DNA of 64,000 bases from Nitrospirota bacterium (GTDB taxonomy: Bacteria > Nitrospirota > Leptospirillia > Leptospirillales > Leptospirillaceae): positions 1 through 64,000 of the forward strand of contig JAKBXW010000001.1 of assembly GCA_021840555.1 (NCBI GenBank), written 5' to 3'. Positions 1 to 64,000 of the stretch are shown one piece after another; the first letter of the stretch is position 1, and each line of letters begins with the position of its first letter. The notes beneath the pieces were generated by a model. The model ran no database searches, was not told where the DNA came from, and saw only the letters and a list, made by a program, of their open reading frames with translations. The position numbers and the translations under genes are program-made.

Positions 1-144
1 CTCGTTCCCGCCGAAGCGGCGGAAAAAGCCAAGGCCGGGCGTGTCGCCTTTCTGGCCAGCCGGGTGAACGTCATGCTTTCGATCCCCATGCTCTTTTTTA
101 TGGGGGCATCAAGCCATGGGGGGGCCCTCTTCATCGGCCACTGA
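1..144 (+). CDS. 3' end of a membrane protein (...FLASRVNVMLSIPMLFFMGASSHGGALFIGH*), possibly PuuD/DUF989-like
   Basis: Open frame from base 1 to TGA at 142-144, hydrophobic C-terminus, followed by a terminator. Confidence 0.5.
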   Translation, partial: LVPAEAAEKAKAGRVAFLASRVNVMLSIPMLFFMGASSHGGALFIGH

Positions 145-170
145 TTCGACAGGAAATCGTCAGAAAAATG

Positions 171-203
171 AAAAAGGCCAGGGTCTTGACCCTGGCCTTT
201 TTT
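171..203. terminator. Intrinsic (bidirectional-looking) terminator
   Basis: aaaaaggccagggtcttgaccctggcctttttt: perfect stem with A/T tracts. Confidence 0.9.
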
Positions 204-207
204 GTCT

Positions 208-339
208 TCATGTCGGGGAGTGGAGATAGGACCAGACGGTATAGAACAGCATGATGCCGAAACCCGCCTTGACGACAAGAATAAGGATCTTGAGTCTCCG
301 GTGCCGGGCATCGTCCCGGTCGTCAGCACGGGGGTCCAT
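208..339 (-). CDS. Small single-TM protein, 43 aa ([43 protein letters not shown])
   Basis: Manual minus-strand translation; overlaps the 3' end of gpmA; hydrophobic segment. Confidence 0.55.
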
Positions 340-988
340 CGAGAATCTTTTTTCCGAGAACGGTGAGACCGGGCAGGCCGGGAATCTGCTCCTTCTCCGG
401 ACTCACAAGTCCCAGGGTATAGACGATGGGGGTCGCCGTGGGGATGTTGAGCTCGAGTATCTGTTCCCGGGTCATCCGGTCGAGTTCCATCACAATGGCG
501 CGAAGGGAGTTTCCATGGGCGACCACGAGACAGTTCTCTCCGCGCAAGAGAGCCGGGAGGATGGATGCATGCACATAAGGGAGCACCCGGTCCTTGGTCA
601 TCTTGAGGCTTTCTCCGCCGGGGGGAGCCACATCGTAGCTCCGGCGCCAGATGTGAACCTGCTCGGCCCCGTATTTTTTGGCGGTCTCGTCCTTGTTCAG
701 ACCTTGAAGATCCCCATAATGGCGCTCGTTTAGTGCCTCGGACTTTTCTACCGGAACACTGCGATGGCCCGATGTCTCAAGGATGAGTGAGAGCGTTTTC
801 TGGGCCCGCATCAGGTTTGAGGTAAAGGCCCGGGAGACGGGGTAGGCCGCCAGTTGTTTCCCGGCCATTCGGGCCTCCTCCTCTCCGCGGGGGGAAAGGT
901 CGACATCGACCCACCCGGTGAACCGGTTTTCCTTGTTCCAGACACTTTCACCGTGTCTCACAAGTATAAGAAGTGCTGTCTTGTCCAA
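323..988 (-). CDS. gpmA: 2,3-bisphosphoglycerate-dependent phosphoglycerate mutase
   Basis: [27 protein letters not shown] motif. Confidence 0.95.
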
Positions 989-1067
989 AAACGGCCTCCC
1001 AGCTGATGATTGATTGCCTCCGGCATTGTCGATGCCCCTATCCTACCACAAGGACGGTGGTCCCGGC

Positions 1068-1391
1068 TCAGCGAGTCTTTGGATGACAGCTCGGGCAGGG
1101 ACAATGATCCCGGAGAAATTCGAAGGAATAGATTCCCGTATCGTGTCCATCGGAGAAGCCGACTGAAAGGGCGTAATTACCGACCAGATGCCAGGAGACG
1201 GGACGGATTTCCATGGGGACATCCGACTCCCGGATGGTCCGTTCCCCTGTCCATTCATTGACGCAGGCGGCGCAGGGACAGGACAGCCTGAGATACTGGT
1301 TTCCGTAGAGGGATTCGTGGCCGTCCCTCCACACGATCCGGACGGACCGGGAGTCAGGGGCCTCAATATGCTTTGGAGATGGGGTGGCCAT
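1068..1391 (-). CDS. DUF971 (gamma-butyrobetaine hydroxylase-like N-terminal domain) protein
   Basis: Short protein with W.DGH.S.Y....LR..CPCAACVNE and H..GIYSFEFLR. Confidence 0.8.
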   Translation of the reverse strand: MATPSPKHIEAPDSRSVRIVWRDGHESLYGNQYLRLSCPCAACVNEWTGERTIRESDVPMEIRPVSWHLVGNYALSVGFSDGHDTGIYSFEFLRDHCPCPSCHPKTR

Positions 1392-1449
1392 GAGAGTTAT
1401 CCTTTCAAGCGTTGTAATCAGTTATATGTGGTGACAGGGGACAGCATTT

Positions 1450-2499
1450 TCAGGACAGATCTTCCTCGGAACGGAGCGGCCGGCTCATCAGTTCCGCCAG
1501 GGTCTCTTTCAGATCGGCTTTTTCGTAAAGGATCCGGTAGACAGCACGGGTGATGGGAAGCTCCACGCCGTATCGTATCGAGAGCTCAAAGGCCGATTCG
1601 GTTGTTGTGACGCCCTCGGCGACCTGTCCAAGCTCTGTCAGAATGGTCTTGAGCTCTCCGCCCTGTCCGAGTCGCAGCCCCACCGTTCTGTTCCGGCTCT
1701 TGTCTCCCATGGCGGTCAGAAGAAGATCCCCCACCCCGGCCAGCCCTGAAAAGGTCAAGGGTTCGGCCCCCATTCGAAGGCCGATCCGGGTCATCTCCGC
1801 GAGCCCGCGCGTGATGAGGGCCGCCCTGGCGTTGTCGCCGAGCCCCATCCCGTCGGCGATCCCCGTTGCGATCGCAAAGACATTTTTCAGGGCTCCGGCC
1901 ACCTCGATCCCGTGAACATCCCGCCGGGTATAGACCTTGAACCACCGAGTATTGAAGAGCCGCTGCACTTCGCTGGCCAGGACGTGGTCCGCGGAAGCGG
2001 CCACGACGGCGGTCGGCGCCCTCTTGAGGACTTCCCTTGCGAAGGAGGGGCCCGAAAGGATGGCATAGTCTCCGGAGGAAGGCGAGTAGGATTCGGCGAC
2101 GATCTCCGAGACGAGAGACAGGTTCTCCTGCTCGATTCCCTTGGTGGTTCCGATAACCGGGAGTGGCGCGGAGAGATGCTTGCGGACGGTTGTCAGGACC
2201 TCGCGGCAGGACTGGCAGGGAATGGCCAGAACGAGGAGTGTCCCCGCCTCGAGGGCCGCATGGAGATCGTGCGTGACCGAAAGGGATGCCGGAAGAGGGA
2301 TGCCGGGCATGTAGACGCGGTTCTCCCGGGTGCGGCAGATATCCTGGGCCAGGATGGGATCCCGGACCCACAGGGTCGTTGGCCATCCGGCAGATGCAAG
2401 ATGGCCGGCCAGGGCGGTGCCCCACGATCCCCCTCCAAGGACGACGGGGGCGGGGTCCGGTCCGATCCGGACAAATGTGTCTCGCGATTCAGAGGTCAT
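1450..2499 (-). CDS. gpsA: NAD(P)H-dependent glycerol-3-phosphate dehydrogenase
   Basis: VLGGGSWGTALA, TKGIE, GPSFAREV and ALKNVFAIATGIADGMGLGDNARAALITRG motifs. Confidence 0.97.
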   Translation of the reverse strand: MTSESRDTFVRIGPDPAPVVLGGGSWGTALAGHLASAGWPTTLWVRDPILAQDICRTRENRVYMPGIPLPASLSVTHDLHAALEAGTLLVLAIPCQSCREVLTTVRKHLSAPLPVIGTTKGIEQENLSLVSEIVAESYSPSSGDYAILSGPSFAREVLKRAPTAVVAASADHVLASEVQRLFNTRWFKVYTRRDVHGIEVAGALKNVFAIATGIADGMGLGDNARAALITRGLAEMTRIGLRMGAEPLTFSGLAGVGDLLLTAMGDKSRNRTVGLRLGQGGELKTILTELGQVAEGVTTTESAFELSIRYGVELPITRAVYRILYEKADLKETLAELMSRPLRSEEDLS

Positions 2500-2544
2500 C
2501 GAAGCCTTCCAGAAAGAGAGGAGGTGTGTTCTGAAAGAAGAATA

Positions 2545-3342
2545 TCAGCTTTGGAATCTCGGGTCGAATGGATCCCGGTGACCGTAGAGCACGCGAACCA
2601 GCGCAAGACCTTCCGGGGGTAGGGGGGTGATGGGCCGGAAGGGGGGAGGCGATCCCGGGCGAAGAAGTGACGCAATTTCCGCACTGCTCCGCCGTCCCTC
2701 TCCCACCTCCTTCAGAATCCCTCCGATCATCCGGACCATGCGATGGAGAAAGCCCGGTCCGGTGATCCAGAGCGACAGTCCCGCCGGAACAGGTTCCCAG
2801 AAAAGTCCGGTGATGGAACGGACTGGATCTTCAGGGCAGGAGGAAGCCACCGAAAAATGCCGGAAATCATGGCGTCCGATAAAGGCCCGGGATGCCTCCG
2901 CCGCTCTTTCCAGATCGAAGTCCGCATGAAGAGGGCCGGAAAAAGGGTCGGCCAACGGATGGCGGGTCAGGGTCTCGGGAAGAAGGCGAAAGGAGTATTT
3001 GTAGATTTTACCTGTGGCGCTGTGGCGGGCATGAAAGCTTTCAGGGACGGACCGCGATTCGATCACGCGAATTTCCGGAGGGAGGCGGGTGTTCAGGATT
3101 CGCGCGAGACGGTCATGCGGAATGGAAAATTCTTCGGGAAGATCGGCATGGGCCACCTGTCCCCAGGCGGAAACCCCGGCATCGGTCCGCCCCGCACCCG
3201 TGATCCGGATCCGGACTTTGGCGAGGGAGCCCAGCGCCTCTTCGAGAAGGCCCTGGACCGTCCGGTCCTTCGGCTGGACCTGCCATCCCGACAGGGCGCG
3301 ACCGTCATAGGCCAGGAGAAGCGCGACCCTGGTCTTACCCAT
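2545..3342 (-). CDS. truA: tRNA pseudouridine synthase A
   Basis: GAGRTDAGVSAWGQVAH motif; the supplied ORF start (3444) is probably too long, MGKTRVALLLAYDG is the likely N-terminus. Confidence 0.93.
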   Translation of the reverse strand: MGKTRVALLLAYDGRALSGWQVQPKDRTVQGLLEEALGSLAKVRIRITGAGRTDAGVSAWGQVAHADLPEEFSIPHDRLARILNTRLPPEIRVIESRSVPESFHARHSATGKIYKYSFRLLPETLTRHPLADPFSGPLHADFDLERAAEASRAFIGRHDFRHFSVASSCPEDPVRSITGLFWEPVPAGLSLWITGPGFLHRMVRMIGGILKEVGEGRRSSAEIASLLRPGSPPPFRPITPLPPEGLALVRVLYGHRDPFDPRFQS

Positions 3343-3347
3343 TCCCT

Positions 3348-3596
3348 TCAGGGTGCGGTCCATGGTTCGTTGCGGCAAAGAGCCTCCCAGGACTCCTTGA
3401 GGTCGAGGAAGGCTTCGAGTTCGAGGGAGAGCGCCTCTTCCCACACCTTCCAGTCTTCGGGTGCACCAGCCCCGGAGGGGGACTCTTCCGTGCCGAGGGT
3501 TTTTTTGTAGGCGATTTCGGAGCGGCGCCGGGCCAGACGATATTCCTTGTGGCGTTCGTCGAAAACTGCCAGACGTTGCACCTTGAGTGGATCCAT
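3348..3596 (-). CDS. Hypothetical protein, 82 aa
   Basis: ORF between Mrp and truA, same strand, charged composition. Confidence 0.5.
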   Translation of the reverse strand: MDPLKVQRLAVFDERHKEYRLARRRSEIAYKKTLGTEESPSGAGAPEDWKVWEEALSLELEAFLDLKESWEALCRNEPWTAP

Positions 3597-3681
3597 GGGT
3601 CTCCTTGCCCTAGAAATGGAAATCTGGAGCTTGATTTCGTCGGGTCAATGGAAAGAGGAGGGAGCCCTCCCCTTTCGGTTT

Positions 3682-4773
3682 TCAGGCCAAAGTTCCGAGG
3701 GTGATGGGCGTGAACTCGGAGTTCAGGACGCTGATGCGGGAGGCGATGTTCCCCGCAATTTTCAGGTAGGCTTCCGCCAGCGGGCTCTCTGGCTGGGCGA
3801 TCCCGATCGGGCGTCCCTCGTCTCCCGCCTGGCGGATGGAAAGGTCGATGGGAATCCTTCCGAGAAAGGGGACCTTGAGTTCTGCGGCGGCCTTCTCTCC
3901 TCCCCCCTGGGAAAAAATGGGGGTTTCATGGTGGCAATGGGGGCAATGGAAGGAGCTCATGTTTTCGACGATCCCGAGAATGGGAACATTCACCTTCTGG
4001 AACATGGCGAGGCCCCTCCGGGAATCCGACAGGGCGACTTCCTGCGGGGTCGTGACGATGATGGCTCCCGTCACAGGCACGAGCTGGGCCAGGGAGAGCT
4101 GGGCGTCGCCCGTTCCGGGAGGCATGTCGACGACGAGATAGTCGAGCTCCCCCCATTCCACATCCCGGACGAACTGGGTGATGATCCCGTGCAGCATGGG
4201 TCCGCGCCAGATGAGAGGAGCTCCCGGAGGAGCCATGAAGGCCATGGACATCACCGGGATTCCGTAGGCCTTCGGGGGAAACCAGCGGTTGTTCACCTGT
4301 TTCGGAAGGGCGTTGATCCCGAGCATCATGGGAATGTTCGGTCCGTAGACATCCGAGTCAAGGATGCCGACCTTCGCCCCGAGTTCCGTGAGGGCGATGG
4401 CCAGATTGACAGCCGTGGTGGACTTGCCGACTCCTCCTTTTCCGCTGGAGACCGCAATGACATTCTTGACACCCTCTATTTCAGCCTTTCCCTCCCGGGC
4501 GCCGCCTCCGGTCGTGCGTGAAGTCATGTGGATGTCCACAGAGCGAATTCCCGCGATCGGGGCCAAAGCCTCCATGCAGGCCTTCTTGATCTCCTCCTTG
4601 AGTGGGCAGGCCGGTGTCGTAAGAATCACGGTGAAGGTGACGTTGCCGTCCTTGACCGAAAGGTCCTCGATCATTTTCAGTGTGACAAGATCCTTCTTGA
4701 AGTCCGGTTCGATCACGCGCCCGAGGGCCTTCATGACCATTTGTCCGATTTCCTGATCTTTTTCCTGACTCAT
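3682..4773 (-). CDS. mrp: Mrp/NBP35/ApbC-family Fe-S carrier P-loop ATPase
   Basis: SSGKGGVGKSTTAVNLA, DSDVYGPNIP, DMPPGTGDAQL, and CPHCHH; N-terminal MIP18-like domain. Confidence 0.93.
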   Translation of the reverse strand: MSQEKDQEIGQMVMKALGRVIEPDFKKDLVTLKMIEDLSVKDGNVTFTVILTTPACPLKEEIKKACMEALAPIAGIRSVDIHMTSRTTGGGAREGKAEIEGVKNVIAVSSGKGGVGKSTTAVNLAIALTELGAKVGILDSDVYGPNIPMMLGINALPKQVNNRWFPPKAYGIPVMSMAFMAPPGAPLIWRGPMLHGIITQFVRDVEWGELDYLVVDMPPGTGDAQLSLAQLVPVTGAIIVTTPQEVALSDSRRGLAMFQKVNVPILGIVENMSSFHCPHCHHETPIFSQGGGEKAAAELKVPFLGRIPIDLSIRQAGDEGRPIGIAQPESPLAEAYLKIAGNIASRISVLNSEFTPITLGTLA

Positions 4774-4805
4774 AGGGGCTCTCCGATGGGTTGATGGTTC
4801 CATAT

Positions 4806-5228
4806 TTATCCAGATGGTTCGTCTGTACGAAGAAGAGGTTCAAAATGCTCCAGAAATTCCTTCCGGCTCGAATATCCTGTCACGCCGTCCTCCCTTACAA
4901 GGTCAATCCGGTCAGGAGAGGTTGCGAGCACTTCGTATTCCCGTCCCTGGGAGTCCCTGACTCCCGGGCGGAACAAGTGATCCCTCCAGCTGAACCCGGG
5001 ATCCGGAGCGACGGTCCCGAGAAGGCGCCGGAATGTGTCTTGGGTGATGTCGACGCCCCCCTCACGGCTTTCCCGGGCCCTTCGGTAGTCTTCCCACGTC
5101 ACCGGACGACCCGTTCCCTTCCTCGCCCACAAAAGGCGGGCGACCAGAGCCTCCGGCGACAGGGAGGCCGAAGGAAGGCGGGTGCGGATCCGGAGCAGGC
5201 GGGGAGGTGTTACTGGTTGTCCTTCCAT
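4806..5228 (-). CDS. Hypothetical protein downstream of iscX
   Basis: ORF in the same orientation; start taken at MEGQPVTPP to limit the iscX overlap. Confidence 0.5.
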   Translation of the reverse strand: MEGQPVTPPRLLRIRTRLPSASLSPEALVARLLWARKGTGRPVTWEDYRRARESREGGVDITQDTFRRLLGTVAPDPGFSWRDHLFRPGVRDSQGREYEVLATSPDRIDLVREDGVTGYSSRKEFLEHFEPLLRTDEPSG

Positions 5229-5413
5229 TCTTCCAGCCACGCCATCTGGATGGCTTCGAGAATCTTTTCGTTCGATGATTTGGGATCCCCCGAAAATCCC
5301 GGAAGGGCAAGGATCCACTGGTGCAAGTCGGTAAATCGGACCGTGAGGGGGTCGATCTCCGGATGGTGTTCATATAGCTGATAACCGATTTCGTAGGGCT
5401 CGTTCCAGTTCAC
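5210..5413 (-). CDS. iscX: IscX/YfhJ Fe-S assembly protein
   Basis: DPLTVRFTDLHQWILALPGFSGDPKSSNEKILEAIQMAWLEE. Confidence 0.93.
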   Translation of the reverse strand: MNWNEPYEIGYQLYEHHPEIDPLTVRFTDLHQWILALPGFSGDPKSSNEKILEAIQMAWLEEWKDNQ

Positions 5414-5426
5414 GGGTTTTCCCCTG

Positions 5427-5762
5427 TTAGTGTTCGTGTGATCCCTTGCTGCAGGGAGGAATCCGCACAGAGATGTCCCCCTTGATATGGGCCTGACATC
5501 CCAGGCGGGATTTGAGGGTCAGGCCTTCGGCTTCGTCGAGCTGATCCTCTTCGTCCTCCTCCATGAGGGAGAGGCGGTCGAATCCGTCGTCGACGATGAC
5601 ATGGCATGTCGAACAGGCGCAGACCCCTCCGCAGTTGTGTTCCAGTGGGACGTGGGCCTTTTTGGCCGCCTCGAGGATTGTCGTGTCCGGTGCGACCTCC
5701 ACCGTGACGGGGGCGAAGGTTTCGGCCAGACGTTCGTCGGGGCGAAACGAAACCTTAGGCAT
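5427..5762 (-). CDS. fdx: ISC-type [2Fe-2S] ferredoxin
   Basis: [19 protein letters not shown] and Leu/Glu-rich ISC ferredoxin features. Confidence 0.95.
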
Positions 5763-7587
5763 GGGAACCTCCTTCCTGGGGAAGGGCCATTCCCGAGAGG
5801 GCGTTCGAAAGGGACTGGTTCATCAGGCGTTCGGCCAACGGCTGTGTCAGGCGGTCGAGAGCCTGCGTCTCGTCGCGAACCTTCCGTCCGTCCGTTCCCT
5901 CCATGGTCGTTTTAAGGAGCTTCACCTGATTCTGGATGGCGACCCTGTCGGCGTCGGGGAGAATATCGGATCCGACCCTTTCGAGGGCCCGCTCCGTGGC
6001 GTTGATGACGGTCTGGGCCTCCGTTTTCGCATCGACGAGAAGACGTGTCGCGAAATCCTCCTGGGCGTGTGAAAAGGCCTCCTTGAGCAAATTCCGCACG
6101 TCGTCCTTGTCCAGACCGTACGAGGGTTGGATTACCACGTTCGACATCGTTCCAGTCGTCTGCTCCCGGGCGGTCACTTCGAGAATGCCGTTGGCGTCGA
6201 TCTGGAAGGTGACCTCTATACGGGGGGTGCCGGCGGGAAGGGGGGGAACTCCGGAGAGGGTGAAGCGCGCCAGGCTCCGGTTGTCCTTGGCCATCTCCCT
6301 CTCCCCCTGAAGGACATGAATGTCCACATTCGTCTGTCCGTCGACGTAGGTCGTGAAAAGCTCCTTGGCCTGGGCCGGGATTGTGGTGTTGCGCGGGATG
6401 AGGGTGCTGGTGACTCCTCCGATGGTTTCGATTCCCAGAGAAAGCGGCGTCACATCGAGGAGGAGAAGGTCCTTGCGCCGGCCCGACAGGATGTCGGCCT
6501 GGACGGCCGCTCCCTCGGCGACCACCAGGTCGGGGTCCACGGAGTCGAAGAGAGGTTTCCCGAAGAAGGCGGCCACCGCCTCCTTGAAGCGGAGAAAACG
6601 GGTGGATCCTCCGACGAGGATGACCCCATCCACATCGGATGTAGCCGTTCCTGCGTCCGCGAGTGCCGCCCGCACACAGGAAAGGGCCCGGTCCACGTAG
6701 GGCTCGACCAGGGCGTTCATCCGGGCGCGGGTCAGGGTCGTCCGAAATCCGACGGCCGGAAGGACGACTTCCGCCTCGGTCTTGTGGGAGAGGGCGATCT
6801 TGACGCGCTCCGCCTCCTTCCTGAGAAGGTCGCGCACTTCGGAGCGTTCCGCGAGAGCGGACAGTTTGGGGTTTTCTTCGAGCCACGCCGCCACGATGGC
6901 CCGGTCGAAGTCCTCTCCTCCCAGGTGGGTGTCTCCATTAGTCGCCCTCACTTCGAAGATACCCTTCCGAATATCGAGGAGGGAAAAGTCGAAGGTCCCC
7001 CCTCCGAGGTCGAAGATGGCGAACAGGCCGTCCTTTCCGGAGCCGAGTCCATAAGCCAGAGCCGCCGCGGTGGGCTCATTGATGATCCGGAGAACCTTGA
7101 GACCGGCGAGTGCCCCGGCATCCTTTGTCGCCTGCCGCTGGGCGTCGTTGAAGTAGGCCGGTACGGTGATGACGGCCTCGGAGACCTCCTGGGAGAGGAA
7201 TTCCTCCGCGCGGTTTTTCAGATCGCGGAGAACCAGGGCTCCGATTTCCGGCGGAGTCAGGAACCTGTTCCGGAAGGGGTCGGGGACGGCGGGAGAACCC
7301 TTGTGGTCGACTAATGGATAGGTCAGGCTCCTGCGTTCGGCTTCTGTCTCCTCAAAAGAGCGGCCCATCAGGCGCTTCGCCGCATAGATGACCGTTGTTT
7401 CCGGATCGTTGACTTTTTCTCGCGCGCTCCACCCCACGCGGACCCCGTCCTTTGAAAGGGCAACGACCGAGGGGAGAAGAAGTCGCCCCTGCCGGTCGGG
7501 GACAACCTCCACCTGGCCATCCTCCCGGCGATAGGCCACGAGCGAATGGGTGGTGCCTAGATCGATTCCCACGACGATTCGGTTCAC
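5755..7587 (-). CDS. hscA: Fe-S assembly Hsp70 chaperone HscA
   Basis: [30 protein letters not shown]; position between hscB and fdx. Confidence 0.96.
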
Positions 7588-8285
7588 GAGGCCTCCCTGA
7601 TTTCCTTGAGAAGGTTCTGGAGATAGGCGCGCTTTTCGAGCCGTTCCGACAATGTGGCGAGGGCTTTCGAAAGCTTCTCCCGACCGTCTTCGGAACCGTC
7701 CACCAGCGCGTCGATTTCCTCAAATGAGTGGTAGATCTCCTGTTCGATGGGGTCGATCACCGCCCGAAGCCTTTGCTCGGCGACAGCGGGGCCCTGGCTC
7801 GCAAGAAGAGCGTCTCTTTCTTCCTTCAGATCCATGATTTCCATGAGATCGCTGGAAGAGAGGACGGCCTTTCGGTTTGGGCGGGCCGGTTCGCCCTTGA
7901 CGTGCCCGATGAAGTAATGCGCTCTGAGAAAGGGGTCCCGAAGGGTCCGGAAGGCGAGGTTGACCAGGGATGCGTTCCCCAGAGCGATCGTCTGCTCCTT
8001 TTCCGAGTCTTCCACATGGTGGTCCGGATGAAAGGTGCGGCTTTTCTCGTGATAGGCGGCGACAAGAAGTCTCGGGTCGAGGGTCAGACGCGCGGGAAGT
8101 CCCAGAATGCTGTAATAATCCCTTTCAGGCCCGAAGGGCTGGACACGGACGCAGGAGGGACACACATCCTCGTCACCGATCTTTTTCTCGCAATTCCAGC
8201 AGACGGAATGGCTGTGTTCCCGGTTGTCCGGATGCAGAAGGTTCGCCTGGGATGGTTTTTTTTCCGCAGTTTTCGTGTCAGACAT
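7584..8285 (-). CDS. hscB: HscB J-domain co-chaperone with N-terminal CxxC...CxxC zinc-finger-like motif
   Basis: [15 protein letters not shown]...FHPDHH (HPD) and N-terminal [17 protein letters not shown]. Confidence 0.93.
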
Positions 8286-8368
8286 CAGAGTCTCCTAACG
8301 TCAGAAGAGGGAGACAGGTTCTCTCCCTCCGCCGAGGCAGCTTTCATTTGAGGACTTTCGAGCGGCGG

Positions 8369-8698
8369 TCAGGCCGAGAAGGAAGAGCCGCATCCACAGC
8401 TGTGGCTTGCGTTGGGATTTTCGAACTTGAATCCTCCTCCCATCAGGCCTCCTCCGACATAGTCGAGGGTCGATCCGTCGAGATAGACCTTGCTTTTGGG
8501 GTCGATCACGATGCGGATATCCCGGGGGCCATCGATCACCTCATCGAATTCCTGGGGGGCCTCCTCGAGCTTGATGAGGTAGGAAAGTCCGGAGCATCCT
8601 CCCCCTTCGATTCCCAGGCGAAGAAAGTGGGAATCCTTGTTCTGATTTTTTTTGAGACGCACCACTTCGCTTGCGGCCGCTTCAGTCAGCTGTATCAT
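8369..8698 (-). CDS. iscA: Fe-S assembly A-type carrier IscA/ErpA
   Basis: GGCSGLSYL ... CGCGSSF C-terminus. Confidence 0.94.
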   Translation of the reverse strand: MIQLTEAAASEVVRLKKNQNKDSHFLRLGIEGGGCSGLSYLIKLEEAPQEFDEVIDGPRDIRIVIDPKSKVYLDGSTLDYVGGGLMGGGFKFENPNASHSCGCGSSFSA

Positions 8699-8710
8699 GG
8701 ACCCTCCCTT

Positions 8711-9100
8711 TCAGGCGTGTTGTTCCTTCTTTTTCTGGTAATCCGAAATCGCTCCCTTGATGGCGTCCTCCGCCAGGACCGAACAGTGGAGCTTGACGGG
8801 AGGCAGGTTGAGCTCTTTTGCGATTTCGGTGTTCTTGATCTTGAGAGCGTCTTCGACCGTCTTTCCCTTGACCCATTCCGTGGCAAGGGAGCTCGAGGCG
8901 ATCGCCGATCCGCACCCGAATGTCTTGAACCGGGCCTCTTCGATGACCCCGTCGTCGTTGATCTTGAGCTGGAGCTTCATGACATCTCCGCATTCCGGGG
9001 CCCCGACGATCCCTGTTCCGACATTTTCTTCCGTCTTTTCAAATGATCCCATGTTTCTCGGATTGTTGTAGTGATCGATCACCTTGTCGCTGTATGCCAT
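8711..9100 (-). CDS. iscU: Fe-S scaffold IscU
   Basis: YSDKVIDHYNNPRNMGS, GAPECGDVMKL, FGCGSAIASSS, LPPVKLHCSVLAEDAI. Confidence 0.97.
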   Translation of the reverse strand: MAYSDKVIDHYNNPRNMGSFEKTEENVGTGIVGAPECGDVMKLQLKINDDGVIEEARFKTFGCGSAIASSSLATEWVKGKTVEDALKIKNTEIAKELNLPPVKLHCSVLAEDAIKGAISDYQKKKEQHA

Positions 9101-9187
9101 CGTGCTGCTCCCTCATCCTGTGTGTGCAATGTTCTTCTCCGTCAACCCTCAGGCCTCGCGGGGTGACGCTTCCCGTAAAGCCGGCGA

Positions 9188-10396
9188 TCAGTGGGGACTC
9201 CACTGGACGCTCTTCAGATCAATTCCTTCCTTGGCCATTTCATAGAGGGGCGACATCTCCCGCAGTTTTTCGACCGCCTTGCGAACGCTGTGGATGACGG
9301 CCTCGATCTCCTCCATGGTGTTGAAGCGGCCCACCGAAAATCGGATGGAGGAGTGGGCCAGGTCCGTTCCGACTCCGAGAGACTTCAGAACGTACGAGGG
9401 TTCGAGCGTCGCCGATGTGCAGGCCGAGCCGGAGGAAAGCGCGATCTCGCGAAGCCCCATGAGCAGGGCCTCCCCCTCCACGAAGGCGAAGGAAAGATTG
9501 CTCACGGCGGGGCTCCTGTGCTCCCGGCTCCCGTTGACCTCCACATACTCGATGGCCTCAAGAATCCCGTTTTCGAGGCGGTCCCGCAAAGCCTTCCTGT
9601 GGGCAATTTCAGCGGGAAGATTTTCCCTGAGGATCCGGCAGGCGGCTCCGAATCCGACAATCCCCGGCGTATTGAGCGTCCCCGACCGGAAGCCCCGCTC
9701 ATGTCCTCCTCCCTCGATCTGGGGAGAGAGCCTGACGCGGGGTTTTCTGCGGACATAAAGGGCGCCCACACCCTTCGGTCCGTGAATCAGATGGGCGTTG
9801 AGGGTAAGAAGGTCGATATTCATGGCGTTGACGTCTATGGCCATCACCCCGGCGGCATAGGCGGCGTTGGTATGGAAAAGGACCCCTTTTTCACGGGTGA
9901 TTGCTCCGATCTCCGCGATCGGCTGAACGGTGCCCACCTCGTGGTTGACCGTCATGATGGAGACCAGAATCGTCTCCGGACGTATCGCCGCCCTTACCGC
10001 CTCCGGGTCGACCCTTCCGGTCCGGTCGACAGGGAGGACAGTCACCACAAAGCCCTGGGCCTCGAGAGAGCGGACAGGGTCGAGGACGGAGCGGATTTCC
10101 GTTTCGGTGGTGATGATATGATTTCCCTTCTCGCGGTACATGCCGGCCACGCCCTTGATGGCGAGGTTGTCCGACTCGGTCATTCCCGAAGTGAAGACGA
10201 TCTCCTTCGGGTCGGCCCCGATGAGGGTGGCAACCTCTTCGCGCCCTTTTTCGCACATCTCCTCGGCCCGCCACCCGAAGGCATGGTTCCGGGAGCTGGG
10301 ATTCCCGTATATGTCGGTAAATGCTGGAAGCATCGCTTCAAGGACGCGCGGATCAACCCTTGTGGTGGAGTGGTTGTCCAAATAGACTTGATCCAT
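9188..10396 (-). CDS. iscS: Cysteine desulfurase IscS
   Basis: YLDNHSTTRVDPRVLEAM, catalytic loop SSGSACTSATLEPSYVLKSLG. Confidence 0.97.
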   Translation of the reverse strand: MDQVYLDNHSTTRVDPRVLEAMLPAFTDIYGNPSSRNHAFGWRAEEMCEKGREEVATLIGADPKEIVFTSGMTESDNLAIKGVAGMYREKGNHIITTETEIRSVLDPVRSLEAQGFVVTVLPVDRTGRVDPEAVRAAIRPETILVSIMTVNHEVGTVQPIAEIGAITREKGVLFHTNAAYAAGVMAIDVNAMNIDLLTLNAHLIHGPKGVGALYVRRKPRVRLSPQIEGGGHERGFRSGTLNTPGIVGFGAACRILRENLPAEIAHRKALRDRLENGILEAIEYVEVNGSREHRSPAVSNLSFAFVEGEALLMGLREIALSSGSACTSATLEPSYVLKSLGVGTDLAHSSIRFSVGRFNTMEEIEAVIHSVRKAVEKLREMSPLYEMAKEGIDLKSVQWSPH

Positions 10397-10826
10397 CGGT
10401 GACTCCTTTCAGAACGGCCGGCTCCTGGCCCAGCTCCCGGATTGAGAGGGCCTCAAGAAACCATAAGATATTGTTTTGGAGTTTCTCCAGCGGGGACCGG
10501 ATGTCGCACTGGCCTCTCTGCTGGCATGTCTTGTCAGTTCCATCCGAGCAGCTGACGATCCCGACGGGTCCCTCGACCGCCACCAGGACCTTGAGGACGG
10601 AGATCTCTTCCGCTGGAATCTTGAGGGAATACCCTCCCTTCGGAGCGCTATGGCTCTGGATCAGGCCAGATTTGGACAGCTTCTGCATCACCTTGGCCAG
10701 AATTTCGGGAGGAATGCTGTAAAGGGCTGCGATATCCCGGACATTCGATATCCCGCCCTCTTCTGCCTTGGCCATGAGGTTCAGGGCCAGGAGGGCATAA
10801 TCGACTTTTTTTGTGAGTTTGAGCAT
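10353..10826 (-). CDS. iscR: Rrf2-family regulator IscR
   Basis: Winged-helix Rrf2 sequence with three Cys (SCSDGTDKTCQQRGQC); first gene of the ISC operon; overlaps the iscS start. Confidence 0.92.
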   Translation of the reverse strand: MLKLTKKVDYALLALNLMAKAEEGGISNVRDIAALYSIPPEILAKVMQKLSKSGLIQSHSAPKGGYSLKIPAEEISVLKVLVAVEGPVGIVSCSDGTDKTCQQRGQCDIRSPLEKLQNNILWFLEALSIRELGQEPAVLKGVTDGSSLFGQPLHHKG

Positions 10827-10846
10827 CGAATTCTCCGACCTGATTT

Positions 10847-10901
10847 ATCGCAGACCATTTTAGTCTGTAATCAATATATCAGGGGAGGAGCGGAGCGTCA
10901 A
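10847..10901 (-). promoter_or_regulatory. iscR promoter (TTGACG-N17-TATATT) followed by an IscR type-1 site ATTACAGACTAAAATGGTCTGCGAT
   Basis: -35 at 10896-10901, -10 at 10873-10878, dyad at 10847-10871 resembling ATASYYGACTRWWWYAGTCRRSTAT. Confidence 0.8.
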
Positions 10902-11905
10902 GGGGGTGTCTGGGTCCCGCTCTTTCCTGCGGAGATGGATTGGAGCCAGAGGGTGTCGAAGAGCTTCTGGGAGGCGTGAATGCGACCCTGGGAGAGGAGG
11001 TTTGCCAGCATATGCATCTGTCCTCCTCCATCCGGGGAGAGGGACCCCCATCCTCCCGAGCCATAGAGAAGAACGCGCCGGTCGAAAAGGGCCATGGGGC
11101 GAATGTAGGTGGGGAGATTCTCCGGTAGGATCCGGACGGGGACCCTGGCGGCGGTCAGCGCCAGGACCTCGGGGCGATAGCGGGCGAAGGTCTCCGGGGT
11201 GACGAGCACGCGGACCGGAAGTCCCCGCTGTCTGGCCGTCTTCAAGGCCTGGAGCAGACGGTACGAGTTCGGCATGCCGAAAAGGAGAAGGTCGGCCTGG
11301 TGCCTGGCCGAAAGAATCTGCTCGGACAGAAAGGTCCGGGCGAAGGGGCCGCGTCCGATGGCGCGGTGTCCCTGCGAGCTCATTCCGACACCGACTCCGA
11401 GAATCGAGCCGACGAGAATGACGATCAGAAGGGACTGACGCTCGAAGGGAGAGAAGATGTAGGTCGTTTTTCTTGAACGGGGGGGAGTGTGTTCGAGAAA
11501 GAGGATCCCTTTCCCGACGAGGAGGATGAAGGCAAAGCCTCCGGCAAAGCCCATGGCGGGCCAGGAGGTGTCGGCGTAGGAGGCATAAAAATAAAGGAGG
11601 CCACCGAGAATTGCCGGGATGAAATAGGCGAGGCTCTCCTGAAATCTTTTGGGATCCGCCCGCCCGAGCCATCGACGGGAGATTCCGTAGTGAAGAAGGG
11701 AAAATACGGTGAAGATCCCCATCCCGATGCCGACATCCAGAAGTCCGGTCTGCTGGTCCGACATCGCGCCGCCGACCAGCCCCATCAGAAAGGCCACCAG
11801 GCCGAAGATCTGTCCCGCGGCGGCTCCCATCAGGGCCGCCGAGAATTTTTCGTTCTTGTCTTCTACCTCGGGATCGATGATCCGGAGGTTAGGGTCAGTG
11901 GCCAC
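10898..11905 (-). CDS. Multi-TM membrane protein with C-terminal PLD-like (HKD-lacking) domain
   Basis: N-terminal TM helices; C-terminal ...ALKTARQRGLPVRVLVTPE...VPVRILPENLPTYIRPMALFDRRVLLYGSGGWGSLS. Confidence 0.6.
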   Translation of the reverse strand: MATDPNLRIIDPEVEDKNEKFSAALMGAAAGQIFGLVAFLMGLVGGAMSDQQTGLLDVGIGMGIFTVFSLLHYGISRRWLGRADPKRFQESLAYFIPAILGGLLYFYASYADTSWPAMGFAGGFAFILLVGKGILFLEHTPPRSRKTTYIFSPFERQSLLIVILVGSILGVGVGMSSQGHRAIGRGPFARTFLSEQILSARHQADLLLFGMPNSYRLLQALKTARQRGLPVRVLVTPETFARYRPEVLALTAARVPVRILPENLPTYIRPMALFDRRVLLYGSGGWGSLSPDGGGQMHMLANLLSQGRIHASQKLFDTLWLQSISAGKSGTQTPP

Positions 11906-12491
11906 CTTTGGTCGTTCCTTTGCTGGGGGGTGGAGGTGTCGAGGGGGAAAGTCCCGTCAGGGAGACGGACATCATGTGGTACTGGCCGGCGAAACGTTCT
12001 CCCATGAAAAGGGAGAGTGTGACCGGGTAGGAGGAGGGGGATCCGGGGAAGGTCAGGAGGGTCCGAAAGGTTTCTCCGCCGGAAAAGTGATGGTCTGCAG
12101 GAAATTCGGCCGTTCCCAGGAGAAGATTCCCGCTTTTGTCGACAAGGCTCGGGGGTTCGTAGGTGCCGACCTGGTAGTCGTTGAACTGGGGATTGCGGTG
12201 AAACCGGATCAGGAGGTCGATATAGGTTTTCCCGTTTTTCTCGAAAAGTCTTTCGGCCGTGAAGCCGATGATCTTGTTGTCGGAAACGGGCGCATAGGAG
12301 TCGGAGTAGGCGAGGGGGGCCTGGGAGGCATTGAGCGGTCCCGTGGCCATCTGCGCCGGAGGGGCCTGCCGTTCGGCGATTCCCCGGAAAAGGTCCGCCA
12401 CGAAGAGACCGCCCACAAGACCGATCACGATCATGAGTCCGATGGGGGAAAGGAGAATCCGGGAGAGGGGGGAGTCAAGGAGCTTTTTCAA
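11895..12491 (-). CDS. Membrane-anchored hypothetical protein
   Basis: N-terminal TM (LLSPIGLMIVIGLVGGLFVADLF), overlaps both neighbours in an operon. Confidence 0.65.
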   Translation of the reverse strand: MKKLLDSPLSRILLSPIGLMIVIGLVGGLFVADLFRGIAERQAPPAQMATGPLNASQAPLAYSDSYAPVSDNKIIGFTAERLFEKNGKTYIDLLIRFHRNPQFNDYQVGTYEPPSLVDKSGNLLLGTAEFPADHHFSGGETFRTLLTFPGSPSSYPVTLSLFMGERFAGQYHMMSVSLTGLSPSTPPPPSKGTTKGGH

Positions 12492-13840
12492 GGCCGACCT
12501 CCGTTTGTGATCCGGGAGACCGTTTGTCCCGAAGAGGAGTCTTGATCCAGAAATTCGACCTTCACACGGGCGACCCGTTGACGGTCGATTTCGACAACGG
12601 TCAGCTTCATGTTCTTGATGAAGAAAAATTCCCCTCCGCGGGGAATCGTCTGGAGCTGGGAGAGCACGAAGCCGGCGAGCGTTTCGTAGTCTTCTCCCTC
12701 GGGGATCGGGATGCCGTAATCCTCCGAAAGATCCCGCACCGACAGGGAGGCGTCCACGAGGTAGGATCCGTCCCGGAGGCGTTCGACAGGCTTGACGATC
12801 TCGTCCGATTCGTCCTCGATTTCCCCTACGATCTCCTCGAGAAGGTCCTCCATCGTCACAAGGCCGTCGAGGGCTCCGTACTCGTTCAGAACGAGGGCTA
12901 TTTGCGTCCGCCTCTTCTGCATTTCCTTCAGGATGTGGGGAACCTTCATGGATTCCGGAACAAAGTAGGGGGTATGAAGAATGCGCTCGATCCTGAAGGG
13001 AGAATTTTCGGTCAGGATGTCGACCAGGTCTTTGTAATAGAGGATTCCGACCACTTCGTCGGTGTCGCTCCGGAGGACCGGATACCGGGAATAGCGGTGT
13101 TCGGAGAAGACGGCCTGGATTTCGGGGAGTCCCATTGTCGTGCGAAGGGTGACCATTCTGACCCGGGGTACCATCACCTCGCGGACCGAGATGTCCGTGA
13201 ACTTGAAGACGCTCTGGATCAGATCCTGTTCGGTGCGATTGATGATTCCATGCTCGCCCCCCTCCTTAAGGAGGAGTTCGAGTTCTTCCGGACTGATCGG
13301 GTAGGAGGATGGACCGGGAGCGACGCGGAGGATCCGGAGGACCATGCGGCTGGTCAATGTGACGATGCGCACCGGGATCACAATGAGTTCGGAGAGGAGA
13401 AGAACGGGCCGGGCGAGACGGAGTGCGATGCGTTCGTTGTTCTGGATCGCCAGGGTTTTTGGGACGATTTCCCCCAGGACAAGCATTCCGTAGACCTGAA
13501 GGAGGATGACCGCGAAAACGGAAAGTGGAAGGACGACGTGATGCTCCTTGAGATCGACGAACATCGCCAGAACCGGTTTGAGCTTTTCGTAGGAAACGGT
13601 TCCGGTGGCCCCGGAGGCGAGGCCGGTGGAAAGGGTCATCATGACCTGCACCGTGGCGACGAACTGTTCCGGTTCCTTGCGAAGCTTCAGGAGGGCCCGG
13701 CTTTCGGGAGAACCGCTCCCTGAAAGCTGCTGGACACGGGAGAGTCTGAGGGAGATGATCGACAGTTCCGCCGCTGCGAGGATGGCATTGAAGAGAACGA
13801 GGACGGCGATCGCGAGCGCGTCAATCCAGAGGGGAGTCAT
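12488..13840 (-). CDS. HlyC/CorC-family (CNNM-CBS-CorC_HlyC) transporter/hemolysin family protein
   Basis: DUF21 TM domain, CBS pair, LVTMEDLLEEIVGEIEDESDE. Confidence 0.92.
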   Translation of the reverse strand: MTPLWIDALAIAVLVLFNAILAAAELSIISLRLSRVQQLSGSGSPESRALLKLRKEPEQFVATVQVMMTLSTGLASGATGTVSYEKLKPVLAMFVDLKEHHVVLPLSVFAVILLQVYGMLVLGEIVPKTLAIQNNERIALRLARPVLLLSELIVIPVRIVTLTSRMVLRILRVAPGPSSYPISPEELELLLKEGGEHGIINRTEQDLIQSVFKFTDISVREVMVPRVRMVTLRTTMGLPEIQAVFSEHRYSRYPVLRSDTDEVVGILYYKDLVDILTENSPFRIERILHTPYFVPESMKVPHILKEMQKRRTQIALVLNEYGALDGLVTMEDLLEEIVGEIEDESDEIVKPVERLRDGSYLVDASLSVRDLSEDYGIPIPEGEDYETLAGFVLSQLQTIPRGGEFFFIKNMKLTVVEIDRQRVARVKVEFLDQDSSSGQTVSRITNGGRP

Positions 13841-14070
13841 CGTTCCTGAATCCTGGAGAGGAGCATGGAAAGCTCCGGACCCCTAACGGCGAACGTCCGC
13901 GATCCGGGGAGGAGGAGAAGGTTCTGATGCAGCACTCCTGGGTTGGCTCCCCCGAACTCCCGACATATCCTCTTCCATTGGGAAGTGGATCCTTAGTTTC
14001 TTCGGAAAGCCTCGCCCCTCGCATCTTTCATGGTTGCGGCGGGGTTTGGGGGGAATGGATCGATCGGTTC

Positions 14071-14099
14071 TTGACAAGTGGACGCTTACTGCCTATATT
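14071..14099 (+). promoter_or_regulatory. Consensus sigma70 promoter TTGACA-N17-TATATT
   Basis: TTGACA 14071-14076, TATATT 14094-14099, upstream of the small ORF at 14161. Confidence 0.85.
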
Positions 14100-14160
14100 G
14101 GGTATGCGTTGACGTTCTCATCATAAACTATTTTCCAGGAATTGAGCAAGGGGGCCAAAA

Positions 14161-14280
14161 ATGTACGATGCTCACAAGTTGGTGGGTTCCAACCCTAGCT
14201 TCATGGGCTGGATGGGCTTTCTCACGATTGTCGCCGTCATCTTTGCATGGGGATACGCGACCTCGACCAAGACCAAGTAG
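14161..14280 (+). CDS. Small single-TM protein, 39 aa (MYDAHKLVGSNPSFMGWMGFLTIVAVIFAWGYATSTKTK)
   Basis: ATG after a consensus promoter, hydrophobic helix with charged tail, followed by a terminator. Confidence 0.75.
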   Translation: MYDAHKLVGSNPSFMGWMGFLTIVAVIFAWGYATSTKTK

Positions 14281-14304
14281 TTTTTTACCGTTTCTGATCC
14301 CTCG

Positions 14305-14345
14305 AGCCTGAAGGAGAGATTTCCTCTTCTTCAGGCTTTTTCTTT
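14305..14345 (+). terminator. Intrinsic terminator after the 39-aa ORF
   Basis: agcctgaag...cttcaggctttttc. Confidence 0.85.
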
Positions 14346-14449
14346 TTCCAGCCTCTCCTGAATTCTCTTCGACTTTTTTTTCGACAGCCTGCCCTACCTG
14401 AATTTCCGTCAGAGTGACATCATCGAGAGGCAAGTTGCCTCAATGCCCC

Positions 14450-14479
14450 TTGACAAGAGTCTCCCTATTGGTATATGTT
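14450..14479 (+). promoter_or_regulatory. aprA-like promoter with overlapping TATTGGTATA motif
   Basis: TTGACA 14450-14455, -10 TATATG/TATGTT at 14472-14479, motif TATTGGTATA 14466-14475. Confidence 0.65.
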
Positions 14480-14516
14480 ATTTTATTAGTAATATATTAA
14501 TAATAATGGAGGCGAC

Positions 14517-16265
14517 ATGGAGACCAGGAAGATCGAGACGGATTTGTTGATCATTGGTGGGGGGACGGCCGGATGCTACGCCGCCATCATCGCCCGGCGG
14601 GAAAATCCCGACCAGAGGGTCCTTGTCGTGGACAAGGCCCATATCGATCGTTCCGGGTGTCTTGCCGGCGGAATGAATGCGATCAACGCCTACATCAACC
14701 CCGGAGAAACGGTCGACTCCTTCGTGGAATATGTCAGGATGGACGCGATGGGCATTCTCCGGGAAGATCTGGTCCGCTCCCAGGCGGCGCTCTTCCGCGA
14801 GGTTGTCGAAACGGTCGAGGCGATGGGGCTTCCGATCGTGAAGGATCCCGATGGAAAGTATTCTCCCCGGGGTCGGTGGAACATCAAGATTCATGGAGAA
14901 TCCCTCAAGCCGATTCTGGCCCGTGAGGTCCGGAAATCGGGAGCCGAAGTCCTGAACCGCGTGGTTGTGACGAATCTCATCGTGAAGGACGGAGGCGTCC
15001 ACGGAGCGTACGGATTCGGTCTCTCCGACGGAGCCTTTTATGTGATCGCATCCCGGAAGACCCTGGTGGCGACAGGCGGAGCCTCTGGAATCTATCGGCC
15101 CAACAACGAAGGAGCGGCCCGCCATAAAATGTGGTACTCCCCTTTCAACACAGGAGCGGGATACGCCATCGGGATCAGGGCGGGGGCGGAGATGACGAGC
15201 TTCGAGCACCGCTTCATCGCGCTCAGGACCAAGGACACGATCGCGCCTACCGGAACCCTCGCCCTGGGCTTTGGCGCCCCCCAGGTCAATTCGAAGGGGG
15301 AGGAGTTCATGAAGATCCGCTGGGCCGAATCGGGAGGCGAGGGGGCTCCGACGCCGCTGCGCCTCGAAGGACCCCTCCGGGAGATCGCAGCCGGAAACGG
15401 CCCCTGTTTCATGGATACCCGGCATCTGTCGAAGGGAGACCTCAAACGGTTGTATGAGGCCTACCTGGACATGTATCCCAACACCGTTCTCTACTGGGCG
15501 GCCAACCGGATCGATCTGACCAAAAGCCCGGTCGAGATCTGCGGAACCGAACCCTATCTGGTCGGCGGTCATTGCCAGGCCGGCTACTGGGTCGACGTCG
15601 ACCGGAGAACGACGCTAGGAAACCTCTTTGCGGCGGGAGATGTGGCGGGAGGGGCCCCCTACAAGTTTGTAAGCGGATGTTTCGCCGAGGGGGCGATCGC
15701 GGCCCGGGCCGCGGCCCGGGAGATTCGGTCGGAATCGGCGCCCGTTCAATTTCCAGACCCGGAGAAGATCGCACAGGAAAGGGAGCGGACTTTCCGCTGG
15801 AAGGCGGGGGCTCCTAAGGACTCAAGGCGAATCCGTCCAGACGAGGGGGAAGCGAGGCTTCAGAAAATCATGGACGAGTATGCCGGGGGAATCCGGACCT
15901 CCTATGCCATGAACGAGGCCGCCCTCCTCATGGCACGCCAAAAACTTTCCGAGTTTGCCGATGACCTTTCACGGATCGGGGCGGAAGATGAGCATGCGCT
16001 GATGCTGGCCCACGAGGTGGTGGACCGCGTGGATGTGGCCCGGGTGCTCGTGGAGCATCTTCTGGCCCGGAAGGAGACGCGGTGGCCCGGATTCCAGACC
16101 CGACTGGATTATCCGGAAAGCGATCGCCGATACGACCATTTCATCAATTCCGTGACGATGCCATCGGGTGATGTCCGGATCGTCCACCGAACCCTCGAGG
16201 GGGAGGAGATCGCCTGGAGCGATCATGGAGTGCCGGATTTCGAGAGGAGCCTTCAGGGTGTCTGA
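14517..16265 (+). CDS. aprA: AprA-like adenylylsulfate reductase flavoprotein (fumarate reductase/AprA superfamily)
   Basis: TDLLIIGGGTAGCYAA, DKAHIDRSGCLAGGMNAINAY, GGHCQAGYWVD, next to AprB-like ferredoxin and sat. Confidence 0.85.
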   Translation: METRKIETDLLIIGGGTAGCYAAIIARRENPDQRVLVVDKAHIDRSGCLAGGMNAINAYINPGETVDSFVEYVRMDAMGILREDLVRSQAALFREVVETVEAMGLPIVKDPDGKYSPRGRWNIKIHGESLKPILAREVRKSGAEVLNRVVVTNLIVKDGGVHGAYGFGLSDGAFYVIASRKTLVATGGASGIYRPNNEGAARHKMWYSPFNTGAGYAIGIRAGAEMTSFEHRFIALRTKDTIAPTGTLALGFGAPQVNSKGEEFMKIRWAESGGEGAPTPLRLEGPLREIAAGNGPCFMDTRHLSKGDLKRLYEAYLDMYPNTVLYWAANRIDLTKSPVEICGTEPYLVGGHCQAGYWVDVDRRTTLGNLFAAGDVAGGAPYKFVSGCFAEGAIAARAAAREIRSESAPVQFPDPEKIAQERERTFRWKAGAPKDSRRIRPDEGEARLQKIMDEYAGGIRTSYAMNEAALLMARQKLSEFADDLSRIGAEDEHALMLAHEVVDRVDVARVLVEHLLARKETRWPGFQTRLDYPESDRRYDHFINSVTMPSGDVRIVHRTLEGEEIAWSDHGVPDFERSLQGV

Positions 16266-16304
16266 TCCGTACTTGGAACCTTAGTGCCAGGGAAAGGGAG
16301 TGAA

Positions 16305-16652
16305 ATGGGAATCGCAATCAGCGACAGTCTGTGCCATGGGTGTAAAAAGCTTACGGAGGCCCGATGTGTGGTGGCCTGTCCGGGAAACCTGATCCGGATG
16401 GATCAGACCGGATCTCTCGCGGTGATGCGGGAGCAGGCCGACTGCTGGGACTGCTATGCCTGTGTCAAGATGTGCCCGGTGGGGGCCATCGATATCGTTC
16501 TCCCGTATGAGCTGGCCGGACGGGAGGCGAGGCTCGTGCCGAAACTTAAGAGAGAGTCCATCCGGTGGACGCTCTCGGTTACCGGTGAATCCGACCAGAC
16601 ATTCGAGCTCGCCACGCGTGTTCCTGAAGAGCTGCTCGAGACGGAGTCCTGA
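16305..16652 (+). CDS. aprB: AprB-like 2x[4Fe-4S] ferredoxin
   Basis: CHGCKKLTEARCVVACPG ... CWDCYACVKMCPVGAIDIV. Confidence 0.85.
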   Translation: MGIAISDSLCHGCKKLTEARCVVACPGNLIRMDQTGSLAVMREQADCWDCYACVKMCPVGAIDIVLPYELAGREARLVPKLKRESIRWTLSVTGESDQTFELATRVPEELLETES

Positions 16653-16683
16653 GATCACGTAAAATCTTGCAGAAGGAGAATCG

Positions 16684-17880
16684 ATGTTTCTTTCAGTCCC
16701 CCACGGAGGACGGCTCGTCACCTCGACCGTCTCGAGATCGGCCCGTCCGGAAATGGTGCGGGCCTATGCCAGCCGGCCGGCCATTCAGCTGACCGCCCGG
16801 GAAATTTCCGACCTGGGTCTGATCGCGGTCGGAGCCGTGAGCCCGCTCGACGGGTTCATGGATGAAAAAACCTACCACTCCGTGGTGGAACGCATGCGGC
16901 TTCCCGACGGGCTGGTCTTTCCGCTCCCGATCGTTCTTCCCGTTCCGGATAAAGAGTTCCGCTCCCTCCGGATAGGAGAGGTGGTGCGGCTCGTGGACGG
17001 TGCCGACAGGCTTTTGGGAATTCTGACGGTCTCCGACCTCTTCCGCCGCGACCTGTCCTGGGAGGCCCGGGAGGTCTACAAGACCACCGACCCGGCCCAT
17101 CCGGGGGTCGCCGCGCTCGAAAGGCTTGGCACTCCCTACGCCGTGGCCGGGAAGGTCAGCGTCTTCGATGATTGGTCGGATGGGCCGTTTTCGGAGTTTC
17201 ATCTGACTCCCACCGCCTCCAGGGGCCTCTTCGAAAAGCTCGGGTGGCAGACCGTGGTCGGATTCCAGACCCGGAATCCCATCCACAGGGCCCATGAATA
17301 CATCCAGAAGTGTTCTCTCGAAATCGTCGACGGCCTCTTCCTCCATCCTCTGGTCGGCGAGACCAAGGAGGACGACGTTCCCGCGAAGGTGCGCATGGAT
17401 TGCTACCAGGTTCTGCTCGAGAGGTACTATCCGAAAACACGCGTGGTGCTGGGAGTTTTTCCGGGAGCCATGCGGTACGCCGGTCCGAGGGAGGCCCTGT
17501 TTCATGCTCTCGTCCGGAAGAACTATGGATGCACTCATTTTATTGTCGGACGGGATCATGCCGGCGTCGGAAGCTACTATGGCCCCTTCGAGGCCCATGC
17601 CCTTCTCCGTCAGTTTTCCTTCGACGAACTTGGGATCATTCCAATATTTTTCGATACGGCCTATTATTGCCGGACGTGCGAGGGAATGGTCTCTCACAAG
17701 ACCTGCGGCCACGATGAAAAGTCCCACGTTCTCCTGTCCGGAACCCGGGTGCGCCAGATGCTTCGGGAGGGAATGCCGCCTCCCCCTGAAATGACGAGGC
17801 CGGAGGTCGCCGCCGTTCTGATCGGCCATTACAGGAGAAAAGAGGAACAGGTTCCGGTGTCTTCCGAAGGAGTGCGGTAA
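16684..17880 (+). CDS. sat: Sulfate adenylyltransferase (ATP sulfurylase)
   Basis: PLDGFMDEKTYHSVV, FQTRNPIHRAHEYIQKCSLE, HFIVGRDHAGVGSYYGPFEA. Confidence 0.97.
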   Translation: MFLSVPHGGRLVTSTVSRSARPEMVRAYASRPAIQLTAREISDLGLIAVGAVSPLDGFMDEKTYHSVVERMRLPDGLVFPLPIVLPVPDKEFRSLRIGEVVRLVDGADRLLGILTVSDLFRRDLSWEAREVYKTTDPAHPGVAALERLGTPYAVAGKVSVFDDWSDGPFSEFHLTPTASRGLFEKLGWQTVVGFQTRNPIHRAHEYIQKCSLEIVDGLFLHPLVGETKEDDVPAKVRMDCYQVLLERYYPKTRVVLGVFPGAMRYAGPREALFHALVRKNYGCTHFIVGRDHAGVGSYYGPFEAHALLRQFSFDELGIIPIFFDTAYYCRTCEGMVSHKTCGHDEKSHVLLSGTRVRQMLREGMPPPPEMTRPEVAAVLIGHYRRKEEQVPVSSEGVR

Positions 17881-17895
17881 AATGGGGGGAAGAGA

Positions 17896-18270
17896 TCAGG
17901 ACGCGGAGGATTCGGAAAGTCTTTTTGCCAGCCGTCTCAGAAGGGTCTGGTCCGGTTTTGCAAGGTTTCCCATCCAGAGGATTTCTGTGGACCGCTCGTA
18001 GGTCCCGGCCGGGTCGGCGACTGAAGAGCTATCCTTTCCCGTTCCCCGCAGAAGGTAGTCCACCGAGACATTTCCCAAAGCCGACAGCTTCAGAAGAATG
18101 TCGACGGGGGGTGTGCGCATCCCCCGTTCATACCGGGACACCTCCACCTGGGTGACCCCGATCTTTCCCGCGAATTCGCGCTGGGAAAGCTTTCCCCGTA
18201 TGCATCGAATCCGCTGCCCCAATGCCTGAGTGTCCCAGTTGATATTGAGTCCTTTATGGTTTATATTCAA
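17896..18270 (-). CDS. XRE-family HTH transcriptional regulator
   Basis: LGQRIRCIRGKLSQREFAGKIGVTQVEVSRYERGMRTPP; TTG start. Confidence 0.85.
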   Translation of the reverse strand: MNINHKGLNINWDTQALGQRIRCIRGKLSQREFAGKIGVTQVEVSRYERGMRTPPVDILLKLSALGNVSVDYLLRGTGKDSSSVADPAGTYERSTEILWMGNLAKPDQTLLRRLAKRLSESSAS

Positions 18271-18277
18271 TATTGAA
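18266..18277. promoter_or_regulatory. 12-bp perfect palindrome TTCAATATTGAA
   Basis: Located at the start of the XRE gene in the divergent intergenic region. Confidence 0.5.
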
Positions 18278-18282
18278 ATACC

Positions 18283-18301
18283 TTATTGGTATAAGCAATA
18301 A
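18283..18301. promoter_or_regulatory. Operator-like dyad TTATTGgtataagCAATAA
   Basis: Perfect 6-bp arms; core TATTGGTATA also present in the aprA promoter (14466-14475). Confidence 0.6.
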
Positions 18302-18336
18302 TTTATATCTAAAAACCCTTCAGCGGATTATAGAAG

Positions 18337-18588
18337 TTGGACGAGGAAACGGTCAAGGAAGTAAAGATCGCGCTCATCAGAAAAGGCTGGACCCAGGGCG
18401 ATCTGTCGGCGTGGATCGGCGTGTCTCAGGCGTATCTGAGTCTCGTCCTGAATGGGCACCGGGAAGTCCCCTGGATTGAGAAAAGAGTATCGGTGGCGTT
18501 GGGATTGGAGAAAAAGGCCTCTGGGCCTCAGGCGAGGGATGAAATCGAAAAAAGAAGGCGGAACCGGGGGCGGGTTGCCGCGACATAG
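18337..18588 (+). CDS. Small XRE-like HTH protein, 83 aa
   Basis: ALIRKGWTQGDLSAWIGVSQAYLSLVLNGHREVP; divergent from the XRE gene at 17896-18270. Confidence 0.75.
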   Translation: MDEETVKEVKIALIRKGWTQGDLSAWIGVSQAYLSLVLNGHREVPWIEKRVSVALGLEKKASGPQARDEIEKRRRNRGRVAAT

Positions 18589-19907
18589 AGAGCCCGGACG
18601 AAGGCCCTGTCCTCCCTGAATCGATTGAGGTCCGTCCAGTCGACGATCACCGAATCGAATGTGCTTCCCTGGGCCTTGAAGATTGTCGTGGCGTATCCAT
18701 GTCTCAAGGGTGCGAAGGCCCGTTTGAGGGTCCATGTTTTTTTCGACAGGACGGCGATCTCCTTCCGGTCTGCCGTTCCTGCCTCTTTCAGTCTCCGGAT
18801 TTCCCGAAAATGAGTGTCGACGGACTTCTGGTGGCCAAGAGCGTCATCGGGGACCAGCACAGAAAAATACCCGCCCGTTTCGTCCTCGAGATAGACCCTG
18901 TGAGCCGGGATCTCCGGGTAGTCGGGATGTCTTTCGGGAAATATCTCGAGCACCGTCAGCTCTTCCCCCGCCGGCAGGAGCCTGAGCTCACCTTCCGATG
19001 TCTTGACCCCCACCGTTTCTTGCAGGAGGATCCGTTCATGCGGGGCGAAGGGTGTCGAAATCAGGCCATATTCCCGCTGGTAAAGTAGGGCGTTGTAGTG
19101 TTCGACCCTCCGATTTGTGTAAGCCAGGATTCGGACGTTCTCCCCTTTTTCGCCCAGCTTGGTCGCCCATTGGACTGCTTCCCTGCTTCCTCCCGGAATC
19201 CAAAGAATCTTTCCGGGGTCGGAGAGATCTTCCGGCACCAGATCGGGGAGATTCCTGAATAGGGAAGGGGGCGTCGGGCGACCCGCATCGGGCCTCCAGG
19301 CCAGGAGGCGCCGGGTCAATAGGTGTACGGGATGGTCTCCGGTCTGACGATGGACCCGGTCGAGGGAAAGGAGAGGGTAGGGGCGCGAAAAGACGGGAGG
19401 AGTCTCGAGATGGATGGAGTCCACCGGAGGAAGCTGGTAGGGATCGCCGACGAACAGAATCCGGGCCGATCCTCTGGCCAAGTCGAGCGATCTGAGAAGG
19501 TCTCCGCCCACTAGGGAGCATTCGTCGACGATGATCCAGTCATAAAGTGAGAGGTCCGGTGCGGGGCCGGGGGTCACCGAAAAGGACCCGTCCTCGTTCT
19601 CTGAAAGCCGGAGACCCAGGAGGGAATGAAGGGTCGTGAAGAGAAGGGGAGAGCCCCGATGTCCCATCGTTTCCCGCAGAACCCGGAGCGCTTTGTGGGT
19701 CGGAGCGGTGATCGCGACGGAGAGGCCACGGCTCGTCGCAGCCTTGAGAAAGGAGGCCGTCAGAGTGGTTTTCCCCGATCCCGCCGGGCCGGAAAGAATC
19801 ACGGAAGGGACTTCCGGGTGGTCGAGGAGGGCGAGAAGAGAGGCTTGTGGAGCAGCGGAGTCCGGGGTCCATGTGTTCCCGGAGGGACGGGACGACCGGA
19901 AAATCAC
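18528..19907 (-). CDS. RecD-like SF1 helicase/ATPase
   Basis: Walker A GPAGSGKTTLT, IVDECSL, GDPYQLPPV, C-terminal HGYATTIFKAQGSTFDSVIVDW; GTG start inferred at 19907. Confidence 0.88.
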   Translation of the reverse strand: MIFRSSRPSGNTWTPDSAAPQASLLALLDHPEVPSVILSGPAGSGKTTLTASFLKAATSRGLSVAITAPTHKALRVLRETMGHRGSPLLFTTLHSLLGLRLSENEDGSFSVTPGPAPDLSLYDWIIVDECSLVGGDLLRSLDLARGSARILFVGDPYQLPPVDSIHLETPPVFSRPYPLLSLDRVHRQTGDHPVHLLTRRLLAWRPDAGRPTPPSLFRNLPDLVPEDLSDPGKILWIPGGSREAVQWATKLGEKGENVRILAYTNRRVEHYNALLYQREYGLISTPFAPHERILLQETVGVKTSEGELRLLPAGEELTVLEIFPERHPDYPEIPAHRVYLEDETGGYFSVLVPDDALGHQKSVDTHFREIRRLKEAGTADRKEIAVLSKKTWTLKRAFAPLRHGYATTIFKAQGSTFDSVIVDWTDLNRFREDRAFVRALYVAATRPRFRLLFSISSLA

Positions 19908-19917
19908 CGGGGGACCG

Positions 19918-20640
19918 TCAGATGAGACCCGCCTCGGAGAGCCATCGGGAAAAGAAGGCGCCGGCTCTGGATTCCAGCTCCGGTCCATAGATCTGCGTCT
20001 GGCGTCTGAGGAGGGAAGGATCGATTTTCCGGGTGGCGAGTTCGAAGGCGTGGCCCAGAAGCCACCGTTCGAAGTCGTCCGTTCGGATTTCAGGGTGAAA
20101 CTGAAGGGCCAGTCCATAGTGCCCGACCATGAAGGCCTGGTTCGGGACGGCATCGGTTCGGGCCAGGTTCGTCAGTCCCTCCGGAATGTCGAAGGTGTCG
20201 CCATGCCAGTGCAACATGGGATTTCCGGTCCCCAGTAGGGAAAGGGGGGTTTTTCGTCCGTCCGCGGTCAGTTCGAGAGGTTTCCATCCGATCTCCCGGA
20301 TGCCGGAGGGGAAGACGCGCGCTCCCAGAGCCCTTGCCATCAGTTGGGCTCCCAGGCAGATCCCGACAATGGGCTTCCTCAAGGAAAGACGTTCTCCGAT
20401 AAAGGAGATCTCTTCGGGAATATGGGGGTACCGGTCCTCTTCGTATACTCCGATAGGTCCTCCGAGAACTACGACAAGATCGGGTTCCCCGGGAGAGTGT
20501 AGCCGGACGGAGGGAAGGGCCGGTTCGAGCGTCCGGAGATGGAACCCCTGTTCTATCAGAAGGTCTCCCAATGTTCCGGGGTCCTCGAAGGAGATGTGGG
20601 ACAGAATCAACGCCGTCCGTGGAGCCGAAGGGGAGGTCAT
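19918..20640 (-). CDS. Class-I glutamine amidotransferase (GMP synthase-like GATase)
   Basis: VVLGGPIGVYEEDRYPH, IVGICLGAQLMA, LQFHPE; ATG at 20640 preferred over ORF start 21483. Confidence 0.9.
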   Translation of the reverse strand: MTSPSAPRTALILSHISFEDPGTLGDLLIEQGFHLRTLEPALPSVRLHSPGEPDLVVVLGGPIGVYEEDRYPHIPEEISFIGERLSLRKPIVGICLGAQLMARALGARVFPSGIREIGWKPLELTADGRKTPLSLLGTGNPMLHWHGDTFDIPEGLTNLARTDAVPNQAFMVGHYGLALQFHPEIRTDDFERWLLGHAFELATRKIDPSLLRRQTQIYGPELESRAGAFFSRWLSEAGLI

Positions 20641-22304
20641 CGGTGGATCGGCTTGAAACGGAGGCGGTGTGGCCTGGCTCCTTCCGTTCCCAGTCGTTTG
20701 CGTTTGTCGGATTCGTATTCCTGATAGTTGCCGGCGAAAAAGGTGACGGCAGAATCTCCCTCGAATGCCAGGATGTGGGTTGCGATCCGGTCGAGGAACC
20801 AGCGGTCGTGGGAGATGACCAGAATGCACCCGGCAAATTCGAGGAGGGCATCCTCGAGTGCCCGGAGCGTTTCGACATCGAGGTCGTTCGAGGGTTCGTC
20901 CAGAAGCAGGACATTTCCTCCCGAGATGAGGGTCTTCGCCAGGTGCAGACGCCCTCTTTCTCCGCCGGAAAGCGTTCCCACGATCTTTTGCTGGTCGGGG
21001 CCCTTGAAGTTGAAACGGCCAATATAGGCCCGGGACGGGGTCTCGAAGCGACCTACTGTCAGGACGTCCGAGCCTCCCGAGATTTCTTCGAAAACGGATT
21101 TGTCCTTCGAAAGGCTTTCCCGGGACTGGTCGACATAGGAAAGCCGGACCGACTGGCCGATCCGGATCTCCCCCGAGTCGGGAGATTCCTTCCCCGTGAT
21201 CATCCGGAAGAGCGTCGATTTTCCGGCTCCGTTGGGACCGATGATGCCGACGATCGCCCCGGGAGGGATCGTAAAGGAGAGATGGTCGATCAGAAGCCTG
21301 TCGCCATATCCTTTCGAAACATCCCGAAATTCGATGACCTGCTCCCCCAGACGCTCGGCCACCGGAATGAAGATCTCCTGTGTCTCGTTTCTTTTCTGGT
21401 ATTCCTGGGATGAGAGCTCGTCGAACCGGGACATGCGGGCCTTGGATTTCGCCTGACGGCCCTTCGGGTTCTGTCGCACCCATTCGAGTTCCTGTTTCAT
21501 GGCCTTGATCCGGGCCGATTCCTGGCGCGCCTCCACCTCCAGGCGTGCCTCTTTCTGTTCGAGCCAGGAGCTGTAGTTGCCTTTCCAGGGAATTCCCGAG
21601 CCCCGGTCAAGCTCCAGGATCCATTCCGCGGCATTGTCCAGAAAGTAACGGTCGTGGGTGACGGCGACAACGGTTCCTGGAAATTTCTGGAGGAACTGCT
21701 CGAGCCAGTCCACCGACTCGGCGTCGAGGTGGTTGGTCGGCTCATCGAGAAGAAGCATGTCGGGGTTGGAAAGAAGGAGCCGGCAGAGAGCCACCCGCCG
21801 CTTTTCTCCGCCGGAGAGGGTTTCGATCTTGGCCTCCCAGGGGGGAAGGCGAAGGGCATCGGCGGCGACTTCCATCTTCTGTTCCATGTTGTGGCCGTCT
21901 CCGGTGGCGATGATCGCCTCGAGCCGCGCCTGCTCCTTGGCCAGTGCGTCGAAGTCCGCCTCGGGTTCCGCATAGGCGGCATAGACCTCCTCGAGTTTTT
22001 TGTGGGCCTCGAACAGCTCGCCCAGCCCTTCCTCGACAGCATGTCGGACCGTCATCTTCGGATCGAGTTCCGGCTCCTGGGGAAGATAGCCGATCCGGAT
22101 GCCCGGCATCGGGATCGCCTCCCCGAGAATGTCGGTGTCCACCCCGGCCATGATCCGGAGGAGGGTCGACTTTCCCGACCCGTTGAGGCCCAGAACCCCT
22201 ATCTTGGCCCCCGGGAGGAAGCTCAGGGAGATATCCTTGAGAATCTGCCGTTTGGGCGGGACGATCTTGCCCACGCGGTTCATCGTGAAGACGTATTGAG
22301 CCAT
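20637..22304 (-). CDS. ettA: EttA energy-dependent translational throttle ABC-F protein
   Basis: Duplicated ABC domains; N-terminus AQYVFTMNRVGKIVPPKRQILKDISLSFLPGAKIGVLGLNGSGKS. Confidence 0.96.
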   Translation of the reverse strand: MAQYVFTMNRVGKIVPPKRQILKDISLSFLPGAKIGVLGLNGSGKSTLLRIMAGVDTDILGEAIPMPGIRIGYLPQEPELDPKMTVRHAVEEGLGELFEAHKKLEEVYAAYAEPEADFDALAKEQARLEAIIATGDGHNMEQKMEVAADALRLPPWEAKIETLSGGEKRRVALCRLLLSNPDMLLLDEPTNHLDAESVDWLEQFLQKFPGTVVAVTHDRYFLDNAAEWILELDRGSGIPWKGNYSSWLEQKEARLEVEARQESARIKAMKQELEWVRQNPKGRQAKSKARMSRFDELSSQEYQKRNETQEIFIPVAERLGEQVIEFRDVSKGYGDRLLIDHLSFTIPPGAIVGIIGPNGAGKSTLFRMITGKESPDSGEIRIGQSVRLSYVDQSRESLSKDKSVFEEISGGSDVLTVGRFETPSRAYIGRFNFKGPDQQKIVGTLSGGERGRLHLAKTLISGGNVLLLDEPSNDLDVETLRALEDALLEFAGCILVISHDRWFLDRIATHILAFEGDSAVTFFAGNYQEYESDKRKRLGTEGARPHRLRFKPIHR

Positions 22305-22470
22305 GGAACTCCTGCCGTGAATGTGAAATGAATGGGATGTCCGGAAAGCCGGAAGACCTCCGGAAAGATTCCTCTATGATAGAGAGATTTCCGAAAGAAA
22401 TCTCGGCCCGGTCCAAGATGGTGGGGAAAGCGGGCGGGAAAGTGGTGCCGGGGTCCCCTTGAGGAGAGAC

Positions 22471-22602
22471 TCAGTTTTTTGTCAGAAAATAGTTGGCAAG
22501 CACGACGAGGCCCGCCGTGACCGCGAAGATGGCCAGGACGATGGAGACGAGGATCACGGATCCCGCCAGGATCGGGTATTTGTCGATGAATTTTCGCATC
22601 AT
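22471..22602 (-). CDS. Small single-TM protein, 43 aa (MMRKFIDKYPILAGSVILVSIVLAIFAVTAGLVVLANYFLTKN)
   Basis: Manual minus-strand translation; long hydrophobic helix; absent from ORF track. Confidence 0.55.
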   Translation of the reverse strand: MMRKFIDKYPILAGSVILVSIVLAIFAVTAGLVVLANYFLTKN

Positions 22603-22715
22603 GGTCTGTTGTCCTTTTGCATCGTCCCTCCCGGAATTTGATTCAAAGTTTTGAGTGTTTTCTCCCTAGTCTACTCCACTCCCCCGGAATAAGGGGAGGT
22701 TCCTTTTCCGCGCCC

Positions 22716-23801
22716 CTACATGCCGCGGTATCCGAAGGGTCCGTTGAAGTAGAGGGTGGCCGTGCCCATGGGTGTGACGGTGGTGGGGTAGTTGGCCTCG
22801 TAAACCGGCATGGCCACGCCCGCTCCCCATGTCACCGAAAACTTCGGGGTGTGGGGCCAGGTCATCTCCACCTCGGGGGCCCACCACAAAAAGGAAAAGG
22901 GAGGCGCGTTGGCCGCCCCGAAGAAGAGGTTTTGCCCGCTCTGGGACTCGCCGTAGACTTCAATCAGGTAGCCGGCTCCCCATTCGGTGTTGATCACGTG
23001 CTCGAAGGCGCCGGCGTAGTAGAGAAGGTTCCCGTCGACCATGTGGAAGGAAGGCTGGCTGTTGGATGTGAGACCGTTGTTGAAAGTGTACCCGACCCCG
23101 ACGGTGGCGGGGTTTTCGACAATGTCGCCGACCTGCAGGTAGATCATGAAGGGCTTGACGTGTTTTCTGACGAGGAGCATGACCGCTTCGTTGTAAGTGC
23201 CGTTTCCGAGCTGGTCGGCGCCATAGTCCTGCGGATTCAGATTCTGGTACTGGCCGGAGGGGATCCAGAAGTCGAAGGTCAGGCCGATGGCCGGCCGTGA
23301 GAGGGGAAGATAGACGTTGCCGTCCGAGGTCAGCTGCCACTTGATCTCGAAGTGGGTGTTCCCGGCTCCGAAGTGGCTGGCGGTGATCCCCGCTGGCGTA
23401 AGGGGGGGGCTTTCCCAGTTTTGTATCAGGGGAATAAAGGTATCAAGTTCAAGATTGTGCCCAAGTCCGATGGACAATCTCATGGGATTATACAGGGAGG
23501 AAGATCCTGCGGAGAGAAAATCGTAGGCGAAGACCGGTTCAATATACCAAGAGCCGATGGGGTCCACCTCGGCAGTTCCGGTGAAGAAGGGGCCGCTCGT
23601 GTTCGGCCCCCAGGGGAGAAAGGGAGGGGCCAGGGCCTGGAAGTCCTTGGCCATCTCGGCGTCGTCCGAAAAGGGAAGGAAGAAGTCGCCGCTTCCGGGA
23701 TTGGCGGGGGTGACGGCGCGGGCCATGGAAGGGGAAAAAATAAGGATGAGAAGTGCTCCCGTGAGGACGCAAAGAGAGTGTTTGCCAAGAGGAAAACACA
23801 T
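22716..23801 (-). CDS. Outer-membrane beta-barrel-like exported protein
   Basis: Signal peptide; aromatic/Gly-rich alternating strands, terminal LYFNGPFGYRGM. Confidence 0.65.
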   Translation of the reverse strand: MCFPLGKHSLCVLTGALLILIFSPSMARAVTPANPGSGDFFLPFSDDAEMAKDFQALAPPFLPWGPNTSGPFFTGTAEVDPIGSWYIEPVFAYDFLSAGSSSLYNPMRLSIGLGHNLELDTFIPLIQNWESPPLTPAGITASHFGAGNTHFEIKWQLTSDGNVYLPLSRPAIGLTFDFWIPSGQYQNLNPQDYGADQLGNGTYNEAVMLLVRKHVKPFMIYLQVGDIVENPATVGVGYTFNNGLTSNSQPSFHMVDGNLLYYAGAFEHVINTEWGAGYLIEVYGESQSGQNLFFGAANAPPFSFLWWAPEVEMTWPHTPKFSVTWGAGVAMPVYEANYPTTVTPMGTATLYFNGPFGYRGM

Positions 23802-23835
23802 GCCGGAACTCCCTAACGGAATGGTGGACAGAGGA

Positions 23836-24357
23836 TTATCGGGAGATGGAAAGTCCGGGCAAGGATGTCTCGTCGTGCTTTTCGAGAAGAACGGCCATGG
23901 CCCGGGCGTTCTGTCCGTTGTGGATCAGGGCCTTTGCCAGCATCTTCCGGTACCCGTGGGGCCAGGTGCGCCGCGGCTCGATGAGGGAGAGAAGGGTGAG
24001 TGCGCGAAGGTACTGATGATTGGCTATGAGGATGCGGGCCTCGTTCAGGATGTAAGGTTCGTCATTGTCGTCGTTTCGGAGGACCCGGGCCTGTTCAAGA
24101 TAACCGACCGCCTTCTGGTAGTCGCCTTTCTTGAATTCGATGTAGGCCATGTTGTTCAGAATGGTCGGTTCCGTCGGATTGTCCCGAAGAGCCTGCTTCA
24201 GGTCCGCTTCCGCATTATCGAGCTGTCCGCTCCGGATTTCAGAAAAGGCCTGCTGTTCGTGCAGGTAGGCCCGGACGGCAGGCTCTGTCGTGGCCGCGCA
24301 GGCAGACAGGAAAAAGGTCAGTATTCCGAGGGCGAGAGGGGCCACTTTCTGTGTCAT
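23836..24357 (-). CDS. TPR lipoprotein
   Basis: Lipobox-like ILTFFLSACAA; TPR pattern NPTEPTILNNMAYIEFKKGDYQKAVGYLEQA. Confidence 0.8.
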   Translation of the reverse strand: MTQKVAPLALGILTFFLSACAATTEPAVRAYLHEQQAFSEIRSGQLDNAEADLKQALRDNPTEPTILNNMAYIEFKKGDYQKAVGYLEQARVLRNDDNDEPYILNEARILIANHQYLRALTLLSLIEPRRTWPHGYRKMLAKALIHNGQNARAMAVLLEKHDETSLPGLSISR

Positions 24358-24384
24358 GAGAACGGATCCTTCTTCAAACAGACT

Positions 24385-25035
24385 TCAGATTGATGCTTCC
24401 TCATTCCGGACTCTGAGGAGCCGGGCGTAATAGGCGGCGGCCAGTCCCAGCACGGCAAAGTCGTCCACAAGCCCCAGAAAGGGAATGGTGTCGGGAATGA
24501 AGTCGACGGGGGTCAAAAGATAAAAAAGCGCTCCATAGGCGATGAATTTTTCGGGGAGGGTAATGGTATCGGAGTGAATGACGGTCCACAGGGCCGAAAT
24601 CCGTTCGGACCAGTCCTTGCCCATCTCCTTGAAAGAAAAGACCTTGCCCGAATTTTTCTCGACGTCGGCCTGTTTTTTTGACTGGGCGCCGATCTGGACC
24701 AGTCCGGTCAGGATCCTGTCTCCCGATATGGTCCTGTCCTGTCCGAAATCGGCGTCCAGCCCAAGATTCTGGATGGCCGCCGAGTAATTCCCGGAGGGAA
24801 GGGAAGAGGCGAGAATCGACTGGACTTCCGGATTGGCCGGATTCAGCCTGCCTTCCGAGATCAAACGGAAACAGGTCTCCCGGATCGCGGGAACATAGAC
24901 CGCTGGAATGGGAGTCCGGTCGGCCTTCTTCAGCCATCGTCGAAGGGTCATTCCCGAAAGCCCGATCTGCTTTCCCAGCTCTTCCGGAGAATAACCGGTT
25001 TCTGTCATGATAATTAACAATTGTGAATTTGTCAT
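24385..25035 (-). CDS. HTH + DUF1232/YkvA fusion protein
   Basis: N-term EELGKQIGLSGMTLRRWLKKA; C-term FIAYGALFYLLTPVDFIPDTIPFLGLVDDFAVLGLA. Confidence 0.8.
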   Translation of the reverse strand: MTNSQLLIIMTETGYSPEELGKQIGLSGMTLRRWLKKADRTPIPAVYVPAIRETCFRLISEGRLNPANPEVQSILASSLPSGNYSAAIQNLGLDADFGQDRTISGDRILTGLVQIGAQSKKQADVEKNSGKVFSFKEMGKDWSERISALWTVIHSDTITLPEKFIAYGALFYLLTPVDFIPDTIPFLGLVDDFAVLGLAAAYYARLLRVRNEEASI

Positions 25036-25119
25036 GTTTGAATGTTAAGGCAGAAGGATTGGAATTGTCAAGGTTCTCCAGAACCGCAATGGACTCATGA
25101 AAAACGGGAGGAGAAATAC

Positions 25120-25242
25120 ATGAATCCACCATTCGCTCCAGTAAACTGGGGGGTGTCGAAGACAGCGATTTTTCCCATTCGAATGGAGACGCTGAGACGG
25201 GCAAGGGAGTTGAAGAGTTTGTTCAAATTGAACAAGTCTTGA
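25120..25242 (+). CDS. Possible small protein, 40 aa (MNPPFAPVNWGVSKTAIFPIRMETLRRARELKSLFKLNKS)
   Basis: Strong SD gggaggag before ATG; divergent from the HTH-YkvA gene. Confidence 0.4.
   Translation: MNPPFAPVNWGVSKTAIFPIRMETLRRARELKSLFKLNKS
25219..25235. repeat. 17-bp palindrome TTGTTCAAaTTGAACAA
   Basis: Perfect 8-bp arms around one A. Confidence 0.6.
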
Positions 25243-25291
25243 CTCTTGTGAGGAAATGCCAGATTTTCATTATGCGTGGTGATCCCTGCTC

Positions 25292-25447
25292 ATGATGAAT
25301 TTTGAGAGGTTTTTTATTCTGCTTGAATGCCAAAATCGTGAGTCAATAGAAAGAAATGGGATCAATAATATTCAGGAAGATGGAAGAAGAGAAGGAATTT
25401 TTTTGAAGTATGAGTTTGGGCATGTACCAAGGGATTTTACAGACTAA
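25292..25447 (+). CDS. AT-rich possible ORF, 51 aa (MMNFERFFILLECQNRESIERNGINNIQEDGRREGIFLKYEFGHVPRDFTD)
   Basis: Open frame in a locally AT-rich patch beside tRNA-fMet; no homology recognised. Confidence 0.3.
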   Translation: MMNFERFFILLECQNRESIERNGINNIQEDGRREGIFLKYEFGHVPRDFTD

Positions 25448-25471
25448 GCTTTGGGAAGAGTGGTATGCAGA

Positions 25472-25548
<77 letters not shown>

Positions 25549-25807
25549 CGAAGACTATAGGCGAAAAAGGAGTTCTCTGTCAAGAAGAGGCGACCATGGA
25601 TTGAAAAATATCTTCATGGGCAGTTGTTAAATGAAATTGGAAAACGGGATGTTGGTCAGATGAGGCGGGAATCTGTTAAGCTTTGGGTTCGGGATTGCCG
25701 TCAAAATTGCAATTGGTGTTTTCTTCAAGGGGTCGAATAGTCCTCCCGGGGCAGGGCGAATGATTTTTGTCGAAGGCCCCCGGCCGATAATTTAAACGGG
25801 GAGATCT

Positions 25808-27211
25808 GTGCGATCGATGAATGCTGATGTTGATCTCGTAGTTCTGGGAGCCGGTTCCGCAGGCTATGTCGGAGCCATCCGGGCCGCTCAACTCGGAATG
25901 AGGGTGACGATCCTCGATCCCGCTCCCGTGGGGGGGACCTGCCTCCATGATGGCTGCATCCCGACCAAGGCCCTCCTGGAAGTCTCGGGATTCCTGCGCT
26001 CCCTTTCCGATGCCGAGCGATTCGGGGTTTCCGTTCCTTCTCCCTCACGAAATCCTGAAAAGCTGTCCTCGTACCGCTCCGCTATCATCGACAGGCTGAC
26101 CCGCGGCATCGAATTCCTTTTCAAAAAACACTGCATCACCCATATCCGGGCAAGGGGGACATTGCTGTCCCCCGGGCTCGTCAGGGTCATGGAAGACCCC
26201 CCGCGCGAGCTAAGAACGCGCTTCGTGCTTTTGGCCACGGGATCCCGTCCCCGCCCCCTGCCGGGGCTACCGTTCGATGGCCGCCGGATCCTTTCAAGCA
26301 CAGACCTTTTGCGTCTCGGGGAATTTGACGGGCGGATCGCCATCGTGGGGGGCGGAGCGATCGGCTGTGAGTTTGCGGACATCCTTTCCGCATTTGGAAG
26401 CTCCGTTCTCCTCCTGGAGCGGGAGTCCCGGCTTCTGCCGCTCGAGGATCCGGAGGTGGGGGAGGTCCTGTCACGAGAATTCTCCGGAATGGGAATCGAT
26501 GTCCGGACCGGGACGACATCCCTTTCTGCCCTTAAGGATTCCTCGGGCCTTTATCTTGAGTTCAGGGATGATAAAGGGCGACAGGAAGATGTGCAAACGG
26601 AGGCCGTTCTGGTCGCTATCGGCCGGGAGCCCGTCCTGGAAGGTCTCGGTCTTGAAAATGTCGGACTTTCGCCGGGAAAGGGAGGCTTTCTCCCCGTCGG
26701 TCCTCTGGGGGAAACGGCGGTGCCGGGGATCTATGCGGCGGGGGACATGGTCGGAGGTTTCCTCCTCGCCCACAAGGCGAGCCATGAAGCGGTCATTGCG
26801 GTCGAGGCGATGGCGGGGGGGGATCCCCGCCCCCTCGATCCTTCTCTGGTCCCCCGGGTGGTCTATACCCATCCCGAAGCGGTCTCCATCGGTCTGACCA
26901 GGGAAGAGGCTGAAGCGCGCGGTCTTTCGGTCGCTGAAGGTCGCTTTCCTCTCATGGCCAACGGTCGTTCCCTGATCGAGGGCAACCGGAGAGGCTTTTT
27001 CAAGGTCCTCTCGGAGAAGGAAACTGGCCGCATTCTGGGGTTTCACGGGATCGGCCCCCATGCGTCGGAAATGATCGGAGCCGTGGCGGCAGCGATGGGG
27101 AGCAAGGATGGAACGCGCCAGATCGCGGAAGGGATTTTCCCACATCCCACCGTGAGCGAAGCCATTCACGAGTCCTTCCTCGACATCGTCGGGAGGGCCA
27201 TTCATCGATGA
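25808..27211 (+). CDS. lpdA: Dihydrolipoyl dehydrogenase-like flavoprotein
   Basis: VVLGAGSAGYVGAIRAAQLG, GGTCLHDGCIPTKALL, AAGDMVGG, FPHPTVSEAIHES. Confidence 0.92.
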   Translation: MRSMNADVDLVVLGAGSAGYVGAIRAAQLGMRVTILDPAPVGGTCLHDGCIPTKALLEVSGFLRSLSDAERFGVSVPSPSRNPEKLSSYRSAIIDRLTRGIEFLFKKHCITHIRARGTLLSPGLVRVMEDPPRELRTRFVLLATGSRPRPLPGLPFDGRRILSSTDLLRLGEFDGRIAIVGGGAIGCEFADILSAFGSSVLLLERESRLLPLEDPEVGEVLSREFSGMGIDVRTGTTSLSALKDSSGLYLEFRDDKGRQEDVQTEAVLVAIGREPVLEGLGLENVGLSPGKGGFLPVGPLGETAVPGIYAAGDMVGGFLLAHKASHEAVIAVEAMAGGDPRPLDPSLVPRVVYTHPEAVSIGLTREEAEARGLSVAEGRFPLMANGRSLIEGNRRGFFKVLSEKETGRILGFHGIGPHASEMIGAVAAAMGSKDGTRQIAEGIFPHPTVSEAIHESFLDIVGRAIHR

Positions 27212-27237
27212 TCGCATTTCATTATTAAGGGCTGATC

Positions 27238-28623
27238 GTGGGATTTGTCTCTCTGGTTTCCCCGATGCGGGACCTGACCCCCTGGAAAAAGATTCTCGAT
27301 TACGGGATTAATTCCAATGTTGTGACTTCTTTTGCTGCCGATTCGGCCGGGAAGATCGTCCTGTTTGAGGATGGTCTCATCCATATGACGAAATTGCCGG
27401 CCCGGTCCCTCTCGCGCATGCCTGTCCGGGATTTGTGGGAGCATCTGCTTCGCAAGGGGAATGCGCGCCCCCAGGGAGAAAAAGGGGGGGAGGACCTTTT
27501 TCGCCGGACCGACTTCCGGGGGCAGGGGGACCAGGGAACCCTGGTATGGTGGGGATTCCCCCTGGGAGCAATGCCTCCGCCCGCCGGAATCTATTTCCTG
27601 TCCTATTATGACCGGATGCCGACGGACAAACAGATGGAGACGATCGAATATCCCGCCATCGTCCAGATGAAGGACAAGATTCAGACGGCTGTGGCCCACC
27701 ATCTTCTCGATGAGTCCGACCAGCGGGTTCTGCACGAGGAGATCGCGCGGCTGATGGAGTGGGAGGCAGAACGCTTCAAGTTCAACCGGGTCTTTCTGGT
27801 CGACGGGGTGACGCTCGATGACGGTCCTCGGCCGATCTACCTCCAGTTCGATGGTCCCGAAGACAACCTCCGGATGACCCAGGAAAATGTATCGATCGGG
27901 GATGTCCAGTTCTTCAAGAAGATTTCCGAGGGGGGAGCCAGACCGGCCCTGGTCGAGCATACCGAGAAGCCTTATCGCTACGAGATCATGCTTCCCCTGA
28001 CCTGGTACATCCATGTGATGGGATGGATCGGGATCCCGTTTCCTTCTCTCGACCTTTGGATGAAGCCGGTCCGTCTCAACTTCGAGGAGATCGTCCGGAA
28101 CATGGGGGATGCCCTCGGTGAAGAGCGCATGGCCCTTGGACTCCTTCCGAAGTATGATGTCCATCGGGGCCTTTTCGAGGAGGAAAGCTTTCTGATGCTG
28201 ATGGAGGGAATGATCGTTCGGCATCCTCCCCGTCCATTCGTCATCCTGCGGGTTCAGAGCGACCCAGCCTCCCAGGACATCCTTCAGCGGGTTCTGGACA
28301 AGTCGAAGAGACCTTCGGACATTCTGGCCCAGGGCAGTGACGGGTTGTTGCTTCTTTTTCCGGACCAGGACATATCTCGCGCAAAGGGAATCGAAGACCG
28401 TTACCGAGAGGTTCTCGAAAAACTTGTTTCGGCCAATCCTGCTCTCTCAATCACGCTCTCCGTCTTCTGGTTTCCCTCCACGGCCTGGACGAGCCACGAC
28501 CTTCTGAAGGCCCTTGAGGCACGACCAACAATGGCTATCACACCCAACGCGGCCGGAACCACCACCCAGAAAGCCTTTGAGGATTGGTTCAAGCGCTTTC
28601 TCGTTCTGAAGGACTGGGAGTGA
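27238..28623 (+). CDS. Hypothetical protein, 461 aa
   Basis: Long ORF between lpdA and a phosphoesterase, codon composition consistent with coding. Confidence 0.75.
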   Translation: MGFVSLVSPMRDLTPWKKILDYGINSNVVTSFAADSAGKIVLFEDGLIHMTKLPARSLSRMPVRDLWEHLLRKGNARPQGEKGGEDLFRRTDFRGQGDQGTLVWWGFPLGAMPPPAGIYFLSYYDRMPTDKQMETIEYPAIVQMKDKIQTAVAHHLLDESDQRVLHEEIARLMEWEAERFKFNRVFLVDGVTLDDGPRPIYLQFDGPEDNLRMTQENVSIGDVQFFKKISEGGARPALVEHTEKPYRYEIMLPLTWYIHVMGWIGIPFPSLDLWMKPVRLNFEEIVRNMGDALGEERMALGLLPKYDVHRGLFEEESFLMLMEGMIVRHPPRPFVILRVQSDPASQDILQRVLDKSKRPSDILAQGSDGLLLLFPDQDISRAKGIEDRYREVLEKLVSANPALSITLSVFWFPSTAWTSHDLLKALEARPTMAITPNAAGTTTQKAFEDWFKRFLVLKDWE

Positions 28624-29597
28624 AGGCCTCGGTGACTCTTGTGAAAAGTGGACTGCTTCCATTTGTTCTGGCGGTTTTTCAGGCTATTCTGTCTCCGAGC
28701 ATCTCATTGGCCCAAAAGTCCTCGCAGGCCGACCATGTCTTTGTCATCATCATGGAAAACAAGGGTTATCGGGAGATTGTCCACGGATCGGATGCCCCCT
28801 ATTTCAACAGCCTTGTCGGGGGACGATTGACCAACTACTGGAGCCTCGCCCATCCGAGTCTGCCGAACTATGTCGCGATGATGGGGGCTTGGCCCCCCCT
28901 TCCTGTTTCAGACGATCCACACATCCGGATTCAGGGGGACAGCTTCCCCGAGGAAATGGTTCGCCATGGGCACTCCGTCGGTTCGTACATGCAGGGACTC
29001 CCCGGGGACGGATTCGGAGGCTCCAAGGCTCCCCTTCTGTTCGTCCGTTACGTCCTGAAGCACGATCCTTTTCTTCTGTTTTCTCGCCTCAGAAAAAGCC
29101 CCGTCAGAAGAACGGTTGTTCCCCTCTCCCGGCTCCGGGAGGATCTCGCCCGGGGAGATGTCCCGGCGTTTGCCCTCGTCGTTCCCGACCTATGCAACGA
29201 CATGCACGGAGCCTTCACCTGCCATTTTCATAACCGGCATGAACTCGTGAGGGCCGGGGACCGATTTCTCGCCCGCTGGATTCCGGCTATCGAGGACTCC
29301 TCCCTTTACCATAACGGCCATGTCTGGATCTTCGTCCTCTGGGACGAGTCGGGGTATTCGGGAAAACAAGGGGATATCAATGCTTTGAAGCCGGACATGC
29401 TCAGGATTCATGGGGGAGGGAGGGTCCCCTTCCTATGGATCGACTCTAGGGATCCGACTCCGTGGCGATCACACTGTTTCTCGAACCACTACTCCCTTCT
29501 CGAGACGCTTACCCGCAACTTCGACTTGCCAGACCTGGCGCCACCGGGTGAACGGATTCCCTTGCCGGTAAAAAACAAACCCTGTCCTGGGCGGTGA
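28620..29597 (+). CDS. Secreted phosphoesterase/acid phosphatase-family protein
   Basis: Signal peptide; HVFVIIMENKGY, LAHPSLPNYVAMMG, VPDLCNDMHG, DESGY; GTG start overlaps upstream stop. Confidence 0.82.
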   Translation: MKASVTLVKSGLLPFVLAVFQAILSPSISLAQKSSQADHVFVIIMENKGYREIVHGSDAPYFNSLVGGRLTNYWSLAHPSLPNYVAMMGAWPPLPVSDDPHIRIQGDSFPEEMVRHGHSVGSYMQGLPGDGFGGSKAPLLFVRYVLKHDPFLLFSRLRKSPVRRTVVPLSRLREDLARGDVPAFALVVPDLCNDMHGAFTCHFHNRHELVRAGDRFLARWIPAIEDSSLYHNGHVWIFVLWDESGYSGKQGDINALKPDMLRIHGGGRVPFLWIDSRDPTPWRSHCFSNHYSLLETLTRNFDLPDLAPPGERIPLPVKNKPCPGR

Positions 29598-29744
29598 CGT
29601 GTTACGGGAGCCCATACCATTGGGTCGGTCTGCTCCCACTGCCATAAGGTTACTGAAAAATGTCCGGCTTGATCCTCCCGATAGTGTGGACTAAGATCAA
29701 AAGTGTGGGATGTTCCGGACAATTGACAGGGAAAGGACGAATCG

Positions 29745-30137
29745 ATGGAACGGATTTCCTTTGTGTTGGCCTCCGACTCTCTCGAAAAGATGCATGCCGT
29801 CGGTCTCATGGCATCCGTTGCTGCGGTGAGCCAGATGGAAGTGAATGTCTTCGTGACGATGAACGCCGTCACCGCATTCCGAAAATCAACGGTAGAAAAA
29901 AAAGGTTTCAAGGTGGACGGGGAGATCGGACGACATCTTCTCGAGAAAGGCGGCCCCATGTTTTACGATCTTCTCCAGCAGGGAAAGATGATGGGATCCC
30001 TCAAGGTCTATGCGTGCGCGATGGCGCTCGAACTCGTCGGGGAGAAGCTCGACGAGTTTGTCCCGGTTTTCGACGAAGTGCTGGGTGTGGCGGGATTCCT
30101 GGGAAAAGCCGAGGGTGGCCAGGTTCTTTTTGTTTGA
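29745..30137 (+). CDS. DsrE/DsrF-like (DsrE2-type) sulfur-relay family protein
   Basis: ISFVLASDSLEKMHAVGLMAS, LKVYACAMALELVG. Confidence 0.8.
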   Translation: MERISFVLASDSLEKMHAVGLMASVAAVSQMEVNVFVTMNAVTAFRKSTVEKKGFKVDGEIGRHLLEKGGPMFYDLLQQGKMMGSLKVYACAMALELVGEKLDEFVPVFDEVLGVAGFLGKAEGGQVLFV

Positions 30138-30165
30138 CAACGTTTGAAGGAACAGGAGAGAAAGA

Positions 30166-30414
30166 ATGGCAGAAGACACAAGCGTGAAAATCGACGAAAT
30201 CGTTGACGGGCGTGGCCTTTTTTGTCCTGGTCCCCTGATGGAGCTGATCAAGACTATCCAGCTTAAACCTGTCGGGACGGTTCTTTCGGTTCTTTCCACC
30301 GACGAAGGGTCGGCGAAGGATATTCCGGCATGGATTCAGAAGGTCGGGCAGGAATATCTGAAGACGGAAAAGAAAGAGGGCTACTGGGAGGTTATTGTCA
30401 AAAAGGTGAAGTGA
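30166..30414 (+). CDS. tusA: TusA-family sulfur carrier
   Basis: DGRGLFCPGPLMELIKTIQ (CPxP). Confidence 0.92.
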   Translation: MAEDTSVKIDEIVDGRGLFCPGPLMELIKTIQLKPVGTVLSVLSTDEGSAKDIPAWIQKVGQEYLKTEKKEGYWEVIVKKVK

Positions 30415-30449
30415 AAAAGTTGTGACCCTCTTTTTGGAACAGGAATGAA

Positions 30450-30478
30450 ACGGACCTGATATAAGGGTCCGTTTTTTT
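30450..30478 (+). terminator. Intrinsic terminator
   Basis: acggacctgatataagggtccgttttttt after tusA. Confidence 0.88.
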
Positions 30479-30479
30479 G

Positions 30480-31712
30480 TCAATGATCGGGAGGTTCTGC
30501 TTCCGCCATTTCGAGATAACGGGAAATGTCGGCAGGTGAAAGGCCGAGTTCCCTAGGATGATAGGTCTGCTTGACGCGGGAGCGGTCGATGGTGGACAAG
30601 GTGAGGCGGACAGGCTCCGGAAGGGGAACCCCTGGTTTTGAGAAAATGGCAAGAAGGTCGACAGGCCCGGTGTGGGTGTCCGGGTCCTTGTAGGAGGTGA
30701 TCATGGCGATCCGCCCATCGGTGAGAAGCACGAGGGATGCTACCGGATAAATGCCCACCATCTGGACGAGATTTGCGATCGCCCGCGGATCGAGCTTGTG
30801 CAGTTCGCGCTCCAGAAGGTAGGAGAGCGTTTTCGCGGGTGAAAGCGGAGGACGGTAAATCCTACCGGCCGTGAGGGCTTCGTAGATGTCTAGAACCATC
30901 AGGGAGCGACTGACCGGATCAATGTCGGGCAGATCCAGTCCGAACGGGTAACCGCCTCCCCCCTTCCGTTCGTGATGCTCCATGGCCACATGGGTGCAGA
31001 GCCCGCGCACCAGATCGTCCTTCGACTTCGACAGGATGGAATGGCCGAGTTTCGGATGGCGTTTCATCGTATCCCACTCGTTCGGTTCAAGTTTGCCAGG
31101 TTTTTTCAGAATATCGAGAGGAATGAGGGCCTTCCCGATATCGTGAAGAAGAGCGGCCAGCCCCCACCTCGGAATCTCCTCTTGGGGAACTCCGGTCTGT
31201 TTGGCCAGTCCCATGGCGAGAATCATGGTGTTCGCGGAGTGGACGTAGGATTCGTCGTCGACTTCGGACAAGGTGACGAGAAAGGAGTTTTTGCGGGGAT
31301 CCCTCAGCAGCATCTCCAGTGTTTCAACCACCTGATTGCGAAGAGGAGCCACATCGAGCACATTCCCCATGCGAACTTCGCTGAAACTCTTCGCGACGAC
31401 CGCGACCGTCTTGTCGTGGAGGGCGTTCCATTCCTTGAGGGTCGGGATGGGAAGAACTTCCATCTCCCGGAAGATCGGACTTTCCCCCTCCTCCGGTCGC
31501 CTGCCCGTTTCCTTTCCTGGGGCTGCAGCGGGTTGCGGGTCGGGAATACGGACCGTCACCATGCGGATCCCGTTCTCCTTAAGCTTCCGGATTTCCTCTC
31601 TGGACTGGACTCGGAACCGATGAAAAAGGATGTTGGTTTCCAGCCAGCTCTTGTCCAGAGCCACAACCTCCATGCCGATTTCAAGTTTTTCTACGGGAAT
31701 GATCTTGTTCAT
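30480..31712 (-). CDS. HD-GYP domain cyclic-di-GMP phosphodiesterase-like protein
   Basis: LHDIGKALIPLDILKKPGKLEPNEWDTMKRHP, HHERKGGGGYPFGL. Confidence 0.92.
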   Translation of the reverse strand: MNKIIPVEKLEIGMEVVALDKSWLETNILFHRFRVQSREEIRKLKENGIRMVTVRIPDPQPAAAPGKETGRRPEEGESPIFREMEVLPIPTLKEWNALHDKTVAVVAKSFSEVRMGNVLDVAPLRNQVVETLEMLLRDPRKNSFLVTLSEVDDESYVHSANTMILAMGLAKQTGVPQEEIPRWGLAALLHDIGKALIPLDILKKPGKLEPNEWDTMKRHPKLGHSILSKSKDDLVRGLCTHVAMEHHERKGGGGYPFGLDLPDIDPVSRSLMVLDIYEALTAGRIYRPPLSPAKTLSYLLERELHKLDPRAIANLVQMVGIYPVASLVLLTDGRIAMITSYKDPDTHTGPVDLLAIFSKPGVPLPEPVRLTLSTIDRSRVKQTYHPRELGLSPADISRYLEMAEAEPPDH

Positions 31713-32728
31713 GGGACACTCCGGAGGGGGGAAGGGGAAGGATCGGACGGATTAGAGGGAGCGTCTGCCAGTCGTTCCTCCGCCTCGGAAAAGCTCTTGC
31801 ATTTTCCCGAGGCAAAAAGGAAAAGGGCTGTCTGGCGTTTCAGGAGCCGGGCCAGAGGGTGGGAAGGATCGCTTACAATCTCCCGGATAAACAAGCTCTC
31901 TCCCGGGGAAGGCATAGGTCCCGTTTCTCCGGAAGGCGCCGGAATGGTGACGGGCTGGAGATCCGGCCCGGAGGCAGGGTCCAGAAGATGGCAGAGTGTC
32001 GGACGGTGGGGGTGGAGATCCACTCCTCCCTCGGAGCCACAGACGAAGAGTATGCGGTGGGAAGGGGAGACTCCGCTGCGATCAAGGGCCTGGCGGAGCT
32101 TGTCGATGATCGGTTCATGAAAGATGCCGATGATCTGGGCGGTGGCATTCAATGGGTTTACGCATTTTTCGACGGTGTTCCAGAGGGTGCGGAGGCCCAG
32201 TTCCTGGCGCAGGGGCAGAAGGCGGGCGAGCTCCGGAAGAAAGGTTTCCTGGGAAAGGCAGAGGACCGACCCCTCCCCCTCGGAAGGCCAGGGACCCGGC
32301 AGGGAGGAGGGCGTCCGTCCGAGGGCTTTCCAGACGTCAAGGACCCCCGGCCCCTGTTTGACTGGGACCATGGAAAGGCCGTGGAGGACGATCCTGAGTC
32401 CCGACCGGGATGCCGCGAGCGCGGCGGGAACGACGAGGCTCAGGGAGCGTTTCCTGCCGTCGTAGGGGTCGCCGACATCGAGATCGGCCCTTGTCGGACC
32501 GGCAAGAGTGAGCTTCTCTCTAAGGGCGTCGAGAAACCCTCCCATTTCTTCGGCGGTTTCCCCCTTCAGGCGAAGTCCCAGAAGAAGAGCGCCGGTCTGG
32601 GCGGAGGTCGCACTTCCGGAAAGAATGAGTTTGGCGGCCGAGGCCGCCTCGGCCCGGGTAAGATCCCTCGCGCCAAGAGGACCTGTCCCGACCTTTTTGA
32701 TGTATTCCCTTATCATTTCCGGTTGCAC
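31709..32728 (-). CDS. Anthranilate phosphoribosyltransferase-like (TrpD2/YbiB-type) protein
   Basis: RDLTRAEAASAAKLILSGSATSAQTGALLLGLRLKGET.EE; degenerate relative to TrpD. Confidence 0.75.
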   Translation of the reverse strand: MQPEMIREYIKKVGTGPLGARDLTRAEAASAAKLILSGSATSAQTGALLLGLRLKGETAEEMGGFLDALREKLTLAGPTRADLDVGDPYDGRKRSLSLVVPAALAASRSGLRIVLHGLSMVPVKQGPGVLDVWKALGRTPSSLPGPWPSEGEGSVLCLSQETFLPELARLLPLRQELGLRTLWNTVEKCVNPLNATAQIIGIFHEPIIDKLRQALDRSGVSPSHRILFVCGSEGGVDLHPHRPTLCHLLDPASGPDLQPVTIPAPSGETGPMPSPGESLFIREIVSDPSHPLARLLKRQTALFLFASGKCKSFSEAEERLADAPSNPSDPSPSPLRSVP

Positions 32729-32768
32729 AGCATCCTCATTGTCGCTCCGGGCATGTATGAAACGAAGG

Positions 32769-33464
32769 TCAAAGTCCTCCGAGACGCTTCAGGACAATGT
32801 CTCCCGGGACCGCCGCCGGAGAGAGGTCCCTGAGGTAGAGGATCGTCTTCAGGATGTCTTCGGGCTGGATCATCTCGGATTCGGGAACGGGAGCCCCCGA
32901 CACCAGAGGAGTCGCCACATAACCCGGGCAGATTGCAACCGCCTTCACACCGCTGGGCGCCCCCTCGGCCAGCAATGACCCGGTCAAACCCCTCAATGCG
33001 AACTTGGTCATGGAGTAGAGGGAGGATCCTGCCCAGGCTTCGAGGCCAGCCACGGAGGAAATGTTGACGATCAGCCCGTCTCCTTGTTTTTTCATGATCG
33101 GCAGGGTCGCCCGGGAAAGCAGAAAAGGGGCTCTCAGATTCACCGCCATCAACCGCTCGAACTCCTCGAGGGTCGTCTCCTCGATTTCACCGAATGTGGC
33201 AATGCCGGCATTGTTCACCAGAAGGTCGATTTTATGGGACAGGGCGTCCGTGGATGCCTTGATCAGTCGTTCGACCTCTTCCGGTCTTTCCAGGTCGCAG
33301 GCAAGGGTGTGGAGCGTTCCGGCCATGCCTTTGGCCTCCTCCCTGAACTGCCCGAGGCGTCCGCTGTTTCTGCCGGTGGCGAAGACGTTGTGACCGAGGG
33401 CGAGAAGGCCTTGAGCCACCGAAAGTCCTATCCCGGAGGTGGCGCCGGTGACCAGGGCATTCAT
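32769..33464 (-). CDS. Short-chain dehydrogenase/reductase
   Basis: VTGATSGIG, NNAG, YSMTKFAL; ATG at 33464 preferred. Confidence 0.92.
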   Translation of the reverse strand: MNALVTGATSGIGLSVAQGLLALGHNVFATGRNSGRLGQFREEAKGMAGTLHTLACDLERPEEVERLIKASTDALSHKIDLLVNNAGIATFGEIEETTLEEFERLMAVNLRAPFLLSRATLPIMKKQGDGLIVNISSVAGLEAWAGSSLYSMTKFALRGLTGSLLAEGAPSGVKAVAICPGYVATPLVSGAPVPESEMIQPEDILKTILYLRDLSPAAVPGDIVLKRLGGL

Positions 33465-34342
33465 GGCTCTTTTTGCTCCTCTTTCCGGGGTTTCTTGGAT
33501 TCCGTCCAGAGATCCTCCCATTGTTCGGATGTCAGCTCGGCGAGCGGAATCCCTCTCGAGGCCGCCTCCCGTTCCATGAAGTGGAAACGGTCCCTGAACT
33601 TCCTGTTTGCGGCGGACAGCGCCTCCTCTGGCCGGATTCCCGAAAGCCTCGCGAACTGGGCCAGAACAAAGAGAAGATCGCCGATCTCCTCCGACAGACG
33701 TTCGGGGCCTTCGAGGCGCGCCTCGAGGACTTCCTGCCACTCCTCGAGAACTTTAGGACAGACCTCGTCGGGGGAGCGCCAGTCGAATCCGACACGCCCC
33801 GCCTTCTGGCCCTGTTTTGCCGCGACCGTCAACGCGGGCATGGTGAGCGGGATTCCGTCGAGGACCGATTGTCGGTCCCGGTGTTCCGGCTCTTTCCGTT
33901 TTTTATCCTCCCATGTCTCCCAGATCGCTTCAAGGCTTTTTCCGGGAGCGGGAGCCTCGAAGACATGGGGATGGCGGGAAACCATCTTGCGGGCCGCTCC
34001 GTCGAAAATGGTGCCGAGAGACTGGCCTGACTTCTCCCACAAAATTCGTCGGGCCATAAAAAGAATGACGAACAGATCCCCCATTTCCCGGGCGATGTTT
34101 TCGGAGTCGTCCTTCTGGACCGACTCTTCGAGCTCGAAAATTTCATCCTTGAGGTCTGCCACAAGGGCGGACAGGGTTTGTTTCCTGTCGAAGGGGCATC
34201 CATTTTCACCCCGGAGATGGTCGATGATCCGCGAAAGCCGCCGGAGTCCCTGAAGATCCCCCGGGGTTTCCGTCAGGGGCCGGGCGCGGTGGTCCGGTGC
34301 ATCGTGAAGGTTTTCGAGATAGCGGGACGGATCGAAGGTCAT
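33461..34342 (-). CDS. mazG: Nucleoside triphosphate pyrophosphohydrolase MazG
   Basis: LRGENGCPFDRKQTL, EIGDLLFVLAQFARL. Confidence 0.93.
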   Translation of the reverse strand: MTFDPSRYLENLHDAPDHRARPLTETPGDLQGLRRLSRIIDHLRGENGCPFDRKQTLSALVADLKDEIFELEESVQKDDSENIAREMGDLFVILFMARRILWEKSGQSLGTIFDGAARKMVSRHPHVFEAPAPGKSLEAIWETWEDKKRKEPEHRDRQSVLDGIPLTMPALTVAAKQGQKAGRVGFDWRSPDEVCPKVLEEWQEVLEARLEGPERLSEEIGDLLFVLAQFARLSGIRPEEALSAANRKFRDRFHFMEREAASRGIPLAELTSEQWEDLWTESKKPRKEEQKEP

Positions 34343-34531
34343 GGATTCTCCTGAGCTCTGGAGGGTCTGGGGTTTCATTATACGGGGATCGCGCCTCAGG
34401 GGGAAGTGCATCCAGACAAAGATTGGACATCCGACATCTTGATAATGTAATGCAAGAGTCGGGTGAGGCTTTGAGGAAGGATCGCAAGGGAGGCCCGAAA
34501 ATTTCCTTCCGGGATGATGGGGGGGAAGGGG

Positions 34532-34560
34532 TTGACAGATAGGGAGGGGGAGTATATATT
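34532..34560 (+). promoter_or_regulatory. Consensus sigma70 promoter TTGACA-N17-TATATT
   Basis: TTGACA 34532-34537, TATATT 34555-34560. Confidence 0.8.
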
Positions 34561-34566
34561 CTCTTT

Positions 34567-34856
34567 CGAGAAAAAACGAGGCTTTCTGTTTGATGTTTTC
34601 ATGAATCAGCAAAAGCTCGTGGAGCGTGTCCGGAAGATCGCCGGACAGGTCGAAGTGGTGGATCGACCCTTAGTCTAGTCTCATTGAGCTCCTGCGCGGA
34701 GAAAGAGGTGTTTCTGCGTTCCGGACCGGAACGGCGGCGCTCGGGACAACCTGAAAAATAAGGAGATTCATATGGACGACGGTCCCAGTCCGGGGACGGA
34801 AGGAAAGGAGAGCTCATGATGAAGCGGACCTGACGTTGCAGGCTTTTTTTGTGTCC
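34567..34856 (+). ncRNA. Candidate short structured transcript (sRNA or mini-ORF mRNA)
   Basis: Starts after a consensus promoter; hairpins at 34628-34646, 34717-34733, 34782-34797; ends at cctgacgttgcaggcttttttt; contains MNQQKLVERVRKIAGQVEVVDRPLV (34601) and SD-preceded MDDGPSPGTEGKESS (34772). Confidence 0.45.
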
Positions 34857-35027
34857 CTTCCCTTTTTGTCGCCTTTTCTCTTCCGATTCCCCGTCGTATC
34901 TTTCAGAATAAATTTCAAAATCCAGACACTGAAACGGAATCTTGCCGTGCGTCTTTGGCCGACGGGCACGAAGACCGTCTAAGGGCCGCATTCATTTCGC
35001 GCACCGGCAGGGGGAGGAGAAGAGAAA

Positions 35028-35141
35028 ATGCGACTTTTTGGGATGAGAATGGGAAAGATCCGTAATGCGGTCAGGATCGGGATGGCGCTTCTTTGGGAGA
35101 TCCTGTCGGCGCCGGGAGCCCTCGGTCGCCTGGTTCCCTGA
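35028..35141 (+). CDS. Possible small protein, 37 aa (MRLFGMRMGKIRNAVRIGMALLWEILSAPGALGRLVP)
   Basis: SD ggggagga before ATG; otherwise non-coding intergenic. Confidence 0.35.
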   Translation: MRLFGMRMGKIRNAVRIGMALLWEILSAPGALGRLVP

Positions 35142-35405
35142 ATCTTGATTTTCCGGAGTGCCGGATCTTGAACTCCGGAATTGGGATGGGAAGGGGCAAT
35201 TTGAGAGAAATAAAGAGGCTGTTTCAAAAAATCTCTTTATTTTTTCCGGGAAACCCTTCCGACAATTTCTATCGCGGAGCTTGGGCCTTGAGGGATCTGA
35301 AATCTTTTTTGTCGAAAGATTTATTAGAAAAATCGTTGACCTCATCGTCGGAGTGGGAAAAAATGGGGTGGCCGGAGAGGAGCTTCTTGGGTTTCAGGGG
35401 ATCGT

Positions 35406-35460
35406 TTGACTTGTCTGTCCTTTCGGTTCTAGAATCGGATCATTCTGATACAATGTATCA
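35406..35460 (+). promoter_or_regulatory. Efflux operon promoter with downstream operator-like palindrome TGATACaatGTATCA
   Basis: TTGACT 35406-35411, TAGAAT 35430-35435 (N18), perfect dyad 35446-35460 at the expected start site. Confidence 0.6.
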
Positions 35461-35480
35461 AAAAATGGGAGTGATTAAGG

Positions 35481-36911
35481 GTGAGATGCGAGTTGAGAGC
35501 GATTCGTGAGACTGGAAGAGGATGGGGACTTTACCTGGGAGTCCTCTGGCTTTTGCTGGGAACTCCCGTCTGGGCGGATGCCGTGCCTGATTCTCCCGGC
35601 ACGACCTCCCTCGTGAAGCCGGGAGAAAGGGGAGGCGGTCACGGGGTGGCCAAGGATCAGGATCCTCCCCTCACAGTCGATCAGGCCGTCCGGATCGCCC
35701 TCGAAAAAAATCCCAATATCCTGTCTTTCCGAAAGACCTGGCTTGGAACAAAAGAGCTCGAGAAAACCGCCCTGGCGCCGGCCGATCCCTTGCTTCAGTG
35801 GGAGTACGGTGGAGGGGAGCAGGGGAATGCCCAGAATGTGATCACGAATACCGCCGGAGTCCCGTCGGGTGTCCAGAACGCGGGACTTCCCTATCCGAAC
35901 GGGAGCAACTGGGCCATCGTCCAGTCCTTCCTGTTTCCGGGGAAGGCGCTCTACGGGTACAAGGTCAACAAGGACAACACCAGGATTGCCTTCGAAAGCT
36001 ACCGGGTCCAGCGGGTCCAGCTCAGGAACCAGACGGAGCTCTCCTGCTACCAGTGGCTTCTTTCGCAGGAAACCCTTCGCTTAAACGAGGAACTCCAGAC
36101 CTGGCTCATGCGGGTTCTGGAGATCACCAAGGCCAAGCTGTCGGTGGGATCGGTCCAGATCCTCGACGTGGTCAATGCCCGCGTGGCGCTCTCCCAAGCG
36201 CGACTCGACCGCCTGACGGCAAAATACCAGATGGAGGTGGCCCGGAAGCAGCTCAATATGCTCCTGGGCTTTTCCATGGACCGTGCAACCCGGATTGAGA
36301 AGCTCCAGGATCCCGCTCCTATCCCTTTTACCATGGCCGATCTTGAAGGACGGGCCCTGGAAAACAGGCCGGATCTTCTGTCCGCCCGGGCTTCGGTCGA
36401 CCTGAACCGCCACCAGCTCACCCTGGCCAAGCTCGGGTTCATGCCCGACTACCAGCTGACCGGCTCCGAGGGGGGAGAGTCCTGTTACGGCTTCTCGGGG
36501 CTGAACTGCTGGTATGTGGGGGTCCAGATCAACGTGCCGGTCTTCGCTCCCATCAAGCAGAACCTCCAGTACGCCTCCCAGAAGGAAATGCTCCGGGCGG
36601 CGGATTGGCAGTACCAGTGGCAGACAGCCCAGGTACGGCTCGCAGTGGACAACCTCTATGCCCAGGTGGTCCTTGCCTACCGGCAATACCGGATGAATGC
36701 CGACGAGATCCTCCCCCAGTCCCGACTTGCCTTCGAGCTGGCCCTGACCGGGTACGAGAACCAGAAAAACGATTTCCTCTATCTGATCAACGCGGTTCAG
36801 GCATATCGCCAGGCCCAGTACAACCGCTATCAGAGTCTGATCGCCTATTATCAGGCCCTCAGCAATCTTGAGGCGGCGGTTGGCGCTCCCTTGCCCCTCG
36901 GCAGGCATTAG
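35481..36911 (+). CDS. TolC/CusC-family outer-membrane efflux protein
   Basis: Signal peptide, paired OEP repeats, RNQTELSCYQWLLSQETL..., ENRPDLLSARASVD. Confidence 0.9.
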   Translation: MRCELRAIRETGRGWGLYLGVLWLLLGTPVWADAVPDSPGTTSLVKPGERGGGHGVAKDQDPPLTVDQAVRIALEKNPNILSFRKTWLGTKELEKTALAPADPLLQWEYGGGEQGNAQNVITNTAGVPSGVQNAGLPYPNGSNWAIVQSFLFPGKALYGYKVNKDNTRIAFESYRVQRVQLRNQTELSCYQWLLSQETLRLNEELQTWLMRVLEITKAKLSVGSVQILDVVNARVALSQARLDRLTAKYQMEVARKQLNMLLGFSMDRATRIEKLQDPAPIPFTMADLEGRALENRPDLLSARASVDLNRHQLTLAKLGFMPDYQLTGSEGGESCYGFSGLNCWYVGVQINVPVFAPIKQNLQYASQKEMLRAADWQYQWQTAQVRLAVDNLYAQVVLAYRQYRMNADEILPQSRLAFELALTGYENQKNDFLYLINAVQAYRQAQYNRYQSLIAYYQALSNLEAAVGAPLPLGRH

Positions 36912-36995
36912 GGCAGGGCCAGACCTTATCTTGTACCCATGAAAGAACTCACCCCTCTCCGGAGCTGTCCGGGAGCCAATGCAAGGAAGGCCCGA

Positions 36996-38117
36996 ATGCG
37001 GAAGCTTCTTGTCGCAGTGATCACAACGTCGTTTCTGGTTCTTGGCGGAGGGGGCGATATCCTTCGTATCGCGGCCGCATCGTCCGAAGAAGGGGAAAAA
37101 GAGGTGCGACTCTCCTCCGCCCAGTCTGCGGCCGGATGGGTCCAGGTGATCACCGTGGAAAAAAAGAGCATGGAGACGGAACTCCGGAGAACCGGGACCC
37201 TCAACTTCGACGAGGAGAAGGTCTCGATCCTCTCGGCCCGTGTCGGCGGACGGGAGGTGAAAATTTTGGCCTTCGAGGGACAGAAGGTCCACAAGGACGA
37301 TCCCCTGGCCTATGTCTACAGCCCCGACTACACGACAGCCGAGGTGGAGCTTTTGAACGCTTTCAAGGTTGCCAGGACCCTCTCGGACAAGGCCGAGAGC
37401 GGGGCCTACATTACTGCCGCCGAGAGAAAGCTCAGGCTGATGGGGGCCTCCAAGGGGGACATCGAGACGATCGCCCGGACCCGGACTGTTTCCCGCTACC
37501 TGACCCTTCACGCCCCCCGTTCGGGCGTGATCCTGAACTCGGCTCTCCGGGCCGGTCTTTTCATGAACCCCGGCGACCAGCTCATGACCATCGCCGATCT
37601 TTCCAGTCTTCTGGCCTACATGGACATCTACGAGGGGGATTTCCCCCTCGTGAAGATCGGGCAGAAGGTGTCCCTTGAAACGGTCGCCTACCCGGAAAAG
37701 GTTTTTCCTGGCCGGATCGTCTATCTCGGCGGAATGGTCGATCCCAACACCCGGACCTTCCACGTGCGGGCCGAGATCCCCAACCCGGACCGCCTTCTGA
37801 AGCCCGGAATGTTCGCCACAGTCAGGATTCGGCTGACCGTTCCCCATCCGGTGGTGGCGGTCCCTGAGGTGGCTGTTCTCCGGGACGAGCATGGCTACCA
37901 TGTCTTCGTGGAGCGCTCTCCCGGGGTCTTCGTCCTCAGACGTGTCCATACAGGGGCGGAAGAGAAGGGATGGATCCGGATCGAGTCCGGACTCGTTCCC
38001 GGAGAGAAGGTGGCGACGAAGGGGGCCCTTCTGCTCGAGGGAATCCGAGAGACCGATCTGAGCGAGGCGACGGGGACTTCATCCCCCCTTGGCCGGATCC
38101 GGAGACCTCTTCCATGA
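36996..38117 (+). CDS. RND efflux periplasmic adaptor (CusB/CzcB-like)
   Basis: Barrel-sandwich/HlyD-like; AYVYSPDYTTAEVELLNA, RSGVILNSALRAGLFMNPGDQLMTIADLS; alternative start at 36939. Confidence 0.9.
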   Translation: MRKLLVAVITTSFLVLGGGGDILRIAAASSEEGEKEVRLSSAQSAAGWVQVITVEKKSMETELRRTGTLNFDEEKVSILSARVGGREVKILAFEGQKVHKDDPLAYVYSPDYTTAEVELLNAFKVARTLSDKAESGAYITAAERKLRLMGASKGDIETIARTRTVSRYLTLHAPRSGVILNSALRAGLFMNPGDQLMTIADLSSLLAYMDIYEGDFPLVKIGQKVSLETVAYPEKVFPGRIVYLGGMVDPNTRTFHVRAEIPNPDRLLKPGMFATVRIRLTVPHPVVAVPEVAVLRDEHGYHVFVERSPGVFVLRRVHTGAEEKGWIRIESGLVPGEKVATKGALLLEGIRETDLSEATGTSSPLGRIRRPLP

Positions 38118-41100
38118 AGCATCTGGTCGCCTTTGCCCTCCGCGAGAGAGTGATCGTCTTTCTGGTGGCGATCACCCTCTCCGTGGTGGGGGTCTTTTCC
38201 TACGAGAATCTCCAGATCGAACCCTATCCCGACGTCTCGCCGCTCGAGGTCCGCGTCCTCACCCAGTGGGCCGGCCGGGGGGCCGAGGAGGTCGAGCGGC
38301 AGATCACCCTTCCAGTCGAGATCGCCATCAACGGGACACCGGGAATGAAGACCCAGCGTTCCATCTCGATGTATGGACTGTCGGTGGTCATCGCCGTCTT
38401 CAAGGACGGAGTCGACGACTTCGAGGCGCGCCACCGGATCTACAACCGGATCTCCCAGGCCAACCTTCCCGCCGGGGTGACGCCGGTCCTCGACATCAAC
38501 ACGCCCGCCACCGGGGAGATCTACCGGTACACACTCACGGGAGCCCCCCTCGACCAGCTCAAGACGCTGGACGACTGGGTCCTGGAGCGTCGTTTCAAGG
38601 AGATCCCAGGGGTGGCCGACGAGTCCGGAATGGGGGGCTGGATCCGGCAATACCAGATTCTGGTCGACCTGGCCCGTCTTCGGGATTTCAATATTCCCCT
38701 TTCCCAGGTGCTGGCGGCAGTTTCCGCGGCCAACAACAACGTCGGGGCCTATGTGATGAATTTCGGGGAGACGGCCGCGGTCGTGCGGGGGCTCGGCCTT
38801 CTCAAGAACCGGGAGGACATCGGCCACGTCATGGTCGGGGAGGTCAAGGGCACGCCCGTGCTTCTCCGGGATATCGCCACGGTGCAGATCGGTCCGCAAC
38901 CCCGGCTTGGCCGGGTCGGCCGAAACTACGAGAACGACACGGTCGAGGGCGTGGTGCTTCTTCTCCGGGGGGCGAACACCCGCCACGTCATGAAAAGGAT
39001 CCACGAAAAGGTGGCCGAGATACGGGCCCACGACCTTCCCCCGGGGGTGAAGCTTTTGCCCTTCTATGACCGGACCCAGCTCATGCACTGGACTCTTCAT
39101 ACTGTGCTTGAGAATCTATCCCTGGGCATCGGTCTCGTTCTGCTCACTCTTTACCTCTTTCTGGGAAATCTCCGGTCGGCCATCATCGTGGCGATCACGA
39201 TTCCCGTGGCTCTGTTGACGGCCTTTTCCATCATGAAGCTCCATGGAGTCTCCGCGAATCTGCTCTCCCTGGGCGCCATCGACTTCGGGATCCTGGTCGA
39301 CGCCTCGGTCATCGTGGTTGAGAACATTTACCGGCATCTCACCCAAGACCGCCACGAAAAGGACCGTCCCTCGATTTTCGTGGTGATCTATGAAGCGGTG
39401 ACCGAAGTGCAGTCGGCGACGGTCTTCTCCACGCTGATCGTCTTCTCGGCCTATGTTCCTCTATTGTTCATGAGCGGCATTGAGGGAAAAATCTTCTTTC
39501 CCATGGCCTACACCATGGGCGGGGGGCTCCTGGCGGCCGTTCTTTTGTCGATGACGCTCTCGCCGGCCTTTTCCTCCGTTCTCCTTAAAAATGTGGGGGC
39601 CCATCCCGACACGCCCCTGATGCGGGTCGTTAAGAAAGGATACGATGTCCTCCTCCTCTTCGTTCTCGACCGTCCTCGCCTGGTCCTCTCCATCGCCGGG
39701 ATTTTTCTTCTGCTGACGGTGGGTGTGGCCCTTCCAAGGCTTGGGTCTGAGTTCCTGCCAAAGCTCGAGGAGAACAACCTCTATATCCGGGCGACTTATC
39801 CGGCGGCGATCAGCCTCGATTACGGGGCTCATCTCACCGACGGGATCCGCCGTCTCGTTCTGGAAATCCCGGAGGTCAAGACGGTGGTGTCCGAAGAAGG
39901 ACGGCCAGATGACGCCTATGATGTGGGCGGGTTCTGGAACGCCGAGTTCGCGATCTTCTTCAAGCCCCACGCAAAGTGGCGCAAGGGTGTGACGAAGGCG
40001 CAGATACAAAACGAGGTTCTGGCCCGTCTCAAGACTTTGCCGGGGATCACCTTCAATGTGTCCCAGTATATCGAGGACAACGTCGAGGAGGCGGTCTCGG
40101 GGGTCAAGGGGCAGAACAGCCTGAAGATCTATGGGTCCGATCCGGTGGAGCTTGAAAATCTCGGGCACCAGGCCATGGGGATTCTCGGGAGTGTCAAGGG
40201 ATTCCACGACCTCGGCCTTTTCCGTATCCGGGGAGGGCCGGAGCTCGACATCAGGGTCGATCCTCTGGCCTGCGCGCGTTACGGAATACATGTGGCCGAT
40301 GTGGAAGGGGTCATCCAGGCGGCGGTTGGGGGAGTCGCGGTGACACAGGTTCTGAAGGAGGAGAAGCGGTTCGACGTGACGGTACGGCTCTCCCGCCCCT
40401 ACCGGAAGGATATCGCGGCCATCCGGTCCATCCCTGTCGACAGCCCCGACGGATCGCACATTCCCTTGTCCCAGCTCGCGACTATCCAGCTTAAAATCGG
40501 CAATTCCTATATTTTCCGTGAGGCCAACTCCCGCTATATTCCCGTGAAGTTTTCGATCCGGGGTCGGGATATCGGGACCGCCGTCGAACAGGCCAAGCAG
40601 GAGATCGCCAGAAGGATGCCGCTCCCTCCGGGCTATCGGATCCTCTGGTACGGAGAGTACAAGGAGATGAAGGCGGCCCAGCACCGGCTTGCCATTCTCC
40701 TGCCTGTCGCGGTCGGGTTGATCTTTCTCCTTTTATACTGGGCGTACCGGTCCATCAAGTATGCCCTGGTCCAGATCCTCTCCGTTCCCGTGGCGATCAC
40801 GGGAGGAGTCTGGGCTCTCCTGATCTCCGGTCACCATCTGAGCATCTCGGCCTCGCTTGGATTTCTGTCCCTGTTCGGGATCGCCATTCAGGATGGAATG
40901 ATCCTGATCAACTTCGTGACCAATTTGCGCAGGGAAGGTTTTTCAATGCGGGAGGCCCTGGTCCAGGGAGGGAATCTCCGGGTGCGCCCCGTCCTGATGA
41001 CGGCGCTTCTCGCCGGATTTGGCCTTCTGCCGGCGGCCCTTTCGACCGGGATTGGAAATCAGGCACAGAAGCCCCTGGCGATCGTGATCGTGGGAGGGGC

Positions 41101-41227
41101 CCTCTCCACCATCGTCTTCACCCTTCTCGTCCTTCCCGTGGTCTACTCGATGACGGGACGGCTTCCTCTCCTCGATTCCTCCGGGGAGCCCTCCGGAGTC
41201 CGGGAGCGTCGACCGTCTTCGATCTAG
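38114..41227 (+). CDS. Heavy-metal efflux RND transporter (CusA/CzcA family)
   Basis: PDVSPLEVRVLTQWAGRGAEEVERQITLPVE, GAIDFGILVDASVIVVENIYRHL. Confidence 0.96.
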   Translation: MKHLVAFALRERVIVFLVAITLSVVGVFSYENLQIEPYPDVSPLEVRVLTQWAGRGAEEVERQITLPVEIAINGTPGMKTQRSISMYGLSVVIAVFKDGVDDFEARHRIYNRISQANLPAGVTPVLDINTPATGEIYRYTLTGAPLDQLKTLDDWVLERRFKEIPGVADESGMGGWIRQYQILVDLARLRDFNIPLSQVLAAVSAANNNVGAYVMNFGETAAVVRGLGLLKNREDIGHVMVGEVKGTPVLLRDIATVQIGPQPRLGRVGRNYENDTVEGVVLLLRGANTRHVMKRIHEKVAEIRAHDLPPGVKLLPFYDRTQLMHWTLHTVLENLSLGIGLVLLTLYLFLGNLRSAIIVAITIPVALLTAFSIMKLHGVSANLLSLGAIDFGILVDASVIVVENIYRHLTQDRHEKDRPSIFVVIYEAVTEVQSATVFSTLIVFSAYVPLLFMSGIEGKIFFPMAYTMGGGLLAAVLLSMTLSPAFSSVLLKNVGAHPDTPLMRVVKKGYDVLLLFVLDRPRLVLSIAGIFLLLTVGVALPRLGSEFLPKLEENNLYIRATYPAAISLDYGAHLTDGIRRLVLEIPEVKTVVSEEGRPDDAYDVGGFWNAEFAIFFKPHAKWRKGVTKAQIQNEVLARLKTLPGITFNVSQYIEDNVEEAVSGVKGQNSLKIYGSDPVELENLGHQAMGILGSVKGFHDLGLFRIRGGPELDIRVDPLACARYGIHVADVEGVIQAAVGGVAVTQVLKEEKRFDVTVRLSRPYRKDIAAIRSIPVDSPDGSHIPLSQLATIQLKIGNSYIFREANSRYIPVKFSIRGRDIGTAVEQAKQEIARRMPLPPGYRILWYGEYKEMKAAQHRLAILLPVAVGLIFLLLYWAYRSIKYALVQILSVPVAITGGVWALLISGHHLSISASLGFLSLFGIAIQDGMILINFVTNLRREGFSMREALVQGGNLRVRPVLMTALLAGFGLLPAALSTGIGNQAQKPLAIVIVGGALSTIVFTLLVLPVVYSMTGRLPLLDSSGEPSGVRERRPSSI

Positions 41228-41278
41228 AAAACGGAGGACGCCCAAGACCGGTTGGCCTTTACCTCCACGCTGAAAGGG

Positions 41279-42913
41279 TTATTTCCGGTCCTCGTGAAAG
41301 GCGCGGGGAGAGGTTCCGTGGAAGCCGATGGCCGGGTATTTTTCGACGACATAGCGGAGAGCCCATTCGTTCTTGAACAGGGCGACCGGCTTCGTTTCAT
41401 GGTCGTAGACAAGAAGGGTGTCGAGGGTGCCAGACAGGGCCTGGATCTGGTCCTGTGTTCCGGTCAGCCAGCGCGCCCGGTCGTATCCGACCGGTTCGAG
41501 GCGGGCCCTGACATTGTATTCGTGTTCGAGGCGAAACTTCAGGACCTCGAGCTGAAGGGCTCCCACGGCTCCGACGATCAGGTCCCGCTCCCCCTGGGGA
41601 TCGAGCTGGAAGACTTGGATCGCCCCCTCCTCGGACAGCTGGTCCAGTCCCTTTTTCAGATGCTTGCGCTTCAACGGGTCCTCCAGGATCACACGGGCGA
41701 AAAGTTCGGGTGAGAAGGACGGAATCCCCTCAAAATGAAAACTTCCCTTTTCGCAAAGAGTGTCTCCGATCCGGAAGACTCCAGGATCATGGAGTCCGAT
41801 GATGTCCCCGGGCCAGGCCTCTTCTACCCGTTCGCGTTTCTGTCCGAGAAACTGGATCGTTTTTGAGAGCCTGAGTGTTTTTCCGGTCGAGGTGTTGGTG
41901 ACGGACATCTCCCGGAGAAAACGCCCCGAGCAGACCCGGATGAAGGCGAACCGATCCCGGTGTTGCGGATCCATATTGGCCTGGATCTTGAAAACAAAAC
42001 CGGAAAAGAATGGCGAATCGGGGGAGACGGGACCTTTGTCGGACTGGTAGGCCCGGGGAGGAGGCGCCATCTCGAGAAAGGTCCTGAGAAAGATTTCGAC
42101 CCCGAAGTTGTTGAGGGCGCTTCCGAAGAAGACGGGAGTCACCCTTCCCGCAAGAAACCCCTTTGTATCGAAGGAGTTTTCTTCGTGGGACAAAAGGTCG
42201 ATCTCGTCCCGGAAGGCATTCCGGTCCGGAAGGGAATCGAAAATCTTTCCGATTTCAGGGCTGTCGGCCTGGAGGATCCTTTCGGAGGCCTTGCCCCCCC
42301 CATGATCGACCGACTCGTAGAGATGCGCCTCCTGTTTTCTGAGATCCCAGACACCCCGGAAGCCGGATCCCGATCCGATTGGCCAGTCGAAGGGGAGGGC
42401 GGCGATGTCAAGCGTGCGCTCGATGTCGGAAAGGAGATTGAATGGATCAACGCCTTCCCGGTCGACCTTGTTGATGAAGGTCAGGATGGGAAGCGAGCGC
42501 ATGCGGGCCACTTCGAAGAGCTTCAGCGTCTGGGGCTCGATTCCCTTGGCCCCGTCGAGCAGCATGACCACCGAATCCACCGCCTCCAGGGTGCGGAATG
42601 TGTCCTCGCTGAAATCCTTGTGTCCCGGTGTGTCGAGGATGTTCAATGTGTGGTCCTCGAAGTCGAAGGCGAGGGCGCTGCTGGTGACGCTGATACCCCG
42701 CTGGCGTTCGATTTCCATCCAGTCGCTGGTGGCGTAGCGGGCCGCTTTTCTGGCCTTGATCGATCCCGCCAGATGAATGGCGCCTCCGTACAGGAGAAGT
42801 TTTTCGGTAAGGGTGGTCTTTCCGGCATCGGGATGGCTGATGATGGCGAAGGTCCGCCTCCGCGCGATTTCCCGCTCGAGGGAAGAGGGTTCCTGGGAGG
42901 ATATGCTGGTCAT
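41279..42913 (-). CDS. prfC: Peptide chain release factor 3
   Basis: IISHPDAGKTTLTEKLLLYGGAIHLAGSIKARKAARYATSDWMEIERQRGISVTSS. Confidence 0.97.
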   Translation of the reverse strand: MTSISSQEPSSLEREIARRRTFAIISHPDAGKTTLTEKLLLYGGAIHLAGSIKARKAARYATSDWMEIERQRGISVTSSALAFDFEDHTLNILDTPGHKDFSEDTFRTLEAVDSVVMLLDGAKGIEPQTLKLFEVARMRSLPILTFINKVDREGVDPFNLLSDIERTLDIAALPFDWPIGSGSGFRGVWDLRKQEAHLYESVDHGGGKASERILQADSPEIGKIFDSLPDRNAFRDEIDLLSHEENSFDTKGFLAGRVTPVFFGSALNNFGVEIFLRTFLEMAPPPRAYQSDKGPVSPDSPFFSGFVFKIQANMDPQHRDRFAFIRVCSGRFLREMSVTNTSTGKTLRLSKTIQFLGQKRERVEEAWPGDIIGLHDPGVFRIGDTLCEKGSFHFEGIPSFSPELFARVILEDPLKRKHLKKGLDQLSEEGAIQVFQLDPQGERDLIVGAVGALQLEVLKFRLEHEYNVRARLEPVGYDRARWLTGTQDQIQALSGTLDTLLVYDHETKPVALFKNEWALRYVVEKYPAIGFHGTSPRAFHEDRK

Positions 42914-42961
42914 GGTGCTCCATCGGTGAGGGGGCTCGCCCCGATTCGTTCCTGGTTTCTG

Positions 42962-43609
42962 TCAGAAGGGATGGCGTCCCTCGACGGCGCGGATCAAAGT
43001 GACTTCGTCGACATATTCGATCTCGAGCCCCACCGGAATCCCGAAGGCGATCCGGCTGACCCGGATCCCCATGGGCTTGATGAGGCGGGAGAGGTAGAGC
43101 GCGGTCGCCTCTCCGTCCGTGGTCGGCGAGGTGGCCATGATGACCTCCTTGACCTCCGGATCGTTAAGGCGGTCCAGGAGTTCCCGGATCCTGAGCCTGT
43201 CGGGATTGATGCCCTCAAGAGGGGAGAGACGGCCTTCGAGAACATGGTAGAGCCCCCTGAACTCCCCGGACTTTTCAAGGGAGTACAGGGTCTGGATGTC
43301 CTCGACGACGATCAGGATGCCGCGGTCCCTGGCGGGGTCGCGGCAAATGGCGCACTGGAGAGGCGTCTCCGGATTGTCGGCATCGCGCTCGACGATATTT
43401 CGGCAATCCCGGCAAGGCATCAGCCTGCTGGCGAGAGTGTTCAGGGAGTCGGAGAGAATGGCGCGTTCTTCGTCCGATGAGAGGAGCAGATGGAAAGCGA
43501 GTCTTGTCGCAGTCTTGGAGCCGATGCCGGGAAGACGGCGAAAGGCTTCCACCACACGGGCGAAGGGTTCGGGAAAGGCCGGTTTGTTCGGTTTCTGACC
43601 GCGTTCCAT
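42962..43609 (-). CDS. recR: Recombination mediator RecR
   Basis: RLPGIGSKTATRLAFHLL, Cys4 zinc finger, Toprim; next to ybaB/dnaX. Confidence 0.97.
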   Translation of the reverse strand: MERGQKPNKPAFPEPFARVVEAFRRLPGIGSKTATRLAFHLLLSSDEERAILSDSLNTLASRLMPCRDCRNIVERDADNPETPLQCAICRDPARDRGILIVVEDIQTLYSLEKSGEFRGLYHVLEGRLSPLEGINPDRLRIRELLDRLNDPEVKEVIMATSPTTDGEATALYLSRLIKPMGIRVSRIAFGIPVGLEIEYVDEVTLIRAVEGRHPF

Positions 43610-43938
43610 CAGAGGCCGGGGATCCCGATCCCTCCCGGAGGGTTGCCCCCGGGGAAGCCCGTGATCTCTTCCATGGCCTTCGCCGCCGCGAGCCGGACCT
43701 TTTGAGTCGCGTCATTCGTCGCCGCCGCCACCAGATCCTCGACCATGGAGGGGTCTTCATGTTTGAAGAGGTCGGGAGCGATCCGGACGGACTGGACGAT
43801 ATTGTGTCCGTCCATGGTGACGGTGACGAGGTGACCTCCGGCGGTTCCGGTCACAGTCAACAAACCCATCTCCTGCTGCATCCTGGCCATCTTTTCCTGC
43901 ATTTCCTGGGCTTTTTTGAGAAAATCCTGTCCAAACAT
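43609..43938 (-). CDS. YbaB/EbfC nucleoid-associated protein
   Basis: QEMQEKMARMQQEMGLLTVTGTAGGHLVTVTMDGHN; conserved dnaX-ybaB-recR order. Confidence 0.95.
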   Translation of the reverse strand: MFGQDFLKKAQEMQEKMARMQQEMGLLTVTGTAGGHLVTVTMDGHNIVQSVRIAPDLFKHEDPSMVEDLVAAATNDATQKVRLAAAKAMEEITGFPGGNPPGGIGIPGL

Positions 43939-45620
43939 CAGGTCCGATCTCCTTGTTTGTGCTCCGTTTGGGTTTTTCCTGAACGAACGCCGATGACTTC
44001 CGATCCGAAGAGCGTGGCGGCTTCGGAAACGAGAGGAGGGGGCGGGAGGGTCTTGCTCCCCACTCCGTCTCCTCCCGATCCGGGAATCGGGACTTCGATC
44101 CGGAGGGGCGCGGGGGACTGGACCGCTTCGGAGAGGGCACGGGCCAGGGCATCGCGGTTGGATGCGATCCGGTTGTTGAAGAAGGAATTGCCCGTGTCGA
44201 GAACCAGTGTTCCTTGCTCGAAGCGTGCGAGACGGGCGGACTCAATGAGCGTGCGGATTTCCTGAGGAAGACGGGCCAGAGCCCTTCCCCAGTCGGAGGG
44301 GATTCGAAGGTCCAGTGGACCGGCTTGTTCGGAGGCGGGCGGGGGCGTTCGGGACAAAGTCTGTCCGGATGCTTGGGGCGGCGGGGACGATGGAGCCTCC
44401 TGTCGGGCGGCGGGCCCTGCCGGCCGCGCAGGGCGGGTCCAGGACGGCTCCGGAAGCGGTTGACTTCGGAGGGACGGGGCGGACGGCGCGAGCAGGCAGG
44501 CCAGGATTTCTGGCAGGGGAAGGACTTCCTTCAGATGGCAGATTCGTGCGAGGAGGAGCTCAAAGGTAATGGCAGGTTGCGGGGAGCGCCTCAGGTCGTC
44601 CTCTCCGCGGACAAGGACGGAGAGAACCTGTTCGAGGAAAAACGCATTGGACGGGGGGAGTGCGGCGATCCTGGCCGCGGATTCGGGCGTCCATCCATAG
44701 CGGGGCCCGTCAAGAGGCGTTCCTTCGAGAAGGCTGTGAAGGATGTCCCGAAACAGTCTGGAGAGATTGCGCACCTGCGCCCGGGGGTCGATGCCGGCTT
44801 CGAGAACGGTCCTGGCCGTTCGGAGCGTTGCCGACAGATCTCCGGAAAGAAGTGATGAAAGGAGCGATTCTTCCAGTGCCTGATCGGTGACGCCCAAGAG
44901 CTCGGCCACCCCGGAGGGAGTCAGGTCCGATCCTCCGAGCCGGAGAATCTGGTCGAGGAGGGAGAGGGCGTCCCGCATGCTCCCTTCCGCAGAGCGGGCG
45001 ACCATGGCGATCACGGTCGGGTCGAGCGACAGCCCCTCCTTCAGGGCGATCTGGGCGATGCGGCCCGAGATTTCCGGAAGGGTCAGCAACCGGAAGCGAA
45101 AGTGCTGGCACCGGGAGAGAACCGTGTCCGGTATCTTGTGGGCCTCCGTGGTCGCCAGGATGAAGACCACGTGGGGAGGAGGCTCTTCGAGCGTCTTCAG
45201 GAGGGCGTTGAAGGCGGAGGTCGAGAGCATGTGGACTTCGTCGATGATGATGATGCGGGCCCTTCCGGCCAGAGGACTGTACCGGAGTCCCTCCCGAATG
45301 GTCCGAACGTCTTCCACGCTGGTGTGGGAGGCTCCGTCCATCTCCAGAACGTCGGGGGAGCGGCCTTCTGCGATCTCGAGGCAGGAGGAGCAGGCGAGAC
45401 AGGGTGTTGCGGTCGGTCCTGAGGCGCAGTTGATCGACTTGGCAAGGATTCGGGCGACGGTCGTTTTGCCGACGCCTCTCTCTCCGGAAAAAAGGTAGGC
45501 TTGGGTGAGGGCTCCGTCGGAAAAACCCCGGGAAAGGGCCCTGACGACAGCGTCCTGGCCGACGAGGTCGGAAAAGGTCTGGGGGCGGTAGATGCGGGCC
45601 AGGGATTTGAACTTGGACAT
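43938..45620 (-). CDS. dnaX: DNA polymerase III subunit gamma/tau
   Basis: ARIYRPQTFSDLVGQDAVVRALSRG, FSGERGVGKTTVARILAKSINC; ATG 45620. Confidence 0.97.
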   Translation of the reverse strand: MSKFKSLARIYRPQTFSDLVGQDAVVRALSRGFSDGALTQAYLFSGERGVGKTTVARILAKSINCASGPTATPCLACSSCLEIAEGRSPDVLEMDGASHTSVEDVRTIREGLRYSPLAGRARIIIIDEVHMLSTSAFNALLKTLEEPPPHVVFILATTEAHKIPDTVLSRCQHFRFRLLTLPEISGRIAQIALKEGLSLDPTVIAMVARSAEGSMRDALSLLDQILRLGGSDLTPSGVAELLGVTDQALEESLLSSLLSGDLSATLRTARTVLEAGIDPRAQVRNLSRLFRDILHSLLEGTPLDGPRYGWTPESAARIAALPPSNAFFLEQVLSVLVRGEDDLRRSPQPAITFELLLARICHLKEVLPLPEILACLLAPSAPSLRSQPLPEPSWTRPARPAGPAARQEAPSSPPPQASGQTLSRTPPPASEQAGPLDLRIPSDWGRALARLPQEIRTLIESARLARFEQGTLVLDTGNSFFNNRIASNRDALARALSEAVQSPAPLRIEVPIPGSGGDGVGSKTLPPPPLVSEAATLFGSEVIGVRSGKTQTEHKQGDRT

Positions 45621-45680
45621 GGGAGCTCCATGCAGAAGATATTCGAAAAGTGCAGGAGGCTTCGGGAAAGGAGACCGAAG

Positions 45681-45783
45681 GGACCCCAGGGGAATCCGGG
45701 GCACACGCGATGCACCGCTACCGTTGCTTCCTTCCGGACCTGGCGGGGTTTGCGGGAACTCGTTGCCCGGAGCCTGGGGGCCC
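45681..45783 (-). ncRNA. ffs: Signal recognition particle RNA (4.5S, small bacterial type)
   Basis: Minus-strand CCAGGTCCGGAAGGAAGCAACGGTAGCGG with closing stem GGGCCCCCAGG/CCTGGGGTCCC; upstream of dnaX. Confidence 0.93.
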
Positions 45784-45816
45784 ATCGGTCCACTCTCGCG
45801 AATTCACCTTGTCAAA

Positions 45817-45909
45817 TGGCGGAGAGAGGGGGATTCGAACCCCCGAGGCACTTCTTAGGCACCTACACGATTTCCAGTCGTGCTCCTTCGGCCGCTCGGA
45901 CATCTCTCC
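45817..45909 (-). tRNA. tRNA-Ser (GGA), CCA encoded
   Basis: Revcomp GGAGAGATGTCCGAGCGGCCG...GACTGGAAATC...long variable arm...CTCTCCGCCA. Confidence 0.94.
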
Positions 45910-46023
45910 ACGCAAGGCGATCAAATGCGGAACATCCGACAATCATACCGTCAGGTGCAGTGGAAAACAAGGGGGTTGGGGAGGATGAAAAAATGAACGA
46001 CGTCTCTTCCGGGGAGAAAAGGA

Positions 46024-46275
46024 TCAGGGAAGAACGAGAATGCGCTCATTGTCGTGAACCAGGTCGAGAAGGGCCTTGGAATCGATCTGCGAAACACCTG
46101 GAATGGATGCTGAAATGGAAAAAGTCCGGTCCGGCAGGACCAGGGGGGGTGAGGTCGGGCCGGAAAGGCCGGTCCCCTTCAGATAGACGAGTAACGAGCC
46201 GGGACTTTCTTCCTCGATCGAGGTGATGACTTCCCGGAGGCGGGAGTCCGGATCTTGCCGGATGAGGATGAGCAT
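46024..46275 (-). CDS. DsrH/TusB-like small protein (divergent)
   Basis: 83 aa, MLILIRQDPDS... SKALLDLVHDNERILVLP; downstream of two DsrE-like genes. Confidence 0.5.
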   Translation of the reverse strand: MLILIRQDPDSRLREVITSIEEESPGSLLVYLKGTGLSGPTSPPLVLPDRTFSISASIPGVSQIDSKALLDLVHDNERILVLP

Positions 46276-46285
46276 GCTGTCCGTC

Positions 46286-46654
46286 CTAAAAAAAGATCGT
46301 ATGATCGAAGCTTGGAATCATCCGCCCCAGATCCTTTGGGGGCAGTGCTTTCCCCCGGATTCCCCCGGGTGGCGGCGACGCGAAGGGTTCGTAAAAGATC
46401 TCTGCTGCCATGTCGAAAAATGTTTTGAGAAACCGGTGGAGGACTTCTCCGTCCTCAAGGTCGAGAAGTTCATCCTGGGAGGACAGGAGAAGGGCGTGGG
46501 CCTCCCTGAAAAGGTAGACGGTGACGGGTATCTCTCCTGCGATCAGGCCAAGAGCCGAACGGACCGCCTCTGCCGGGCGAGGGTCATTGGCCGGATCGGC
46601 CTTGATCATGAGAAGGGTCCTGTGTGAAGAAGCCACAAAAATCCTTTCAGGCAA
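46286..46654 (-). CDS. DsrE/DsrF-like protein lacking Cys
   Basis: LLMIKADPANDPRPAEAVRSALGLIAGEIPVTVYLFREAHALLL. Confidence 0.6.
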   Translation of the reverse strand: MPERIFVASSHRTLLMIKADPANDPRPAEAVRSALGLIAGEIPVTVYLFREAHALLLSSQDELLDLEDGEVLHRFLKTFFDMAAEIFYEPFASPPPGGIRGKALPPKDLGRMIPSFDHTIFF

Positions 46655-46958
46655 AAGCCAGAAATCGGTCGCACCCCTCGATAACCTGGGTCAGAACCAC
46701 CAGTCCGCAAAATGTCGTTTTTCCAGGATCCGGAATTTTACGGTTTTGGGCCGCGTAGGCGCAGGTATAGACCGACGCTCCCCGGTCGACAAGTTCGTGA
46801 ACCCACGGATGCGCGAGGAAGTGGGCCCCCTCGTCGAGAAGATAGAGGTAAACATCGTCGCCCGAGGCGAGAGCTGCTTCCGCAATCATACGGACGGGCT
46901 CTCCGTCCTGTTTTTCTGGATGGGTCGAGAGGAGGATTCCTATTTTCATGGAATCCAT
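46647..46958 (-). CDS. DsrE-family protein
   Basis: KIGILLSTHPEKQDGEPVRMIAEAALASGDDVYLYLLDEG...ASVYTCAYAAQ. Confidence 0.7.
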   Translation of the reverse strand: MDSMKIGILLSTHPEKQDGEPVRMIAEAALASGDDVYLYLLDEGAHFLAHPWVHELVDRGASVYTCAYAAQNRKIPDPGKTTFCGLVVLTQVIEGCDRFLAFA

Positions 46959-47887
46959 TATCCCCCCGCAGGGGTTCCGGGCGCAATAGGTGATGGCGGG
47001 GAAGGGCCGCCTGCGGCGTCTGGTCCGTGTGAAAAGATCACGACGTTGTGCGGATAGGGAAGATCGATTCCCGCAGCCTGGAACTCTCTTGCGATCCTGA
47101 AGTTGAGGTCGGAGAGGGTGGTGTGGCGGAGGGTTACGTCGTTGATCCAGTAAACGAGTTCGAGGTTGAAGGATGATGCGCCGAATTCGGTGAACCAGAC
47201 CGCTGGTGGCGGGTCCGGCAGAATGTCGGGATGGGAAAGTGCCAGCGTTCGAAGAATGTCGACAGCCTTGTCGAGGAGTGCTGGATCCATCCCGATTCCG
47301 ACTTTCAGATGCATGCGGGTCTTGGGGTCCCTGTGGCTCCAGTTAATGACCTTGTTGGAGATCAGATGGGCATTGGGAATGATGATGGCGATGTTGTCGC
47401 GGCTCATGACGGTCGTCGATCGCCCCTTGATTTCGACGACCGTCCCGAGTACTCCGTCGATTTCGATCAGATCGCCGATCTGGATGGATTTTTCAAGGAG
47501 GATGACGACCAGTCCGATCATGTTCGCGGCGAGATTCTGAAGGCCGATCCCGATCCCGATGCCCAGGACGCCAAGAGTGCCTCCAAGAAAAGAAAGCCGG
47601 ACGCCGAGGTTGTCGAGAGCGATGACGATGAACAGGGCGAAGACGAGATTGGCGGCAAGGGTCGACAGAAGACCCATCATGTGGCGCGTTTGTGGTGAGG
47701 ACTGGGTCTGGGCCCTGGCGGCCAGGGTCCTCTTGAGAAAATGTCGAAGGATGAAGCCGAGAAGAACGATAAAAGAAAAGTCGATGAGGCCGGCAATGGA
47801 GACTGGCGTTTTTCCCAGATGAAAGAGAACGATATCCCAGCCGGATTTGTCGTTCATGCTGGAATGTCTGGACAGATGGCTGACCAC
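46958..47887 (-). CDS. MscS-family mechanosensitive ion channel
   Basis: GTLGVLGIGIGIGLQNLAANMIGLVVILLEKSIQIGDLIEIDGVLGTVVEI. Confidence 0.93.
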   Translation of the reverse strand: MVSHLSRHSSMNDKSGWDIVLFHLGKTPVSIAGLIDFSFIVLLGFILRHFLKRTLAARAQTQSSPQTRHMMGLLSTLAANLVFALFIVIALDNLGVRLSFLGGTLGVLGIGIGIGLQNLAANMIGLVVILLEKSIQIGDLIEIDGVLGTVVEIKGRSTTVMSRDNIAIIIPNAHLISNKVINWSHRDPKTRMHLKVGIGMDPALLDKAVDILRTLALSHPDILPDPPPAVWFTEFGASSFNLELVYWINDVTLRHTTLSDLNFRIAREFQAAGIDLPYPHNVVIFSHGPDAAGGPSPPSPIAPGTPAGG

Positions 47888-47915
47888 TCCGAGTGAAAAG
47901 ATGGGAATCCTCCTA

Positions 47916-49185
47916 GTAGTTTGTAACGTAAATAGGTTTACAATTTATATCAACCCGAGATCGAAATTGCTCCATCGGAAGAGCACCGGGTTTGCGTTCC
48001 ATTCGTCGATTCCTTTCAGAATGCGCTCCTTGAGTTCCTTCTTTGAGGAGACCCGAATATGCCGGAGAAAGGTGCGGGCCATTTTCGAGAAGGCTGTTTC
48101 CACAAGGTTAAGCCACGACCCGTGCTTGGGCGTATGGACATAGACAAAGCGGTTGGGTCTGGTCGAGAGATACGCCATGGTTTCCCGGGAGATGTGGGCC
48201 GAGTGGTTGTCCAGAACCACCCGGATCACCGCCTCCTTGGGATAATGATCGTCCAGGCGCTTGAGAAGGGCAACGAACTCCTGGCTTCGATGACGGTCTT
48301 CGACATTGGCGATCACTTCGCCGGTATGAAGATCCAGCGCGGCCAGAATGGAGACCGTTCCATGACGCACGTATTCGTGATCCCGTCCGAACGACGCATG
48401 CTTTCCCGGAACAGGGGGAAGATCCGGAGCGGTGGTTCCCAGCGCCTGAATTCCCGGCTTTTCGTCGACGCTCACCGTGATGACCGGGGTCGCCTCTCCC
48501 TCGGGCGTGGGAGAGGTGGCGTTTCTCAGGTTGACCTCCTGGTAGACCATCAGAACTTCGGCCATCTTCCGGTCGAAGTCCGGATCTCTCTTTTCCAGGT
48601 CGTACCGGATCCGGTGAGGCTTGATGTTGGCGGCATCGAGAATTCTCCAGACCGTCATCCTCGGAATTTTGGACAGCCTCGGGAACCCCGCCGCCTCCGC
48701 TCTTTCGTGAATAAAGGCGGCCAAGGCTGACAGGGTCCACAGTTCAGCCGCCAGTCCGTGGTCCTTGGGTTTGGTGCAGGCCAAGCTCACGACCCAGCTT
48801 TTGGCCTCCTCCGTGATCTCCGGAGCCTTGGGCCGGTGATGCTTGTCACGAAGACCCACGGCCACCCCGGCCGCCAGGGCCTTGTCGATACATTTGTAAA
48901 TGGTGGGACGGGACAGGCCAAGCTCCCGATGAATCGCCTGGATCGTTATCCCGTCGGCATAGCGCAACAGGATGTTGGCCCGTTCGATCTCTCGTCCGGG
49001 GGCCGTTCGAGACTGGGACAACTGAACCAGTTGTTTCCTCTCTTCCGGTTTCAGAACCAGCGGAGCCCGCGCTGAGGTACGTGGCATCTCTCCCTCCTCG
49101 ATCCTGTGAGTGTATCAGAATAAATCCCACAGGAGACCGTAGCAGGGATTAGATAATATGTAAATATTTTAATGTTTCATTCTCC
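47916..49185 (-). mobile_element. IS630-family insertion sequence
   Basis: Flanking TA (47914-47915, 49186-49187) in the same context tcc-TA-g; imperfect terminal repeats (TTTACAATTTATATCAACCC vs TTTACATATTATCTAATCCC); contains transposase. Confidence 0.75.
47945..49087 (-). CDS. IS630-family transposase
   Basis: HTH LSRPTIYKCIDKAL; DDE motifs VSVDEKPG, VLDNHSAH, HGSWLNLVETAFSKMAR. Confidence 0.93.
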   Translation of the reverse strand: MPRTSARAPLVLKPEERKQLVQLSQSRTAPGREIERANILLRYADGITIQAIHRELGLSRPTIYKCIDKALAAGVAVGLRDKHHRPKAPEITEEAKSWVVSLACTKPKDHGLAAELWTLSALAAFIHERAEAAGFPRLSKIPRMTVWRILDAANIKPHRIRYDLEKRDPDFDRKMAEVLMVYQEVNLRNATSPTPEGEATPVITVSVDEKPGIQALGTTAPDLPPVPGKHASFGRDHEYVRHGTVSILAALDLHTGEVIANVEDRHRSQEFVALLKRLDDHYPKEAVIRVVLDNHSAHISRETMAYLSTRPNRFVYVHTPKHGSWLNLVETAFSKMARTFLRHIRVSSKKELKERILKGIDEWNANPVLFRWSNFDLGLI

Positions 49186-49378
49186 TAGATGAAAGCGGAA
49201 TTGTCCGGGAAAACCAGAAAGATGTGACAATCAGTTGTCTGCTAGATTATCCCGATTCTGAGCTCCCTGGTCCAGTATCCCACCATTTTTGAGATGTGAT
49301 CATCGTCACCTTATGCTAGAATGCACATTCAAGTGTTATTGCGGGAATCATCGGACCTATGGCGTGATGGGAGCGATC

Positions 49379-50437
49379 ATGCTTCGATATCCAGAAAGCA
49401 AGATATCCAGTGCCGAAATTTTCCGCCTTGTCCTGCAGCGGATGACGGAGTTGGGATTTTCCTTCACTCCGATTCATTATGCGGTGGTTTACGAATATGT
49501 GTCAGGAATCAATCCGGGGCTCTCGGATGCCCTCGACACCCTCGTCAAATCCGGGATCCTCCCTTCGGACAAGGATGTGGAGAATCTTTTTCTCAGATAT
49601 GTGGCGCCGGAATATGTCCTTCCTCTGAACGACCATCGGGATTCGCTCACGAAGGAAATCCAGGAGTTGCTGGAAAAGCTTTCCCATTCAACGTTGTCCA
49701 CAACACATGAAGCCGAGCGAGTCCAGAAAGGGATGGAGTCCTATGGTGCTTCACTCCAGAAAAACGGAATGGACGAGCCGAAGCTCAAGGCTCTGATCGA
49801 AGCCGTCCTCAGGGACACCCATTCCATCAAGGAAAGTTCAGCCAGCCTGAGCCACGACCTCTCTGAGAGCCAGAAGAAAATTGAAATCCTGCAGCGGGAG
49901 CTCCGGACGGCCCGGGCAGAGGCGTTGATCGACCCGTTGACGGAACTTCTCAACAGACGGGGACTTAATGCGAGGATGGAAGAACTGTTGTCGGATGGGC
50001 GGCACACCGGGAAGGAGATGGCGGTTTTGATGCTCGATATCGACCATTTCAAGACGATCAACGATACTCATGGACACATGGTCGGAGACAAGGCGATCGT
50101 GGCTGTCTCCAGGATACTCAAAATGTGTGTCAGAAGCCCGGGAGATCTGGCCGCCCGCGTCGGAGGCGAGGAGTTTGCCCTACTCCTTCCCGGAGCATCT
50201 TCGGATGAGGGATTCGGAGTGGCCGAAAAAATCCGGAAGGCCGTCGAAAAGATCGAGATCACGAATGTGACAAAACGTCAGAAGATGGGGGTCATGACAA
50301 TCTCGATCGGTGTCGATGGCGCGCGCTTTGGTCCAGACTGGAATGCCATGATGGAGCGGGCGGACAAGGCCCTCTATACCTCGAAGGCGCTCGGGAGGAA
50401 CAAGACCACTGTCTTTGGAAATGAGATCACGGTCTGA
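49379..50437 (+). CDS. GGDEF diguanylate cyclase
   Basis: DPLTELLNRRGLNARMEEL, DIDHFKTINDTHGHMVGD, RVGGEEFALLLPGA. Confidence 0.93.
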   Translation: MLRYPESKISSAEIFRLVLQRMTELGFSFTPIHYAVVYEYVSGINPGLSDALDTLVKSGILPSDKDVENLFLRYVAPEYVLPLNDHRDSLTKEIQELLEKLSHSTLSTTHEAERVQKGMESYGASLQKNGMDEPKLKALIEAVLRDTHSIKESSASLSHDLSESQKKIEILQRELRTARAEALIDPLTELLNRRGLNARMEELLSDGRHTGKEMAVLMLDIDHFKTINDTHGHMVGDKAIVAVSRILKMCVRSPGDLAARVGGEEFALLLPGASSDEGFGVAEKIRKAVEKIEITNVTKRQKMGVMTISIGVDGARFGPDWNAMMERADKALYTSKALGRNKTTVFGNEITV

Positions 50438-50503
50438 TCCCGTAAGGGCCTTCTCCTGATCGAATATCCCGGGAATATTTGGACTGCTGGCAAGAACCGG
50501 CGT

Positions 50504-50944
50504 TTATGGACGCGTCTTTTTTCTCATGAGACCCGGTTTTTGTCGTTCACCCTCCGGACTCCGTTGGGGAATCCTCCGGATCTGTGAACGATATTTTCGT
50601 TTTTCCAGGTTTTCAAGGGACTTTTCGGGGGTGGGGCTTACTCCGATTGTTCCTTCCTTGACCGAACACGCCGCGCAAGCCCCTGTCTTTAGGGCTGATC
50701 TTAACCCATATTTCCGACGAGTGGACATGGGGCTTGTGGGACACACCTGTAAACGTGTGAAGATTGTCCACATGGACGAGAGGTGGGTCATTCGCTCGTC
50801 TTTTCGGAGAAGACCACTATCTATCTTGTCGTCAAGTCGCTTGATTTCAAGCTCGACACGAGTCAGGCGTTCCCGAATATCGCTGAAGCCCGGGGCGACG
50901 GTTTCCTGAAGGATCTTCTGGATTGCTTCGATCGATGAGGCCAT
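50504..50944 (-). pseudogene. Possible truncated coiled-coil protein
   Basis: N-terminal coiled coil (VELEIKRLDDKIDSGLLRKDER) followed by atypical sequence; next to broken integrase. Confidence 0.3.
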
Positions 50945-50983
50945 GCTTTTCTCCTTGGATCCAGTTCAACGGGAAGGAAGGCT

Positions 50984-51951
50984 TTACTTCAACAACTCCG
51001 CAAGATCCTCCGCTTTTAAATGAGTATATCTTTTTAACATCTGCAAGGTCTTGTGTCCCGTGATGGCGGCCACTTGCATGGTGTTCAGCCCCTTCTCGAA
51101 GAACCGGCTGGTCGCCTCGTGCCGGAGATCGTGGAAACGAAGATCTTCAATCCCAGCTTTTTGCAAGAATTGGCGAAAAGATGAGAGAGCCAATCGGGGG
51201 TTGAACCCCATACGTATCCATCGATCCGCCTGGGGAGATCGGAGAGGATTCGGAGGGCTTCCCGAGAAAGGAGAACAGTCCTTGGAATGTTATTTTTCGT
51301 TTCGGGAATTCGAAGGGTTCGTTTTTTGAGGTCCAGTTGTTCCCATTTCATGAAAACAATCTCTCCTCTTCTCATCCCCGATTCGATGGCAAATCGAAGC
51401 AGGTCTCCGAACTCTTTCGATCCGGCTACCGCGGCTACCTTTTCCAGTTCTTCGGAAGTCCCCGCCGCTCCCTGCCCTCAAGTTAGTTCTGGCATCCGGA
51501 TCTGCCGAAATTGATTTCCCATGGGAAGAGCGATTCCCCATTTCTTGATCGCAACATTGAACAGACGGGACAGGAGGGAGAGATCGTGCTTGACGGATTG
51601 GGGACCAACTTCTTTCCCCCGTTCGTCGCGATATTTGGCAAGAAGGGACGGGGTGATCGCAGCAAGGGAATATTGCCCGAGACGGTCTGAAATGAGCCGG
51701 ATTTGCGACAGAATGGAATGTTGGCTTTTCTTCGTCGGAAGTATTTCCTGTTTGTAGCGGTCCAGCGGGTCTTTGAGCGTGGTCGATTCCGATTCGGACC
51801 GGGAGACAAAGACAACCCGGACCATTTCCGACTCGACAACGGCCGCCCAGGCTTCGGCTCTGGTGTTGAATGTTTTTCGCTGGACAGGAAAGCCCTTGCG
51901 TCTTGTCTGAGCCCGCCATTGCAGGTCGTCCCGCTTGTCGATCGTCGCCAC
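50984..51951 (-). pseudogene. Tyrosine recombinase/phage integrase, split by frameshifts
   Basis: Three fragments in different frames: MATIDKRDDLQWRAQTRRKGF... (51478-51951), MRRGEIVFMKWEQLDLKKRTL... (51085-51375), [39 protein letters not shown] (50984-51211). Confidence 0.85.
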
Positions 51952-52063
51952 GGAAACACCTCCTGGAAGAGATTGCTGTCTTCGAGGTTCAGTGTCCCAA
52001 ATTGTTCCAGGAAATCAATTTTCAGAGGAAAGTGTTTTGAGGCGAATACAAGAAATCATTATA

Positions 52064-52156
52064 TGGCGGAGAGGCAGGGATTTGAACCCTGGGTAGGACT
52101 TTTGGTCCTACATCCGCTTAGCAGGCGGACGCCTTCGACCACTCGGCCACCTCTCC
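52064..52156 (-). tRNA. tRNA-Ser (GCT), CCA encoded
   Basis: Revcomp GGAGAGGTGGCCGAGTGGTCGAAGGCGTCCGCCTGCTAAGCGG...CCTCTCCGCCA. Confidence 0.95.
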
Positions 52157-52280
52157 AAGGGAATTGATCGGGTGTTTTTTTTCAAGAATCAGACGAGGAA
52201 GAATACCCCAAATCAGCGTCGGGATTCAACGTCGCCAGACGAAAGCCTCCTTCTGACGAATTTCGAAAAAAGGATCGGGT

Positions 52281-52366
52281 TGGCGGAGGGGGTAGGATTC
52301 GAACCCACGGAGCTTTCGCTCTACGGTTTTCAAGACCGCCGCCTTCGGCCACTCGGCCACCCCTCC
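52281..52366 (-). tRNA. tRNA-Ser (TGA), CCA encoded
   Basis: Revcomp GGAGGGGTGGCCGAGTGGCCGAAGGCGGCGGTCTTGAAAACC...CCCTCCGCCA. Confidence 0.95.
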
Positions 52367-52408
52367 GACACAGGAAATTCTAGGATATTCACGGAAAAAA
52401 GACAAACC

Positions 52409-53263
52409 TCAATGGAGGACGGAGGGTGCGCGAATGGGAGGGGGGGATGTCTGCTGGGAACTTTCGGGGGTCGCCGTCGAGGAGGCCGGACCCGGAGTCG
52501 GGGCCAGAATTGGGTTGAAGCCGTTTGTTTTGCTCTTCCTGGGGCCGTGGGGAGCCATTTCATGCTTTATGAAGGTGATCGATCGCCGGATTCCTTCATC
52601 CTGCGGGTCGATCCTGCGGGCCGACTCCTCCATCAGGAGAGCTTCCTGAAGATACCCTTCGTGGGCAAGAGCCAGCCCAAGAATCATGCGCGCCCCTGCA
52701 TCGGATGGTCTGAGATCGATCGCCTTTTCCTCTGAAAAGCGGGCCGCCTTCCATTGACCCAATGAGGCGTAGGCCCATCCGGCCGCCTTCCAGGCCGGTT
52801 CTCTCTTCGGATCTTTCTGGATGACGGCATTTTCTTCGGCCAGCTCTCTCCTGAAGTGGCCCGTGTTCCCTTCCGCAATACCGAGGCTGATTTTTGCCGT
52901 GATGTTGTCGGGGTCGAGGGCAAGGGCCCTCCGTTCCATCTCGATGGCTTTTTTGTTCAGGCCGCTTTTTCCATAGGCCATGCCCCCCAGAGTGAAGACG
53001 ATCGTATAATCAGGATAGAGCTTGAACAGGGGGTTGAGGATGGTCAGGGCCTTCTTTGGATGGTTCGCCAGAATCTGTCGCGCCGCTTCCTGAACCCCTT
53101 GGCGTAGTGGTGAGGGATAGGTCGGATCGTTCAGGGGAAGGGCGAAAACAGGGTCGATCGCGGCCCAGAAATAACCGAGGAACAAAAGGAACGGAATAAA
53201 CCGGGGCACAATGTGTCCTCGACTCTCTTTTTCATGGATAATGGATCTTGCTGGAGTCGTCAT
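52409..53263 (-). CDS. TPR-repeat exported protein
   Basis: Signal-like VPRFIPFLLFLGYFWAAIDPVFA; repeated TPR motifs. Confidence 0.8.
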   Translation of the reverse strand: MTTPARSIIHEKESRGHIVPRFIPFLLFLGYFWAAIDPVFALPLNDPTYPSPLRQGVQEAARQILANHPKKALTILNPLFKLYPDYTIVFTLGGMAYGKSGLNKKAIEMERRALALDPDNITAKISLGIAEGNTGHFRRELAEENAVIQKDPKREPAWKAAGWAYASLGQWKAARFSEEKAIDLRPSDAGARMILGLALAHEGYLQEALLMEESARRIDPQDEGIRRSITFIKHEMAPHGPRKSKTNGFNPILAPTPGPASSTATPESSQQTSPPPIRAPSVLH

Positions 53264-53335
53264 GTCTTCAATTATGGAAAGAGAATTCTAAAACGGCAAG
53301 TCAAAATCCACGGGTCAGGAAAGGGAACCCTGCTT

Positions 53336-54091
53336 ATGAATATGAATGAGCCGAAAAATGCCGTCGTGACAGGGGCTTCTTCCGGAATCGGGGCCGCCAC
53401 TGTCAGGCTTCTGTCGCGTTGTGGATTTCAGGTTTACGGAGGGGCCAGGCGCCTCGATCGTCTCGAACGTCTCGCCCGGGAAACAGGAATGTTTCCGTTA
53501 GATCTTGATGTTCGAAGCACCGATTCCGTGTCCGCTTTTGTGTCGCATCTTCCCGAAACCCTTCATGTCCTTGTGAACAATGCGGGTGGAGCCCTGGGGC
53601 TCGACCCCGTTCTGGAATGGGACGAGGCCGGATGGCTCGAGATGTATCAGAGCAATGTCCTGGGAACAGTTCGGATGGTGCGTTCCATTTTTCCGAGACT
53701 CCGCCGAAGTGGACGGGGTCATCTCGTAAACATCGGCTCCGTGGCTGCCATTGAAACCTATGTTGGCGGAGCGGGCTATACCGCCGCCAAGCATGCCCTG
53801 CGCGCCGTGACGGAGACCTTGCGCCTTGAGTGGCTTGGTGAGCCGGTTCGCATCACGGAAATCGACCCCGGACTTGTCGAGACAGAGTTTTCTCTCGTTC
53901 GATTCCAGGGAGATGCTGAGAGAGCAAGAAAGGTGTACGAGGGGATGACCCCTCTCTCTGGGGAAGATGTGGCTGAGGCCGTTGTCTGGGCTGTCACCCG
54001 TCCCCCCCATGTCAATGTGGACAGCATACTTCTGCGTCCTCTCGACCAGGCTCGCGTCGATCGGGTCTTTAGACGGCAACCGCACACATGA
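53336..54091 (+). CDS. Short-chain dehydrogenase/reductase
   Basis: VTGASSGIGAATVRLL, NNAGG, YTAAKHALRA; start at MNMNEPKNAV. Confidence 0.92.
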   Translation: MNMNEPKNAVVTGASSGIGAATVRLLSRCGFQVYGGARRLDRLERLARETGMFPLDLDVRSTDSVSAFVSHLPETLHVLVNNAGGALGLDPVLEWDEAGWLEMYQSNVLGTVRMVRSIFPRLRRSGRGHLVNIGSVAAIETYVGGAGYTAAKHALRAVTETLRLEWLGEPVRITEIDPGLVETEFSLVRFQGDAERARKVYEGMTPLSGEDVAEAVVWAVTRPPHVNVDSILLRPLDQARVDRVFRRQPHT

Positions 54092-54564
54092 CAAGTCGGG
54101 ATGCGTTCTGGATGCGGGAGGCGCTTGCCCGCGCAAGAAATGCCATGGACGGGGAGGATGTACCCGTCGGAGCGATCCTTGTGTTGGGAGAGGATGTCAT
54201 CGGGGAGGGCTGGAATCGGGGAAGAGTTTTGAACGACCCGACGGCGCATGCGGAGATGGTCGCCATCCGGATGGGGGCCTCACGGGTTGGAAACTACCGA
54301 ATGGCGGGAGCCTCGCTTTATGTCACGCTTGAGCCTTGCTTCATGTGTTTTGGCGCTATGCTCGAAGGACGGATTTCACGGCTTGTCTATGGAGCAAGGG
54401 AACCTCGAAGGGGAGTGGCAGGGTCACTCTATGACCTGCACAACGATCCCAGGCTTCACCACAGGATTAAGGTTGTATCCGGAGTGCTTGAGGTGGAGTC
54501 ACGGATTCTTTTGCAGAATTTTTTTGAAAAAAAAAGGGAAGGAGAACCTCCGAAAAGCAAATAG
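54088..54564 (+). CDS. tadA: tRNA adenosine(34) deaminase
   Basis: VGAILV, HAEMVAIR, LEPCFMCFGAML. Confidence 0.94.
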   Translation: MTSRDAFWMREALARARNAMDGEDVPVGAILVLGEDVIGEGWNRGRVLNDPTAHAEMVAIRMGASRVGNYRMAGASLYVTLEPCFMCFGAMLEGRISRLVYGAREPRRGVAGSLYDLHNDPRLHHRIKVVSGVLEVESRILLQNFFEKKREGEPPKSK

Positions 54565-54608
54565 CCTTTTCTGTTTTTCTCCTTCCCACGGGGGAATGGC
54601 GGCAGGAT

Positions 54609-54722
54609 CTAGAATCCGCCGAGTCCGCCCTTCAGGGCATGGTCAATTTTTTCGAAGACGGCCATGAGAAGAAAGGGAAACGCTGCAAGGATTACAAAGG
54701 TGAGATTTTTTGCTCCACTCAT
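54609..54722 (-). CDS. Small membrane peptide, 37 aa (MSGAKNLTFVILAAFPFLLMAVFEKIDHALKGGLGGF)
   Basis: Strong SD (CAGGAGGAG) before ATG; hydrophobic helix; absent from ORF track. Confidence 0.7.
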   Translation of the reverse strand: MSGAKNLTFVILAAFPFLLMAVFEKIDHALKGGLGGF

Positions 54723-54804
54723 TTTATTTCTCCTCCTGATTTGTATTGAGAATTGAAGATGCCCGGAAAGAAGAAAATTTATTCCTCTTTCTTTGAGTCT
54801 TCAT

Positions 54805-54821
54805 ATCAAGATTCATGCCAA
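54805..54821 (-). promoter_or_regulatory. Sigma-54 (-24/-12)-like promoter TTGGCATGAATCTTGAT
   Basis: GG-N10-GA spacing on the minus strand upstream of the 37-aa ORF; near-palindrome AGATAAATATTTTTATCT at 54836-54853. Confidence 0.6.
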
Positions 54822-54960
54822 TGGCATTTCAGTCGAGATAAATATTTTTATCTTTTCATGCAAACAGCTTGGAGTTTTGGGCGATCTCGGGGTGGGACCA
54901 GGTTAAGGAGGAGGGTTTCAGGGGGGTGACTTTTGCCGGTAACGTTGCCGGAGTGGAGTT

Positions 54961-56328
54961 TCAGGAGGGAAACGTCTTGCGGCGGTCCAGTTTGTATTTC
55001 TTCATTTTGCGCCAGAGAGTGATTCGGCTCATGGAGAGAGATTGGGCGGCATCGGAAACCCTGCCACGATGTTGCAAGAGGACACGCTGGATCATGTCCT
55101 TTTCCACCGCTGCGATGGCTTCTTCGACATTTTTCGAGCTTCGTGAAAGAACGGGCTCGTTAATCGAGTGGCCGTCGTTTGGTTTTTTGACAAGAATATC
55201 CCGGACAGGATCGGGCATGTTGTCCACCGTCACTGTCTGATCAACGGTAAGGCTAAGGCACAGATCAACCATGTGCTTGAGTTCCCGTATGTTTCCCGGG
55301 AACGGGTAATCGCAAAACCTCCCGACCAGATCTTGCGAGAAGTCCGGGGCTTTCCGTCGGTGACGTGCGGACCAGTTCCCGCGGAAAGTCTGGATGAGAA
55401 GGGGGATCTCTTCCCTCCTTTCCCTTAGAGGAGGAAGAAGGATGGTCATGCCACGGAGACGATAGAAAAGATCCTCCCTCAATCGTCCTGATGATAATAG
55501 CTCCTCGGGGCTGACATTCGTCGCGGCCAGGATCCGGACATCGATCGCGTGTTTTTTTGTCTGTCCGATCCGTTCGACGATTCCGGTTTCCAGAAAACGC
55601 AAAAGCTTGGCCTGAACGGACAGGGGGATGTTCTCCAGTTCATCGAGGAGAAGGGTTCCCCCGTCTGCCTGAAGGAGCTTTCCGGTGTAATCGGATGTTG
55701 CGCCGGTAAAAGCCCCCCGGGTATGTCCGAACAGGGCATCGTCGACGAGGGATTCGGGAACGACGGACAGATCGAGAATGATGAAGGGATTGTTTTTGCG
55801 CGGGCTCAGTTCATGAATGCGCTGCGCAAGAACCTCTTTCCCCGTACCCGTTTCACCGACAAGGAGAATGGGGATGGTTGTTTCGGCGATTCGTGCCAGA
55901 GTCGGGGCGAGCGTCGAGTGCCAGGAACCCCTGGATTCGAACTCATCCGTCTTGGAATGATGGAGAGTGTCTGCGGTTGAAGTGATTTGCTTTAAAAGGC
56001 CTACCGTTTTCCCATCGGAATCCATCAGGGAGTTTTTGAGGCTGAATTCTCCGAATACTTCCTTTAGGCAGGCGGCTCCAAAGGGGGTTGCCTCTCCGTT
56101 GGGCAGACGGACCTCCTCGATGCATTCGGCCGAACAGATCCTTCCTCTGAGACCTCGCGCGCAGGACATTCCTTCGATGTCAGGGACATTTTTGAAAAGA
56201 AGCTTCCTGGCCGCATCGGAGACCCATTGAATCCTGTAGTCCGTTCCGATCAGAAGAAATGCCGAATTTGTTGAATCAGCAATATGGTTCGACAGCAGTC
56301 GGTAAAGGGTGTCCTGCTTTGTGGACAA
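54961..56328 (-). CDS. Sigma-54-dependent transcriptional activator with N-terminal PAS-like domain
   Basis: GETGTGKEVLAQRIHELS, GAFTGA, LLLDELENIPLSVQAKLLRFLE, C-terminal Fis HTH; supplied ORF start overlaps a tRNA so a TTG start near 56328 is inferred. Confidence 0.93.
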   Translation of the reverse strand: MSTKQDTLYRLLSNHIADSTNSAFLLIGTDYRIQWVSDAARKLLFKNVPDIEGMSCARGLRGRICSAECIEEVRLPNGEATPFGAACLKEVFGEFSLKNSLMDSDGKTVGLLKQITSTADTLHHSKTDEFESRGSWHSTLAPTLARIAETTIPILLVGETGTGKEVLAQRIHELSPRKNNPFIILDLSVVPESLVDDALFGHTRGAFTGATSDYTGKLLQADGGTLLLDELENIPLSVQAKLLRFLETGIVERIGQTKKHAIDVRILAATNVSPEELLSSGRLREDLFYRLRGMTILLPPLRERREEIPLLIQTFRGNWSARHRRKAPDFSQDLVGRFCDYPFPGNIRELKHMVDLCLSLTVDQTVTVDNMPDPVRDILVKKPNDGHSINEPVLSRSSKNVEEAIAAVEKDMIQRVLLQHRGRVSDAAQSLSMSRITLWRKMKKYKLDRRKTFPS

Positions 56329-56374
56329 TGTCGGCTCCGAGGATATGAGCGCCTTCAGGCCCCTGGAAAGAATT

Positions 56375-56464
56375 TGGCGGAGAGAGAGGGATTTGAACCC
56401 CCGCTGGGGTTCCCCCCAGAGTTGATTTCGAGTCAACCGCCTTCAGCCTCTCGGCCATCTCTCC
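56375..56464 (-). tRNA. tRNA-Ser (CGA), CCA encoded
   Basis: Revcomp GGAGAGATGGCCGAGAGGCTGAAGGCGGTTGACTCGAAATCAA...CTCTCTCCGCCA. Confidence 0.95.
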
Positions 56465-56790
56465 GCATGAAAATTTCGTATGGTTGAACGAAATCTATCA
56501 GAATATTCAGTAAAATTCAAGACAAGAGGGTTCCGGAGACATCGGGAACAGTCTGATGATTCGTCGAACAAAGGGAATGAAAAACAATGTCGGCATGTAT
56601 CCCCCCACCGCAGAAAATGCTGAGGGTTCTTGTCGCATTTTTTATCACGGAATATGTGGATGCAATCGTACGGAGGAATCTGTTAAAATCACTGTCATGC
56701 TTTTGTTTCGATGAGGGCCCTTACTCTCTTTTCGGCCTTCGTAAATCCCCAGGTATCGTTCCATGAGGGAGCGAGATTGGCGAAAGGATC

Positions 56791-57159
56791 TTGATGGAAA
56801 GCTTCGAAAAAGTCCGGGAAATTCTTCAGCAACAAAAGAAGGAAATCATTTCCGGAGCAGAAAAGGTTCTCCAGTCCACGGTGGAAAAAGGAGTCCAGTT
56901 GTTCCCTGATCCGTCGGATCTGGCTTCTATCGAGGAATCGCAAGGATTTTCCTATCGTCTGAAAGAGCGGGAAAAGAAATTGCTCCGGAAGATCGATGAG
57001 GCTCTGGAAAGAATTGAGTCGGGATCTTTCGGCGTCTGCGAGCGGTGCGGGGATGAAATCGAGGAAAAACGGATGCTTGCCAGGCCTGTGACCACCTTTT
57101 GCATTTCCTGCAAAACCTTGCTCGAAGAAGAGGAACGCGCCGAAAAGATCCGAAGATGA
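56791..57159 (+). CDS. DksA/TraR-family zinc-finger protein
   Basis: ALERIESGSFGVCERCGDEIEEKRMLARPVTTFCISCK. Confidence 0.93.
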   Translation: MMESFEKVREILQQQKKEIISGAEKVLQSTVEKGVQLFPDPSDLASIEESQGFSYRLKEREKKLLRKIDEALERIESGSFGVCERCGDEIEEKRMLARPVTTFCISCKTLLEEEERAEKIRR

Positions 57160-57881
57160 AACCCATGGTTCTCGTCCTGGGGGCCGGGAGTGGCTTGGGA
57201 AGGGCTCTTGTCCGTTTTTTTCTTTCAAGGAACATTTCGGTATCCTGCCTGACCCGCTCAAAAGAAAGTCTTACCTCCCTCATGGATGAGTCTGCTGATT
57301 TCAAATCCCTCCTTTCGGCGACCGCGGCTTTTGACTATTGTGACAGGATTCTTTCCGAAGAATTTGTGCGACGACTTGTTTCCGGAAAAGAAAGCACGGA
57401 CTTTCCGGGCCTTGCCATTTACTGTGCCGGATACCTCTCCGGGCGACGAAGTCTCTTGGAGACTCCCGTCGAGGATGCGGATCGGGAAATCGATGTGAAT
57501 TTTCACGCGCCCCTCTATTGGTCGACAATACTTTCCAGGCATTTTCTGGAGCGTGGTGTGGGGGGACATCTTTTCATTTCTTCGGGAGTGGCGTCAACCC
57601 TTCGTTCCTCTTGGGGGGCTTATGGGATAGCCAAGGCAGGGGTGGAGGCGCTTTCGACTCAGCTCTCCCTTGATCTTCCTGCTCCTCTTTTCAGCCTTTC
57701 GCTCAACCCGGGTGGCATGATCACGAGAATGCGCCAAATCGCCTATCCGGAGGAGAAAAGGGACACTCTTCCTGCTCCTGAGACGATCGGGGATAAGATA
57801 GGACGCTTTTGCATGGAGCGCCTGCTAGGTGGCGGAAGGGCCTACAACGGAAGGCGGCTGACGGTGGGAGATATTGCATGA
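57156..57881 (+). CDS. Short-chain dehydrogenase/reductase
   Basis: VLGAGSGLGRALVRFFL; YGIAKAGVEALSTQLS; ATG overlaps DksA stop. Confidence 0.85.
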   Translation: MKPMVLVLGAGSGLGRALVRFFLSRNISVSCLTRSKESLTSLMDESADFKSLLSATAAFDYCDRILSEEFVRRLVSGKESTDFPGLAIYCAGYLSGRRSLLETPVEDADREIDVNFHAPLYWSTILSRHFLERGVGGHLFISSGVASTLRSSWGAYGIAKAGVEALSTQLSLDLPAPLFSLSLNPGGMITRMRQIAYPEEKRDTLPAPETIGDKIGRFCMERLLGGGRAYNGRRLTVGDIA

Positions 57882-58924
57882 GAACGGTTTATCTTTCGGG
57901 CGGAAAGAATGTCGAATCGCTGGTTCTGTATGATCAGCCTGTTCCTGTCCCGTCTCGGGGCGAGGTGAGGGTCCGGATGCTGGCGCACACCCTGAATCAT
58001 ATCGATCTGTGGGTCCTTTCCGGATCTCCGGCTTATTCGGTGAGCCTGCCTCATGTGATGGGATCGGAAGGGGTTGGGGTGGTCGATGCTCTGGGTGAAG
58101 GCATCGCTCCGGAGTTTTCTCTCGAAGTGGGAGCCTCTGTCGCCTTGTCCCCTGGTCAGGGGTGTCTGGTTTGCGAACTTTGCCGGAGTGGTCTGGAATC
58201 CCTCTGTCCCTCCTATCGCGTCCTCGGGGGCCATATCCAGGGGGTTTTTTCCGAGTATGTCTGCCTTCCTGCCTCCCGTCTTCTGCCTGTTCCTCCGTCC
58301 ATCGATCCGCTCCAGGCTTCGGCTGTGACCCTCGCCGGGGCGACGGCTCATCAGGGGCTTGTTGTGAGGGGTGGTGCCCGTCCCGGAGAACGGTGGCTGG
58401 TTGTCGGGGCAAGCGGGGGGGTCGGCCACCTGGCCTGTTTGCTGGCCAGTGTCCTGCGTCTTGAAGTCTATGGAACGTATGGTCCTGAGAAAAAAAAGGA
58501 GATCCTGGCCCGATTCATGAACATTCCCCTGGTCTCCCATGATGCCGCGGAATGGCCGGAGCAGCTCCTCAAGCTTTCAGGAAAACCCTTTGACGGCGTG
58601 CTCGATACCGTCGGAGGCGCGACCATCCCCAAAATCCTCCCCCTTCTCCGCAAAGGAGGAAGGGCCGTCATCATTGGAGAAACGACCGGGGCCCCGACAC
58701 AGTTTTTGACAAGGGAGCTTTTCGGGCGCCAACTCTCTCTGCATGGAGTTTACCTTGCTCATCGTTCGGACATCCTGGCGATGCTTGGTTGGGTGGCGGG
58801 AGGGAATATCCGTCCCATTGTCGACGATGTCGGTCCCCTTACTTCGATCGCTCCGCTCCAGAGGGCCTACAAAAGGATGCTGGAGCGTGATTTCGTTGGC
58901 AAACTCGGCTTCACATGGCAGTAG
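57878..58924 (+). CDS. Zinc-type alcohol dehydrogenase/quinone oxidoreductase-like protein
   Basis: HTLNHIDLWVLSG, C..C..CRSGLESLC, VVGASGGVGHLACLLASVL. Confidence 0.9.
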   Translation: MRTVYLSGGKNVESLVLYDQPVPVPSRGEVRVRMLAHTLNHIDLWVLSGSPAYSVSLPHVMGSEGVGVVDALGEGIAPEFSLEVGASVALSPGQGCLVCELCRSGLESLCPSYRVLGGHIQGVFSEYVCLPASRLLPVPPSIDPLQASAVTLAGATAHQGLVVRGGARPGERWLVVGASGGVGHLACLLASVLRLEVYGTYGPEKKKEILARFMNIPLVSHDAAEWPEQLLKLSGKPFDGVLDTVGGATIPKILPLLRKGGRAVIIGETTGAPTQFLTRELFGRQLSLHGVYLAHRSDILAMLGWVAGGNIRPIVDDVGPLTSIAPLQRAYKRMLERDFVGKLGFTWQ

Positions 58925-58955
58925 AGCCAATCTTCACCGGAGTTAAGGAGGGCGG

Positions 58956-59816
58956 ATGGGAAATGGTGTCGGAAAAGGGCTTCCATGGGTGCTTGCCGTC
59001 AGCTTGACCCTCTTGTCCGGGTGCCAATCCGGCTCGTTCTTTCACTCTTTGATGGGGACCCGGAGGACAGCCTCTTCCGCTGACACACGCTTCCAAAATA
59101 ACTATCCCGAACTCAAGGCGCTTCTCAGGGACAACCATTTCCGTAAGGCTCTGTCATGGGTTCGGGACTGGGAGAAGACAGGGAGTCTTTCCGATGACAA
59201 CCGACGCCTGCTTCGGAAGGACGAAAAAACGATCCGTATTGTCGGTGCGGCCTACTACATGGGAATCGCAAGAGAGAGGCGCAAATCAGGCCGTCTCAAA
59301 GGGGCTCTTTCGGCGCTTGAAATCGCCCGGACTATGACCCCGGAGGATCCGGTCCTCCGCTCTGAGATCGAAAAAACAAAAGCCCGGGTGGTCGTTTCAG
59401 GCCAGGACGGCCAGGATTGGGGAGAACTCCTGTCGCAGCTTCTGGTCTTGAAGTCAAAAAATCCCAGGGATGGGGCTCTCGATCCCATGATCGGCTGGGC
59501 CTACGGAAAATTGTCTGAAAGCGAATATATGGCGGGCCGTTACCCGTTGGCTCTCCTTCATGCCCGAAAAGCCCTGTCTTACAGGAAGGACGATGCGGTT
59601 GCCCAGAGAGTCCAGGACCGTGTGAACGAAATGGTCAGGTCGCTTGTGAGTCGCGCGGAGGCGGAGTATCGGGATCACCGCTATGCGGCGTCGGCCCAGG
59701 ATCTTGGCAATGCCCTGACTGTCGATCCTGAAAGCAGGCGTGCACGCAAGGACTGGCAGATTCTCTCTGAGACGCCCGGGGCTCTCCGGAATGCAGAAAC
59801 CAGGAATTTTAAATGA
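58956..59816 (+). CDS. TPR lipoprotein
   Basis: Lipobox LTLLSGCQSG; TPR-like repeats. Confidence 0.75.
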   Translation: MGNGVGKGLPWVLAVSLTLLSGCQSGSFFHSLMGTRRTASSADTRFQNNYPELKALLRDNHFRKALSWVRDWEKTGSLSDDNRRLLRKDEKTIRIVGAAYYMGIARERRKSGRLKGALSALEIARTMTPEDPVLRSEIEKTKARVVVSGQDGQDWGELLSQLLVLKSKNPRDGALDPMIGWAYGKLSESEYMAGRYPLALLHARKALSYRKDDAVAQRVQDRVNEMVRSLVSRAEAEYRDHRYAASAQDLGNALTVDPESRRARKDWQILSETPGALRNAETRNFK

Positions 59817-59831
59817 ATTGAAGGAGTGGTG

Positions 59832-60701
59832 ATGCCGTTTGATTTTGTCAAGAGTCATGGATTGGGGAACGATTACATCGTCATGGTAAAAGGAGCGCAA
59901 ACACCTCCCTTGACCGAAGACAATATCCGTCTGATTTGCGACAGGAACTACGGAGTGGGATCGGACGGGATTCTTTTGCTTGAAAAAGACATCCCTCCTT
60001 TCGGTCTCCGAATCTTCAATCCCGACGGATCAGAGGCCGAAAAAAGTGGAAACGGCCTGCGAATTTTTTCGAAATTTCTTTACGAGTACGGCTACGCAAA
60101 AGACAAGGAGTTTCTGATAGACACTGCCGGAGGTCGAGTCCGTTCCACGGTTCGGACCGATCAATCCGATCGGGTTGTCGCCGTTCTGGTGGAGATGGGA
60201 ACTTACACCTTTGATCCGGCGGCTGTCGGCATCAAGGACCGGAGCACCCCCATGATCGAGGAGGAATTGAAGATCAACGGGGACGTTACCGTCAAAGGAT
60301 CGGCACTGTCGGTCGGGAACCCGCATTTTGTTTTTTTTGTGGAGTCCATCGACGACCCCTTCATCCGGGAGTATGGGACGTTGATCGAGCACCATCCACT
60401 TTTTCCGAAACGGATCAATACCCAAATGGTGCGTGTTGTGGGTTCGAACGAAATTGAAATCAGGATCTGGGAACGGGGGGCAGGGTATACCCAGGCGTCG
60501 GGGAGCAGCTCCTGTGCGGCGGCCTCTTGCGCCGTCTTCCTGGGAAAGGTCAAGAGTCCTGTGACGGTCCGGATGCCGGGAGGCATTTTGCGTATCGAGG
60601 TGGGAGAGGACAGGGAGCTTCGGATGGAAGGGCCTGTCGAAGAAGTAATGACAGGACTTTTTTCGAGGGATTTTCTGGACAGACTGACAAGGAAGACCTA
60701 A
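59832..60701 (+). CDS. dapF: DapF-superfamily protein (diaminopimelate epimerase homologue with Cys-to-Ser at both catalytic positions)
   Basis: KSHGLGNDYIVM, RIFNPDGSEAEKSGNGLRIF, WERGAGYTQASGSSSCAAA. Confidence 0.88.
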   Translation: MPFDFVKSHGLGNDYIVMVKGAQTPPLTEDNIRLICDRNYGVGSDGILLLEKDIPPFGLRIFNPDGSEAEKSGNGLRIFSKFLYEYGYAKDKEFLIDTAGGRVRSTVRTDQSDRVVAVLVEMGTYTFDPAAVGIKDRSTPMIEEELKINGDVTVKGSALSVGNPHFVFFVESIDDPFIREYGTLIEHHPLFPKRINTQMVRVVGSNEIEIRIWERGAGYTQASGSSSCAAASCAVFLGKVKSPVTVRMPGGILRIEVGEDRELRMEGPVEEVMTGLFSRDFLDRLTRKT

Positions 60702-60722
60702 GCCTGTCCGGGTGGTCTTCAT

Positions 60723-60884
60723 TTACTGTTTCAAAAAGTCCAGATTCCTGAGATGGTAGATGGTCATTCCGATGATGCCGATGAAGATGAGGGCGACAGG
60801 CAGGAGGATCCATAACAGAGGAATCCCGATATCGTCATGTGGATCCTTCCGGTCGTTATCTTCCGGGTCGAAGGGGCTGGCCAT
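60723..60884 (-). CDS. Small single-TM protein, 53 aa (MASPFDPEDNDRKDPHDDIGIPLLWILLPVALIFIGIIGMTIYHLRNLDFLKQ)
   Basis: SD ggagaacaa before ATG; clear TM helix; absent from ORF track. Confidence 0.65.
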   Translation of the reverse strand: MASPFDPEDNDRKDPHDDIGIPLLWILLPVALIFIGIIGMTIYHLRNLDFLKQ

Positions 60885-60902
60885 TTGTTCTCCTTAAGTC
60901 TG

Positions 60903-62213
60903 TTAATCTGCGATCGGTTTCTTTTGTAATGGCTGGGCATCCTCGTTCTTGAAAACGCTTCTGACCAGATTCATCGGCCCTTTGGTTGTCTCCGGGTAGG
61001 AAATCGATCCAAAGATAATCAGTGGCGACTGGTCCCTGTTCATCCCCAGGAGAAGGTCCCGGATCCGTTCGATGATGGTGTCGGAATGACGTGGATCCAT
61101 CGCAGGAAGTATCAGAAGATATTCCCGCTGTGTCATATGGGCGATTTCATCGTAGAATCTGAGGTTGGCTCTGACTTTGATCATGAGCGACCTGTGATTT
61201 GGAATCTCGGTTCTGATTCCGATCAGACCAAATCCGGTTCCCGTTATGCGGTGTTCTTCTATCAGGGCTTCGATGAGAAGCATCGCTTCCCGTCGATCGA
61301 GGAATCCTGATTCTGGCTCTCTTGCGGTTGGGAGCAAATCTCCCAGGTTTTTGCGGATTTCGAAGAGGTTCCTTGAGAGCACTTGCACCTTGGGTTGAAA
61401 GGAGCTGAGGCCGGGAAGCTCCCTTTTTCTTGATTCGGGCCGAAAGAGCCGGACTTTTCCAAAAAATGTGCGATTGTAGAGAAGGGGAAAATCCGCCCAG
61501 TATCCTTCCCCCGGGTTCTTTGCAAAGAGGATCCGCCGGAATGGGAGAATTTCCTTGGATTCTTCTTTGGAAAGGGATTCTGCAATCAGTTTCCTTCCTT
61601 CATCCGGATTGTATCTGACACGCCAGAACTCGGCGGATGGTGACCACGAGGAGGTGGTTGAAAGATAGACCTGGGCCATGGCCGCATTCGGATCGGTGCC
61701 CAGTTCATCCTTGAAAAAATGGTCGATCAGGAGCTCGTCGCTGACACTCCGAATGATTATTCTCGCAGGGGTGCGAATTCGCCGACCCAGAAGAATCAAA
61801 GCCTCCTTTCCGCTTTCATCGAGCTCCTCAGAGATCTTTTCGAGAAAGAACGGATCCTCCGCGCTCTCCTTCTTGGTCGGGACTTTGAGAATGAACCTTT
61901 TTTTCCCTGATTCCGGATCGGGAAGGTCAATGAGGGAAGGGTGGGGCGAAAGGGAGGATGCCCAGTCCCAAAACCGTCCCTTTGTTTCACCGGAGAGAGA
62001 CTGGGCGATCTGATTGGCGTGGTCAGCAAGAGAAAATCGGGGGAAGCCGGCTCTTACGAGATTCCATCTTTGTAAAAAACGGGAATTGGCAAGGATGATG
62101 TGCGTTCTGGACAGGAAAAGGGAAAAGGATAGATCCGATTCGGAGAGAAGGGAGTCAATTTCAAGGAGGGCCTGTTCATTTTTGAATAGCGAGGGTCTGA
62201 ACAAGAGATTCAT
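60903..62213 (-). CDS. Hypothetical protein with degenerate GGDEF-like C-terminal domain
   Basis: LRFYDEIAHMTQREYLLILPAMDPRHSDTIIERIRDLL...IIFGSISYP mirrors the GGDEF fold without the GG[DE]EF loop. Confidence 0.65.
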   Translation of the reverse strand: MNLLFRPSLFKNEQALLEIDSLLSESDLSFSLFLSRTHIILANSRFLQRWNLVRAGFPRFSLADHANQIAQSLSGETKGRFWDWASSLSPHPSLIDLPDPESGKKRFILKVPTKKESAEDPFFLEKISEELDESGKEALILLGRRIRTPARIIIRSVSDELLIDHFFKDELGTDPNAAMAQVYLSTTSSWSPSAEFWRVRYNPDEGRKLIAESLSKEESKEILPFRRILFAKNPGEGYWADFPLLYNRTFFGKVRLFRPESRKRELPGLSSFQPKVQVLSRNLFEIRKNLGDLLPTAREPESGFLDRREAMLLIEALIEEHRITGTGFGLIGIRTEIPNHRSLMIKVRANLRFYDEIAHMTQREYLLILPAMDPRHSDTIIERIRDLLLGMNRDQSPLIIFGSISYPETTKGPMNLVRSVFKNEDAQPLQKKPIAD

Positions 62214-62292
62214 CGTTAACGGCCAGCTCCTGTGAAAATGGATGAATCCGCAGACTCTGAATCATTGTCTGGATGGCTTTTTCTAATCTAGC

Positions 62293-62970
62293 ATGAGGAC
62301 CCCATTGATGGAAACCGACAGGAAGGTGTATGATCGGCAAACCCAATTTTTCGCCGAGGCCTATCGCAGTGGAAACATAGGTTGGCCACGGGAAGGACCC
62401 TCGGGACTCGTCGACCTGCTTCTCGAAGCCGCCAACGGATCGGGTTTCGGAACGGTTCTGGAGATCGGGTCGGGAGAAGGCCGGAATCTCGCGCCTTTTC
62501 TGAAGCGGGGATGGAATGTCGTGGCACTGGATCTCCTGGTCGACCCTCTTCGGGTAGCGCGCGGGAAGATCTCTTCGGAAAGGTCGGGCCAGGCTTTTTT
62601 TGTCCAGGGGGACCTTTTTCGATTGCCCTTTCGTCCGAAGAGTTTTGATGTCGTCTTTGACTTCGGGGTTTACCATCATCTGCGCCGTCCCGAGAGAAAA
62701 AAGTACCCTTCATGGATCGGGCAATTGCTTAAGCCTGGCGGATTGGCGGGGGTCGGGGTCTTTTCAGAGCTTTTTCGGCATTTTCCTGAAGAATCGAGAC
62801 GCCGGAGCTTTGTGACCCACCGGGGACATCATGATGTCTTTTTCAGGGAAAGGGATCTGCCGGCTCTTTTGGGCGGGAGCTTCTCCTTGGTGTCCACGGG
62901 ATCGGAGTCCCCTGGAGCACTCGACCATTACCGACTGGCGGTCTATCGGAAGATTCGTGAGTGGCTGTAA
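62293..62970 (+). CDS. Class I SAM-dependent methyltransferase
   Basis: VLEIGSGEGRNLAPFLKRGWNVVALDL, FDVVFDFGVYHHL. Confidence 0.9.
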   Translation: MRTPLMETDRKVYDRQTQFFAEAYRSGNIGWPREGPSGLVDLLLEAANGSGFGTVLEIGSGEGRNLAPFLKRGWNVVALDLLVDPLRVARGKISSERSGQAFFVQGDLFRLPFRPKSFDVVFDFGVYHHLRRPERKKYPSWIGQLLKPGGLAGVGVFSELFRHFPEESRRRSFVTHRGHHDVFFRERDLPALLGGSFSLVSTGSESPGALDHYRLAVYRKIREWL

Positions 62971-63000
62971 CCAGAATCAGCTTTTGGAAAGGGATCATTA

Positions 63001-63300
63001 ATGGAGCACCGTCCCATCGCATTTGCCTATGAAATCGGAGAAACCGTCCTGGTCACCATCACGAATCAGATAGGTCTCGTGGAAAGCCGGACGAGAGGAT
63101 ACTGGAAGGCCAACGAATACGATGTCATCATTCCACCGGAAAATGCCCGCATGCGGGTTCGTGAGGAAAATTTGTCCCATGTTCCGAACGAATATGTGCT
63201 GACACGCCTTCCGACCATGGCAGGATTGTCGGCTCCTCCGAAGTTTCTGAGTGTTCCCGGTGATGTCAGGACTTCGGGGACCTCTCTGACATCGCAGTGA
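63001..63300 (+). CDS. Hypothetical protein, 99 aa
   Basis: ATG ORF following the methyltransferase, followed by a terminator. Confidence 0.65.
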   Translation: MEHRPIAFAYEIGETVLVTITNQIGLVESRTRGYWKANEYDVIIPPENARMRVREENLSHVPNEYVLTRLPTMAGLSAPPKFLSVPGDVRTSGTSLTSQ

Positions 63301-63340
63301 TTTTTCTCTGAAAATTCTTTGTTCATGCTTCGTAAAGAGA

Positions 63341-63369
63341 AAAGGGGACCTTTGGAAAGGTCCCTTTTT
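63341..63369 (+). terminator. Intrinsic terminator
   Basis: aaaggggacctttggaaaggtccctttttg. Confidence 0.9.
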
Positions 63370-63420
63370 GCGTTCTTGCATTCCGGCGCAAAAACTGTCG
63401 ATCCGGAGATCGGGACCCTT

Positions 63421-63560
63421 TTGGAAAATGGGTTGAGGTCTGTGAGATTGTCCTGGTTGTGACGGGGGTGAAGTTGAACAGATCTTCATGACTGGCGGCG
63501 GATAGGGACTTGCTTGTTGCAACCAAGGACCTTTCGACGGAGAACCGTCCCATTTTCCAA
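63421..63560. repeat. 12-bp inverted repeat TTGGAAAATGGG (63421-63432) / CCCATTTTCCAA (63549-63560)
   Basis: Perfect arms about 116 bp apart in an intergenic region. Confidence 0.55.
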
Positions 63561-63619
63561 TGTCACGGAAGGAAAACGGGACGGAGAAAAGTCACATGAA
63601 AACAGTGCTGTCAAATGCC

Positions 63620-63964
63620 CTAATAACGGGGAAGTGAACGGTCGGCGTGAAGGGCATAGGCATCAATCCCTCCATGTAGGTTCCTGACTTTTTCGAATCC
63701 CATTTTCTTAAGAAACTGACAGGCCTGAAGGCTTCTGACACCATGGTGGCAATAAACAACAACATCCTTTTCTCGATCGATTTGCGATAGTTTTTGGGGA
63801 AGTTGTGCAAGGGGAATATGAAGGGCATTCGGGATCTTGACCCGGGAATGTTCCCAGTTTTCCCTGACGTCAAGGATGATAAGGTCATCTCCCTTGTCGA
63901 TCCGATCCTTAAGATCCGAAGGATGGAGCTGAAGATCCTTGTTCCCTGAGAAAAATCCAAACAT
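63620..63964 (-). CDS. Rhodanese-like domain protein
   Basis: IILDVRENWEHSRVKIPNALHIPLAQL, VVYCHHGVRSLQACQFLKKMGF. Confidence 0.92.
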   Translation of the reverse strand: MFGFFSGNKDLQLHPSDLKDRIDKGDDLIILDVRENWEHSRVKIPNALHIPLAQLPQKLSQIDREKDVVVYCHHGVRSLQACQFLKKMGFEKVRNLHGGIDAYALHADRSLPRY

Positions 63965-64000
63965 TTCTTTTTGACCTCCCGAGAGATCCGCCGGAAGAGC

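Follow-up and report, generated by a model that had tools for sequence, protein, structure and literature searches.

The chemistry of PLP-independent amino-acid racemases is accounted for by a thiol/thiolate pair, and how so weak a base takes so weakly acidic a proton is a long-standing question. The pKa of serine lies far above that of cysteine, and, to our knowledge, all characterised diaminopimelate epimerases (DapFs) need Cys at both catalytic positions. Among engineered enzymes, the C233S and C101S mutants of PddB had activity below 0.1%, with similar results cited there for M. tuberculosis DapF (PMC8225329), and the activity of HisR Cys-to-Ser mutants was greatly reduced (PMC11602996). 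As for natural enzymes, a 4-hydroxyproline epimerase of DapF-like fold has a Ser/Cys pair and is active, a proline-racemase-family protein with a Ser/Thr pair acts as a dehydratase (both PMC4113996), and some Asp/Glu racemases have one Thr (PMC8142540). Cys/Cys DapF is inactivated by a disulfide on oxidation (PMC5296763).

Here, we examined a dapF-type gene in a Nitrospirota draft genome, within a window (the whole stretch of DNA analysed) of 64,000 nucleotides. The encoded protein has serine at both catalytic positions, a variant of which we found no earlier description in the openly accessible literature. That literature yielded no natural Ser variants of DapF, though one may have been described elsewhere.

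A DapF homologue with serine at both catalytic positions

The gene occupies positions 59832–60701 on the forward strand and encodes a 289-aa Ser/Ser variant of DapF, as judged from the ORF call, TIGR00652, PDB sequence matches, alignment and a structure model. It starts with the ATG at 59832, an alternative in-frame GTG at 59826 being possible. The protein scored 228.7 bits against TIGR00652, passing the curated equivalog cut-off of 114.65; solved DapFs were its top PDB sequence matches, with end-to-end alignment and E-values down to 8.8e-52, and DAP_epimerase was the sole match in a Pfam scan. An earlier note on this DNA had described a DapF homologue with both catalytic cysteines replaced by serine and the remaining signature intact, and this description was borne out. 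The motifs GLGND, RIFNPDGSE, EKSGNG, GNPH, ERGAG and TQASGSSSCAA were all found, and S72 and S223 aligned with C73 and C217 of the reference, E. coli DapF (NC_000913 b3809, where both cysteines were confirmed), with ungapped flanking motifs. The codons are AGT for S72 (60045–60047, forward strand) and TCG for S223 (60498–60500, forward strand), not TGC or TGT, and the serines are repeated across independent assemblies. Because both catalytic cysteines of DapF (C73, C217) are serine here, we place the protein in DapF as a variant, on homology and context, rather than calling it a proven two-Cys epimerase. Misalignment, with another cysteine standing in for the lost ones, was rejected: C228 (in SSSCAA) corresponds to the non-catalytic Cys that ordinary DapFs carry in GTGAC, and C36 lies at a distance in sequence.

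The structure prediction proposed in the earlier note gave the two-domain DapF fold (pLDDT 93.5, pTM 0.89). In the model, S72 and S223 are placed just ahead of helices 73–85 and 224–236, respectively, that is, at the helix N-termini where the cysteines are sited. The best PDB structural match was the closed-form Anabaena DapF (9mro, TM 0.87/0.90), followed by other DapFs; ranks 1–26 were all DapF or O-ureidoserine racemase, and PhzF and proline racemases ranked below the DapFs (E 5.5e-16 or worse, TMq 0.62–0.73). The protein is therefore closer to DapF, by both sequence and fold, than to the proline racemase, PhzF or dehydratase relatives. The DAP contacts N11, N64, N157, N190, E208 and R209 (E. 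coli numbering), as given for Anabaena DapF (PMC12039745), are all identical in the window protein, and H159 is likewise kept. At position 44 the protein has Gly, a residue that Anabaena and plant DapF share. Adjoining S72, the residue at 71 (codon AAA, 60042–60044, forward strand) is a Lys that is invariant in the Ser/Ser clade, in place of Met or Gln in Cys/Cys and Phe in Ser/Cys DapFs. The other residues near the sites that are specific to this clade are L76, I78, S225 and S226, the last two being Thr/Gly elsewhere.

Distribution and origin of the Ser/Ser form

The alignment of orthologues, another check that the note had proposed, showed that Ser/Ser is conserved well beyond the source genome. 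It occurs in 13 of 13 genomes of the window's own family (f1, the Leptospirillum family) where the gene was found (14 copies), and a DNA search pattern encoding EK[S]GNGLRI matched in 137 of 396 Nitrospirota genomes, in f1 and three further families: f7, f10 (possibly Nitrospiraceae, by our guess) and f18. Serine was read in every matched string, with AGY codons in f1 and f7 and TCN codons in f10 and f18; the second site (217) was read only in fetched loci, where it is Ser in all full-length Ser/Ser copies. Because the residues are conserved in all 13 f1 genomes and in three further families, they do not reflect chance or sequencing error. In a tree built with both sites removed, 41 Ser/Ser proteins formed one clade (bootstrap/SH-aLRT 100/100) with a long stem branch (1.46). 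Pairwise dN/dS inside the clade was about 0.05–0.19; judged from these sequence comparisons, the clade is under purifying selection. Plasmid and phage collections gave only matches under 60% identity.

Whole-genome searches gave a single PF01678 gene above the cut-off in each of 27 Ser/Ser genomes, nine of which are single-contig (G015, G069, G084, G090, G144, G146, G148, G252 and G254). In the source genome, the second canonical dapF that the note had suggested looking for was not found, and contig C87 bears an intact lysine operon with no dapF in it. One exception to the one-DapF rule is G012, a metagenome bin with two Ser/Ser copies, each on its own contig. DapF was absent or broken in four drafts (G186, G280, G344 and G326) and partial in two (G268 and G382), which we take as assembly gaps. 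The other exceptions are G196 (L135/L184), with a tandem Ser/Ser dapF pair and a small fragment resembling part of the adjacent VOC-like gene between the copies, and three f7 genomes (G026, G035 and G043; L080–L082, L084–L086), whose lysine operon has a Cys/Cys DapF and which also have a Ser/Ser DapF beside an rpe-like gene. Since these f7 genomes hold both forms, the Ser/Ser copy there could have another role.

Serine at position 73 was also found outside the clade. The f10 genera without Ser/Ser (seven genera, 10 genomes) have an operonic DapF of another lineage with Ser73/Cys217 (EFSGNGAR ... ETLACGTG). A single origin of all Ser73 forms was rejected by the AU test (p = 1.6e-6), indicating that Cys73 changed to Ser at least twice. 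The operonic Ser73/Cys217 loci of the ten f10 genomes are L151, L154–L160 and L162–L171. The reverse arrangement, Cys73 with Ser217 (LASGTG, TCT codon), was seen in a Chloroflexota draft (G398; L049/L134/L172), where Ser217 is a one-base change and may thus be an error; a scan of 399 Chloroflexota genomes for TCN codons with the GTG motif found no further Cys/Ser form.

Lysine pathway and gene neighbourhood

The product of DapL is LL-DAP and the substrate of LysA is meso-DAP, so an epimerase is required unless a DAP dehydrogenase is used. DapL, the LL-DAP aminotransferase sought at the note's suggestion, was found at 581–627 bits in all 16 searched Ser/Ser genomes without an operonic dapF, LysA was present in every Ser/Ser genome searched, and MurE carries the DNPR motif typical of enzymes that add DAP in every Ser/Ser genome where it was readable. 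The MurE entries for G026 and G035 are set aside, since they came from a wrong reading frame (MurF). The source genome has dapL, lysA, dapA and dapB on contig C87 and murE on contig C32, so that the genes making LL-DAP and those using meso-DAP are both present. No DAP dehydrogenase over the cut-off (180.6) was found in the genomes searched, and neither the Leptospirillum family nor most others had a full-length match. Full-length DAP-dehydrogenase-like proteins scoring 113–132 bits occur in three f10 genomes that also have Ser/Ser (G029, G069 and G144; L050, L175 and L176).

On contig C87 the gene order is argH-lysA-dapA-dapB-dapL, with no dapF; the lysA and dapA matches are 393 bases apart. 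The order argH-lysA-dapA-dapB(-dapL) without dapF was found in ten Ser/Ser genomes including this one, the gap being 20–539 bases in the other nine; Nitrospirota with a Ser/Cys or Cys/Cys form have a dapF between lysA and dapA, with gaps of about 860–2030 bases. The presence of Ser/Ser and the absence of an operonic dapF coincide, except in f7, which has a Ser/Ser and an operonic dapF. This coincidence is what displacement by a functional equivalent predicts. Within the Leptospirillum family, a lysA-dapA gap of 393–539 bases is left where relatives have dapF (L177, about 7782–8174; L074–L078).

In the window, a TPR-like gene (58956–59816, forward strand; TPR_2 below the gathering score) ends 15 bases upstream of dapF and is probably co-transcribed with it. 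It keeps this order in all same-family loci read and has no known link to lysine synthesis. The family order is dksA, a short-chain dehydrogenase gene, often an alcohol dehydrogenase gene, the TPR-like gene and then dapF; in f10 the Ser/Ser dapF lies between VOC-like and uvrC-like genes, and in f7 near rpe (several neighbour names were read from sequence, with no profile scan). The lack of a constant partner gene is more in keeping with a housekeeping enzyme than with a new pathway. On the other side of dapF, a 436-aa protein without a Pfam match (60903–62213, reverse strand) adjoins it in all same-family loci read.

Function and comparison with known enzymes

We consider, with a probability of roughly 0.78, that the gene encodes a working DAP epimerase (LL-DAP to meso-DAP) that uses Ser in place of both Cys and that displaced the operonic Cys/Cys dapF. 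From the observed Ser/Ser pair, its conservation and single origin, the sole-DapF status, the pathway context and the intact DAP residues, we infer DAP epimerisation, and that by the standard route in which two bases transfer the proton. S72 and S223, each at the N-terminal end of one of two facing helices, would share the work: one would take a proton from the alpha-carbon and the other would return one, in a closed, water-free pocket. As a conjecture, the invariant Lys71 and the clade-specific S225/S226 may help tune the serines. Purifying selection, the convergent Ser/Cys operonic DapF, the lack of a DAP dehydrogenase over the cut-off and the active Ser/Cys 4-hydroxyproline epimerase also speak for this reading; the near-inactive engineered mutants, the higher pKa of serine, the Ser/Thr dehydratase, the f7 genomes with both forms and the gene's place outside the lysine operon speak against it. 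We also lean, less firmly, towards the general proposition that a Ser/Ser acid-base pair performs DAP epimerisation without catalytic Cys or cofactor and has been fixed across several families, with Cys73 changed to Ser at least twice. As one guess, serine may have been fixed because it spares the enzyme the inactivating disulfide that Cys/Cys DapF forms when oxidised.

Because the engineered Cys-to-Ser mutants are nearly dead, a working Ser/Ser enzyme must either compensate or be slow. One form of our reading, which we think rather unlikely though worth keeping in mind, is a residual slow DapF with activity near that of such mutants, tolerated by slow growth or a high amount of enzyme without special adaptation. 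Leptospirillum does grow slowly, and the mutants keep trace activity (PMC8225329); however, the clade-specific K71, I78, S225 and S226, the strong conservation and the independent Ser73 lineage suggest adaptation over decay.

The earlier note had expected epimerisation to be lost or greatly reduced and the protein to be repurposed. Its chemical concern is sound, given the near-inactivity of the mutants, but we do not favour its conclusion. An inactive epimerase serving as a dehydratase, binding or regulatory protein, with meso-DAP made by an unrecognised enzyme, would agree with the loss of both catalytic Cys, the long stem branch and the canonical copy retained in f7. It is nevertheless improbable, because no other DapF was found where the operonic gene is missing (the protein is the sole DapF in 27 genomes, the operonic dapF being displaced), all DAP contacts are conserved, LysA, MurE and DapL are kept, a second Ser73 lineage exists and no common neighbourhood points to another pathway. 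A non-homologous DAP epimerase could possibly do the step.

A bypass in which DAP dehydrogenase makes meso-DAP directly from tetrahydrodipicolinate, leaving DapF dispensable, is very unlikely. The sub-cut-off relatives in G029, G069 and G144 would suit it, but nothing comparable exists in G000, G002, G012, G015, G017, G084, G146, G148, G252, G090, G254 and others, which contradicts the bypass there, and DapL is kept in all genomes searched. A sequencing, assembly or alignment artefact is hardly credible even though the source assembly is a draft, 81.6% complete and in 157 contigs, since many independent assemblies show the same residues, with differing codons, and nine of them are single-contig genomes that each have one DapF.

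Either serine does this difficult chemistry, then, or an unknown enzyme replaces DapF; a conserved Ser/Ser DapF, with no other epimerase candidate in whole lineages, offers a natural experiment on the thiol requirement. If our preferred reading is true, the redox-sensitive thiol pair has been removed from an essential enzyme, and DapF in these bacteria would be affected neither by thiol reagents nor by the disulfide switch of Cys/Cys DapF (PMC5296763). Annotation by a Cys-requiring motif would wrongly score them as DapF-negative.

Compared with known systems, the window protein shares with DapF (EC 5.1.1.7; TIGR00652, PF01678; PDB 9mro, 1gqz, 4ijz) its family score, fold, DAP residues and DapL/LysA/MurE context, and differs from ordinary DapF in having Ser for both catalytic Cys, in lying outside the lysine operon and in the clade-specific K71, I78 and S225/S226. 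The 4-hydroxyproline 2-epimerase with Ser93/Cys resembles it in fold and in having a natural Ser at one catalytic Cys, while being an active two-base epimerase, but belongs to another family, acts on another substrate and has one Ser only (PMC4113996). The trans-3-hydroxyproline dehydratase (Ser/Thr; PMC4113996) likewise has neither catalytic Cys; unlike the window protein, it is a one-base dehydratase of a cyclic substrate, in which the DAP contacts are not expected. The C73S and C217S forms of H. influenzae DapF (PDB 2q9h, 2q9j) carry the same substitutions, but these are artificial and were introduced one at a time to trap the enzyme, and catalysis is hindered. Finally, the Ser/Cys DapF of seven f10 genera also has Ser at 73, but it belongs to another lineage, retains Cys217 and lies within the lysA-dapF-dapA-dapB operon.
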